From: a virus
Strand: one strand, 5' to 3'
DNA length: 41,311 nt
IMG/VR virus record: IMGVR_UViG_3300031746_000058
Coordinates: 1-41,311 of that record
In this document: piece after piece, positions 1 to 41,311 of the stretch
Numbering within the stretch: position 1 is the stretch's first letter
Layout: every line of letters begins with the position of its first letter
Notes under the pieces: generated by a model
The model's input: the letters and a program-made list of their open reading frames with translations, nothing else
Told to the model about the DNA's origin: nothing
The model's database searches: none
Position numbers and translations under genes: made by a program

Positions 1-190
1 CGCGCACATACGCGCCACGCGCACATACGCGCACCCGCGCCACGCGCACCCGCGCACCCGCGCCACGCGCACATACGCGCACCCGCGCCACGCGCACCCG
101 CGCCACGCGCCACGCGCACATACGCGCCACGCGCACATACGCGCCACGCGCACCCGCGCCACGCGCACCCGCGCCACGCGCTCGACGCGC
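1..190. repeat. GC-rich tandem repeat array at left end
   Basis: This stretch consists of short units of the types CGCGCACATACGCGCCA and CGCGCACCCGCGCCA arranged in variable order. ACATACG occurs five times, starting at about 6, 23, 71, 118 and 135. The same units end the window from about 41256, and the two ends join in register, so this is probably one array of roughly 250 bp in a circular map, or the two parts of a terminal repeat. It lies between two converging transcription units, the MoxR/VWA module on the right and the RHH gene on the left. No ORF with plausible composition is present. Confidence 0.9.
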
Positions 191-212
191 GGCCCCTATC
201 AACAAAGGGAAA

Positions 213-229
213 TCTGGGAAATTTCCAGA
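213..229 (-). terminator. Near-perfect 17-bp palindrome after the RHH gene; weak terminator or operator
   Basis: TCTGGGAAATTTCCAGA is symmetrical except for one G-T position beside the centre. It lies 15 bp past the stop codon of the leftward RHH gene. Read leftward it is a short hairpin followed by TTTCCCTTTG, so it could be a weak intrinsic terminator. The stem is short, and a protein-binding palindrome is equally possible. Confidence 0.4.
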
Positions 230-243
230 CTTGCGTTTCGGAA

Positions 244-549
244 TTACCGGGACACGTTTCGCTTCTGCCGCTCCAACTGCGCCTCGCGTGCGCGTGCGCG
301 CTCGGTATCCTTACTGGCGATCCGAGTCGCGGTGCGGACCAGATCAGCGTCCGACCTCGGCCCTCTGCCACCCTTGAGTTTGGGTAGCTGTACCTCTTTA
401 TGATGCAAGGATGCCATCAGCACGTCGGCAATGTACGCCGACAACGAGCGATTCGCGGCTGCGGCCCGCTCGATGAGCAGGAGCGCCGCCTTCGCAGGCA
501 GATTGGTAGCGATGCGGGAGAATCCCACCGTGCTCTTTACGTTTGCCAT
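244..549 (-). CDS. Ribbon-helix-helix (Arc/CopG-like) DNA-binding protein
   Basis: A 101-residue protein. The N-terminal half fits the ribbon-helix-helix pattern: a short basic strand (VGFSRIATNLP), a first helix (AKAALLLIERAAAANR) and a second helix beginning SLSAYIADVLM. The C-terminal half is very basic (KLKGGRGPRS, then Arg/Lys-rich to the end) and probably adds DNA contacts. The ATG at 549 is preceded by GGAGGG four bases upstream, which decides against the in-frame ATG 24 bases earlier. RHH proteins bind as dimers to short inverted repeats. A 15-bp inverted repeat (559-573) lies immediately upstream between this gene's start and its -10 box, so autoregulation and control of the divergent early promoter are likely. 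The fold is a family-level inference; the target is inferred from position. Confidence 0.72.
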   Translation of the reverse strand: MANVKSTVGFSRIATNLPAKAALLLIERAAAANRSLSAYIADVLMASLHHKEVQLPKLKGGRGPRSDADLVRTATRIASKDTERARAREAQLERQKRNVSR

Positions 550-558
550 GATCCCTCC

Positions 559-573
559 GTGGTTAGTGACCAC
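559..573. promoter_or_regulatory. Operator candidate (15-bp inverted repeat)
   Basis: GTGGTTAGTGACCAC is an inverted repeat with GTGGT/ACCAC arms and partial symmetry inside. It overlaps the expected leftward transcription start and lies about 18 bp from the -35 box of the divergent rightward promoter. Its position makes it a natural site for the RHH protein encoded just downstream. Confidence 0.5.
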
Positions 574-576
574 TTA

Positions 577-606
577 TTTATAGCACATGGTTGACCCGTG
601 GCACAA
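577..606 (-). promoter_or_regulatory. Leftward sigma70-type promoter for the RHH gene
   Basis: Read leftward: -35 TTGTGC (601-606), an 18-bp spacer, -10 TATAAA (577-582). It interleaves with the divergent rightward promoter, so the two probably compete or are co-regulated. Confidence 0.45.
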
Positions 607-620
607 GGATTGCTTATACT
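591..620 (+). promoter_or_regulatory. Rightward early promoter
   Basis: TTGACC (591-596), an 18-bp spacer and TATACT (615-620). It lies about 48 bp before the first early gene, which has a ribosome site AAGGA. This is among the best sigma70-type matches in the window and is consistent with early transcription by host RNA polymerase. Confidence 0.6.
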
Positions 621-668
621 GCCATACGCGGCAAAGTTGCCACGATGACACGGAGAAGGAAAACGAAG

Positions 669-1715
669 ATGCCCACGCTCAAGACTATGGCGTTGAAACT
701 GGTAGGCCCGGCGCTCGTGGCTTACGCCAAAGACGAAATGCTGGCGGCGGTTGCAGCCAGAAAGGCATTCAAGGCGTCCGACGACGCCAGCGATGACGAG
801 AAAGAAAACGTCATCGACAAGGTGTGTATGTTGAAGCTGTCTCGGGGTGCGGCCCTGCTGCGGCTCTCCTCCCCCGATCACCCCCGACATGCCGACATAT
901 GTGCGGCCCTCGTCGGCCCCGTTCTGGACGGCACCGAGTACGACGCGGACAACGAGGAAGCCGAGCGCAGCGGACGCAAGATCGTCAAGCGCATGGTGGA
1001 GGGTTCCGTTGGCGCGTTCGTCAACCTGTTGGGCGTGTATCTGCACGAGCATTCACACGCTGCGGTAGGTCGTGCGTTCGGCCATGCCCCCACGGTCCAC
1101 GCCGACGTGAAGATCGTCGAAACCAAAACCCCGCTAGGCGTGGGGCTTGGGCTTGGGGTTGAAGTCAACGGCGGCACCTGCCGCCACGCCACGGACGCCC
1201 CCATTCCGCCCAACCAGAAGGCTGCGATCAGCGTAGCGGGGTTCATGGGCGAGTTGTGTGTGCCGGCCCTTGCGCTCATCGTGCGTGAGGAGGACGACGG
1301 GCAGCAAGCCCGCATGGAAATGACCCGCGACAAGCATTTCTGGACGGGCCTGTTCCGCGCCATCAACATGCACAACGAGGACGAGGACGCGAGCGGCAAG
1401 CCGAAAAAGTCGGACAACATATTCGTCCACACGTCCGGTTCCGGTTCGGAGTCCGACGCCCGCGACCTCTACGAGTCGGCCCCCACCAAAGACCTGCGCC
1501 TTGTCGCCGTGCTCAAGGCGGGCGAAGTGCTCGACGCCGAAGCCAAGAACATATGGGACGTCGCGCTCGACAATACAATCAATCACCTGCGGGTGATCAA
1601 CGACGCGCTGCGGCTGCGGACACTCGCGCATCTGTTGTGCGAACGGGCGCAGGGTGGCGAATTCGGCGCTGCGTTCGTGAGCGAGATCGCCCCCGCCAAA
1701 GTGACGCTGCAATGA
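669..1715 (+). CDS. HExxH-motif putative metallopeptidase (early)
   Basis: A 348-residue protein and the first gene of the rightward early operon. At about residues 125-130 it has the segment VYLHEHSHAAVGRAFGHAP, which contains HEHSH, a match to the HExxH zinc-binding motif of gluzincin/M50-like metallopeptidases. Hydrophobic residues precede the motif (GAFVNLLGVYL), as in membrane-associated site-2-type proteases. A Gly-rich segment follows (GVGLGLGVEVNGG), then a hydrophobic stretch (AAISVAGFMGELCVPALALIV) that could be a buried helix or TM segment. I chose the ATG at 669 because AAGGA lies 8 bases upstream; the earlier in-frame ATGs lack a ribosome site. A third metal ligand cannot be assigned with certainty. 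A host-takeover role is inferred only from its early position. Family assignment beyond the motif is unknown. Confidence 0.6.
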   Translation: MPTLKTMALKLVGPALVAYAKDEMLAAVAARKAFKASDDASDDEKENVIDKVCMLKLSRGAALLRLSSPDHPRHADICAALVGPVLDGTEYDADNEEAERSGRKIVKRMVEGSVGAFVNLLGVYLHEHSHAAVGRAFGHAPTVHADVKIVETKTPLGVGLGLGVEVNGGTCRHATDAPIPPNQKAAISVAGFMGELCVPALALIVREEDDGQQARMEMTRDKHFWTGLFRAINMHNEDEDASGKPKKSDNIFVHTSGSGSESDARDLYESAPTKDLRLVAVLKAGEVLDAEAKNIWDVALDNTINHLRVINDALRLRTLAHLLCERAQGGEFGAAFVSEIAPAKVTLQ

Positions 1716-1900
1716 AGCGCACCCCTACCGAGTACCTCAACGAATACGACCCGCGCCACTTCTGGACCGAGCGCAGGGGAATGCCCCCGTGGCACCCCCC
1801 GCGCCGTGGCCTCGACGTGGACACGGTTGTGTTCATCATCGTAACAATCGTTGCCGCCCTCGCCGCCTTCGGCGTGTGGTGGACCGAAGGAGGACTATGA
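1712..1900 (+). CDS. Small single-TM membrane protein
   Basis: A 62-residue protein whose ATG overlaps the stop of the HExxH gene (ATGA), so the two are probably translationally coupled. The N-terminal ~33 residues are polar and rich in Arg and Pro. One hydrophobic segment follows (VDTVVFIIVTIVAALAAFGVW) near the C-terminus, ending in TEGGL. The basic N-terminal side suggests an N-in topology. No family is recognised. Because it is coupled to the putative metallopeptidase, it might be a membrane anchor or substrate for it, but this is inference. Confidence 0.6.
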   Translation: MKRTPTEYLNEYDPRHFWTERRGMPPWHPPRRGLDVDTVVFIIVTIVAALAAFGVWWTEGGL

Positions 1901-2520
1901 CCCCCGCCGACCTCGACGCGCTGGTGGTGAGGCTTTACCGCATGGCCGACATGAGCAGCACTGATAACGATTTGCGCGATATTGCCGCCGCCGTCGCCGC
2001 CCTCGTCCAACTGCGCGAGGAAGTGGCGCGGCTAGAGGGCCAATTTGCACCGCCTGTATATGAAGGATGGGGACTGCTCTTAAATCCGCCAATCAAACAT
2101 GGCCGAGCTTGCGCGTTCGTAACGAAGGAAGATGGCACGGAATGGCGTGCCGAGGATGAGGATTGCACTTGCGGGTACGAGTGGCGGGTTCGACTGTCAA
2201 CCGAAATAACGCTGCACAACGCATGGGTAAAGCGCGCCACAGAAGCCGAGGCGGAAGTGGCGCGGCTCAAAATGAACCAACGGTGTTCTGCCATAGAACA
2301 GGGGGAGGTTGGCTATCCGTGCGTTTTCCGTGCCGAAATGGAGCGCGCCGAGGCCGAGGCCCGCACCAAGATCGCAGAGCAGCTACTCAGGATCGCCGCC
2401 CTTGAGGCCGAGCGGGATGCGCTGGCAACGATATTCAGAGTCAACATTTTGCGCCTTGCTCCGCAGACAACTCACGCAGAGATTGACGCCGCCATTGACG
2501 CTGCAAGGGAGAAGCCATGA
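1897..2520 (+). CDS. Coiled-coil hypothetical protein
   Basis: A 207-residue protein whose ATG overlaps the previous stop by ATGA and has a good ribosome site AAGGAGGA. The N- and C-terminal parts are rich in Glu, Ala, Leu and Arg with coiled-coil periodicity (for example LVQLREEVARLEGQ, and from about residue 148 FRAEMERAEAEARTKIAEQL). The middle carries a Cys/Trp-containing segment (EDEDCTCGYEWRVRLSTEITLHNAWV). The layout resembles the many phage early proteins that combine heptad repeats with a small insert. No enzyme motif is visible and function is unknown. Confidence 0.65.
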   Translation: MTPADLDALVVRLYRMADMSSTDNDLRDIAAAVAALVQLREEVARLEGQFAPPVYEGWGLLLNPPIKHGRACAFVTKEDGTEWRAEDEDCTCGYEWRVRLSTEITLHNAWVKRATEAEAEVARLKMNQRCSAIEQGEVGYPCVFRAEMERAEAEARTKIAEQLLRIAALEAERDALATIFRVNILRLAPQTTHAEIDAAIDAAREKP

Positions 2521-2825
2521 TCTACGACAGTTGGTGGCCGTGGAGAATTGGAAGAATCATCAAGCGTACTAAGACCCACACGCACGTTAGATGGTTAGAT
2601 GGTGAAGTTTGGCGGTATGACAAAGCCCACACGCAATTTTTGCGTAGCTCAAAGGATAGACATGACACCCGAAACACGCACCCCCACGCAACAAGCGGGC
2701 TACCTGTGCGACCTGCTGCTCGTGTTCGAGGCGCAGAAGAAAACGCTGGCCGAGGACAAGCGCCGGTTGGACGAGGCGATGGCGAAAGCGAAGTTCGACC
2801 TCGCCCGCATCATGCAGGAAAGTGA
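2517..2825 (+). CDS. Small hypothetical protein overlapping the next gene
   Basis: The ATG overlaps the stop of the coiled-coil gene (ATGA) and is preceded by AAGGGA, so initiation here is well supported. The first ~45 residues (MIYDSWWPWRIGRIIKRTKT, then a segment containing VRWLDGEVWRYD) look like a real small basic, aromatic protein, perhaps a beta-barrel. From about residue 49 the frame runs through the neighbouring gene at 2662 and becomes Arg/Pro/Gly-rich, as expected of an out-of-frame shadow. Either the protein really has a 100-residue overlapping form, or an ancestral stop was lost. No function is recognised. Confidence 0.45.
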   Translation: MIYDSWWPWRIGRIIKRTKTHTHVRWLDGEVWRYDKAHTQFLRSSKDRHDTRNTHPHATSGLPVRPAARVRGAEENAGRGQAPVGRGDGESEVRPRPHHAGK

Positions 2826-3066
2826 CATGACCGTGTTCGGCACCGCCCGCGCCACGGCAACAATCGAGACTACCGAGGAGTCGGTGGTGGAAGATTGGGG
2901 CGACCTCTACGCGCACATCATCAAGACCGGCGACTTCGACCTGCTGCACCGCCGTTTGTCCAGCACCGCCGTGGCCGAGCGTATGTTGGCGGGGGCCACC
3001 GTCCCCGGCGTGGGTTCGCGGCCCGTCACCACCGTGAAGGTGCGGCCCACCCCCAGATCAGCGTAG
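2662..3066 (+). CDS. Conserved-looking phage early protein, unknown function
   Basis: A 134-residue protein. I chose the ATG at 2662 because AAAGGA lies six bases upstream; the upstream in-frame ATG lacks a ribosome site and adds an out-of-frame-looking extension. The N-terminal half is helical (LCDLLLVFEAQKKTLAEDKR). The C-terminal half has the pattern WGDLYAHIIKTGDFDLLHRR followed by LSSTAVAERM and VPGV, which I recall from small early proteins of other podo- and siphophages encoded near replication genes. No catalytic motif is visible. Its place directly before the Cys-rich protein and polymerase suggests a DNA-metabolism role, by inference only. Confidence 0.7.
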   Translation: MTPETRTPTQQAGYLCDLLLVFEAQKKTLAEDKRRLDEAMAKAKFDLARIMQESDMTVFGTARATATIETTEESVVEDWGDLYAHIIKTGDFDLLHRRLSSTAVAERMLAGATVPGVGSRPVTTVKVRPTPRSA

Positions 3067-3128
3067 CCCGTCAACAAGGAAGAAATTCGGAGTCCCGGGG
3101 CGTCCCGTCCCACAACAGGAGAAGCAAA

Positions 3129-3881
3129 GTGAGTGAAACCAAAGTGGTCCCGTGGAAAGAGAAGCTGCAGGAGAAGGTGAAGATGCAGCAGCAGCAGGAG
3201 AAGGCGCAGGGTGGACAATTCATTTCCATCAAGTCGGGCGTCATGTCGTATGGCGGTCTGCCGGTACAGGGCAACAAAGCAGACATGGTTGTGCTCGAAA
3301 GCATTTTCGAGAACAGTTTCTACCCCGACAAATACGGCACGACCGATAACACATCCCCCGCGTGTTATGCGTTCTCACCAACGGGGGGTGAGGACATGGC
3401 TCCGCACCCTGACGCGGAGCACCCGCAGAGCAAGACCTGCCGCGAGTGCCCGCAGAACAGGTACGGCAGCGCGGACGGCGGGCGTGGCAAGGGGAAGGCT
3501 TGCGCCAACCGCCGCCGGCTGGCGGTAATCTCGGCTGCGTCGGTGTCAAGCGCCGAGGAGATCAACAACGCGCCGACTGCGTACCTGCGGGTGCCGCCCA
3601 CCAGTACGCGCTACTGGTCGGCGTATGTGCAAAACGTGCTGGCCCGCACCGACATGCCGTTCTTCGCCAGCATCACGAATATCGGGGTGGTGCCCGATCC
3701 CAAGACCACCATGCGTTGCATCTTTACGCATGTCGCAGAAGTCAAGGACGACGAACTGTTGGAGGCGCTGTATCGCCGTGCTGCCGCCGAGGCGTCCCTG
3801 ATCGACTTTCCGTATCCGAAATCCGCGACCGGCGACGAGCCGGAAGCGCCCGCTGCCAAACCCAAGAAGGGGAAATTCTGA
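3129..3881 (+). CDS. Cys-motif phage protein, possible DNA-binding protein
   Basis: A 250-residue protein starting at GTG 3129, with AGGAGAAG just upstream. After a Lys/Gln-rich N-terminus (residues ~10-28), the core begins with SIKSGVMSYGG. The most distinctive segment, at about residues 95-125, reads KTCRECPQNRYGSA then GRGKGKACANRRR: three Cys (C-x2-C and one more) within a basic region, likely a small zinc site. Several phages encode proteins with this CxxCPxNxxGS...KACxNRRRL signature beside replication or recombination genes. The C-terminus is a Pro/Ala/Lys tail (KPKKGKF). The gene abuts the next (stop and ATG overlap). An ssDNA-binding or replication accessory role is plausible but unproven. 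Confidence 0.65.
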   Translation: MSETKVVPWKEKLQEKVKMQQQQEKAQGGQFISIKSGVMSYGGLPVQGNKADMVVLESIFENSFYPDKYGTTDNTSPACYAFSPTGGEDMAPHPDAEHPQSKTCRECPQNRYGSADGGRGKGKACANRRRLAVISAASVSSAEEINNAPTAYLRVPPTSTRYWSAYVQNVLARTDMPFFASITNIGVVPDPKTTMRCIFTHVAEVKDDELLEALYRRAAAEASLIDFPYPKSATGDEPEAPAAKPKKGKF

Positions 3882-4195
3882 TGACCACCGCAAAGAAAGA
3901 AAAGCTGTTCCTCACCATCGAACGTTCGACGTTGGATGACTGTTTGTTCGCCGCCGTGCAGGAAATGATCGACGCGGCCAAGCTGCCACTGTCGCACCGG
4001 CAGAAGTTGCGCGTGGCCGACCAGATCAGCGAAGGCGTGATGAAGATGGTGGACGCCGAGAGCATCCCGACGCCCAAGACTGTTCGCGCTCCGGCGAAGC
4101 GCCGCACGAAGGCCGAAATGGCGGCGGCGAAGTTGCCCCCCGCCCCCGAGTCTGGGATTCTGCCCGCGCCGTTCGGCGCAGCCCGCGCCGCGTAA
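3881..4195 (+). CDS. Small basic hypothetical protein
   Basis: A 104-residue protein, the last gene before the early terminator. Its ATG shares one base with the preceding stop (TGATG) and follows GAAGGGGAA. The first ~65 residues look globular and helical (STLDDCLFAAVQEMIDAAK, LSHRQKLRVADQISEGV). The rest is a basic Pro/Ala-rich tail (TVRAPAKRRTKAEMAAAK). The composition suits a nucleic-acid-binding or histone-like accessory protein, but no family is recognised. Confidence 0.6.
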   Translation: MTTAKKEKLFLTIERSTLDDCLFAAVQEMIDAAKLPLSHRQKLRVADQISEGVMKMVDAESIPTPKTVRAPAKRRTKAEMAAAKLPPAPESGILPAPFGAARAA

Positions 4196-4218
4196 CACCC
4201 CGCCGTTTGTTGGTTTCG

Positions 4219-4251
4219 GCCCCGGTGTGTGTTCCGCACCGGGGCTTTTTT
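4219..4251 (+). terminator. Intrinsic terminator closing the early operon
   Basis: A perfect 9-bp stem, GCCCCGGTG (4219-4227) with CACCGGGGC (4237-4245), a 9-base loop and six T. It lies 24 bp after a stop codon and 17 bp before the polymerase start, so it probably limits or attenuates transcription into the replication genes. Confidence 0.9.
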
Positions 4252-4267
4252 CCCTTGAGAGGGCAGA

Positions 4268-6064
4268 ATGGACTCCGCAAAAGAACTGGTCGTCGTTGAC
4301 TTTGAAACCGAGGCGATAGGCCCCCGACCCGCGCACTACCCACCCCGCATCGTGGGCGCGGCGCTGTCCTATCCCGATGGGCGCAGCGAGTACCTAGCTT
4401 TCGGCCACCCGAGCAACAACAACTGCACTGAGGACGCCGCCCGCCGCGCCGTGGCGAGCGCCTATCGCGGCCCCGTCGCGTTCCACAATGCCGCGTTCGA
4501 CATGGAGTGTTCCCGCGTCCAATGGGGCATCCCGTACCCTGCATCGTGGCATTGCACAATGATTCTGGCGTTCCTGTGCTACCCCCACGAGAAGAAACTC
4601 GCGCTGAAGCCTCTGGCTGAGGCTCTATTGGGCGATCCGCCTACGGAACGTGACACCCTAGCCGAGTACATCAAAGAGCACGTCCCAGAGGCTAGAAAAG
4701 GCTCGCCGTTCGCCCACATCTGCAAAGCACCGGGGGATGTGGTCGCCCCCTACGCGATGGGCGACGTGTACCGGACCCGCAGGTTGTACGAGCACCTTGC
4801 CCCGATCATTGAAGCGCGGGTGATGGACGCCGCGTACAACCGGGAGCGCCGGCTGCTCCCCCACCTGATCGCCGCCGAGTGCGGGGGTATCCGTGTGGAC
4901 CGGACTTTGTTGAGCCGATGGGCGGGGGAGTTATCCGAGGGGCTGCTCCGCGCCGAGTCGGACATACATCGAATAATCGGTGTCGTGAACATCGACTCGG
5001 GTGAGGAGTTGGCCGACGCGCTCGAACGGGCAGGGCTGGTTCACCCTGACGCTTGGTTACGCACCCCTACCGGCGCACGGTCTACCAGTATGCCGGGGCT
5101 GGCTCACGCTATGAGCCACGAGCCGGAGTTGCGGCGTATGTTGAACTACCGCGCCAAGAGCGCGACGCTGCTCCGTAATCACACCCTGCCGTGGCTGGAT
5201 GCGTCCACGTCCAACGGGCGGCTGCATTCCAGTTTCAGCCAAACAAAGGGCGAAGCGGAAACCGGGGCGCGGACGGGCCGCATTTCCTCGTCCCACCCGA
5301 ACTTGAACAACGTGCCGCAGCCGCAGATATTCGACCTGCCAGAGGGCTACCGTCCGTTGCCGCGAATGCGACAGGCGCTGCTTCCGAACGAGGGCGAACA
5401 TTGGGTGAGTTGTGACTACTCGCAGATCGAACTCCGCATCCTTGCCCACCTAGAGGATGACGACTTGATGCGGGCGTACCAACACGACCCGAACATCGAC
5501 ATGCACTCGCTCGTCGCGGACATGATTCGGCAGCGCCTCAAGGTGGACGTCAACCGGAAAACGGCAAAGACGATTTCGTTCGCCGTGATCTACGGCGCGG
5601 GCCTCGACAAGCTGGCTGAACAGCTAGGCGTGGACCGGGGCCAAGCTATGGCTCTGCGCGATGCGTACTACCGTTCGCTGCCCGGCGTGGCCGACATGCA
5701 GAACGACATACGCAAGCGCGGTCAGCGCGGCGATCCGGTGCGGACCCTCGGCGGGCGCGTGTACTACGCGGAGAAAACGCCGCAGTACGATTTCAGTTAC
5801 AAGCTGCTGAACTACACGATTCAGGGCGGGTGCGCCGATCTGCTGAAACAGGCGATTATCGACTACTCGGACGCGAAGCCACTCGGCACCGGCCAGCTTT
5901 TGGGGACCGTCTACGACGAACTAAACGTGAGCATGTCCCCCGACGCCGACCCGCGTTTGTTACGCGACATAATGAACACGGCTATGACGCTCGACGTGCC
6001 GATTATCTCCGACTTGGAGGTGGGGCCGAACTGGGCCGACCTGCAACCGTTCGAGGAGAAGTAA
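4268..6064 (+). CDS. Family A DNA polymerase with 3'-5' exonuclease (T7-like)
   Basis: A 598-residue replicative DNA polymerase that extends DNA from a primer and proofreads. The exonuclease domain shows Exo I D11/E13 (VVDFETEA), Exo II N74/D78 (FHNAAFD) and Exo III Y162/D166 (YAMGD). The polymerase domain shows motif A D383 (CDYSQIELRILAH), motif B R430/K434/Y442 (NRKTAKTISFAVIYG) and motif C D550/E551 (TVYDELN). The catalytic Asp and Glu residues are all present. The residue before the motif C Asp is Tyr, where family A enzymes usually have His. Length is close to the T7 enzyme without large insertions. The ATG follows GAGAGGG. It is the first gene after the early terminator and begins the replication operon. 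Confidence 0.95.
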   Translation: MDSAKELVVVDFETEAIGPRPAHYPPRIVGAALSYPDGRSEYLAFGHPSNNNCTEDAARRAVASAYRGPVAFHNAAFDMECSRVQWGIPYPASWHCTMILAFLCYPHEKKLALKPLAEALLGDPPTERDTLAEYIKEHVPEARKGSPFAHICKAPGDVVAPYAMGDVYRTRRLYEHLAPIIEARVMDAAYNRERRLLPHLIAAECGGIRVDRTLLSRWAGELSEGLLRAESDIHRIIGVVNIDSGEELADALERAGLVHPDAWLRTPTGARSTSMPGLAHAMSHEPELRRMLNYRAKSATLLRNHTLPWLDASTSNGRLHSSFSQTKGEAETGARTGRISSSHPNLNNVPQPQIFDLPEGYRPLPRMRQALLPNEGEHWVSCDYSQIELRILAHLEDDDLMRAYQHDPNIDMHSLVADMIRQRLKVDVNRKTAKTISFAVIYGAGLDKLAEQLGVDRGQAMALRDAYYRSLPGVADMQNDIRKRGQRGDPVRTLGGRVYYAEKTPQYDFSYKLLNYTIQGGCADLLKQAIIDYSDAKPLGTGQLLGTVYDELNVSMSPDADPRLLRDIMNTAMTLDVPIISDLEVGPNWADLQPFEEK

Positions 6065-6066
6065 CA

Positions 6067-6828
6067 ATGACAAAATACTCGGACTTTTTTGCAAACGAGT
6101 GGGCTAAGACGCGGCCACCTTGGCGTGTGTGGCTGTCGGCGTGGTCGTACTCGCGCCTAGTCAAGTACGAGGAGTGCCCCCGCTCCGTCTACTACCTGTA
6201 TGTCGAGAAACGCGGGATTGGAGAGAAGTCGGAGGCCATGCTGCGCGGCCTCGCCGCACATGAGGAGTGTGCAAGCATCTATTCGGGTGAACCGTTCAAG
6301 ATGAAAGACTCTGTGTTGTCGCAGGAGTGGCGGCTCAAGCTGGCCGCGCAGCGAGAGGACTGGCACCCCGACTTGGAAGCCGAGTTGCAGGTGGCGTACA
6401 ACGCATTGTGGCAACGCCGGAAGTGGTTCGACAAGGACGTGGCGTTCCGCTGCGCGTTCGACGGATTCGCCTATGCCTACGGCACTGACATAGCGATCTT
6501 CGAGCACAAGACGGGGAAGCCCTACCACTCCCACCGGGACCAAGCGGAACTGTACGCTTGCGTGGCGCACAAGATGCACCCGGAAGCTGACGGCGTGACG
6601 GTCAACATACAGTACCTCGACCTGCCTGTGTCCCGTGCCCCCACAGTCCATAGCTGGACTGCTGCCGAGTTGATAGTGGGCCACGAGGGCAAGCCGCTCA
6701 TCAACAAGTGGATTCAACGGGCGAATGTGATGCTGGCCGACCGGGACTTCCCCATGCGGGCTGGCCCCCAATGCCGGTATTGCCAATTTCGCGGCGAAGT
6801 GGGAGGCCCCTGTGCCATCTTCTCGTAA
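6067..6828 (+). CDS. PD-(D/E)XK nuclease, Cas4/RecB-like with Fe-S cysteines
   Basis: A 253-residue protein starting two bases after the polymerase stop. The N-terminal motif SYSRLVKYEECPRSVYYLY is the typical opening of the RecB/Cas4 nuclease family (PDDEXK_1). Active-site candidates are H65, D132 (FDGF), E146 and K148 (EHKTG) and Q159 (QAELYACVA). Four cysteines, C37 near the N-terminus and C236, C239, C249 near the C-terminus (CRYCQF...C), follow the AddB/Cas4 layout for a 4Fe-4S cluster. The expected activity is a 5'-end or ssDNA exonuclease for recombination, replication or DNA degradation. The family call is strong; the exact activity is inferred. There are no cas genes nearby, so a CRISPR role is unlikely. 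Confidence 0.88.
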   Translation: MTKYSDFFANEWAKTRPPWRVWLSAWSYSRLVKYEECPRSVYYLYVEKRGIGEKSEAMLRGLAAHEECASIYSGEPFKMKDSVLSQEWRLKLAAQREDWHPDLEAELQVAYNALWQRRKWFDKDVAFRCAFDGFAYAYGTDIAIFEHKTGKPYHSHRDQAELYACVAHKMHPEADGVTVNIQYLDLPVSRAPTVHSWTAAELIVGHEGKPLINKWIQRANVMLADRDFPMRAGPQCRYCQFRGEVGGPCAIFS

Positions 6829-7249
6829 GCCCCATTGGAAAGTCCGCATGGACTTGCCCGAGTTGCTGCTGAAGGAGCAGGAACGCAGGGAAGCGTTGGT
6901 GCGGGCGGCGATGTACACACGGCAACGCAATGCGCGGCGGCGAGTGGTGCCTATTGCGCGTCTGGAGTCTGTGGAACAAAGTAGGGTCGTAGACGGATGC
7001 ACGCGGCGAGGGTGGAAGATTCGCAAGTTGATGTCGCCCAATGTGCGGGGGTGGCCCGACCTGTTCGTGATGGACCCCAAGAGCAAGCGGTGCGCGTTCG
7101 TGGAAATGAAAGTGAAGAACCGTTCGGCCCAACCGTCGGCGGCGCAGCTTGCTACGCATCAAATGCTGCGGGACTGCGGGTTGAATGTGTTTGTTGCGTG
7201 GAGTTCCACGGAGGCACTCCAAATACTTGAGGAGATTTTCAATGCCTAG
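6812..7249 (+). CDS. VRR-NUC domain nuclease
   Basis: A 145-residue protein starting at GTG 6812, inside the end of the Cas4-like gene, with GGGAGG five bases upstream. The N-terminal ~55 residues are basic and helical. The core follows the VRR-NUC pattern of the PD-(D/E)XK superfamily: a conserved E in ESVEQSRVV, GWPD at 80-83, EMK at 98-100 and a Gln at about 112 (SAAQLATHQ), then GLNVFVAWSS. VRR-NUC proteins are structure-selective nucleases related to Holliday-junction resolvases and often lie beside SNF2 helicases in phages, as here. The likely role is debranching or resolving replicated DNA before packaging. Confidence 0.88.
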   Translation: MPSSRKPHWKVRMDLPELLLKEQERREALVRAAMYTRQRNARRRVVPIARLESVEQSRVVDGCTRRGWKIRKLMSPNVRGWPDLFVMDPKSKRCAFVEMKVKNRSAQPSAAQLATHQMLRDCGLNVFVAWSSTEALQILEEIFNA

Positions 7250-8606
7250 TTGGGAACCGAAGGAATACCAGATCAAGGCGATGCAGTTTGCGTTGGAGCA
7301 CGCGAACTGCGGGCTGTTCTTGGGGATGGGCGCGGGCAAGACGAGCATCGTGCTCGGTGCGCTCACCGTGTTTAAGGCGAAAAGTGCCATGCGGCGGGCG
7401 ATCATCGTCGCCCCGGCCCGCGTGTGCAGCAACGTCTGGGAGCCGGAGCGCGACAAGTGGACGGATTTCCACGGCCTCTCGATCTCGGTGCTGCATGGGC
7501 CGAAGAAAGATCGCCTGTTGGAAGCGTTCGACCATGACATTGCGGTGATCTCCGTGGACTCGCTGCTGTGGGCGGTCAAAGCGGGCGTGTTCGAGAAGGT
7601 AAACCCCGACATACTGATCGTGGACGAGTCCTCGTTCGTGAAGTCGCACACGTCGCAGCGGTTCCGCATCCTGCGCTCCCTGCTGCCGCGCTTCACCCGG
7701 CGCATCATCCTCACTGGCACGCCGTCCCCAAACGGGGCGATGGACTTGTGGGCGCAGATGTATGTTGTGGACCGTGGTGCTGCGCTGGAGCCGTACATCA
7801 CCAAGTTCCGCCTGAAGTATTTCACGGACGTTGGCTACGGGTTCCCCGATTGGCAGTTGCAGGAGGGGGCCGAGGCGAAGATTGCGGAGCGCATCAAGCA
7901 GTCCGTGTTCCGCGCCGACGATCCCGAGGTGAGGGCGCTCCTGCCGGAGATTCAGCACAACGAAATTGCCGTGCCGCTGCCGCCGGCCGTGCGGGCGCAG
8001 TACGAGAAACTGGCAAGGGAGTTCTTCTTGGCGCTCGGCGACGAGGTGGTGATGCCGTTGAGCGCGGCGGCGTTGTCGCAAAAGCTACGCATGTTGTGCA
8101 ACGGGACCATTCTGGCGACGGACGATCAAGGGAAGATCACCCGCGCCGACATTCACTCCGAAAAGCTGGCCGCGCTCGACTCCATCGTGGGCGAAGCGAT
8201 GGGTAAGCCCTTGTTGGTGTTCTACGAATTCATCGGGGACCGCGACGCTATCTGCGCTCGTTACGGAGCACCTTACATCGGCGGGGGCACCACGGACGCA
8301 CAGGCGATGAAACTCGTTAGTGATTTCAACAAAGGAAAAATACCACTGCTAGTAGCCCACCCGCGCTCGGCGGGGTTCGGACTGAATTTGCAGGAGGCGT
8401 GCAACGAGGCGGTGTGGTTCGGCCCGACGTGGGATTGCGGTGTGTACGAACAAGCGATGGCCCGCATTGCGCGGCAGGGGCAGAAGGAAAAGCACGTCAC
8501 AATCCATACCATCGTAGTCGGGAATTCCATCGAGCAGCGCGTGTCGTCGGCGCTCGCCGGAAAGGTCAGCAACCAACAGGAATTGCTCACCGCGTTGCGA
8601 CGTTAG
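7242..8606 (+). CDS. SNF2-type superfamily 2 helicase
   Basis: A 454-residue protein whose ATG overlaps the VRR-NUC gene end and has TTGAGGAG upstream. It has a Q-motif-like start (PKEYQIKAM), Walker A GMGAGKT (28-34), motif Ia (IIVAPARV), Walker B DES (128-130; DESS in place of DEAH), motif III LTGTP (157-161), and C-terminal motifs V (SAGFGLNLQEA) and VI (QAMARIARQGQK). The QxxxRxxRxGQ form is typical of SNF2-like proteins. These enzymes use ATP to translocate on dsDNA, remodelling branched intermediates or displacing proteins. Gene order nuclease-VRR-NUC-SNF2 is common in phages and supports a joint recombination role. SD and overlap indicate translation coupled to the gene before it. Confidence 0.92.
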   Translation: MPSWEPKEYQIKAMQFALEHANCGLFLGMGAGKTSIVLGALTVFKAKSAMRRAIIVAPARVCSNVWEPERDKWTDFHGLSISVLHGPKKDRLLEAFDHDIAVISVDSLLWAVKAGVFEKVNPDILIVDESSFVKSHTSQRFRILRSLLPRFTRRIILTGTPSPNGAMDLWAQMYVVDRGAALEPYITKFRLKYFTDVGYGFPDWQLQEGAEAKIAERIKQSVFRADDPEVRALLPEIQHNEIAVPLPPAVRAQYEKLAREFFLALGDEVVMPLSAAALSQKLRMLCNGTILATDDQGKITRADIHSEKLAALDSIVGEAMGKPLLVFYEFIGDRDAICARYGAPYIGGGTTDAQAMKLVSDFNKGKIPLLVAHPRSAGFGLNLQEACNEAVWFGPTWDCGVYEQAMARIARQGQKEKHVTIHTIVVGNSIEQRVSSALAGKVSNQQELLTALRR

Positions 8607-8622
8607 TGAACACTCTTTCTCG

Positions 8623-8650
8623 TTGACAGCGGGCGGTGCGCCGCTAAGAT
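8623..8650 (+). promoter_or_regulatory. Internal sigma70-type promoter before the primase-helicase gene
   Basis: A consensus TTGACA (8623-8628), a 16-bp spacer and TAAGAT (8645-8650) in the only sizeable gap of the replication operon. A GAGGAATT ribosome site follows just before the ATG at 8701. Confidence 0.6.
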
Positions 8651-8700
8651 TGGCGTGTCGGTCCCGCTGTTCGATCCCCCCATTTATTCGAGGAATTCTA

Positions 8701-10731
8701 ATGTGGCAAGATTTCGCCGTAAGCGATCTGCGCCGGTCAGGCTTGGCCCTCACCGACATAGACGCAGAAGAAGCAAGGAACGCCATTGGTGTCATCGACG
8801 GGTACAAGATTCCTTACTACACGATCACCGGAGAACGACACCCTACGATGTGGCGCATCCGACTACGCGATGCGTACATGAAGTACTCGCAGCCGAAGGC
8901 CGAAGAACTCGGCGCAGATACCGCCCCACCATATTTTCATCGGCACTGCGACTACTCGAAGGTCGGGCTGACCAAGATCATTTGCGAGGGCGAGAAGAAG
9001 GCGCTCACAGGGTTCAAGTTTCTCTCGAACGTGCAGACCATCGGCATCGGCGGGTGTTGGAACTGGCAAGCGCCACTTTCCGACTCCGACATACGCCGCA
9101 AGGAGGAGTTTCCCGACCTGCCAATCATGGCGCGGCTGCATCCCGACATCATTGAGTTCTGCAAGAACGCGAAGGGGCCAATCAACTACGTCCCCGACGC
9201 GGACTATCGAACAAACGACCAAGTTTTGCGGGCGCTTGGCTCGATGCGCCTCGCGTTCCAAGCGGCGGGCCTGAAGCTGCGAATCATCCTGCTGCCGGAG
9301 GGGGGCAAGGGGCTGGATGATTTCCTCATGGCGCAGCCCCCGGGCACGCACGACTCCGCGTTCTGGGCGCTGGAACAGACTGACGGGAAGGGGATGCTCA
9401 CCCGCGTGTCTGACATGCAGGCAAAGATCGGACTGGTGCTGGACGGCAAAGGCAACCCATCGCTGGTCGAGGCTCTGTTGGTGGACGCGCTGGCCCGGTG
9501 GGAATACCTGTCGGAGAACTACTATTTCGACACCCGCGCCGTGCGCCACATGCTGAAGGGCGAGGATGGGGTGTTCCGCCCCATGAGCGACATACACATC
9601 GAGGCGTTGAAGCGGCACATGCAAGCAGCGTTGGGGTTCATAAGCATTCCCCGTGACAAGATGGAGTCGCTCATGTACGGGCTGGCGATGAAGTTCCCGC
9701 GCAACCCCCTCGCCGATCACTTGAACAGTCTGGTGTGGGACGGCGTATCGCGCTTCCCTACGCTCGTGGCGAAGCTAGGCGTGCCGGATGCCCTGCACGA
9801 CTACGCAACCGGCGTGTTGAGGAATCTGGTGGTGGCCGCGAGTGCCCGTGCGCTGAAGCCCGGGACCAAGTTCGACCATTGCGTGATCTTGGAGGGCCAT
9901 CAGGGGTTCGGCAAGAGCACGTTCTGGGAATTGCTCGCCACGTTGGACGACGTTTGTTACTACGCGGTGGCCTCGATCACGGCGAACAGCCACGTCATCG
10001 GCACCCGCGACTTCCTCACCGCCGGGAGCAAGGCGATCTTCTACGATCTGGACGAACTCGGTGTGCTCTCCAAGTCCGACGTGAACGCAGTCAAGACGAT
10101 GCTCTCGACCACGATGGACACCTACCGGCCCGCCTACGGGCGCTCGGATGTGGAGGTGCAGAGGGCGTTCCTGTGTGTTGGCTCCACGAACTCGGACTCA
10201 TACCTCATCGACCCCACAGGCAACCGGCGCTTCTGGCCGATCAAGGTGGGTGAAGGGACTAGGCACTTCGACAAGACGTGGCTCGTCATCAACCGGGAGC
10301 AGTTGTGGGCCGAGGCGATGGCGTCGCTTCACGCCGGTCACAAGTTCTGGGCGCTCACCGATGAGCAGGAGAAGCAAGCGACGCAGGAACAGGAGTCGCG
10401 TGTGGTGGAGGATGGGTTCGACGAGCCGGTGCGCGACATTCTCAACACCGCGTTCGCAACGAGCGTGGTGAACCGCCCGCTGACCCACACGCACAACGGC
10501 AACGACTACTACCTTTTTACCAACACACGCCTATACGACATGCTCAACGTACCGCTTGAGCGAAGGCAGGGGCACTCCCGTCGCATCGGCTTGGTGATAC
10601 GCCGTGTCGGTGATGGCCGGTGGATCAAGGCGAAGGTGCGGCAATTTGGCTGCACCACGAGTGCTTACCTGCTGCCCAAGGTGTGGGCCGACGAACAGCC
10701 GCGCATCGACATTGACTCGCCGAAGTATTAG
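8701..10731 (+). CDS. Primase-helicase: DUF3854 (Toprim-like) plus VirE-type P-loop ATPase
   Basis: A 676-residue protein. The N-terminal part has DUF3854/Toprim-like signatures: CEGEKKA (95-101), VPDAD at about 164-168 and KGLDDFL (203-209), as in phage primase domains. The C-terminal part matches the virulence-associated E (VirE, PF05272) ATPase family: HLNSLVWDG near 340, Walker A GHQGFGKST (399-407), a Walker B-like YDLDEL (448-453), STN at about 495 and the hallmark TGNRRFWP (506-513). Such fusions prime and unwind DNA at phage forks. It replaces a T7-type gp4 here and would act with the family A polymerase. The start is fixed by GAGGAATTCTAATG. Confidence 0.88.
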   Translation: MWQDFAVSDLRRSGLALTDIDAEEARNAIGVIDGYKIPYYTITGERHPTMWRIRLRDAYMKYSQPKAEELGADTAPPYFHRHCDYSKVGLTKIICEGEKKALTGFKFLSNVQTIGIGGCWNWQAPLSDSDIRRKEEFPDLPIMARLHPDIIEFCKNAKGPINYVPDADYRTNDQVLRALGSMRLAFQAAGLKLRIILLPEGGKGLDDFLMAQPPGTHDSAFWALEQTDGKGMLTRVSDMQAKIGLVLDGKGNPSLVEALLVDALARWEYLSENYYFDTRAVRHMLKGEDGVFRPMSDIHIEALKRHMQAALGFISIPRDKMESLMYGLAMKFPRNPLADHLNSLVWDGVSRFPTLVAKLGVPDALHDYATGVLRNLVVAASARALKPGTKFDHCVILEGHQGFGKSTFWELLATLDDVCYYAVASITANSHVIGTRDFLTAGSKAIFYDLDELGVLSKSDVNAVKTMLSTTMDTYRPAYGRSDVEVQRAFLCVGSTNSDSYLIDPTGNRRFWPIKVGEGTRHFDKTWLVINREQLWAEAMASLHAGHKFWALTDEQEKQATQEQESRVVEDGFDEPVRDILNTAFATSVVNRPLTHTHNGNDYYLFTNTRLYDMLNVPLERRQGHSRRIGLVIRRVGDGRWIKAKVRQFGCTTSAYLLPKVWADEQPRIDIDSPKY

Positions 10732-10776
10732 GCGCAATATTGCCCCGTAAGTAAACCACCAGAGGAGAGAAGGAAA

Positions 10777-10992
10777 ATGAGCACCAGCAACAACCGTGCG
10801 CTACGGACCAGCGTGTGGCATGACATGGACAACCTCATCAATATGGAGGTTGTCTATGAGGATACAGTGGCGAAATCCAAGTGGTCAGTGCGCGTCATGC
10901 TGACACCGGATCAGGCTGAGTCCCTAGCCCAACGTCTGTTGGTCAACATGCCCACGAAGCCCGCACTCTCCCCGTCGGCCGACACTAGGTAG
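10777..10992 (+). CDS. Small hypothetical protein, last gene of the replication operon
   Basis: A 71-residue protein with a strong ribosome site (AGGAGAGAAGGA) 3-15 bases before the ATG. It is slightly acidic in the middle (INMEVVYEDTVAKSKWSVRV), with a short helix (LTPDQAESLAQRLL). It has no recognisable motif. Its 3' end overlaps a small converging gene by about 80 bp, and no clear intrinsic terminator separates the two converging operons. Confidence 0.6.
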   Translation: MSTSNNRALRTSVWHDMDNLINMEVVYEDTVAKSKWSVRVMLTPDQAESLAQRLLVNMPTKPALSPSADTR

Positions 10993-11123
10993 ATAGCACC
11001 CCGGCGCTTGCGTTCGTCGTCCAGACTTTTGCAAGTAGCCGGGTCGCAGTCTGGTGGTTGGATCAGCTTCGGGCACTTCATTACTCTGCAAAAGTCGAAG
11101 TCCCCGTGGGCGATGTCCAGCAT
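10911..11123 (-). CDS. Small Cys-containing hypothetical protein, end of the late operon
   Basis: A 70-residue frame whose ATG shares a base with the stop of the lipoprotein gene (TGATG), the same coupling used throughout this operon. The first ~45 residues look natural, with four Cys (CRVMKC..., PPDCDPATCKSL). The last ~25 residues run antisense through the converging gene at 10777. It may be a short real protein whose 3' end extends into the opposite operon. No function is recognised. Confidence 0.45.
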   Translation of the reverse strand: MLDIAHGDFDFCRVMKCPKLIQPPDCDPATCKSLDDERKRRGAIYLVSADGESAGFVGMLTNRRWARDSA

Positions 11124-11683
11124 CAGCAGTTCACCCCGCCATTGGTCGCGGTGCAGTTGGCGGTGTTTGTTGTCGTGGTATTCGTGGTGTTTGTTGTAGT
11201 GTTGGTGACGTTGGGTTGCAGCGCTGACAGGCCCGACCAATCGAATGGCGTCGGCTTGAACTGCGTCACCGCACCGAACCCCGCCCCGGCGATGTTCTCC
11301 ATCGACCCATAACTGGCAATTGCCACGTTCGCCGCGTTATTGCTCTGCGTCGTCGCCACCCTGTAGCCGTACCAGCCCAATCCAATCGCCGTCAGCGACG
11401 GCATCAGCACTTGCGCCCATTGCAGCGCCTCGTTCTGCGGCGGTTGTATGTTGATAGGCTCCTTCGCGCCCGCCTGCATGGCGAGCAGCATCACGGCTAC
11501 CGTCTTCGTCGTCGCGTCCCCGGCCAGCGCAAGCTGCATGATCGCCTTGCTCTGTTCCACCTGTGCCGCGTTGCGTGCTTCGGCTGCATGTTGAATGGCA
11601 AGCGCGTATTGCTGGTACGCCTGCGTTGTTGAACATCCGGGCAGCACCATTGCTGCAAGACAAACCCACGCGGCTCGTTTCAT
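11123..11683 (-). CDS. Lipoprotein in the lysis region
   Basis: A 186-residue predicted lipoprotein. From the ATG at 11683 (GGGGG just upstream; ATGA overlap with the endolysin gene) it begins MKRAAWVCLAAMVLPGC, a signal peptide with a lipobox ending at C17. The next ~60 residues are Ala/Gln-rich and helical. A second hydrophobic segment lies near LMPSLTAIGLGWYGYRVA. The C-terminus is a low-complexity Asn/Thr tract (NVTNTTTNTTNTTTTNTANC). Its position beside lysis genes suggests an envelope role such as superinfection exclusion or assistance in lysis. It is not the o-spanin, which is encoded separately. Confidence 0.65.
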   Translation of the reverse strand: MKRAAWVCLAAMVLPGCSTTQAYQQYALAIQHAAEARNAAQVEQSKAIMQLALAGDATTKTVAVMLLAMQAGAKEPINIQPPQNEALQWAQVLMPSLTAIGLGWYGYRVATTQSNNAANVAIASYGSMENIAGAGFGAVTQFKPTPFDWSGLSALQPNVTNTTTNTTNTTTTNTANCTATNGGVNC

Positions 11684-12132
11684 TGCTGCCCCCATAGAAA
11701 CGCCATACGCACTCCGGTGTCGAGGTCGGCATCGGATACTGAATGCGTGAATGCGTCGTGACCGTTCTCATGCTCGCCGATGGCGCACGTGAGCCAGTAG
11801 AGCGTGTTGAAGTCTCGCAGATTGAGGATGTCATCCGGCCCCACTTCGCAAAGCTGGCACACGGCCATAACGTAGGCATTGGTGTCGTTCTCGCTCGACG
11901 GTGCCCACCGATTGATGATCTCGCGCACAGTGTCGATGCGGTTGGCGAGCGGCTTGTCGTAGTAGACGATCAGCAGTCTCGCCAGCGCACACACGCCCTC
12001 GACCATCGACTTGAAGATGGCGAAGCGACCATCGCTGCCGGTCGCGCCCATGCCCTTCGTGAATGCACCATACTCGATGTTGCCGGGGTTGCAGTTACGC
12101 AGGCCGCGAGGGGTAGTCACCACTGCCACCAT
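11680..12132 (-). CDS. Endolysin (putative peptidoglycan hydrolase)
   Basis: A 150-residue protein. Near the N-terminus it has RGLRNCNPGNIEYG, then ATGSDGRFAIFKSMVEGVCALARLL, and later RWAPSSENDTNAYV. These are hallmarks of a phage family usually annotated as muramidase/lytic enzyme or P5-like structural protein; Glu20 in NIEYG is a candidate catalytic residue. No signal peptide is visible, so export would need a holin, and holin-like genes lie just upstream. It overlaps the Rz1 gene by about 16 bp. The lysis context makes a cell-wall hydrolase likely, but bond specificity cannot be read from the sequence. Confidence 0.72.
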   Translation of the reverse strand: MVAVVTTPRGLRNCNPGNIEYGAFTKGMGATGSDGRFAIFKSMVEGVCALARLLIVYYDKPLANRIDTVREIINRWAPSSENDTNAYVMAVCQLCEVGPDDILNLRDFNTLYWLTCAIGEHENGHDAFTHSVSDADLDTGVRMAFLWGQQ

Positions 12133-12434
12133 TCTTTACTTGACGGGGGTTGGTTTCGGAACTGGACGCACACTTGGTCCCGGTACTTGACTATTTCCAC
12201 TAGGGACTGCTGGCGGCGCAGGCACTCCCCCCACGGTCCCGTGTCCGCTAGGGCTTGCAGGTACAGCGTTTCCAGCCGCCCGTCCTTGATCGGTTCCGGC
12301 AGCGGGCACGTTTGGAGCAGGCTCGCCGGGATCGGTGGGGGTTCGCAAACTGGCTCTTTGACGGTTAAGGACGAGCATCCCGTCAGCAGGAACGACACAA
12401 GCAGGATTCTGGAATACCGGCTGGCTGGCGACAT
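12117..12434 (-). CDS. Rz1-like outer-membrane spanin lipoprotein
   Basis: A 105-residue protein with a lipoprotein signal peptide (RILLVSFLLTGC, lipid-bearing Cys at residue 20) followed by a Pro-containing segment (CEPPPIPASLLQTCPLPEP). It starts inside the Rz gene in another frame and extends 19 bp past its end, the classic overlapped Rz/Rz1 layout. It would anchor in the outer membrane and join the inner-membrane spanin to fuse the membranes at the last step of lysis. It is longer than lambda Rz1 but within the range for overlapping o-spanins. Confidence 0.85.
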   Translation of the reverse strand: MSPASRYSRILLVSFLLTGCSSLTVKEPVCEPPPIPASLLQTCPLPEPIKDGRLETLYLQALADTGPWGECLRRQQSLVEIVKYRDQVCVQFRNQPPSSKEWWQW

Positions 12435-12687
12435 AGGATTGCCCCTTCACGTAGACCTTCTGCACGACTGTCTTGGCATTGCTCTCGCCCGCGATGTAGG
12501 CGGCTTCCATGTCGATGATCTTGTTCTCGGCCTCAATTCGTGCCTGCCGTGCTGCCTCGTCAATCTTCATCTGCGCCACCGCCTGCGCCTGTTCATGCTT
12601 GGCGATCTGGCCGTCCTTCCACGCCTTCATCCCAGCCCCGCCCATCGTCAGGCCAGCGATGAACGCAATGATGAGCGCATAGATCAT
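12136..12687 (-). CDS. Rz-like inner-membrane spanin
   Basis: A 183-residue protein. The ATG at 12687 has AAGAAGGA seven bases upstream; earlier starts would run through the preceding small gene. It has an N-terminal TM helix (MIYALIIAFIAGLTMGGAG), then a periplasmic Ala/Gln/Glu coiled coil (KHEQAQAVAQMKIDEAAR to about residue 75), and a Pro/Gly-rich C-terminal tail. That tail (from about residue 115) is the region overlapped by Rz1 in another frame, so its low-complexity composition is partly forced by the overlap. Together with Rz1 it completes lysis in Gram-negative hosts. Confidence 0.85.
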   Translation of the reverse strand: MIYALIIAFIAGLTMGGAGMKAWKDGQIAKHEQAQAVAQMKIDEAARQARIEAENKIIDMEAAYIAGESNAKTVVQKVYVKGQSYVASQPVFQNPACVVPADGMLVLNRQRASLRTPTDPGEPAPNVPAAGTDQGRAAGNAVPASPSGHGTVGGVPAPPAVPSGNSQVPGPSVRPVPKPTPVK

Positions 12688-12818
12688 GGCGCGTCCTTCT
12701 TGGAGATCAGCTTCCGTGCCTTCTCCAACAAAGAGGCCCGCACATCTGGATGCTGATACAGGTACATCCCGCCCCACGTTACGGCGACGCCAAGCCAGAA
12801 CCCGATGATTGCGCTCAT
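12684..12818 (-). CDS. 44-residue single-TM protein in the lysis cassette
   Basis: A gene too short for most gene finders. Its ATG overlaps the stop of the 113-residue membrane protein (ATGA), and its own TGA overlaps the Rz ATG. It encodes a hydrophobic N-terminal helix (IIGFWLGVAVTWGGMYLY) and then a basic amphipathic tail (ASLLEKARKLISKKDAP). The double coupling argues strongly that it is real. It could be a small holin, pinholin or antiholin component; the identity is inferred from context. Confidence 0.65.
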   Translation of the reverse strand: MSAIIGFWLGVAVTWGGMYLYQHPDVRASLLEKARKLISKKDAP

Positions 12819-13156
12819 ATCAGTTTCGCCTTTGGTTTGGGTGGAGGTTCGGGCGGCTCTGGCCGGTTGATGATGTCCGTCACCGTCGTCGCGGTCTTCC
12901 CGACCACGAAGATTGCCAGCACACCCAACAGCAGCGTGTCCACATCCTTGCCGTCATTGCTCCGGTCCACGATGACCCAAATGCTCATCCCGGCCATTGC
13001 CAACAGGATGTGGTTCGTGAGGCTTGCGCGACTATTCGGCCCCATCAGAATATCGACGACGTTGTACTTGTTCTTGGTGGCGTTGAAGCGGTACATCATC
13101 CACGCGAAGCAGATTGCCCCAATCAACCACAGCGCGTTGACAAAGGAGAGGGTCAT
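12815..13156 (-). CDS. Holin-like membrane protein with three TM segments
   Basis: A 113-residue protein with three hydrophobic segments at about residues 4-22 (SFVNALWLIGAICFAWMMY), 48-62 (NHILLAMAGMSIWVIV) and 74-90 (LLLGVLAIFVVGKTATTV), and a short Pro/Lys C-terminal tail (RPEPPEPPPKPKAKLI). The size, TM number, charged tail and location directly before spanin and endolysin genes fit a class I holin, which makes the membrane hole that releases the endolysin. Its ATG overlaps the preceding stop (ATGA). Confidence 0.65.
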   Translation of the reverse strand: MTLSFVNALWLIGAICFAWMMYRFNATKNKYNVVDILMGPNSRASLTNHILLAMAGMSIWVIVDRSNDGKDVDTLLLGVLAIFVVGKTATTVTDIINRPEPPEPPPKPKAKLI

Positions 13157-13470
13157 TTCGGCAACATTCGTCCCGCCACAAGTTGCTGCAATACTTCGAT
13201 CTGACCGCTAAGACGGTCCATGCGAGCAAGTAACTCTCGGCGCTGCTCCGATACCTCAATGTCGTGCCGACGAAGGGCAGTATCCATGTGGTCTTGACGA
13301 ACCTCCACCACCCGGATGCGCTCATTAACGCTACTACCCCATATAACAAGGGCGACAATGAACGGACTGATGCCGATGAACGTGCCGATGATCTCCTTTA
13401 CCAGCGTCCATTCGGACTTGGTTTTGGTGCTGTTGCTTTGGTCTTCCGCTTGTGATGTTAGTGTTGGCAC
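13153..13470 (-). CDS. Membrane-anchored coiled-coil protein in the lysis cassette
   Basis: A 105-residue protein if translation starts at GTG 13470, which has AGGGGT upstream. The ATG 57 bases further upstream would overlap the preceding gene and has no ribosome site. The N-terminus is polar, one TM segment follows (IIGTFIGISPFIVALVIW), then a charged coiled coil (EVRQDHMDTALRRHDIEV to the end). Proteins of this shape are common next to phage holins and are proposed to be holin partners or antiholins. The function is inferred from context. Confidence 0.55.
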   Translation of the reverse strand: MPTLTSQAEDQSNSTKTKSEWTLVKEIIGTFIGISPFIVALVIWGSSVNERIRVVEVRQDHMDTALRRHDIEVSEQRRELLARMDRLSGQIEVLQQLVAGRMLPK

Positions 13471-13478
13471 GGATACCC

Positions 13479-14408
13479 CTACGGAACTAAGTGGAGAATG
13501 ACTGCCCCATCGGCGGTAACCGGCCACCCCTGAACCCAGTGATCTACCAGCCCCGGTGGGGGCGGCACCCCGCCTACGGCAGAAGCATAACCTCCCCCCG
13601 CCGCGCTGGCGGACCCGGGCCGCGCGGTGGACGTAACATACACCGCCGCCGCACCACCCCCACCCGCTACGGCCCGGCCCACCCGGCCAGTCTTCGCCGT
13701 GGACGCCGCTGCGCCGCCACCGGCCGACGCCGCGCTGCCTGTAACCCCTACCGCCTGCACCCCCACCGCAGCAGTCGCGCCGCCGCCCGCCGATTTGGCG
13801 GTGCCAACGCGGCCTGTGTACCCTGCGGACGCCGCTGCGCCACCCCCGCGACTGGCGGCGGTGCCTGTATGTCCTGCGACCCCGGCGGATGCCGCCGAAC
13901 CGCCACCGGCCGATTTGGCGGTGCCTGTGATGCCTGCTGCCTGCACCCCTACCGCAGCAGTCGCACCACCCCCGCGACTGGCGGCGGTGCCAGCACGGTC
14001 TGAGTGCCCTGTGGACGCCGCTGCGCCGCCGCCCGCCGCCTTCGGGACGCTTATGCGGTTGGCGACGCCCCTCGCCGACGTTGCGCCGCCGCCCGCCGCC
14101 TTCGGGATGGTCAGGTGATTGGCGACGCCCCTCGCCGACGTTGCGCCGCCGCCCGCCGCCTTCGGGATGGTCAGGTGATTGGCGACGCCCCTCGCCGACG
14201 TTGCGCCGCCCCCACGACAGGCGGCGGTCCCGGCACGATCTGTATGTCCAACCGAGGCCGCACGGCCACCGCCTGCGACCTTGGCGGTGCCGACGCGAGC
14301 AACTACGCCCGTCGCTGAAGCAGCGCCGCCGCCAGTTGCCGCAGCGGTGCCTGTTACACCGGCCGCTCCCGCAACTTTCCGCCCGAAGAAGACGCGGATT
14401 GTAGTCAC
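13479..14408 (-). CDS. Gly/Ala-rich repeat protein, probable surface or fibre protein
   Basis: A 309-residue protein starting at GTG 14408 (AAGG upstream). Almost the whole length, residues ~14-280, is an imperfect repeat of 16-20 residues with the core GTAxxxGGGAAASxG. Two adjacent copies of the 20-residue unit GVANHLTIPKAAGGGATSAR are exactly identical and correspond to a 60-bp DNA tandem repeat. GGG triplets recur in every unit, which could form a polyglycine-II bundle or a beta-solenoid as in some phage adhesins. The C-terminus is different (VDHWVQGWPVTADGAVILHL) and carries a G[WF]PVTxxG motif also found in two neighbouring genes. It lies among tail-appendage genes. No family is recognised. 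Confidence 0.6.
   Translation of the reverse strand: MTTIRVFFGRKVAGAAGVTGTAAATGGGAASATGVVARVGTAKVAGGGRAASVGHTDRAGTAACRGGGATSARGVANHLTIPKAAGGGATSARGVANHLTIPKAAGGGATSARGVANRISVPKAAGGGAAASTGHSDRAGTAASRGGGATAAVGVQAAGITGTAKSAGGGSAASAGVAGHTGTAASRGGGAAASAGYTGRVGTAKSAGGGATAAVGVQAVGVTGSAASAGGGAAASTAKTGRVGRAVAGGGGAAAVYVTSTARPGSASAAGGGYASAVGGVPPPPGLVDHWVQGWPVTADGAVILHLVP
14041..14209. repeat. 60-bp in-frame tandem repeat
   Basis: Units at 14041-14100, 14101-14160 and a partial third at 14161-14209. The second and third agree over the whole shared 49 bases; the first differs only in its first ~20 bases. The period is a multiple of three and preserves the reading frame of the Gly/Ala repeat gene, so unit number can change without a frameshift. 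Confidence 0.9.
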
Positions 14409-14416
14409 GGGTTACC

Positions 14417-14734
14417 TTATGCGGCCGTCGTCGGAATCGCCAGTACGAAGTCAGCCCACTCCTTCGGACTTGTCTGGTCTACGGCAACCACCGTCACCAC
14501 ATCGGCGTTCATTTCGGTGGCTGAGAGAGAAATCTTGACCAGAATGGTCGCGGAAGGATCGACGGTAGGTAGCGTAGTCAGGTTCGTCAGTCCGCCACCG
14601 TCCTTGTCCACCTTGAAGTCGCCCGACGCGATGGTGGGGCTGGACTTGAAGCTGCCCGCAACAACCATGTCGGACAGCGCGATGCGGAGAACGAAGTCCT
14701 CACCCTTTACTGGAGGATTATAGGGAGCAGCCAT
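14417..14734 (-). CDS. Conserved-type phage structural protein
   Basis: A 105-residue protein beginning MAAPYNPPVKGEDFVLRIAL, with later DGGGLTNLTTLPTVDPSAT and LSATEMNADVVTVVAVD. This pattern (a strand-rich protein with LTTLPTV and LSATEMNAD) is familiar from small structural proteins near tail fibres in several phages. Its ATG overlaps the preceding TAA (TAATG), with GGAGGA upstream. It is probably a small beta-sandwich virion or appendage component. The role is not known. Confidence 0.6.
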   Translation of the reverse strand: MAAPYNPPVKGEDFVLRIALSDMVVAGSFKSSPTIASGDFKVDKDGGGLTNLTTLPTVDPSATILVKISLSATEMNADVVTVVAVDQTSPKEWADFVLAIPTTAA

Positions 14735-15930
14735 TATGGGAGTCCTCCAATAGCGTATGTCGGGTTGGGGTTGCCCATGTCCAAGTGACTTATGCCAACC
14801 CCAAGTCCCGGTATGGTCGTAGTGGTTTCACCGGAAAAGACTGGTGACGCACCGCCCCCGGCATTGTTGCGTGAAGCCCCCCGACAATTCGCAAGACCGA
14901 GAACTGGTCGGTGGTTGGCGTTACCGAGAGTGATGTAGCCGAGATCAATCTGATTTATGCCGTTAGGTTCCACCGCAAGACAATAGTCGGTGTTCGGATT
15001 GAGTATGACCGGGGTGGATATGCCGAATACCGCGTAGCGATCATCGGAGTTGCCGCCCATCTGTGCCCCGTCCACCTGCACAGAGGCCAGCACTGCTGGT
15101 GACCCCAGAGGAGAGGAGTACAGTCGCATGATGTAGTCCGCTCCCGCTGCGGACCCACCAATAGCTGCAACAAACGAGTCAACGGCGCACCTAAACGGTA
15201 CTTGAAAAATCAGCCCGTACTCATCGGGAGTCGAGGTAGACACCCATTGGTACACCCCGTTGTACTTAATGAAGTACCCGCCCTTGATTATTCCCAATGT
15301 GCCGTCGTCCGCTTGAATCAAGACGTTCGGGTACGGGGTGAGGGAATTGCCCAGATTACCCCACGCCGCTCCAACATAAGTGTTGACGACGGGTCGTGTC
15401 ACGTACCCCTGCGCCCCCAATATATGCTGTATGGTCACGCTGTCCGAGCCGCCGCGACCCGTCATGTCGAACACGACGGCAATAAGGTCGCCCTGCGCGA
15501 TGCTCTTGCTCCCCGTGTTCATAGTAACGTTTACTTGCACGAAGTCGGATGCACTGGACATCTCGCCAGTCGCAGTGGTGCAATCCTTGTACACATCCCA
15601 AGTGCCGTCGGGCTGCGCTGGCGGACCCGCCGCAGTAGCTACGTCCTGTATGCCAACACGCACTACCGAAGAAGCATTGGCGTAGGTCACGTTGTTGGTG
15701 AAGAAGCTGATGATGGACGATGTGCCAACGGTCTTTGCAGAGGTCGGGTTCCCGAACCAGTGCATGTGCCCCATGTGCGCCGCCTTCTCCCCCACAGCGT
15801 CTATTGTTGCCGCTTGAATCACGGAGGAATAGCCGCCAATGGTGCCGCTAATGTTGAGCGATGTCCCGCCGGAAAACAGGGTTGGTGGGAAAAACCACGG
15901 AGCGCCGTTGCTTACATTTAGCAGCGTCAT
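14734..15930 (-). CDS. Putative virion surface protein
   Basis: A 398-residue beta-rich protein with many Gly, Ser, Thr and Asn residues. The N-terminal half includes GHMHWFGNPTSAK and later DLIAVVFDMTGRGGSDSV. The C-terminal half has a region resembling a jelly-roll/galactose-binding-like segment (MRLYSSPLGSPAVLASVQVD, then STPVILNPNTDYCLAVEPNG). This layout occurs in proteins that sit on phage tails and bind surfaces. No catalytic residues are evident. The start ATG overlaps the stop of the previous gene (ATGA). It is annotated as structural from its composition and its place between fibre-type genes. Confidence 0.55.
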   Translation of the reverse strand: MTLLNVSNGAPWFFPPTLFSGGTSLNISGTIGGYSSVIQAATIDAVGEKAAHMGHMHWFGNPTSAKTVGTSSIISFFTNNVTYANASSVVRVGIQDVATAAGPPAQPDGTWDVYKDCTTATGEMSSASDFVQVNVTMNTGSKSIAQGDLIAVVFDMTGRGGSDSVTIQHILGAQGYVTRPVVNTYVGAAWGNLGNSLTPYPNVLIQADDGTLGIIKGGYFIKYNGVYQWVSTSTPDEYGLIFQVPFRCAVDSFVAAIGGSAAGADYIMRLYSSPLGSPAVLASVQVDGAQMGGNSDDRYAVFGISTPVILNPNTDYCLAVEPNGINQIDLGYITLGNANHRPVLGLANCRGASRNNAGGGASPVFSGETTTTIPGLGVGISHLDMGNPNPTYAIGGLP

Positions 15931-16169
15931 ATCGTCACCGTTATTCCGGCAAGCAGCCCCGCCTTCACCTGTGCGTTTGTTTTCCCGACTTTGTACGCAC
16001 GAATCGTAGACTTGATGAACCCGTTGATGTCGTACTCATCGAAGTCCGCCAGCACCTCAGTGACGGTAACCTGCCGGTTGCCCTTACCAACACCATTGAA
16101 CTGTATGTTGATGTCGATGTGCTCCCCGCCGGGACAGATGTCCACGGCGGTAAGGATGATCGTAGTCAT
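15927..16169 (-). CDS. Small hypothetical structural protein
   Basis: An 80-residue protein with a beta-strand-rich N-terminus (MTTIILTAVDICPGGEHIDI) and a C-terminal helix (RAYKVGKTNAQVKAGLLAGI). It is coupled to both neighbours: ATGA overlap downstream and a one-base overlap upstream. Its size and position suggest a small appendage or decoration component. It has no recognised family. Confidence 0.55.
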   Translation of the reverse strand: MTTIILTAVDICPGGEHIDINIQFNGVGKGNRQVTVTEVLADFDEYDINGFIKSTIRAYKVGKTNAQVKAGLLAGITVTI

Positions 16170-16774
16170 CAGTAGTTCAGGTTCAGCGTCGCGCCGGTAG
16201 ACAGGGTGAACGTTCCCTGTGCGGCAAACGTCTCCGTGACGATGGGGGAGACAAGACAGGCCGTCGTCGGTTGTCCGGTAATGGCAATCGGAGTCCCCGG
16301 CGTACCCACCGCAGCTACCTTGAACGTGTCCGTCGTCAACGAACCGTCAGTACAGACGACGTATGTCGTACCTTCGGTCAGTCCCGTGGGCGGCGTGCCG
16401 CCGTAGAAGGTGATCGCCAGCCCGCTGGTGAAGCCATGCGCGGGGCAGTAGATGGTGTTCGCCGTAGCCGACAGGCTGAATTCCTTGGGGTTTGCCCCGT
16501 TGGGCGACACCGCCAGTTCCGTACCGGCAGTGACGGCGGTGCCGAAAGCAATCCAGTTGACTGCGGCGGCTGCGGGAACATCGAATACGGGTGCCGTGGA
16601 TGAGGTCCGCACCCCACCGCTGGCTGCGCCGAACGTAATCGTCTTGCGAGCATACGCAGGAGTGCCGCCGGTTACTTCGTTGGCGAACGTTTGGCCGGGA
16701 AAGCCGGTGTGAAGGGACGCATACGCAGGCGAAAGAGCGTCGAGCATGGAGCCGCGTGCAGAGGTGGTAAACAT
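16169..16774 (-). CDS. Conserved-type phage tail or appendage protein
   Basis: A 201-residue protein with a strong ribosome site (AAGGAG). The first ~75 residues match a pattern common in phage structural proteins: SLHTGFPGQTFANEVTGGTPAYARKTITFG followed by PVFDVPAAAAVNWIAFGTA (I quote these as separate parts of one stretch). The rest is a beta-rich domain with repeated Gly/Thr-rich strands (AHGFTSGLAITFYGGTPPTG). It is likely a virion component near the fibres. The exact role is unknown. Confidence 0.6.
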   Translation of the reverse strand: MFTTSARGSMLDALSPAYASLHTGFPGQTFANEVTGGTPAYARKTITFGAASGGVRTSSTAPVFDVPAAAAVNWIAFGTAVTAGTELAVSPNGANPKEFSLSATANTIYCPAHGFTSGLAITFYGGTPPTGLTEGTTYVVCTDGSLTTDTFKVAAVGTPGTPIAITGQPTTACLVSPIVTETFAAQGTFTLSTGATLNLNY

Positions 16775-16788
16775 TCAGTTCTCCTTGA

Positions 16789-17316
16789 TCAAGTCAATGA
16801 CACACAAAGCTGCCCGGTACTGGTGACGGGAAATCCACCCACGAACAGTACACCTGCCGGGAGTCCAGCGGTACAGTCCAACACATGAACCTCCCCGTCT
16901 GCCGACACCGCTATGCCCCCCACCAATGACGCGGTGGCGGACGGCGCGGCAAACGTCACTCGCATGTACTGCTCCGGCGTGTAGCCGATGCCGCCCATAG
17001 AGGTGAAGGACGACAATGCCGTGCTCTGCGCCAACCCCCATGACGAACTCTCCACCAACATACCGTTGATGAACTCGGTGGGTCCACCCAGTGGCCCCGT
17101 CCCCTCGCCACCGTCGAGTCCGTTGGGGCCATTGGGCGGGGGCAGGATGGTGAAAGCAAGCGCAGATGCCGCCAACGCCGCTTCCGCCCCCACGGAGGAA
17201 GTGTCCGAGGAAGTGGTCGGGTTGAACAGCCGCGATATGGCGTTTGTTACGGGGGACACCGCCGACAAGAACATCGCCAGCAGTACTGCCCACCAACGCG
17301 ATATTTTCTTGGTCAT
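16789..17316 (-). CDS. Structural protein with hydrophobic N-terminus and GFPVTxxG motif
   Basis: A 175-residue protein. The N-terminus (KKISRWWAVLLAMFLSAVSP) looks like a signal or TM segment, unusual among virion genes. A Gly/Pro-rich segment follows (PPPNGPNGLDGGEGTGPLGG). The C-terminus carries two small strand motifs, GGIAVSADGEVHVL and GGFPVTSTGQLCVSLT. The second is shared with the genes at 13479 and 17319. Such xGxPVTxxGxLCV motifs recur in phage proteins as short beta modules. No enzymatic function is apparent. Confidence 0.5.
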   Translation of the reverse strand: MTKKISRWWAVLLAMFLSAVSPVTNAISRLFNPTTSSDTSSVGAEAALAASALAFTILPPPNGPNGLDGGEGTGPLGGPTEFINGMLVESSSWGLAQSTALSSFTSMGGIGYTPEQYMRVTFAAPSATASLVGGIAVSADGEVHVLDCTAGLPAGVLFVGGFPVTSTGQLCVSLT

Positions 17317-17318
17317 GG

Positions 17319-18149
17319 TTACGCGGGGCTGGGGGTGGTCGCGGACGATTGCCCAGACTCGACGGTGCCGGAGTACAGCATGTAGCTGTCCACCGCCGGG
17401 CCTGCCGAGGTCACGATGGACACCGTGGTAAGGTCAACTTCGAGGACCGTGGCAACATACGCTGGGTCGGTGGCGATATGTGCATCCCACGTAAACACGA
17501 AAGTTTTGCCCGTAGTGAATCCGGTGAAATCAAAACCGAACGTCGATCCGCCCGCAGTGCCGAACGGCGTAGCGGTGGTGATCGTGCCGTTGACCTGACT
17601 GATGTGGTGGCCGAACACCAGCGGCGGGTTTCCCGGCGCAAACGAGAACGTATTCGACAAATCGAACGTGATCTTGGTGAGCGAGTACGTGTCCGAATTG
17701 ACGATGGTGGTGGTGAACACCGTGTTGGTGGTGGGGCCGGGGATGGACATGTCGAATTCGCCAGTCCCCACAGTACCCGCCACATTCATGCACACCCACC
17801 CGTCTATGGTCACGGGCCACCCGGCGACGTAGTTCGCCACCGCCGCCGTAGAGACTACCAAGCGGCCGTCGGGGACATACGGCAGACCCGAGTTCCACAC
17901 CACCAGTGACGGCACCCCCAGTGTCTCCACCGGCCAGATGTAGAGGCGGTCATCATTGGTAAGTCGGAATGACCCGGAAGCGGGGTCGCCTACCCCGGGT
18001 GCCGTCTCAATCGTGGCAACAGCCTGCGCGCCCGGGGAGAAGGCAGTACCGGCCAACACACCCCACTCCGGCGCAGTAGGGGTGGCCACGCCCACGCCCT
18101 CCACCTTGCTTGTGGCGTCGTCAATCTGTGCGCGGTTGATGAAACTCAT
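17319..18149 (-). CDS. Beta-rich virion surface protein
   Basis: A 276-residue protein with GAGGTG eight bases before the ATG. Around residues 85-115 are two linked strand modules (WNSGLPYVPDGRLVVS and VAGWPVTIDGWVCMNVAG), the second shared with two neighbours. The rest is strand-rich with many Thr, Phe and Gly residues (FDLSNTFSFAPGNPPLVF; FGFDFTGFTTGKTFVFTWD), compatible with an Ig-like or carbohydrate-binding fold. It is an appendage protein by context. Function is unproven. Confidence 0.5.
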   Translation of the reverse strand: MSFINRAQIDDATSKVEGVGVATPTAPEWGVLAGTAFSPGAQAVATIETAPGVGDPASGSFRLTNDDRLYIWPVETLGVPSLVVWNSGLPYVPDGRLVVSTAAVANYVAGWPVTIDGWVCMNVAGTVGTGEFDMSIPGPTTNTVFTTTIVNSDTYSLTKITFDLSNTFSFAPGNPPLVFGHHISQVNGTITTATPFGTAGGSTFGFDFTGFTTGKTFVFTWDAHIATDPAYVATVLEVDLTTVSIVTSAGPAVDSYMLYSGTVESGQSSATTPSPA

Positions 18150-18154
18150 GGTGT

Positions 18155-19189
18155 CTACACCTCACACATTGCCAGCGCATCGGTCAGCGTGGGGGGTGCC
18201 CCGCCGTTGGTCAGTCCGAAGTAAGCAGTTTGCGCCCCTGACTTCGTGGCTGCAACACTGTACGCCCCCGCTGTGGCGTTCGCCGTTGGGTTGGGTGTAG
18301 TAGCCAGCCCGTTTATGTCGGTGACCGCTGTCGCGGTGAGCGACGACGGGGGGAACGTGCAGGATGCCCCCGACGCAGGGGCAGTGAACAGAACACTCAC
18401 TCCCGCCACGGGATTGTTCAGGGCGTTCGCTGCCCGCGCCACCAGTGGCAACGCAAACGGGAACTGCGGGGCGACGGACTGGTTGTTGCCAGAGTAGGGA
18501 GACAGCGCGACAACCACCTCCGGGTCTATCGTCGTAAACGATACGATGTTGCTGTTCGTGTGGTTGCCATACGCCACAGTGAGGTAGAACTGCCCCAGCA
18601 CTGCACTGGCAGTGAGAATGGGGGACATTGCTACACCGCTGCCGTTGGTGGTCACGAAGCGCGAGAGAGAACCACCCCCGGGCCACGTTCCCCTACCGGA
18701 AGGAACCGTGAACCCTACTGCCTGCCCCGGCATCGTGTTTCCGAACTGGTCTTGGATCAGCACAGATACCGCGAGGTAGTTCGAGTTCTGCGCTGCCGAC
18801 TGCACCCCATTGGTCTGCGCGGACATGTACGTGGGTACCGGTGGGTCTACGTTGGTGAGCGAGTACACGCCGTACACAGTACCCACAGCTACCGACTGCA
18901 CTGCCCCCAACCACGCTCCCGGTATGTTGTTCGTGTAGAGGTTGTTGAACCCGGTGAATCCACGCCCCGAAGAATCAGTGGTCGTGTAGTAGGGCGCGGG
19001 GGTGAACCCAGACAGAGCGAACCCACCACCCGGCTCCACCCCCTGCGGCAGCGACCATACTATCGGCTCGTTCGGCATACTGTTGCCGTTCTCGTCGCGC
19101 AAGTAACACACGATTTCTGCCGTATAGGTGTTCAGCGACACCTGCTGGTTGTCGCCGCCTATGATCGTAAGGGTGGTGGGGGTAGGCAT
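18155..19189 (-). CDS. Protein with bacterial Ig-like (Big_1/invasin-type) domains
   Basis: A 344-residue protein built from about three repeats with Big_1/invasin-like signatures. Repeat 1 (residues ~10-105) contains VCYLRDENGNSMPNEPIVWSL; repeat 2 (~130-225) contains VLIQDQFGNTMPGQAVGFTV and ends with TVAYGN; repeat 3 (~240-330) contains NALNNPVAGVSVLFTAP then TDINGLATTPNPTANATAGAY. The (D/A)xxGNxxPGxxVxFTxP pattern is characteristic. Phages carry Ig-like domains on tails and capsids, where they bind cell-surface or mucus glycans weakly. It lies beside the tail fibre gene, so it is probably an accessory adhesin. Confidence 0.72.
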   Translation of the reverse strand: MPTPTTLTIIGGDNQQVSLNTYTAEIVCYLRDENGNSMPNEPIVWSLPQGVEPGGGFALSGFTPAPYYTTTDSSGRGFTGFNNLYTNNIPGAWLGAVQSVAVGTVYGVYSLTNVDPPVPTYMSAQTNGVQSAAQNSNYLAVSVLIQDQFGNTMPGQAVGFTVPSGRGTWPGGGSLSRFVTTNGSGVAMSPILTASAVLGQFYLTVAYGNHTNSNIVSFTTIDPEVVVALSPYSGNNQSVAPQFPFALPLVARAANALNNPVAGVSVLFTAPASGASCTFPPSSLTATAVTDINGLATTPNPTANATAGAYSVAATKSGAQTAYFGLTNGGAPPTLTDALAMCEV

Positions 19190-19190
19190 T

Positions 19191-20813
19191 TCAGAACACC
19201 GAAGCGGTGGCGAGCAGGTGGCCGTTGGTGAGCTTTTCCATCGTCACAATAGCTTCCTTCAGCGGACCTGAAGAAAGCGTCGGAGCCACGCCGAGCGGCC
19301 ACTTTACCGCCGCTGGCCACGTTATCGTGTATGTCGTCACCAGTAGAGTAAGGCGAAGGATGGTCCCGACAGGCACGTTGTTGATGGCCGCGATGACAGC
19401 ATTGGCAGAGAGCGTCAACTCCTGCGACTGCCCATTGGCGAAGTCGATGGTGGGGGTGGCACCGAGCGTCGCGATGTACGGGGTCTGAACGAACGAGTGC
19501 GAGGTGGCATCCCCCGACACGGTGATCGAGGACGCCACTACCGGGCCAGTGAACGTGGCCCCCGTTACCAGAGCAGGCGCAGCCCCGAGCGCGGTAACTA
19601 CGTCCGCACTGAGCAGCACAACGTCGCCGTAGCGCGTATTGAACGTGTTGACCATCGGCGGGAGCGCGGCAATTGCCCCGTCAACATACGTCTTGTTGGC
19701 GAGAGCGTTCCCCGTAGCCGGTGCCAGCGGTTGCAGAATGGGGCCGGTCATGGTGCCACCCGCCAGTGGCAGTTTCGCCGCGATGATCGGGTCCATCTGC
19801 GTCATCCACGACTGCACGTTTGTTACCGCAGGCAGCGTGGTGGTCGGGGTCATGGTCGTGGTGCTGGCCACCGCCGGTACCGCAGCGGACGGCATGAAAT
19901 ACCACCCATCCGGGTAGTCGCCCGACCCGGACGCTTTCATCAGGATGATCGCATCCCCAACTGCCACTGCCTTCGACTGCGATGTGTAGACGTTGCTGGA
20001 GTTGCCGACGTAGATGGTGAGCGTGCCGGTGACGCTGATGATGTAGAAGTCACCCTTGTTGCGCCCCGTTTGCGATGGGTTGGCCCCCAGCGCGGCGCTC
20101 CACGGACCAACATACGTTATGTCGGTGAACGGAAGCTGCGAAATCTGCACCTTCGTGTCCGACCCAAGCTGTGCCAACCCATTCGGCACGTTCGTCCGCG
20201 CCGTAATCGTGGCAATTGCCGTACCGTAGTCGTTGGTAACCGTGAGCGCGTCCGGGGTGGCGGACGAAACGGTATTGATCGTGCCAGCCACACTCGCCGT
20301 GTTGGTGATCCGGTACGTCATGGCAACATACGTCACCATAATCACTGCGCCGGTGATGATGAGTCCAGCAGGCGTGGAGGAGCCGTTAATCAGTATCGGG
20401 AGCGCGGCACTGCCATTCACCGAGAGCGTCATCGCTCCGGTGTTTGACTTGTCCGCGAGTAGCAAGTACGAGGTGCCCGTCGTTGGATTCGTGGGGAGCA
20501 GCGCGGACGCTGTGTAGTTGTTCCCCGTGGAATCCGAAGCCGCTCCAGTGAGCCAAGAGTAGGCGAAGTCACGAACCTGTGCCGCCTGCGCCGCATCCGT
20601 AGCGGCCATAGCCGCCGCGAGCGCAGTGATTCGGAACCCGCCCATCGCCAGCGCAGCGGACATGCCGCCCTTGCCGGAGCGCGAGAGCGAGTCGGTGAGT
20701 GCCGTGCCAACATCGGCCAGAGTGGGGTTCGCCCACGCAGTGGCGATAGTCGTTCCAGCGACTACGGGGTTACCGGCGGGGAGATAGTAGTTGCCGAACG
20801 AGTCACGAGACAT
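19191..20813 (-). CDS. Tail fibre protein
   Basis: A 540-residue protein with the start at ATG 20813 (GAGGAA upstream). The N-terminus (SRDSFGNYYLPAGNPVVAGT, then WANPTLADVGTALTDSLSRSGKGGM) is a familiar tail-fibre opening in podophages and probably attaches the fibre to the tail. A long Ala/Thr/Gly-rich repetitive shaft follows, with LPLAGGTMTGPI at about residue 370, a motif seen in many fibres. NTRYGDVVLLSADVVTALGA and DFANGQSQELTLSANAVIAA lie in the C-terminal receptor-binding part. The gene is a likely main host-range determinant. Confidence 0.85.
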   Translation of the reverse strand: MSRDSFGNYYLPAGNPVVAGTTIATAWANPTLADVGTALTDSLSRSGKGGMSAALAMGGFRITALAAAMAATDAAQAAQVRDFAYSWLTGAASDSTGNNYTASALLPTNPTTGTSYLLLADKSNTGAMTLSVNGSAALPILINGSSTPAGLIITGAVIMVTYVAMTYRITNTASVAGTINTVSSATPDALTVTNDYGTAIATITARTNVPNGLAQLGSDTKVQISQLPFTDITYVGPWSAALGANPSQTGRNKGDFYIISVTGTLTIYVGNSSNVYTSQSKAVAVGDAIILMKASGSGDYPDGWYFMPSAAVPAVASTTTMTPTTTLPAVTNVQSWMTQMDPIIAAKLPLAGGTMTGPILQPLAPATGNALANKTYVDGAIAALPPMVNTFNTRYGDVVLLSADVVTALGAAPALVTGATFTGPVVASSITVSGDATSHSFVQTPYIATLGATPTIDFANGQSQELTLSANAVIAAINNVPVGTILRLTLLVTTYTITWPAAVKWPLGVAPTLSSGPLKEAIVTMEKLTNGHLLATASVF

Positions 20814-20823
20814 GTTTGTTCCT

Positions 20824-22416
20824 CTATTGGCCGAACATACGCGCCAAACCGGCATTGGTGGTGCCTGCCGTCAGGCGTTCAATCATTGCCGCTGCGGAAG
20901 GACTGATGGGCTTGCGGGACAGCGCGTTCCACAACGCGGCAGCGGTGCCAATGCCTGCGGCGGTGCCCAGCGTCGGGTTGGTGGCGAGCGCAGTCGCGCC
21001 CCCCATGCCCAGCGGTGCTCCCATCAACATACCGATGTAACCGGCCCGGTTCCAGCCGGTAGGTGGGTTGGTGATTGCCTGTGCGGACGCCTGACGTAAC
21101 CGCTCCCCGGGCGTGCGGGCTACCTGATCTATGAAATCTGTGGCGGCGAGGGTGTTCTTCGGGAGAAGCTGCCCGGCGTCGCTTAGTCCCCTATCCGCAG
21201 ACTTCAGCACATCCATGAACGAGCCGTACTGGGCCTTCCACTGCTCGAACCCTGAGCGCATTGACGGGTTGGCAAGGACAAACGCATCGTCGTAAGCATC
21301 GCGGATCGCCCGATACGTCTCGCGCTCTGCGGAGTTGTCGGCGCTGTGCATGTTGTTTGTTGCGAATGACCGGCGCTTCATCAAGTCCTCGGCAGACAGC
21401 GCGTTAACCCCACCCCTCCGCTTGATGTCCTCCTTAAGAGCGTCCACCGCTTCGTCGAACTTGTTGAGCACGCCCTTCTGGCCCGTAGCCGCAAGGTTGT
21501 TGCCAATTTTATCCTTGGCGTCCCAAATATCAGAGATCACCTGAATCGCGTTGGAGTCCTTGCCGCTGTTGAACCCCGCCTTCATACGATCCAGCCGGTC
21601 AGCCATGTCAATGCGGGCCTGTCCCGTAAGTGCAGGCACCTCCATACCGGCGTTGCGTGTCTCGTTCCGCGTATGCCAATCCAAATTCTCGTGCCGATTG
21701 TTCCGCACCTTGGACCCGAGGATCGGAATTTGCTCCAACGCATCCGACATTTGTTGGGGCAACCTCTCCCCGCTCTGCGTGCTGATGAGCGGACGGGGAA
21801 GCCCGCCTTCTTCCAAGATTTTCGCGTTCTCATTGCCGAACGGTGTTTGCTTGCGGAACGGCAGCGCGGCGCGGCCTGCTATTTGCCCGACACCTTCTGC
21901 GGCTGCACCTTGTAGAAAGCCTCTACCGGCTTCGTTCGCCAGATTGTAATTTTCCTTCGGCTCGAAAATGTTCAGGAGCGATCCGATGCCACCCTGCCGC
22001 GCTATCTGCGGAATCATGCCCAGAGGCTTTCCAGCGGAGCCACCGGCCACGGCGAGGCCGAGGTCGGGCAGGAACTTCCCGAACGCACCGCCTGCGGTGT
22101 TGGACAGCGGCGCGTCGATGCGCTCCTTCTCGGCGGCTTGCTGCGACAACGCGGCCTCATCGCCCCACCCGAGCGACGCCGCCGCCTGCTGTGCCCCCAA
22201 GGTTGCGGACGGCCAGAATGACCCGAGTCCCTCCGCGAAACGCTGCATCGGGTGCCCGCTCGCCACCGGGCTGTATGTTGCCTTGTCCTGCTCGCGTTGC
22301 AGGTACGCCCTCCGCCCCGGGGTCACCGGGTCGAGCGGTATCTCTGGCACTCGGCTCCAGTCAATGCCCGACTCTGTGAGCGGGGGCACCTCGTCCCAGT
22401 TGATCCCGCTGGTCAT
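20824..22416 (-). CDS. Internal virion (DNA ejection) protein candidate
   Basis: A 530-residue protein whose ATG shares one base with the preceding stop (TGATG). The N-terminus has two copies of an INWDEVPxLTESGIDWSRVP-like element and then a helical PVTPGRRAYLQREQDKATYS segment. The middle is Gly/Ala-rich, partly hydrophobic (GLAVAGGSAGKPLGMIPQIA). A helical, charged region follows (FDEAVDALKEDIKRRGG; DLMKRRSFATNNMHSA), and hydrophobic segments near the C-terminus could insert in membrane (YIGMLMGAPLGMGGATALAT). This mix of helical and membrane-active segments, and its place between tail hub and fibre, fits an ejection protein. Confidence 0.62.
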   Translation of the reverse strand: MTSGINWDEVPPLTESGIDWSRVPEIPLDPVTPGRRAYLQREQDKATYSPVASGHPMQRFAEGLGSFWPSATLGAQQAAASLGWGDEAALSQQAAEKERIDAPLSNTAGGAFGKFLPDLGLAVAGGSAGKPLGMIPQIARQGGIGSLLNIFEPKENYNLANEAGRGFLQGAAAEGVGQIAGRAALPFRKQTPFGNENAKILEEGGLPRPLISTQSGERLPQQMSDALEQIPILGSKVRNNRHENLDWHTRNETRNAGMEVPALTGQARIDMADRLDRMKAGFNSGKDSNAIQVISDIWDAKDKIGNNLAATGQKGVLNKFDEAVDALKEDIKRRGGVNALSAEDLMKRRSFATNNMHSADNSAERETYRAIRDAYDDAFVLANPSMRSGFEQWKAQYGSFMDVLKSADRGLSDAGQLLPKNTLAATDFIDQVARTPGERLRQASAQAITNPPTGWNRAGYIGMLMGAPLGMGGATALATNPTLGTAAGIGTAAALWNALSRKPISPSAAAMIERLTAGTTNAGLARMFGQ

Positions 22417-23999
22417 CACTGCACTCCTTCCGTCCCGTCAGAGTAGAGAACATACGTCTTGCCACCCTTGACAAGTTTTTTGACGATGGTCTTGCCGCCG
22501 CCTTCGCCGCCACCAACCCGTGCCTGCGCTGCCTGCTTGGCGACGTTGCTCTGGAACATGCGTGTGCGCTCGGCTTCCTTCAACATGCCCTTCAGGTTCG
22601 CCAGCACTTTCTCCGGCGGATCGGAAGGCTGCACGATGAACGGCGCAGCGCGACTTTGCTCGCCTGAGGTAAACGCCGACCCGTACAAATCGTGCGTAAG
22701 TTTAGCTGCGTGTTTAGCGAACTCCGAACGGGCTTGAATCTGCGCCTCGGTAAGGTTCTTGGCAGAGGCCCACACACCCAACGGGCCGGGAACCATGCCG
22801 AGGAGGGCACCACTCGACCCGAACGCGCCCTCGTTTGTTTCGGCCATCTCTAGCAGGCTTTTGATTGCGGAATGGTTCTCCATCGACGCCTGCACCTTGG
22901 CGACTTCCTTCTCCTTCGCCGCAACGGGCATGACCTCGCCAACAAACGGCGCTGCCTCCGGCCTGCCGTCTTCTCCCGCGCGGAACAGCGTGCCGTTGGG
23001 GGCGCGGTTCACCGGGCGTCCAGTAACTACATCATAACCTTGCAACGTAGTATGTTCCACCGGAGGAGATTTCCCCGCTGCCAACGCTTCCTTGAGAGCA
23101 TACATCTGCTCCATCTTGTTAATGTCGTTGGCAGCTTTGTATTCAAGCATCTGCTCCTTGAATATGCGGTCACGCTCTTTCTCCGACGCGGATTCCATTT
23201 GCTTCAGCGCAAGCTCATGCCTGCGATTGGACGCAAGTTCAGCAGCCTGTTCCTTCTTCGCCGCGATTGCTTCCGCCGCGAGGCGTGCTTTCTCCGGCGC
23301 GGCGATGGCGGTGTCCAACGCCTTCTCGGCCACCTTGGCGTGCATGGGCGAGAACGCCGCGCCCTTCGCGGCCCACTTCGCCATGTCTCCAATCTTCGCC
23401 GGGATCATCGGCGTCGCGGCGCGGTTCGGCACGAAGTCCTGTGGTGCCTGCGGGACCATCGGTGCGGCGGGGGCCGGTTCCAACGGTTGCATCTGTGAGT
23501 CCGCGAGCGCCATGGGAGCACCCGTCTCCATGTTGATCGCAGCGTCCTGCGCCAGTTTGTCCTGCTGCGCCGCCCGTGCGCTCATCCAATTTTGCACGTG
23601 CTGGTCTTGGTCGTACTCGACCCCGGGCGTGTTGGGCGGCGGCGCGATGGGGCCAGTGCCCTGCACGCCGGGGTCAGCGGGGGTGTCGGTGGGCATCTGC
23701 CCCAACCACTCGTCTGCCGCTGCGCTTCGCCGCTGCGCGATGTCCTGAAGCTGCGCGTCCATCTCCGGCTGCGCGAGGGCATTTAGCCCCTGCGAGACGG
23801 CGGGGCCAAGCTGCGCGTAGTACGGGTTCACCCAATGAGCGCCCCTGTAGCCGCTGTCAACCGCCGGTTGGTTCGCAAGTTGCTGCATCAGCGCCCGCTT
23901 GCGGGCAATTGCTATCTGCTCCTCATCGAAGCTCCCCGGCATGGAAGTCGAGGACTGCGACGGGTTGTACCCGAACGACCCTGAGTTGTTGAACGCCAT
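22416..23999 (-). CDS. Internal virion (ejection) protein, coiled-coil
   Basis: A 527-residue protein. The N-terminal ~190 residues are Gln/Pro/Ala-rich and flexible. A long coiled coil follows, about residues 200-320 (EKARLAAEAIAAKKEQAAEL, later LKQMESASEKERDRIFKEQ). Later comes a helical domain (SEFAKHAAKLTHDLYGSAFT) and a short strand tail (TIVKKLVKGGKTYVLYSDG). The gene sits between two other large virion proteins in the late operon, where podophages keep their ejection proteins. No enzymatic motif is seen. Confidence 0.62.
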   Translation of the reverse strand: MAFNNSGSFGYNPSQSSTSMPGSFDEEQIAIARKRALMQQLANQPAVDSGYRGAHWVNPYYAQLGPAVSQGLNALAQPEMDAQLQDIAQRRSAAADEWLGQMPTDTPADPGVQGTGPIAPPPNTPGVEYDQDQHVQNWMSARAAQQDKLAQDAAINMETGAPMALADSQMQPLEPAPAAPMVPQAPQDFVPNRAATPMIPAKIGDMAKWAAKGAAFSPMHAKVAEKALDTAIAAPEKARLAAEAIAAKKEQAAELASNRRHELALKQMESASEKERDRIFKEQMLEYKAANDINKMEQMYALKEALAAGKSPPVEHTTLQGYDVVTGRPVNRAPNGTLFRAGEDGRPEAAPFVGEVMPVAAKEKEVAKVQASMENHSAIKSLLEMAETNEGAFGSSGALLGMVPGPLGVWASAKNLTEAQIQARSEFAKHAAKLTHDLYGSAFTSGEQSRAAPFIVQPSDPPEKVLANLKGMLKEAERTRMFQSNVAKQAAQARVGGGEGGGKTIVKKLVKGGKTYVLYSDGTEGVQ

Positions 24000-24000
24000 G

Positions 24001-25401
24001 TCAGTTCACCTTCGAGTAATCGACCATGAGGTAGCCTGCCATCCCTCGGCTCACCGCTTCAGGCAGCGTTTGTTGGAGTTCCTGCGCCATCACGCCGCGC
24101 TCGCGCCGACCGGCGATGTCGTACTCGTAGAAGCTGTGACCCCCCGGCGTCTTGCCGAGCGCGACGATGTTGCTCTTGAGTCGCCGGTCGCTGCCGAGAG
24201 AGCCCCCCGCCGCCCCGCCGATTTTCGCGCCCACCGACGCCCCCATCGGTCCGCCAAAGTACGCGCCGAGAACACCCCCCGCTATCGTGCCGATACCGGA
24301 CCCGATGCCTGCACGCCCGGCGTTCTTCGCGTTGGCGGCGTCAAGCTGTGCTTGATACCCCTTCTGTGCCGCACCTACAGCGTCGCCCGTGTTGTACACT
24401 CCCATGTTGCCTTGACCGATGTTGAAGTTGGCCGAGTCTGGTTGCGACAGGCTGTTGTAGCCCATCAACTCGGCCCACTGCTGCGCCCGGGAGCGGTCTT
24501 CGTGCGCCAGTTGCGCGGAGGCGGACGCTGTGCTCGCGCCGATGCTCGCCGACTGAATCTGCGCGTTCGCTGCGGTTTCTTGTCCGTGCTGAGTAAGCCA
24601 CTGGCCCGCACCTTGACCTTGCGCGGCGTTGTGGAACGCGCCCAGCGTATCCACTTCGCTCTTTCCTTGGTTCCTGAGTTGCAGAATCATGTTCTGCAAC
24701 CGCTCTTGCTCCGCGCCGCCGCCCGTAATGGCGTCGTTACGCGCACCCGCGTAGGCGCGTTCCTTCGCTTGGTTCATTATCTGCATGGCGTTGTTGAACG
24801 CCGGAGTGCCGGGGACCAGACCCTTGTTGGCAAGCTGTGTCTCAAGGGAGCGCTGCTGCTCTGCGTACTGCGGGTCCAGATACCCCGTCTGCCGCTTGTA
24901 GAGGGCGTCCTGCACCTGCTGGCGCTCTGCCGTAGTGTCTCCCGGCATCGGGGACAGCTTGGAGTAGTCCAAGTCCCTCTGGATGTCCTTGTTGACAGGG
25001 GACGGTCCTTCGGCCGAACCGCCACCGCCGCCACCGCCGCCACCGCCGCCACCGTACCCGTAACTACTGATCATACCGCCACCACCGCCACCACCACCGT
25101 ACCCGCCGTAGTATTGATTGGCGAACTGCCCTGCGGCAGTGTTCCCCATCTGCCCATACTTGAGGCGAAGGGCGGCGTTCTGCTCGTAAATAGGTTGTTC
25201 AGTGGGGCCGAATGAAGTTTTGTTAGTCACCTTCCCAGTAGCGGGGTCTGTAACCCACTCGTTGCTGGACCCAGTGGGCCCGACCTGCGTGTAGCGGTTT
25301 GCGTTCATCACATCAGTAGCGGCCTGCTTGTTCAAACCCGCTTGTTGTGTGTTGAGCGCCGCGTAATCGGGGGCGGCTGGCGTCTTGGCTTTCTTACCCA
25401 T
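24001..25401 (-). CDS. Virion protein with C-terminal S74-type chaperone domain
   Basis: A 466-residue protein starting at ATG 25401 (GGAG seven bases upstream). The N-terminal part is followed by two poly-glycine runs (residues ~100-130) that are likely flexible linkers. The central region is helical and Gln/Ala-rich. The last ~65 residues begin SDRRLKSNIVALGKTPGG and continue FYEYDI...GVMAQEL...MVDYSKVN, a clear match to the peptidase S74/intramolecular chaperone pattern (DRRLKxNI, GVMAQE). In fibres this domain promotes trimerisation and then cleaves itself off. In podophages a short S74-like tail is also found on ejection-type proteins, as seems the case here. Confidence 0.72.
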   Translation of the reverse strand: MGKKAKTPAAPDYAALNTQQAGLNKQAATDVMNANRYTQVGPTGSSNEWVTDPATGKVTNKTSFGPTEQPIYEQNAALRLKYGQMGNTAAGQFANQYYGGYGGGGGGGGMISSYGYGGGGGGGGGGGGSAEGPSPVNKDIQRDLDYSKLSPMPGDTTAERQQVQDALYKRQTGYLDPQYAEQQRSLETQLANKGLVPGTPAFNNAMQIMNQAKERAYAGARNDAITGGGAEQERLQNMILQLRNQGKSEVDTLGAFHNAAQGQGAGQWLTQHGQETAANAQIQSASIGASTASASAQLAHEDRSRAQQWAELMGYNSLSQPDSANFNIGQGNMGVYNTGDAVGAAQKGYQAQLDAANAKNAGRAGIGSGIGTIAGGVLGAYFGGPMGASVGAKIGGAAGGSLGSDRRLKSNIVALGKTPGGHSFYEYDIAGRRERGVMAQELQQTLPEAVSRGMAGYLMVDYSKVN

Positions 25402-25828
25402 GAGTATCTCCAATGAATCGGCAGTTCTTCTTCCACAGCACCATTAGGATGAGATCGCCTGACGGCATCGCCCCGCGCAACACTGCTTCGTTCTGAAACC
25501 CAAAATGTTCATTGAGCCTGCGTGCATCGCTGTTACTTGCTTCCACCTGAGCAGTGATCCGTTCCACTCCAAGGCGAACAAACGGGTAGTGAAAAATCGC
25601 ATGGAGAAAAGTCCGAGTCATCCACCTTTTGCCGGGAATTCCGGCAATGTGCGCGAAGATGTTCGGTCCCGTGTAGTTCTCGTAGACCACCCCCGCTATG
25701 ATCTCGCCACCTCTCTCCAGCCCCACTGCCGTGTGGTTTGCCCACCCCTCTGTTTCCAACAACCTTGCACAAAAGTCGCTGACCCGACCCCTGTCTGTTG
25801 TGAGCCTAAACCGTGCCACCGAGTTCAT
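25394..25828 (-). CDS. GNAT-family N-acetyltransferase
   Basis: A 144-residue protein. From ATG 25828 the domain shows GNAT strands: TAVGLERGGEIIAGVVYENY (beta2-4), NIFAHIAGIPGKRWMTRTFL (acetyl-CoA loop region) and VRLGVERITAQVEASNSDAR, RLNEHFGFQNEAVLRG (motif B, the NxxxxRLxxxxGF signature). Phage GNATs of this kind lie among virion genes and may acetylate a host or phage protein; the substrate is unknown. The gene overlaps its upstream neighbour by about 20 bases and the next by about 8. The start is not certain because the ribosome site is weak. Confidence 0.78.
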   Translation of the reverse strand: MNSVARFRLTTDRGRVSDFCARLLETEGWANHTAVGLERGGEIIAGVVYENYTGPNIFAHIAGIPGKRWMTRTFLHAIFHYPFVRLGVERITAQVEASNSDARRLNEHFGFQNEAVLRGAMPSGDLILMVLWKKNCRFIGDTHG

Positions 25829-27404
25829 ACACAAAATCCGTTGCGGCCCAAAGTGTCTCCACATCCTGCGCCACTACCATGTGCATTGCCGCCGCGTAGC
25901 CCATTCCCTCGACACTCTGCCACCGACGGTAACGCCCGTACCGCACGTCCCACTTTGCCGCGTCCCAAATCGCTTGGTCCCAAATGTAATCTTCCGACGG
26001 TTGGGGTATCACGCTGGGTGCCAAAGGCTCGACCACCTCGAAGTCCACTTCCAGTTTTATCGCAGACGCGGGGACCGCCCCCGCCTGAAATATCGGGCGC
26101 ACCATCGTCCATCGTTTCGTTATTCCCATCGACTGGAAGTAGTTGTACGCCGTGACCACCTCCAACTCAATCCGATCACCAATCGTCTCGTTCCACGGCA
26201 CGTTGTCGAAGTACCCAGTCCACGCCTGACACATACGCCCGTCTTTGGTGATGAAGTACGGACTGAGGCCGATCAGGCACGAGGACTGTATGTCCATGTT
26301 CGTGAACTGACACCACGCGCCAGTGATCGTGTTCATTGCGTAGACCGTCACGCCGCCCTGATCCGCAGGTATGGGCACGACAATCCAAATCTGATTCTCG
26401 TTGGGAAAAAGCAGCATTTCCCACCCCACCTTATCGTAGTGCTCAGAAATCAACGAACTGATCGTATGTTGAATCTTGTCGGTGAGGTTGTCTGCTGTGT
26501 TGACCTTCGTACTCTGAAAAGCCCTCGACAATGGTTCTGCGCCGTTCGCCGTGAGCAAAATGAGATCGCCGCCGTAGCTCACACCGCAGCGACGGCCCAC
26601 GGGAGCGCCCAGACGGATCACACCCTCCAAGCCCCACGAAGCCGCGTCTTCCGGGTCAGTACCGCTGTAGACTGCGACCTCTCCGTTGCTGGAAATGAAC
26701 ACCAACTTATCGTTCATCCCGTCGCCAGAGTCGCCAGCCCACGTGTAGATCGCCATGAGGTAGCCGCCGAACTTGAATAGCTGACCGACCTCGAACGGTT
26801 GCGCCACACCACCAAGCTGATCCACCGGCAGAAACCACGCCTGCGTGCTGTTCTTCTGCACAAACCACAAACGCCTCTGATGCACGGCCACATCAACAAA
26901 CGTTTTCGGGTCAATACCGGAAATGTCGAACCCGGCGGGGGGCGGGGTCAGGTCTTCGAGCACCGTGGTGAACGCCACGCCGTTGTATATACGCGGACTG
27001 TCCACCCCGTTCACGCAGTAGAGGTAGTTACCGCCCACGTTGCAAAACATCGTGGTCTGCCAGTAATCGCTCAACATACCGGTGATGCTGGCAGTGGGTG
27101 CTGGCCCGGTGGAGGTGATGACATACACCTTCCCTCCGGTGAACGCGATGACTGTCGGCGTCCCAGAAATGGGGCTGAACTCCGCGATGGTGGGGTTGGT
27201 GCCACTGGTCATCCCAACCACACGTTCTTTCCACCCTTGCCGCATGGTCAAGGCATAGGGGAACGGAAACCAGTTCTTCAACACAATCGCGTCCGTGGGC
27301 GGCATTGCCGCCACACTATCCCGAGCGTTCAACCCCCCAACAGGCGCAGGGACGCTGGCCGTCTTGATGACGGCACGACGGGGAGTGTTCAGCCACGGGT
27401 TCAT
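25806..27404 (-). CDS. Tail hub / stabilisation protein, beta-propeller-like
   Basis: A 532-residue protein. The first ~50 residues (PVGGLNARDSVAAMPPTDAI, VLKNWFPFPYALTMRQGWKE) match the opening of the podophage family that includes P22 gp10-like tail hub or stabilisation proteins. The body is strand-rich with repeated Tyr, Trp and Gly motifs every ~45-60 residues (KVYVITSTGP; NYLYCVNG; RRLWFVQKNST; GEVAVYSGTD; NQIWIVVPIP), compatible with a propeller. It follows the adaptor gene by an ATGA overlap, as in P22-type tail operons. Expected function: closes the portal channel and links the tail. Confidence 0.68.
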   Translation of the reverse strand: MNPWLNTPRRAVIKTASVPAPVGGLNARDSVAAMPPTDAIVLKNWFPFPYALTMRQGWKERVVGMTSGTNPTIAEFSPISGTPTVIAFTGGKVYVITSTGPAPTASITGMLSDYWQTTMFCNVGGNYLYCVNGVDSPRIYNGVAFTTVLEDLTPPPAGFDISGIDPKTFVDVAVHQRRLWFVQKNSTQAWFLPVDQLGGVAQPFEVGQLFKFGGYLMAIYTWAGDSGDGMNDKLVFISSNGEVAVYSGTDPEDAASWGLEGVIRLGAPVGRRCGVSYGGDLILLTANGAEPLSRAFQSTKVNTADNLTDKIQHTISSLISEHYDKVGWEMLLFPNENQIWIVVPIPADQGGVTVYAMNTITGAWCQFTNMDIQSSCLIGLSPYFITKDGRMCQAWTGYFDNVPWNETIGDRIELEVVTAYNYFQSMGITKRWTMVRPIFQAGAVPASAIKLEVDFEVVEPLAPSVIPQPSEDYIWDQAIWDAAKWDVRYGRYRRWQSVEGMGYAAAMHMVVAQDVETLWAATDFVYELGGTV

Positions 27405-28153
27405 GGCCCTGTCGGTCCAGTGTTCCAGTTACCATCACTGATGTTCCACGGACCAATGTAAATCGGCGACACACGCGGGGATAGCGATAGCCGAGGAGCG
27501 CCCTGATTGCGGCTCATCGCTTGGTTGAACATGATGTCAAAGTCGTTCTGCAACGCAGTAGTGTCGAATCCCTTGATCTGCCACAGCTTCAACTTGATCC
27601 CGTTGATCATCATGCGGGTGTTGAACATACACGTGGCAGCATCCGAGATTGCGGACTGTGCAGTGTTCCCGTCCTCATCGACCACCCACCCATTCGCGTA
27701 GTACATGAAGTCGAGTGTGAAGGGGACAAACACATTGCCACCCGTTACTGTCGGGGTCGGGAACAGTTCGACGGTATCGTTGATGTAGCGGTAGCGCAGG
27801 CGTGGGCCGAGCGCGACGATGCCGCTCTTGAGCGTTTGCCACTGCTGCGGAGTGGCCTGCCCGATGAGTGACCAGTGGTTCGTGCGGTCCCACTCTGTCT
27901 GGTCTATGGGACCGGCCCAGTCAGCGGGTAGAGGGTACGCCTCTTGGTTCTGTACCGTGGTCAGCGAAAAGTGCTTTTCGAGTTCCTTCCACCGATACTT
28001 TTCGTAGAGTTCTTGCCCGAGAGCGTTCCACAGACCGAAGATTTGCTGGCCGGTGGAGTCGCTCGCTTGAGCTACAGTATCTACTACCGGAAGACCAAGT
28101 TCACGCAGGGCCGATTGGCATTGTTGGAGAATCGTCGGTTGCGGGTACGCCAT
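27401..28153 (-). CDS. Head-tail adaptor protein
   Basis: A 250-residue protein with an N-terminal helical region (ILQQCQSALRELGLPVVDTV, then GLWNALGQELYEKYRWKELE) typical of podophage head-tail connector/adaptor proteins (P22 gp4/T7 gp11 type). A conserved-style segment QEAYPLPADWAGPIDQTEWD follows. The C-terminal half contains RLRYRYINDTVELFPTPTVT and ends in a Gly/Asn/Pro tail. Position immediately before the tail hub in the late operon supports the role of the ring that binds the portal after packaging. Confidence 0.72.
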   Translation of the reverse strand: MAYPQPTILQQCQSALRELGLPVVDTVAQASDSTGQQIFGLWNALGQELYEKYRWKELEKHFSLTTVQNQEAYPLPADWAGPIDQTEWDRTNHWSLIGQATPQQWQTLKSGIVALGPRLRYRYINDTVELFPTPTVTGGNVFVPFTLDFMYYANGWVVDEDGNTAQSAISDAATCMFNTRMMINGIKLKLWQIKGFDTTALQNDFDIMFNQAMSRNQGAPRLSLSPRVSPIYIGPWNISDGNWNTGPTGP

Positions 28154-28162
28154 TGTTCGCTC

Positions 28163-28342
28163 CTAGACCAGTGTTACTTCCTTGCGAACCGTTCCCACAG
28201 TGAAATACAGCTTGGTGCCGTCGTACTCGAACAGTCCGTCTTTGGTGACGGTGCGGAGCGGCCCGGGGACCAATACGAGTGTCCCCGGGTTGAACGCTTG
28301 TTCCCGTGTCCATGCGTTCTGGATTCGGTTGACTATGCCCAT
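28163..28342 (-). CDS. 59-residue strand-rich protein
   Basis: A short gene whose ATG shares one base with the stop of the 209-residue upstream gene (TGATG) and whose TAG lies 9 bp before the adaptor start. It encodes a compact, strand-rich protein (FNPGTLVLVPGPLRTVTKDG, then LFEYDGTKLYFTVGTVR). The dense packing and coupling support a real gene. Possible roles are a small connector or decoration component. Unknown. Confidence 0.6.
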   Translation of the reverse strand: MGIVNRIQNAWTREQAFNPGTLVLVPGPLRTVTKDGLFEYDGTKLYFTVGTVRKEVTLV

Positions 28343-28971
28343 CAGTTGCCCATGAGAGCTTTCCCAATGGCCCCGGTGATGCTGCCCTTCTCTTTCTGCC
28401 CGCGCCGCTCATCTGTCAGCGCTTCGAGCTTCGCCGCCATCTGCCGGAGTTGCTCATCCTGCGCGGCGAGGCGCGTGGTCAGTTCGTCATTCAGCACCGC
28501 AACACGCTGTGCTTCCGCAGTGTCTTTGGCGAGCTTGATGAAGACATCGGCACGCCGCCGGATTTCGTGACCGCCCATGAATTTCGCAGCATGGGAGTCG
28601 CTCATCGCAGCGAGTTGTTCCACTGTCATCACGCCGAGCGCCTTGAACTCGTACACCTGCGAAATGGAAAGTTGAGGCCACATCTCCAACGGTGTACCTT
28701 CGGGGGACTGCTCCATATTCTTCTGAAACTTCTCCCACCGAGAAGCGAAACGCACCTTGTCCTCATCGGTCACCGGACGTTCCGCGATGCTGTTCTTGTC
28801 GCCGGGGACATGGATGCGAATGTGCGGAACGTCGTCGAAAATAGGACGACCCTCCCGATCACTTTTTCCTTCGTTCTTGATCGCCTTCACAGAGAACACA
28901 ACATACAGTTTGTCGTCCATTGCGAAGCGGTTGTCGAAACTGTGTTCGTCAAGCGTTTGTTCGAGAGACAT
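28342..28971 (-). CDS. Hypothetical structural or assembly protein
   Basis: A 209-residue protein. The N-terminal half contains GRPIFDDVPHIRIHVPGDKN and RPVTDEDKVRFASRWEKFQK then GTPLEMWPQLSISQVYEFKA. The latter recalls a conserved phage pattern (RPV...DKxRF...W..F, GTPLxxWP) found near capsid genes. A helical segment follows (VMTVEQLAAMSDSHAAKFMG), then a coiled coil at about residues 160-195. It is the first gene after the late-operon terminator. Assembly or virion role, inferred from position. Confidence 0.6.
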   Translation of the reverse strand: MSLEQTLDEHSFDNRFAMDDKLYVVFSVKAIKNEGKSDREGRPIFDDVPHIRIHVPGDKNSIAERPVTDEDKVRFASRWEKFQKNMEQSPEGTPLEMWPQLSISQVYEFKALGVMTVEQLAAMSDSHAAKFMGGHEIRRRADVFIKLAKDTAEAQRVAVLNDELTTRLAAQDEQLRQMAAKLEALTDERRGQKEKGSITGAIGKALMGN

Positions 28972-29005
28972 TGGGTTGGCCTTGTGTAGTTTTGTTTTTA
29001 GATGG

Positions 29006-29048
29006 AAAAAACCCCTCGGATCGGCGGAACTCCCGCTCCTCCGAGGGG
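29006..29048 (-). terminator. Intrinsic terminator after the capsid genes
   Basis: Read leftward: TCCGAGGGG preceded by CCCCTCGGA as a perfect 9-bp stem (29012-29020 with 29040-29048), with six T after it (29006-29011). The 19-base loop can form an inner hairpin. It lies between the small head protein and the downstream 209-residue gene, so transcription of the capsid genes may be set above the tail genes by partial termination. Confidence 0.85.
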
Positions 29049-29077
29049 AAGGCCCACCAGACCGAGGGGTACGACTA

Positions 29078-29413
29078 CTACGCAGTGACTTCCGCAGCAG
29101 CGAGGAACAGGTAGTCGCCCGCGACAGGCGTCAAGCCCGTCAGGTTGTACCAGTTATTCCCTGTACCAGCGGCCACAGTCACGCCGTTTGTCACCCCGAT
29201 AGGCGTGGTGCCGTTGGCGTTCGGGATTTGCCCCGAACCTACGCGCACAAACTGCGCGAGTCCCTTCGCCAAGTCAGCCGTAACGGCACGGGTGCCGAGT
29301 GTGAACGGGGCGTACTTGTCACCGTCGCCCGTGGTATTGATGGCCCGGGCATCGGGCTTCCACAATTGGGACAGGCCCGCGCCTGCCATTGGGGTAGTCA
29401 GAGCAGCAACCAT
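29078..29413 (-). CDS. Small head protein, decoration candidate
   Basis: A 111-residue protein with AGGAG before the ATG, directly downstream of the capsid gene and before the terminator. It is Gly/Thr/Ala-rich (KYAPFTLGTRAVTADLAKGL; IGVTNGVTVAAGTGNNWYNL), with a strand-rich tail. Small decoration or cement proteins commonly occupy this spot. No family can be named from sequence. Confidence 0.55.
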   Translation of the reverse strand: MVAALTTPMAGAGLSQLWKPDARAINTTGDGDKYAPFTLGTRAVTADLAKGLAQFVRVGSGQIPNANGTTPIGVTNGVTVAAGTGNNWYNLTGLTPVAGDYLFLAAAEVTA

Positions 29414-29453
29414 AGCTGTTTCTCCTGAATAGAAGGGTTGGGGGGGTGGACGG

Positions 29454-30437
29454 TTACGTGTTGTCCAGCCGACCTTGCAGGGACGAATTCGAGGTCGTCA
29501 AGTTACCGGCGAACGCGAGAATCTGCGTCACGGCGTCTTGATTGATCGAATACCGCTTGCCCGGGTCGAGCGCGACAAAGTTACGGTCACGGTGCGGACG
29601 GAAGAAGATGTACTTCGTGTTGAGGAAGTACGCCACCGTCGCGGGCATGTTGCCGCCCAAGCCGCCGTCCAGAACCACATCGGCGTCCATGAACTTGATG
29701 GACGGGAAACCGAGATTGCCGGTGTCGGGCGAATTGAAACGCTGGATCGCCTGAAGGGACTGCATGTAAAACGCCCACATCAGGTTGTCCATCACGATCA
29801 GGTCAGGCCGATTCTGGCCGCGAACCTGCTTGGCCCACAAACGGTTCATGTACGTCTGGATGTTCGATGCGCTGATCGCTGCACTGCCAGTCGTCGTGCC
29901 CTTGTAAAGCTGCGACGCCCAGAACGTCCACACGGCACGATCAATACCGCCGTAGGTGCCGGTAGCCGGGTTCGCCGGAACTGCGGCGAGCAGGCCGGTG
30001 AGTTCCTTGCCGCCGTAACCAGTGCCGTCAGCGTACAGACCCGCAGCAACAAGGTTCGCCATCGTGTCTTCGGCAACCGTCATGCGACCTTCGAGCAGGT
30101 CGATGATCTGCTCCTTGCCGGAGTTTTGCAGCATTTCCAGACCGGAGATCGTCACCGGGCAGGCCGCTTGCTTGATGTCGAACTGGGCGGCGCTGATAAC
30201 GTCTTGCGCTCCCACAGGCAGAGTCTCGTACCCGCTGTACCACCCGGCGTTCGCGTTCTGCGCGAAGCTGAGTTCCTGCATGATGACGTTACCGCCGGAG
30301 AACGGCTTGCTGTTTCCCCGTTGTTGCAGGCGGCGCAGGAGCGCGTTGTTCTTCGTTACGTTGTCCGCGATGATCCCGCTACGCGATTGGATCGTCGTAG
30401 CGATGATGTCGCTGACTTGAGAATTGGCAAAGGCCAT
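29454..30437 (-). CDS. Major capsid protein
   Basis: A 327-residue protein with AGGGGGC seven bases before ATG. The N-terminal region is helical and charged (SDIIATTIQSRSGIIADNVT, KNNALLRRLQQRGNSKPFSG). The body shows strand and loop segments (VISAAQFDIKQAACPVTISG; EQIIDLLEGRMTVAEDTMAN) and the C-terminal part includes KYIFFRPHRDRNFVALDPGK. The order scaffold-capsid-small head protein, the size, the helical N-arm and the leader hairpins upstream point to the HK97-fold major capsid protein. I cannot confirm the fold from sequence alone, but gene context makes the call firm. Confidence 0.85.
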   Translation of the reverse strand: MAFANSQVSDIIATTIQSRSGIIADNVTKNNALLRRLQQRGNSKPFSGGNVIMQELSFAQNANAGWYSGYETLPVGAQDVISAAQFDIKQAACPVTISGLEMLQNSGKEQIIDLLEGRMTVAEDTMANLVAAGLYADGTGYGGKELTGLLAAVPANPATGTYGGIDRAVWTFWASQLYKGTTTGSAAISASNIQTYMNRLWAKQVRGQNRPDLIVMDNLMWAFYMQSLQAIQRFNSPDTGNLGFPSIKFMDADVVLDGGLGGNMPATVAYFLNTKYIFFRPHRDRNFVALDPGKRYSINQDAVTQILAFAGNLTTSNSSLQGRLDNT

Positions 30438-30519
30438 GAGTGCCCCCTATCAGGTGGAATGAAAACTACGCCGTTTGTTACGACGCTGGCCCTGATGAGG
30501 GTGCGGGGAGTCTAGATGG

Positions 30520-30576
30520 GGTCGCTGGCGACCTTCTGTCCCATGAGAAGGTAGGCTACCCCCGCAGTAGCCCACC
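30520..30576 (-). promoter_or_regulatory. Two hairpins in the leader of the capsid mRNA
   Basis: A 14-base perfect inverted repeat GGTCGCTGGCGACC (30520-30533) and a 10-bp stem (30550-30559 with 30567-30576, one G-U in the leftward RNA, 7-base loop). Neither is followed by a T-run, so they are not simple terminators. A TTGACA (leftward, 30577-30582) lies just upstream with only a poor -10, so a promoter is possible but weak. They may stabilise the capsid mRNA or be RNase sites. Confidence 0.4.
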
Positions 30577-30590
30577 TGTCAACATACGCT

Positions 30591-31685
30591 CTACACGCGC
30601 TTGGTGCCGCCGGGGGCGAACTGCGCTTCGAGGAATCCCCGCAGATTGCTGGCGTCTGGAAGCGCAGACCCGGTGGTGACTGCCCCGGGAGCGCCGTTGA
30701 CGCTGGCCAGAGCGTTGCGGTTCTTGGCTTGACTCTCGACACGCCTAGTACTGTCGGCAAGCTGCATAGCCGCCCGAATCGTGGGGTCGGCCCAGCACGC
30801 CCGGTCATAGGCTTCCTGAAGGGTGGTTGCAGCCCCGCTGCCCAACATACCGGCCATGATCGGCCGCACCGTGGCGTAGTGTTCGTGCCCCGGCGAGCTT
30901 ATGAACGCCTCCAACTCGCTCACCACCTCCTGCTGAATCGTAGCTTGCTGGGCCGACCCCCGCCGCGCTTCCTCCAGCCTGCGGGTGTCCAGTTCCCGTT
31001 GCAGGTTGGCCTTCTCCGGGTCTATTTGGGCGTTGAGGTCGATGCCGTACTGGTTGGCCATCGCTTGGAACAGCGCCGTCTTGTGCTCCTTGGACCCATA
31101 GCGCAGGGTGTAGGAAGTCTCCAGAAGCGCCCGCATCGCCGCTTGGGGGGTAGCCCCCTCCCGAGACAAAATCTCGGCGTAGGGCGCGAATTCCTGCATT
31201 ACCGAGTCCCCAAACTTGCGGACCTCGGCGGCACGTTGCAGCCCCACTGCAATTTCCTTCTCGCGGCGGTGAATTTCACCCTTCAGGGCCGGATCAAGGC
31301 CCGCCCACTTTTCCTTGAGTTCGGGCGTCCACGAAGGCGGCGCTTCGTCGGCGGTTGCCACGACGGGCGGCGTCGCCACTTTGCCGTCAGTTGGTGCCCC
31401 CTCGGCCATTGCCGGCGCAGTCGGCGCAGCAGCGGTGTCTGGTTTCGCGGGTGCATCAGAAGGAGCAGCATCGGGGGTCTTTTTCAGAAACCGTCCAGAG
31501 GAATCCCGCCCCGTTCCCTTGTCTTGCGTAGCGGGGGTACTCGGAGCGGCTGGGGCAACTGCTTCCGCCGGTGCCGGAGCCACGGGGGCTGCGGCGGTGT
31601 CGGGTGTGGATGGGGCCGACTGCTCCATCGCGTCGATGGTTGCGGAGATTGAGTCATGGACAGACGCATTTTCTTCTGGGGGCAT
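30591..31685 (-). CDS. Scaffolding protein
   Basis: A 364-residue protein with AGGAAAC before ATG. The N-terminal ~110 residues are Pro/Ala/Thr-rich and disordered. After that come long helices (SWTPELKEKWAGLDPALKGE; IHRREKEIAVGLQRAAEVRK; ANLQRELDTRRLEEARRGSA). The C-terminus ends in APGGTKRV, a basic tail like those that bind the capsid in P22-type scaffolds. The position directly upstream of the capsid gene, acidic disordered start, helical body and basic tail are all diagnostic for a podophage scaffold. It is expected to leave the procapsid during maturation. Confidence 0.85.
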   Translation of the reverse strand: MPPEENASVHDSISATIDAMEQSAPSTPDTAAAPVAPAPAEAVAPAAPSTPATQDKGTGRDSSGRFLKKTPDAAPSDAPAKPDTAAAPTAPAMAEGAPTDGKVATPPVVATADEAPPSWTPELKEKWAGLDPALKGEIHRREKEIAVGLQRAAEVRKFGDSVMQEFAPYAEILSREGATPQAAMRALLETSYTLRYGSKEHKTALFQAMANQYGIDLNAQIDPEKANLQRELDTRRLEEARRGSAQQATIQQEVVSELEAFISSPGHEHYATVRPIMAGMLGSGAATTLQEAYDRACWADPTIRAAMQLADSTRRVESQAKNRNALASVNGAPGAVTTGSALPDASNLRGFLEAQFAPGGTKRV

Positions 31686-31686
31686 C

Positions 31687-32010
31687 TTAGTTTCCTATTC
31701 TTCGGTTGGAGCCACGTTGAACCGCCTTATCGGCGAATTCCCATAACCGCTCTCTCAACGCTTGGCGGTCTTTTGGGTCTTTTTGCGGAGCCTTGCGAAC
31801 CTCGTCCCCCTTCTCGAAGGGAACGACGTTGTGCTTTCGCATGTGCTCGTAGTAGGCGCGCTTCCCCTCGACCACGGTTCCGTCAAGGGGTGAAACAAAC
31901 GCTGGTATGTCTCCATGCACCACTGGGAAATCGGAACTCCCCTCATCAACATAGATCACCTCCACCATTTCTTTAAGCGCGGGGTCGTAGCGGAATCTTC
32001 TGCGGGACAT
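31687..32010 (-). CDS. Small conserved-type protein between portal and scaffold
   Basis: A 107-residue protein whose ATG overlaps the portal stop (TGATG). The N-terminus is basic (MSRRRFRYDPALKEMVEVIY). The middle has FPVVHGDIPAFVSPLDGTVV and EGKRAYYEHMRKHNVVPFEK, a pattern (D...F.SP.DG..I..R...YEHxR.H.V) recalled from small proteins next to portals in other podophages. The C-terminus is charged and helical. Function unknown. Confidence 0.65.
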   Translation of the reverse strand: MSRRRFRYDPALKEMVEVIYVDEGSSDFPVVHGDIPAFVSPLDGTVVEGKRAYYEHMRKHNVVPFEKGDEVRKAPQKDPKDRQALRERLWEFADKAVQRGSNRRIGN

Positions 32011-34454
32011 CAGTCGTCCTCCCCTTCCTTCTTCTCTTTGGCCGCGGACTCTTTCTGCTCCAACTCTGCGTCGGCGGCTTCCGCTTGTTGCTCCTGTCCG
32101 GCTTCGTGGGCTTGCGCCTGCTGCTCCATCGTCTGCGCGTGCTGCTGCGTCTTGATCTCACCGTCGATCTGCGCGGTCTGCACCTTCACGGCGGCGTCGG
32201 TCTGCGCGGCCTGCTGCTTCAGCGCGAATTCTTCCCGCATGAATTGCAGCTTGAGGTCGAACTCGCGCTCCTTGAATTGGAGGTCGAGCGCGTGCTCGCG
32301 CTCCTTGAACGCGAGGTCTTGCTGCTGCTCGCGCTCCTTCATCTGCATCTCGGCGGCGTCGGCGGCCTGCTTGGCCTGCTGATCCTGCTGCTTCATCGCC
32401 ATCTCGGCCTGCATCTTCTCGCCTTCCATCTTAGCCTTCACCATCGCCGGATCGGGCTTCTCGGGCGGCGGGCCTTGCTGCGCCATCTGCGAGATGGATT
32501 GTTCGATCACGCCTTCTATGTCGCGTCCGATCTTGTAGCCGCGCACTGACCAGAGCGTGACTTGCGCGATCATCGGAGCCAACTCCGGCATCTTCTCTAT
32601 GGCTGGCACTGCTTGTTGCATCAGGAACCCGAAGTTCTGCATGAACTCGTTACGCGCTTCCTTTTCTTCCTTGTCGTCCGCCTTGGTGATGGAGTCCACC
32701 GACACACTGATCTTGTGCTGAATCAGCTTGCCATCCTTGACGAGTTGCACCGCTGCCGGGACATACTGGAAGTCCGGTCCCGCCGGGTCTTGCAGATCAG
32801 CGTTGACGATCAGCGTCTCCGGCTGGAAGAAGTTCACCATGATTTGCGCGGCCTTGTTGATGAGGTCGCTGGCGAACCGCGCGATGTCTTTCTGGGTGTC
32901 GTTGATGCGTATGTTGGCGAACTTCTCCTTGATGGACTGCGCGGTGGCCGTCTCCGAGGCCACGCTCGCACCACGCACGATGTCCGCAATGCCAGTGATC
33001 TCGTAAACGTCCTGCTTCACCACACCGCGAGCGTTGATGAGCCGTTCGAGTACGTTCATCACCATTTCGACGGGGAAGAAATCGACCACGCCCTTCAACC
33101 CGCCGCGCTCCGCGAACATCGCCCAGTTGTCCACCGGGATCATCGTGTTATCGACGCCCTCCGTCAAAAGCCTCTGCACCGCATCTTGAGTCTTGTCGTA
33201 GACGCCGATAACTTTGAGGGCCTGCGTAAGCAGGGAAATGCGATTGGTAATCTGATCCAGTTCCGTCGCTTGATCCTGATACATGCAGTAGTCGGGAAGC
33301 GGGATCGTGGAGTCATTAGTAGTTGTTGCAAGAAGCGGCTTCGGACACGGAAAAAATTCGTCCAACTGAAACAGATCGTCCCGCTCGTCAAGGATTTCCG
33401 GGTGGTCTTCGCAAAGCCAATACACCTTGAGGTCATCTTTGCTCCAAATTTCCCAGATTGCAGCCTTCTTCAACACGCCGAGGCCGGGGCCGAACTCCTG
33501 ATTGCCGCCGCTGCCCGCGTTGCTCGCCTTCTGCGTGGAAGCCGCTTCCGCGTAATTGAGCGGCACGTTATTGAACGCTTCCCCGAACCGCTTGACGCCG
33601 CTTGCGCGGGTCATAAACACGCGCCGCGCCACCCACGTACATTCCTCCCATGTCCGTGACGGCGACATACGGAAGTCCTTCCAATGCACGTAGTCGAAGC
33701 ACACCTTCTCGCCGGAGATGACGCCGGATTCGTAGCTGTCGTCCGTCACCGCCTTGTTCTGCAACTCCTTGGGCTGCGGCGGCGTGCGCGGCGGCTGCGG
33801 CGTGGGCGTCGGTTGCCCGAGCATCGGCAGCGGCCCCGGCGGCAGCGCCGTGGTGCCGGGAGGCAGGGGAGCCGGGGATGCGCCGGGCATGGCCGCGCCG
33901 GTCCCCCCTCCGGCTTGCACGGAAGTTGGTGGTACGGGTGTTTCCGGTGCCCCCGGCAAAGGATCGGGGCGGTTCTCGTACATGGGCGTGAGGTCGGCAA
34001 CATACCGAACCCACGCCGTGCCGCGTCCGGGGATCAGTCGGTCCTCGACGCAGGCGTTCATCGTGGCGTCGAATTGCGAGTGTTCGCAGACTGTGAACTC
34101 CAAGTTGCGCTCCAGAATGGCGGCGGCAACCCGGTTTACTTGATTGGTGGTGTCGAAACGGCGGCTAACCTCCGGCTTCGGGGGCTTGGCGTAGACCGCA
34201 GGCTTCAACGTCTGGACGTTCGACCAGAGTATGTTGAACTTCCGGTCCTGATCGTCGATGGAATCGCGCTCGTCACGGTATCGCTTGACGGTTTTCTCGG
34301 CCCGCTTGACGAAACTAGCCTCGCTGCGCTTGGCCGAGTCAAGTTCCGCCTTCCATCGCTTTGCCTGACCCTCTTTGCCTTCGCCAAAATCGGAAACTTG
34401 ATCAACAGACGCGCCTGCGCCGGAGGGCGACTCACTATTTGCTTGCGGATTCAT
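32010..34454 (-). CDS. Portal protein, P22-like
   Basis: An 814-residue protein. It starts with ATGA overlap after the upstream gene. The N-terminal ~130 residues contain KRAEKTVKRYRDERDSIDDQ, RKFNILWSNVQTLKPAVYAK and KPPKPEVSRRF, which match the P22-type portal family (PF16510). A Pro/Gly-rich insert lies at about residues 165-225. The central stem and wing regions follow. The last ~170 residues form a long Gln/Glu/Ala coiled coil with repeated REREFDLKLQF-like units, the barrel tip found on some podophage portals. It forms the dodecameric ring for DNA packaging and ejection. Length is near that of P22 gp1. Confidence 0.9.
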   Translation of the reverse strand: MNPQANSESPSGAGASVDQVSDFGEGKEGQAKRWKAELDSAKRSEASFVKRAEKTVKRYRDERDSIDDQDRKFNILWSNVQTLKPAVYAKPPKPEVSRRFDTTNQVNRVAAAILERNLEFTVCEHSQFDATMNACVEDRLIPGRGTAWVRYVADLTPMYENRPDPLPGAPETPVPPTSVQAGGGTGAAMPGASPAPLPPGTTALPPGPLPMLGQPTPTPQPPRTPPQPKELQNKAVTDDSYESGVISGEKVCFDYVHWKDFRMSPSRTWEECTWVARRVFMTRASGVKRFGEAFNNVPLNYAEAASTQKASNAGSGGNQEFGPGLGVLKKAAIWEIWSKDDLKVYWLCEDHPEILDERDDLFQLDEFFPCPKPLLATTTNDSTIPLPDYCMYQDQATELDQITNRISLLTQALKVIGVYDKTQDAVQRLLTEGVDNTMIPVDNWAMFAERGGLKGVVDFFPVEMVMNVLERLINARGVVKQDVYEITGIADIVRGASVASETATAQSIKEKFANIRINDTQKDIARFASDLINKAAQIMVNFFQPETLIVNADLQDPAGPDFQYVPAAVQLVKDGKLIQHKISVSVDSITKADDKEEKEARNEFMQNFGFLMQQAVPAIEKMPELAPMIAQVTLWSVRGYKIGRDIEGVIEQSISQMAQQGPPPEKPDPAMVKAKMEGEKMQAEMAMKQQDQQAKQAADAAEMQMKEREQQQDLAFKEREHALDLQFKEREFDLKLQFMREEFALKQQAAQTDAAVKVQTAQIDGEIKTQQHAQTMEQQAQAHEAGQEQQAEAADAELEQKESAAKEKKEGEDD

Positions 34455-35668
34455 CTGCTACCCCCGTATGGGCCTGATTGTTGTAGAAGCTGTTCGATCA
34501 TTTCGGCGATCTTCGGCGCTTTCTTGTCGCTGGCGTTGAAGGGGTCGTACTCCGTCGTCGGAATCCCACGCCGCTCAAATTCGTCGCGCACATACTGCGT
34601 TGCTAGCGGGGTGCGCCCTGTGTCGTTCACCGCCTGTCTGGGGAACGCCGCCGCACCGATAGTCTCAGCGTTCAGCGGGAGCGGGCCTGTGGACTTCCAT
34701 TCGGAGTACGCGGCGGGCGCACGGCGCAGATCGGTCAACAAATCCTGCGCCACGGGGTCGGTTTTCCCCGCCGCGTGACGCAGCGCCCGCATCGTCCACG
34801 ACCCGCTCTTGGCATCGGGGCCGATCAGCTTGTCGGCCATGAGGTTGCTCCACACTCCTTTCGGCTGCATCTCTGCCCATTCCAGCAGGTCTTTTTCAAA
34901 CCCCTTGCCCCATTGAGTAGGTGTGAGCGCGTGGTCCAACACACCGGCCCCGGCGCGGCTGTTTTCGTAGTCCCGAAGTGACTGGAAGGAGGGTGATGCT
35001 TCGATAGCCAGCATCTGCGCCAGAGATTTCGGGGTTGTGCCCTCTTTAAGTCGCAAATCGCGTGTGTCGAACTTCTGCCCCAAGCGCCCGCTTGGATAGT
35101 CGAGAGCCGGGGCCAACTCCCTGCCGCGCAGCGTGTAAACGTCGCGGTTGGTGAGGATGCCGCCGCGATTCTCCGGCCCCATGCCCAAACGTGGACTGAG
35201 AATCACCGAGTCGCCTGTCGTCATCGGAATTCGTGTGTTCCGCTGCCGAATGGCGAAACTGGGGCTCGACAATTCGTTGAAAACCTTCATGTCGGGGCCG
35301 ACGAGGTGCGTCGCGTCCGACAGCGCATGGGTCATTTGCAAGTGCGGCAAGCCACCGGGGCGAATCGCCCCGATCAGGCCGAGGGCTTTGGCACCGGTTT
35401 TCATCGGGGGGCCGAGCATCTCGCCGAAAGTGCCCATCGTAGATGACTCTGGTGCGCCGCCCATCATGGCGTCGGCGTAGGCGCGGCCCTTGTCGGCCAC
35501 GCCGGAATAATACTTGCCATACTCGTCGCGGGTGGGGGTCCAGTTGGCGGCGGTGTTGATGAGGCCCATCGCTTCGCCGGGCATCGCCGCGACGCCACGC
35601 ACGGCCCCTTTGGCGGTGTCTTTGACCCCCGCCCAGATGCGGGCGAGTTCGTCGTCGTCGGGTGTCAT
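34451..35668 (-). CDS. Putative polyvalent/LPD-type virion protein
   Basis: A 405-residue protein with TGGGAG upstream of ATG. After ~100 residues of Gly/Met/Ala-rich helix (MPGEAMGLINTAANWTPTRD), a segment at about residues 125-190 reads LSSPSFAIRQRNTRIPMTTG, then VILSPRLGMGPENRGGILTN and RDVYTLR. This resembles the SPSxAI...G.IxLI...N.DaYTpR pattern of domains in phage polyvalent (LPD, MuF-associated) proteins. The C-terminus is helical and contains ATQYVRDEFERRGIPTTEYD. In such proteins the domain is co-packaged and delivered with DNA. The match is by recalled pattern, so moderate confidence. No ADP-ribosyltransferase or protease motif was found. Confidence 0.45.
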   Translation of the reverse strand: MTPDDDELARIWAGVKDTAKGAVRGVAAMPGEAMGLINTAANWTPTRDEYGKYYSGVADKGRAYADAMMGGAPESSTMGTFGEMLGPPMKTGAKALGLIGAIRPGGLPHLQMTHALSDATHLVGPDMKVFNELSSPSFAIRQRNTRIPMTTGDSVILSPRLGMGPENRGGILTNRDVYTLRGRELAPALDYPSGRLGQKFDTRDLRLKEGTTPKSLAQMLAIEASPSFQSLRDYENSRAGAGVLDHALTPTQWGKGFEKDLLEWAEMQPKGVWSNLMADKLIGPDAKSGSWTMRALRHAAGKTDPVAQDLLTDLRRAPAAYSEWKSTGPLPLNAETIGAAAFPRQAVNDTGRTPLATQYVRDEFERRGIPTTEYDPFNASDKKAPKIAEMIEQLLQQSGPYGGSR

Positions 35669-35916
35669 CGGGATGCTCCCATCGGGGAGGAGGAACCGGC
35701 ACCGGAGAGGAGCGCGAACAGGATGTCGTTGCGCCGTTTCCGGTTGCCCTGCATGACGGCCAGCTTGTGCTCGGCGGCGGTCTTGTTGAAGGGGCGCTTC
35801 TCGGACGGGTTCAAGGTCAGGGGGGTACGCACTTCATCCCCGAGCAGCTTGGCGAGCGCGGCGGCGCGGGTGGCGGCGCGGGACTTGTTCGAGTCGTGCG
35901 AGCGTGTGTTGCTCAT
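35665..35916 (-). CDS. Small basic hypothetical protein
   Basis: An 83-residue protein. The ATG at 35916 overlaps the TerL stop (ATGA), and its TGA overlaps the next ATG. It is rich in Arg, Lys, Ala and Asn (RAATRAAALAKLLGDEVRTP; KLAVMQGNRKRRNDILFAL), likely a single helical domain. It may be a packaging accessory or a virion minor protein. Coupling on both sides supports a real gene. Confidence 0.6.
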   Translation of the reverse strand: MSNTRSHDSNKSRAATRAAALAKLLGDEVRTPLTLNPSEKRPFNKTAAEHKLAVMQGNRKRRNDILFALLSGAGSSSPMGASR

Positions 35917-37271
35917 ATCCGGTTGCTCCATCGGCCCACGGGCCGCTTCACCGTGTCCCAGAGTTTCTCAAGCTGGATGCCATCGCTGATTTTAGGCTTC
36001 GGTTGCAGGCGTGGTGGAACATACACCGGCGTAGCCCCGAAGTCTTCCTGATACCCGAGCGCCCCGATGCGGAGCGCGTCCGCGTAGTCCGAACACCAAT
36101 CATGCCGGGGCTTGCTGCGGAACGTTTGTTTGGATTCGTCGTACTCGTACTGGTACTGGCGCATCGCTTCCAACGCCCGGGCGCAGCGTGTCTTGTCGAA
36201 GCGAGCGGTCCGCAGCATGAGCCGAGTGGCCTGAATCCCGTCCTGCACCGACAGGGACGGAACGGCACGAGCGCGTATGCCGCGAGCAAGCAACTGCTCC
36301 ACCGTGGAGCGGCCCGTCTGGAAAGTGTCGGCCCACGCATCGCGGGGCAGGTAGTGATACCCCGGCTTGAAGCCATACTGGAGCTTCCGGTCCTCCACTA
36401 GAGAGGCTACGTCGTGGACATCGTGTCCGCGCACGGCGAGGCAGTCGGTGAAGTGGGGGACTTTGGCGATGATCTGAAAGAACCACACCACACAGAAGTC
36501 GGAAAAACCGATGTCCCAGCAAGTGTGTGTCGGTATGTCGGGCGCGTAGTCCACGGCGGCGATCTGGGTGGGGTGTTCAGGCGTGTCCACCTCCATCGCC
36601 TTCACCGCCTTACCGTAAATGGACCCCTTGATGGCCGCGCCGAAGTCGTTCTCGAACTCCTGCGCGTAGGTGTCCTCGTCCATGACCAGCCGGGCGTCGT
36701 CCAACTCCTGCTGGGGCAGTATGTTGGACTCGCTGGCCTTCAAGTCCATGAAGTACCACCCGGTGGGGCCACCGTAGGACTTGCGGGCGATCTCGTACAT
36801 CTCCCAGAACTCATTCTTGCCGGCGGCGGTGCCGATCCAGACCGCCCACCCGATGCGGTCGGCGAGCGCGGGGCGGATCACCTCGGTGAAAACGGATTGG
36901 CGCATGGATGCAGGCTCGTCCACCACGATCCCGTCCCAGTACTGGCCGCGCAGGTTGTCGGCGTTGTCCGCGCCGTGGAGCGTGATGCGGGAGCCGTTGA
37001 CGAGCATGACACTGAGTTCGGCGATGGAGGCGCTGCGGCGGAAGCCTTCGCTGTAACGGAGGAGGTAATCCCACGCGATCCGCTTCGCTTGTTCCCTGAA
37101 GGGGGCGAGGTAAGCGTACCGCGCATGTTCCTTCTGCGTGTGGAGGGCGCGGCCAATCAACTCGTTGACGGCGGCGACGGTCTTGCCGGCGCGGCGGTGA
37201 CATACGAGGAGTGCCCAACGCTCCTCCCGGGCGTGGAACGCCTGAAATTGGGCGCGGGGGACGTACTGCAC
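35913..37271 (-). CDS. Terminase large subunit
   Basis: A 452-residue protein starting at GTG 37271. The ATPase domain has Walker A HRRAGKT (25-31), Walker B GIVVDE (114-119) and a coupling segment WIGTAAG (145-151). The nuclease domain has D in CWDIGFSD (~254) and the C-terminal DYADALR (~408-414) typical of TerL RNase H-fold nucleases. It translocates DNA into the procapsid with ATP and cuts concatemers. The P-loop form HRRAGKT and the short overall length suit podophage TerLs. The small subunit candidate lies just upstream. Confidence 0.92.
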   Translation of the reverse strand: MQYVPRAQFQAFHAREERWALLVCHRRAGKTVAAVNELIGRALHTQKEHARYAYLAPFREQAKRIAWDYLLRYSEGFRRSASIAELSVMLVNGSRITLHGADNADNLRGQYWDGIVVDEPASMRQSVFTEVIRPALADRIGWAVWIGTAAGKNEFWEMYEIARKSYGGPTGWYFMDLKASESNILPQQELDDARLVMDEDTYAQEFENDFGAAIKGSIYGKAVKAMEVDTPEHPTQIAAVDYAPDIPTHTCWDIGFSDFCVVWFFQIIAKVPHFTDCLAVRGHDVHDVASLVEDRKLQYGFKPGYHYLPRDAWADTFQTGRSTVEQLLARGIRARAVPSLSVQDGIQATRLMLRTARFDKTRCARALEAMRQYQYEYDESKQTFRSKPRHDWCSDYADALRIGALGYQEDFGATPVYVPPRLQPKPKISDGIQLEKLWDTVKRPVGRWSNRI

Positions 37272-37282
37272 AATATTGTGCC

Positions 37283-37576
37283 TTAGTTCACGGTCTGCAC
37301 CGCAGTACCCGGTGCCATGTGGGCGGGTGTCTCATCCAGCTTGGAGCGCGGGATGGCGGAAATCACCGTGTACTCGCGCTCATGGGTGGGAACCTCGACG
37401 CCCAACTTGGCGATCATCACCATCGCGGCGATGTAGTCGCGGGGGGCCGTGCGGCGCAGCGTTTCGAGCATGGCTACCACCTCACCCGTCTGGGACAGGG
37501 ATTGGTGCGCCGCTTGGTTAAGGAGCGAAATTACTCCGTTAGCGAGCGCGGCTGGGGTAGCGGGAGCGCGGGGCAT
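37283..37576 (-). CDS. Terminase small subunit candidate
   Basis: A 97-residue protein, first gene of the late operon and 11 bp before TerL. It is largely helical (LANGVISLLNQAAHQSLSQT; GEVVAMLETLRRTAPRDYIA), with a Pro-containing tail. No helix-turn-helix can be assigned firmly. The assignment rests on the position before TerL, the small size and helical content. The nearest AGGAG is about 18 bases before the ATG, so initiation may be weak or need leader structure. An alternative is an unrelated small protein. Confidence 0.5.
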   Translation of the reverse strand: MPRAPATPAALANGVISLLNQAAHQSLSQTGEVVAMLETLRRTAPRDYIAAMVMIAKLGVEVPTHEREYTVISAIPRSKLDETPAHMAPGTAVQTVN

Positions 37577-37692
37577 GGCGGGAAGGATAACACTCCTGAC
37601 TTTGCGTGTGTGGGGGGAGGTGTGCGGCGCGAGGGGAGGGGGGCTTCGGGGTCGCCCGGGGGTGGGTGCGCCCGCGACGCCCGCCCGCGCCG

Positions 37693-37836
37693 CGCCCGCC
37701 TACGCGCACATACGCCCGTCCGCCCGCCTACGCGCACATACGCCCGTCCGCACGCGACGCGCGACGCACGCACGCATACGCGCGACGCACGCAAGCAGGC
37801 ACGCACATGCAGGCACGCACATGCAGGCACGCACAT
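37693..37836. repeat. Tandem repeat array between late and accessory operons
   Basis: Two 28-bp units (37693-37720, 37721-37748) contain CGCGCACATACG. They are followed by CGCGACGCACG-type runs and three 14-bp units GCAGGCACGCACAT (37795-37808, 37809-37822, 37823-37836), the last leading into ACATACG. The units resemble those of the end array (ACATACG within CGC runs). The region has no plausible gene. It lies directly before the first late gene. Confidence 0.85.
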
Positions 37837-37927
37837 ACGCACGACGCACGCACGCACGCAAGACGTTAGTAAGCACTCACAAACCCCGGCTCGATTTCCG
37901 GCCCTGCAACATGCGCCTGTGTGTCGT

Positions 37928-38000
37928 AAGCTACCCTCGCCGCCCGGGGCCGCTGATCGGCCCGCCACGGCCCGATTATGGCCCCTAGCGTGTGTTCCAG
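37928..38000. repeat. Diverged direct repeat, left copy
   Basis: AAGCTACCC[T/A]CGCCGCCC followed exactly 52 bases from its start by GGCCCCTAGCG and then TGTTC. The right copy is at 41120-41192 with the same 52-base spacing. The middle is more diverged. The two copies flank the non-coding control region and the MoxR/VWA-like module. Confidence 0.65.
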
Positions 38001-38074
38001 AGGGGGCCGCTGGGCCGCTCCGGCCAATAGGGGCCTGTTCCGGTTGTTCCGGTTGTTCCAGTTGAAACTGCCAC

Positions 38075-38103
38075 CTTATATCTCCCCTGTAGCGTTATGT
38101 TAC
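38075..38103 (-). promoter_or_regulatory. Leftward promoter candidate for the late operon
   Basis: Read leftward: -35 GTAACA (38098-38103), a 17-bp spacer and -10 TATAAG (38075-38080). It lies in the AT-rich core, about 500 bp before the first late gene. The three tandem iterons lie just downstream and could act as an operator. Confidence 0.4.
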
Positions 38104-38234
38104 GTAACGTTTTTTGACCCTTTTAATATAGAATTTAACTGGAACATATGGAACGCAGCGCTAAACCCTTGACGCCGAAGGCGTAACCTTGCGCTGGATT
38201 GGCGTTACACCGGAGCGCAACAAAAAGACCATTT

Positions 38235-38280
38235 TTGGCATTATGCCAATGTCATACAAATACCCGACTGTTTTAGTCGG
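38235..38280. other. Two short hairpins in the control region
   Basis: TTGGCATTATGCCAA (38235-38249) is a perfect stem of six with a 3-base loop. CCGACT/AGTCGG (38264-38280) has a 5-base loop. Neither has a T-run. They lie between the two iteron groups, so they could be part of an origin or of a leader RNA. Confidence 0.45.
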
Positions 38281-38517
38281 ACAATAACGGTCGAAACGCG
38301 GAAATTTGGCCCTTGTTCCAGATAATGTTCCGGTTGTTCCAGATAGCGCTCTCCCATCTGGAACACCATTAAGTGCCCTAAAACGTCACTTTTTAAGGCC
38401 CTTATGTCGCCATCCCCCGACACTCGAAAACCGCAACCCCTTGATCTATCACTATGGCCCATAACTTGCTAGATACGCAGTCCCCCGGGGCATGTCCCCA
38501 CAACTGGAGCAACACAC

Positions 38518-40101
38518 ATGAACGTAGCGCAATCCGCTTCCCTTATCGGCCTGATCCCCTTCCGCGTCCTGCTGAGCATTGCCCGTGCCCTCGGTGGCGT
38601 TGGCGCTGATCCCCATCGCCTCGCGGGTGGCAAGTCAGGCCTCGCCGACGCCCTCGTGAAGCGTTACGGGGCCGATGCCATACTCGCCAAGTGGCAGGAA
38701 GAGCAGTCAACCCCGCCGCAGCACGGCACCCCTGCCCCCCATCACGACGCGCCGGAAGGCGACGACAGCGCCACGCCACCCGAAGGCAGCGACACCGAAG
38801 GCAGCACACAAGGCGACGCCACCCCGGGCGACGCGCAAGGCGACGCACCCACCCCCACGCAACAGAATGGAACCGCGACGCCCACCCCCGCACAAGGTGA
38901 CGCCGGCAACGGTGACGCCGGCAACGGTGACGCACCCGAAGGCGACGCACCCGAGCAGGCCCCGAAGGCACCCGAGGCAGGCGACGCGCCACCCCCACCC
39001 CCCGAGCGCGAGTCCCCGATGGACGCCGCGATACGCGCCATTGCCAGCGAGGAAGCCTATCGTGCTCTGTACCCACATGCGCTATGGGCCGAGCAAATGG
39101 TCGCCTACGCCAACCGCCACGCCGCCGGCCCCCACGGCACCCCCACCCCCGAAGGCGACGCGCCACGCTCCCCGAGCGGCCCCCCGCCGGCCCCGTACTA
39201 CGCTCCCCCGCGCAAAGGCGACGCGGTACAGCATCGGCTGGCCCCTAAGCTGCTGGCCCTGCTGGCCGCTGGAGCGCAGCCGCTACTGGTCGGCCCCGCC
39301 GGCACCGGGAAGTCCCACGCGGCCCGGGCCGCAGCGCAAACCCTCGGATATGCCTACGGTGACCAGTCCCTTTCCGCCGGAGTGAGTGAGTCCGCCCTTA
39401 TGGGCTGGCTGTTGCCGCGCACCGACGGCCCCGGGTTTGCGTACATGCCTAGCCCATTCGTCCGCCTGTACGAAGCCGGCCATAGCCTGTTCCTGCTGGA
39501 TGAGATGGACGCCGCCAGCCCCGATATGCTCGTGATAGCCAACGCGGCCCTGTCCAATGGCGGATTCACCGTGCCGCAGCGCCAAGAGGCACCGTATGTT
39601 GCCCGTGGCCAGAACGCCCTTATCATGGGAGCCTGTAACACGATCAACGGAGCGGATGAGCAGTATAGCGCCCGCGTCCAGATTGACGCCGCAACCGCCA
39701 ACCGCTTCTATACGCTGATCTGGCCGCATGACCCGCGCCTAGAGCGCGCCCTTGCCGGCCTCCCCGCGAAGCAGCGCTATTGGAAGCCTGAAGGCATCAC
39801 CGCATGGACGCCTGAGCAGTGGCACAACGCCACAGAAAGCGCTATTGCATGGGTCGATACGGTACGCGCCACGATCAACGCCAACGCGCTGCAGCGTGTG
39901 TTTTCCATGCGTCAAGTACGCATGTATCAGCAAGCGCTTTCCGCCGGGTGTACGCACAAGGAAATCCGCGAGGATTTGCTGATGGCATGGGCACCCGATG
40001 AAATCGCCAAGCTGCCCCCCACAGCGCAGCCGAAGAACGCGCCGCAAGCTGGCAACGAAGCCCCCACCCCCACCCCCACCCCGACACCCGAGGCGCAATA
40101 A
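38518..40101 (+). CDS. MoxR/CobS-type AAA+ ATPase with low-complexity linker
   Basis: A 527-residue protein starting at ATG 38518, with CTGGAGC upstream. Residues 1-60 form a helical N-terminal domain. Residues ~62-165 are a disordered Gly/Asp/Ala/Pro linker with many GDA repeats. The AAA+ module has Walker A GPAGTGKS (259-266), Walker B LFLLDEMD (324-331), a sensor-type Asn in GACNTING (~374) and Arg in ANRF (396). The DEMD box and the ESALMGW segment are typical of the MoxR/CobS (AAA_5) group. A Pro/Thr tail ends the protein. Such ATPases remodel partners that often have VWA domains; the next gene is a VWA-like protein coupled by TAATG. Role in the phage is unknown. Confidence 0.88.
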   Translation: MNVAQSASLIGLIPFRVLLSIARALGGVGADPHRLAGGKSGLADALVKRYGADAILAKWQEEQSTPPQHGTPAPHHDAPEGDDSATPPEGSDTEGSTQGDATPGDAQGDAPTPTQQNGTATPTPAQGDAGNGDAGNGDAPEGDAPEQAPKAPEAGDAPPPPPERESPMDAAIRAIASEEAYRALYPHALWAEQMVAYANRHAAGPHGTPTPEGDAPRSPSGPPPAPYYAPPRKGDAVQHRLAPKLLALLAAGAQPLLVGPAGTGKSHAARAAAQTLGYAYGDQSLSAGVSESALMGWLLPRTDGPGFAYMPSPFVRLYEAGHSLFLLDEMDAASPDMLVIANAALSNGGFTVPQRQEAPYVARGQNALIMGACNTINGADEQYSARVQIDAATANRFYTLIWPHDPRLERALAGLPAKQRYWKPEGITAWTPEQWHNATESAIAWVDTVRATINANALQRVFSMRQVRMYQQALSAGCTHKEIREDLLMAWAPDEIAKLPPTAQPKNAPQAGNEAPTPTPTPTPEAQ

Positions 40102-41000
40102 TGGCAACCCGCTACTTTTTCACCCGCTCCCGCGACGCCGGCCGCGCCACGCATGTTCACGTTTTCGATAGCGTGGCGGATATGGTCGCCCAATCGAACA
40201 CTCCCGCCCACGCCGCGCAAGACCCCGGCAACGTGCGCCGCATCATGTCCCGCGCCAGTGGCGACGATTGGACGTACGGCGCACTGAAGGATGGCGCGAC
40301 ATACGACCATGCCATGCTCACCGGCTGGCGCGACGCGCTGCCCCGTATTGAGGCACTCGCGGCCCGCGTCGCGCCCAACGTGGCCACGCCGCTGGACGTG
40401 CGCCGCAAGCTGCGACGCGGCCCCGAGGGTGATGAACTGGACATACATGCCGTCAACGCCGGCAACCTGCCCCGGGCTTGGTCGGCCCGCCGCCGGTCGC
40501 TGGCCCGTGCGCCGGCCCCTATCCGCATCCTGTGCAATGTGATCTATAACTGCGCTAGCGATGGAGAGGACTTTTTCTGGCGTGGCGCGGTAGCGCTGGC
40601 ACTGGTTCGCGCACTGCGCCGGAAGGGGTACCGTACCGCGATCTCCGGCATTGGTTTACTCGTGTCCCCGTACTCGGCCCGGGGCCGGAAATCCGCACTT
40701 GATTATGTCGCCCGTTTCGACGCGCTACGCTATGGCGAGGCAATTGACACGGCGCGACTCGCCGCCGTTCTATGCTCCCCGGCAATGCTGCGTCACACCA
40801 TCTTTCGCACGGTACTTACTACGCCGGCCCAAGTGTCAAGCGGCTTCGGCTACGCTCCCCGCGATGAGCAAACGACAGCCTGTATCGTCGCCAGTGGCGC
40901 ATGGCCCCAGACTGTCGAGGAGCGGCTTGTGATACCGGACCTTCGCAACCAAACCGCCGCTGGCGAATGGCTAGCCCGCATGTCGGCCCGTTTCGCCTGA
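40101..41000 (+). CDS. VWA-like (DUF7192-like) partner of the MoxR ATPase
   Basis: A 299-residue protein whose ATG shares a base with the preceding TAA. The N-terminal ~100 residues have DDWTYGALKDGATYDHAMLT and GWRDALPRIEALAARV, resembling phage proteins of the DUF7192 type. From about residue 140 a VWA-like fold is suggested: IRILCNVIYNCASDGEDFFW, then RGAVALALVRALRRKGYRTA, that is a first strand, a degenerate metal site (no DxSxS), a helix beginning RG and a second strand. A second strand-helix pair follows. MoxR plus VWA protein pairs are classical chaperone systems. Function in the phage is not known; recall of the family name is from memory and unverified. Confidence 0.68.
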   Translation: MATRYFFTRSRDAGRATHVHVFDSVADMVAQSNTPAHAAQDPGNVRRIMSRASGDDWTYGALKDGATYDHAMLTGWRDALPRIEALAARVAPNVATPLDVRRKLRRGPEGDELDIHAVNAGNLPRAWSARRRSLARAPAPIRILCNVIYNCASDGEDFFWRGAVALALVRALRRKGYRTAISGIGLLVSPYSARGRKSALDYVARFDALRYGEAIDTARLAAVLCSPAMLRHTIFRTVLTTPAQVSSGFGYAPRDEQTTACIVASGAWPQTVEERLVIPDLRNQTAAGEWLARMSARFA

Positions 41001-41055
41001 ACCGGAAGGGTAGGGTAAAGACCGCCCGCCTACGCTACTCGCACACATGAGAGGC

Positions 41056-41089
41056 ACGGGCCACCCCGTCAAGGTGGCCCGTTTGTTTT
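41056..41089 (+). terminator. Strong intrinsic terminator after the MoxR/VWA-like module
   Basis: A perfect 10-bp stem, ACGGGCCACC (41056-41065) with GGTGGCCCGT (41073-41082), a 7-base loop and TTTGTTTT after it. It lies 56 bp after the stop codon. Confidence 0.92.
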
Positions 41090-41192
41090 AAGGCCCTTAG
41101 AGCCTCCGGGCGTATGTCCAAGCTACCCACGCCGCCCTCGACACTCGAAAACCCGCCATACGCCGTTTTAAGGCCCCTAGCGCATGTTCTAG
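41086..41192. repeat. Right copies of control-region repeats
   Basis: TTTTAAGGCCCTTA (41086-41099) is identical to 38391-38404. CGACACTCGAAAACC (41139-41153) is identical to 38418-38432. A second TTTTAAGGCCC starts at 41166. AAGCTACCC...GGCCCCTAGCG...TGTTC (41120-41192) matches 37928-38000. The stretch is non-coding and lies directly after the terminator. Confidence 0.75.
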
Positions 41193-41255
41193 CGGCCTGT
41201 CCTGCCCCCCGTTTTCCGCCCTCCCCCCGTTTTGCCGGCAAAGCGCCCGAGCCCG

Positions 41256-41311
41256 AGCCCGAGCCCGCGCACATACGCGCCACGCGCCACGCGCCACGCG
41301 CACCCGCGCCA
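41256..41311. repeat. GC-rich tandem repeat array at right end
   Basis: A short GAGCCC triplet-like run, then CGCGCACATACGCGCCA and CGCGCCACGCGCACCCGC units of the same type as 1-190, in register across the ends. Between 41193 and 41255 I see only CG-rich sequence with no gene. Confidence 0.88.

Follow-up and report, generated by a model that had tools for sequence, protein, structure and literature searches.

The virus record analysed here, a single stretch of 41,311 bases that we call the window, carries between positions 37994 and 38364 a dense cluster of nonamers for which the original prediction had offered two roles, an origin of replication or a master operator. Which of these roles the cluster serves is the question that the locus raises. 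Here we approach it through the layout and statistics of the site, through the arrays of related phages, and through unrelated loci that encode the same type of replication protein.

A nonamer array sits where late and early genes diverge

The array occupies the sole point at which the late and early modules of the genome diverge. Leftward late genes run from about 37.5 kb down to 11 kb; the first identified member of this block is the terminase large subunit gene (35913-37271, minus strand), and the block also encodes the portal (32010-34454) and the major capsid protein (29454-30437). Rightward early and replication genes occupy 38518-41000 and 0.67-11 kb, beginning with a gene for an AAA_5/CobS-like ATPase (38518-40101, plus strand) that has no relative among the viral contigs searched. 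The module at 0.67-11 kb encodes DNA polymerase A, an SNF2 helicase, nucleases, and a VapE-family helicase with an N-terminal DUF3854 region (8623-10731, plus strand; the start may be 8701).

Alternating repeats of the CGCGCACATACG type, which form long, Z-DNA-like purine-pyrimidine runs of 17-21 bp, lie at 1-190, at 37690-37870 (beside terminase) and at 41266-41311. Because both contig ends bear these repeats, we infer that the genome is probably circular or terminally redundant, the break in the record falling within a CGCGCACATACG repeat. The distance from the array to the VapE gene is 27 kb on the contig and would shrink to about 11.7 kb with the ends joined. A blastn search of 37000-41311 against phages gave no match, and no close relative spans the junction, L002 and L003 both stopping before it.

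The hexamer TGTTCC occurs nine times in 372 bp, with starts at 37993, 38036, 38045, 38054, 38314, 38326 and 38335 on the plus strand and at 38141 and 38360 on the minus strand. Ten exact copies of GTTCC[AG]G[AT]T are present in the window, eight of them within 38037-38364 (328 bp), as against a shuffle mean of 1.38 and maximum of 5 for GTTCCRGWT across all 41 kb. The genome-wide count proposed in the original prediction thus comes out far above chance, and the mixed-orientation cluster it described within some 370 bp holds up.

The copies fall into blocks. An outlying copy with one mismatch, GTTCCAGAG (37994-38002, plus strand), is followed by block A, GTTCCGGTT-GTTCCGGTT-GTTCCAGTT (38037-38063, plus strand), which is the predicted run of three nonamers in exact 9-bp tandem. 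Block B, GTTCCATAT-GTTCCAGTT (38137-38154, minus strand), comprises two nonamers in 9-bp phase (38137/38146), the variant GTTCCATAT at 38146-38154 completing the pair. In block C (38315-38344, plus strand), GTTCCAGAT precedes GTTCCGGTT-GTTCCAGAT at spacings of 12 and 9 bp, giving a further phased pair at 38327/38336, and the block faces a single inverted nonamer, GTTCCAGAT (38356-38364, minus strand). A weak, degenerate copy, TGCTCCAGTT (38502-38511, minus strand), stands just before the early gene start.

It is scarcely credible that this arrangement is an artefact of chance or composition, or that it is left over from tandem repeats in coding sequence. Most tandem GTTCC words of other viral contigs are coding repeats, and a scan of the collection for the tandem nonamer returned more than 120 matches, almost all of this kind, so the abundance of tandem nonamers carries no evidential weight. 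The words of the window, however, are intergenic, lie on both strands, and form separate blocks with mixed spacing. Within the junction (37901-38517), one 6-mer recurs nine times and one 8-mer six times, against maxima of 6 and 3 over 2000 shuffles; as none of these shuffles attains the observed repeat count, chance is excluded. The collection scan also yielded one clear intergenic match, in L203, an unrelated viral contig of 65.7 kb, where three CCGGAACAA and three TTGTTCCGG words are mirrored about a core of roughly 100 bp (3250-3480), so that the same nonamer recurs in an origin-like site beside a gene that by eye encodes a D5-like helicase.

The array flanks the most AT-rich stretch of the window

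Blocks A and B enclose the AT maximum of the window, a core at 38064-38136 that could serve as an unwinding element. Of all 60-mers in the window, the one starting here at 38095 is the richest in AT, with a fraction of 0.72, compared with 0.62 for the next best. Within the core lies the palindromic TGTTACGTAACG (38098-38109), whose inner palindrome, GTTACGTAAC (38099-38108), contains a TACGTA that occurs nowhere else in the window; the arrays of the VapE relatives L069, L079 and L080 also include TTACGTA. Both the AT-rich patch and the 10-bp palindrome of the original prediction are therefore present. Its further statement that no other intergenic region is alike holds when restricted to iterons of mixed orientation about an AT core and fails for repeats in general, since the window has other repeat clusters, namely the CGCGCACATACG repeats and repeats in coding sequence.

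Other elements ascribed to the patch fared less well. The terminator-like hairpin (38261-38283, minus strand) is a single find where 1.0 is expected and so is not above chance, and searches with Rfam and for tRNAs likewise returned nothing above chance. GC skew, suggested as a check, follows the direction of transcription and is for that reason uninformative about an origin. The leftward promoter candidate found no backing either, a search of the region for sigma-70-type promoters giving zero hits.

This last result bears on the alternative that the nonamers are a master operator, through which a regulator encoded by phage or host would switch the two divergent promoters, early and late. The array falls precisely in the junction that must hold these promoters, and short tandem sites in both orientations would suit ribbon-helix-helix (RHH) or other cooperative repressors, as in omega and MetJ; an RHH-like small protein is moreover encoded at 244-549 (minus strand). 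Against the operator, besides the missing sigma-70-like promoter, stands the distribution of the nonamers, which are found neither at the RHH-like gene's own promoter (549-669) nor at other gene starts. The protein resembles RHH factors by eye and has no Pfam domain at E-values up to 0.1. Lacking both a nonamer at its own promoter and a Pfam domain, it is a poor candidate, and we rejected it as the main binder. An RHH operator fits the array worse than an origin does, and a master operator of any kind is improbable, although it could coexist with an origin.

The presence of arrays goes with primase-helicase genes rather than with terminase

The terminase of the window belongs to a family common to Pelagibacter podophages and Rhodoferax phage P26218, at about 40% identity. 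Relatives of the pelagiphage type have no array upstream of terminase; many other terminase relatives have a strong one, with a word that differs by lineage. Those that encode VapE (G011, G023, G024, G027 and G028, with G020 further out) carry arrays in the same divergent region, and the comparison with related phages called for by the original prediction finds related words at the junction in four of them: TGTTAC in G024, G027 and G028, and TGTTGC in G011. In these four genomes, as in the window, the words form 9-bp phased pairs. At least two phased 9-bp TGTTNC pairs are present in five of seven VapE genomes, whereas the ten relatives that lack a strong VapE of the window's type have one such pair at most; a Fisher value for this comparison is descriptive, because the TGTTNC word was defined after seeing the data. 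Of 13 such pairs, 11 sit in junction arrays.

Details of the layout recur as well. G024 shows the same order, two phased words on one strand and then three on the other, alignment of G027 with G028 shows the whole region kept, including TTACGTAC in the core, and in L073 a triple-tandem block, GTAACAaaaGTAACAaatGTAACA, adjoins an AT-rich stretch as in the window. The main words of G023 are different (GTCTTCAA and CATTACACTT), and G020 has looser sites. The VapE relative L069 bears GTCTTCAA and CATTACACTT repeats in place of TGTTNC words at about 6120-6380, and has CATTACGTAACG in common with the core of the window. The VapE of the window is only about 25% identical to that of the TGTTAC and TGTTGC relatives, and the shared TGTTNC word could therefore be a product of convergence.

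Where the primase-helicase of a terminase relative is of another type (G012, G021, P26218 and ctfPj964), arrays lie between its gene and terminase and are built from other words: GTAGGATA in L045/L046, GGGGGTACC in L063, TGCTACAA in P26218 and GTACTCAC in ctfPj964. GGCACC repeats upstream of TerL in L047/L048 proved to be coding repeats and were set aside. Elsewhere in phage ctfPj964 (L147, about 1300-1600), seventeen ATCTGTCC words cluster within 300 bp beside a ParB-like gene, possibly as a partition site.

These comparisons also bear on whether the repeats form a packaging site (pac or cosB) bound by a small terminase subunit. In lambda cosB, short repeats lie near the terminase genes, and in the window 0.7-1.1 kb separate the array from the gene for the large terminase subunit, with a small leftward ORF (37283-37576, minus strand) beside the array. 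That ORF, however, matches no family; in G020 a 2.4-kb gene parts the array from terminase; pelagiphage relatives with the same terminase have no arrays; and arrays of the same kind occur at VapE loci, for instance on a plasmid. Since arrays follow the primase-helicase gene and not the terminase, a packaging site is very unlikely.

Repeat clusters adjoin VapE genes at unrelated loci

We surveyed unrelated VapE loci in viral contigs, bacterial genomes and plasmids, and ranked repeat clusters in 13 lineages. In most of them no other short-repeat cluster of the locus is as strong as the one that begins at the VapE stop codon and brackets an AT-rich stretch. The region 3' of VapE ranks in the top 2% of locus windows in eight of the 13 lineages and in the top 7% in two more. 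The word is again particular to the lineage: GGTCACCCC in PS3, GAGCGACC in L101, AGCAATA in L102, GTCCACACC in L103/L273, TACACCCC in L104, TGAGAGGGG in L095/L272, GGTGGATA in L100, and GTTGCCG in L276 and its kin. A weaker yet visible cluster is present in L094 and L277, and none is found at this position in L274, L275 or VarioGold.

The most compact case is pGO128 (NC_003374.1, L271), a 4.3-kb Gluconobacter plasmid in which VapE is the only replication-type gene, and in which GTGCTRA repeats at 2669-2960 flank an AT-rich core directly after that gene. The exception to this placement is formed by the window and its VapE-bearing terminase relatives, where the array is at the junction instead; 3' of the VapE gene of the window, the best 7-mer count is 2. 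A master operator leaves unexplained both why arrays track VapE and primase-helicase genes and why they lie 3' of VapE on prophages and a plasmid. Between the two roles first proposed, the relatives and the VapE loci thus speak for an origin, and nothing positive was found for an operator.

The candidate initiator and a possible firing mechanism

Taken together, these results make it probable that 37994-38364 is a replication origin, composed of iterons around an AT-rich unwinding element and fired by the VapE of the window. This protein, the VirE-type protein of the original prediction, matches the VapE family (E=1.4e-54) and DUF3854, and over its helicase region PDB entry 7pds ('Similar to D. 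nodosus vapE'; E=3.3e-22). Its modelled C-terminus has the helix and strand order of a winged helix (pLDDT 70), and the top fold matches of this part, which are weak (TM about 0.33), include the plasmid initiators RepA_N and RepE. The full-length model is poor (pLDDT 55), and the C-terminal profile found nothing among PDB sequences. VapE is the likely binder of the nonamers.

A plausible sequence of events would run as follows. The nonamers TGTTCC[AG]G[TA]T would act as iterons, grouped on either strand into blocks of 9-bp phase that surround the unwinding element. The VapE primase-helicase would bind them, probably via its C-terminal winged-helix-like domain, assemble as hexamers on the iteron blocks, melt the core at 38064-38136, and then load itself, after which the phage DNA polymerase A would extend primers. 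Origin and initiator gene being apart, the initiator would reach the junction as a trans-acting factor.

Discussion

Whether this layout is general is an evenly balanced matter: iterons flanking an AT core, together with a self-loading VapE-type helicase, may be general to VapE phages and plasmids, the podophage lineage of the window having separated the two, with the initiator acting in trans and the word drifting. If so, a layout described as unique to phage satellites would be common equipment of VapE-encoding phages and plasmids. Origins are unknown for most environmental phages, and the arrays suggest a search rule, namely lineage-specific short repeats around an AT core, either immediately 3' of the VapE gene or where early and late genes diverge. 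By this rule, origins are predicted for many VapE phages, and the evolution of initiator specificity can be tested directly.

Among known systems, lambda-type origins likewise have iterons adjoining an AT-rich stretch and a phage-encoded initiator. Their iterons, however, are inside the O gene, whereas the array of the window lies between genes, and the window yielded no O-like gene. Elsewhere, L149 and L199 have O-like genes with internal GGAACAAAC repeats, and GGAACAAACC repeats lie inside the lambda-O-like replication gene at about 8900 in L149 and about 5240 in L199.

Among the terminase relatives, G011, G024, G027 and G028 resemble the window in carrying TGTTNC words with 9-bp phasing at the corresponding place of the divergent region, beside an AT-rich neighbour, and in having a VapE gene downstream in the rightward module; they differ in using TGTTAC or TGTTGC for TGTTCC and in the low identity of their VapE. 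Plasmid pGO128 and the VapE prophage and phage loci PS3, L101, L103, L104 and L276 also combine a VapE gene with iterons that flank an AT-rich core. Unlike those of the window, these iterons begin at the VapE stop codon, and their words (GTGCTAA, GGTCACCCC, GAGCGACC, GTCCACACC, TACACCCC and GTTGCCG) are different.

A comparable architecture is reported in satellites. The initiator helicases SaPI Rep and Cch2 of SCCmec are reported to bind, through a C-terminal domain, iterons 3' of their own genes (PMC7581432), PICI origins are described as iterons in two groups that flank an AT-rich region (PMC6092414), and in pbunaviruses a SaPI-type self-loading helicase has been named the likely initiator (PMC12390725). 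Like a SaPI/PICI origin, the site has short iterons, particular to the lineage, in two sets that flank an AT-rich region. SaPI/PICI initiators are VapE/D5-like helicases, often fused to or paired with a primase, and the candidate initiator of the window, like Rep or Pri-Rep, is a primase-associated helicase of hexameric type whose helicase region is related to 7pds. Unlike SaPIs and PICIs, the phage itself encodes a terminase, a portal and a major capsid protein, on which account we rejected a phage-inducible chromosomal island, and its array is at the early/late divergent junction and not directly 3' of the initiator gene. The latter placement was tested for and is not found here, and we therefore do not class the locus as a PICI replicon. 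The site is best read as an origin of SaPI/PICI layout in a phage that encodes its own capsid: the satellite layout is kept, and origin and initiator gene lie far apart.
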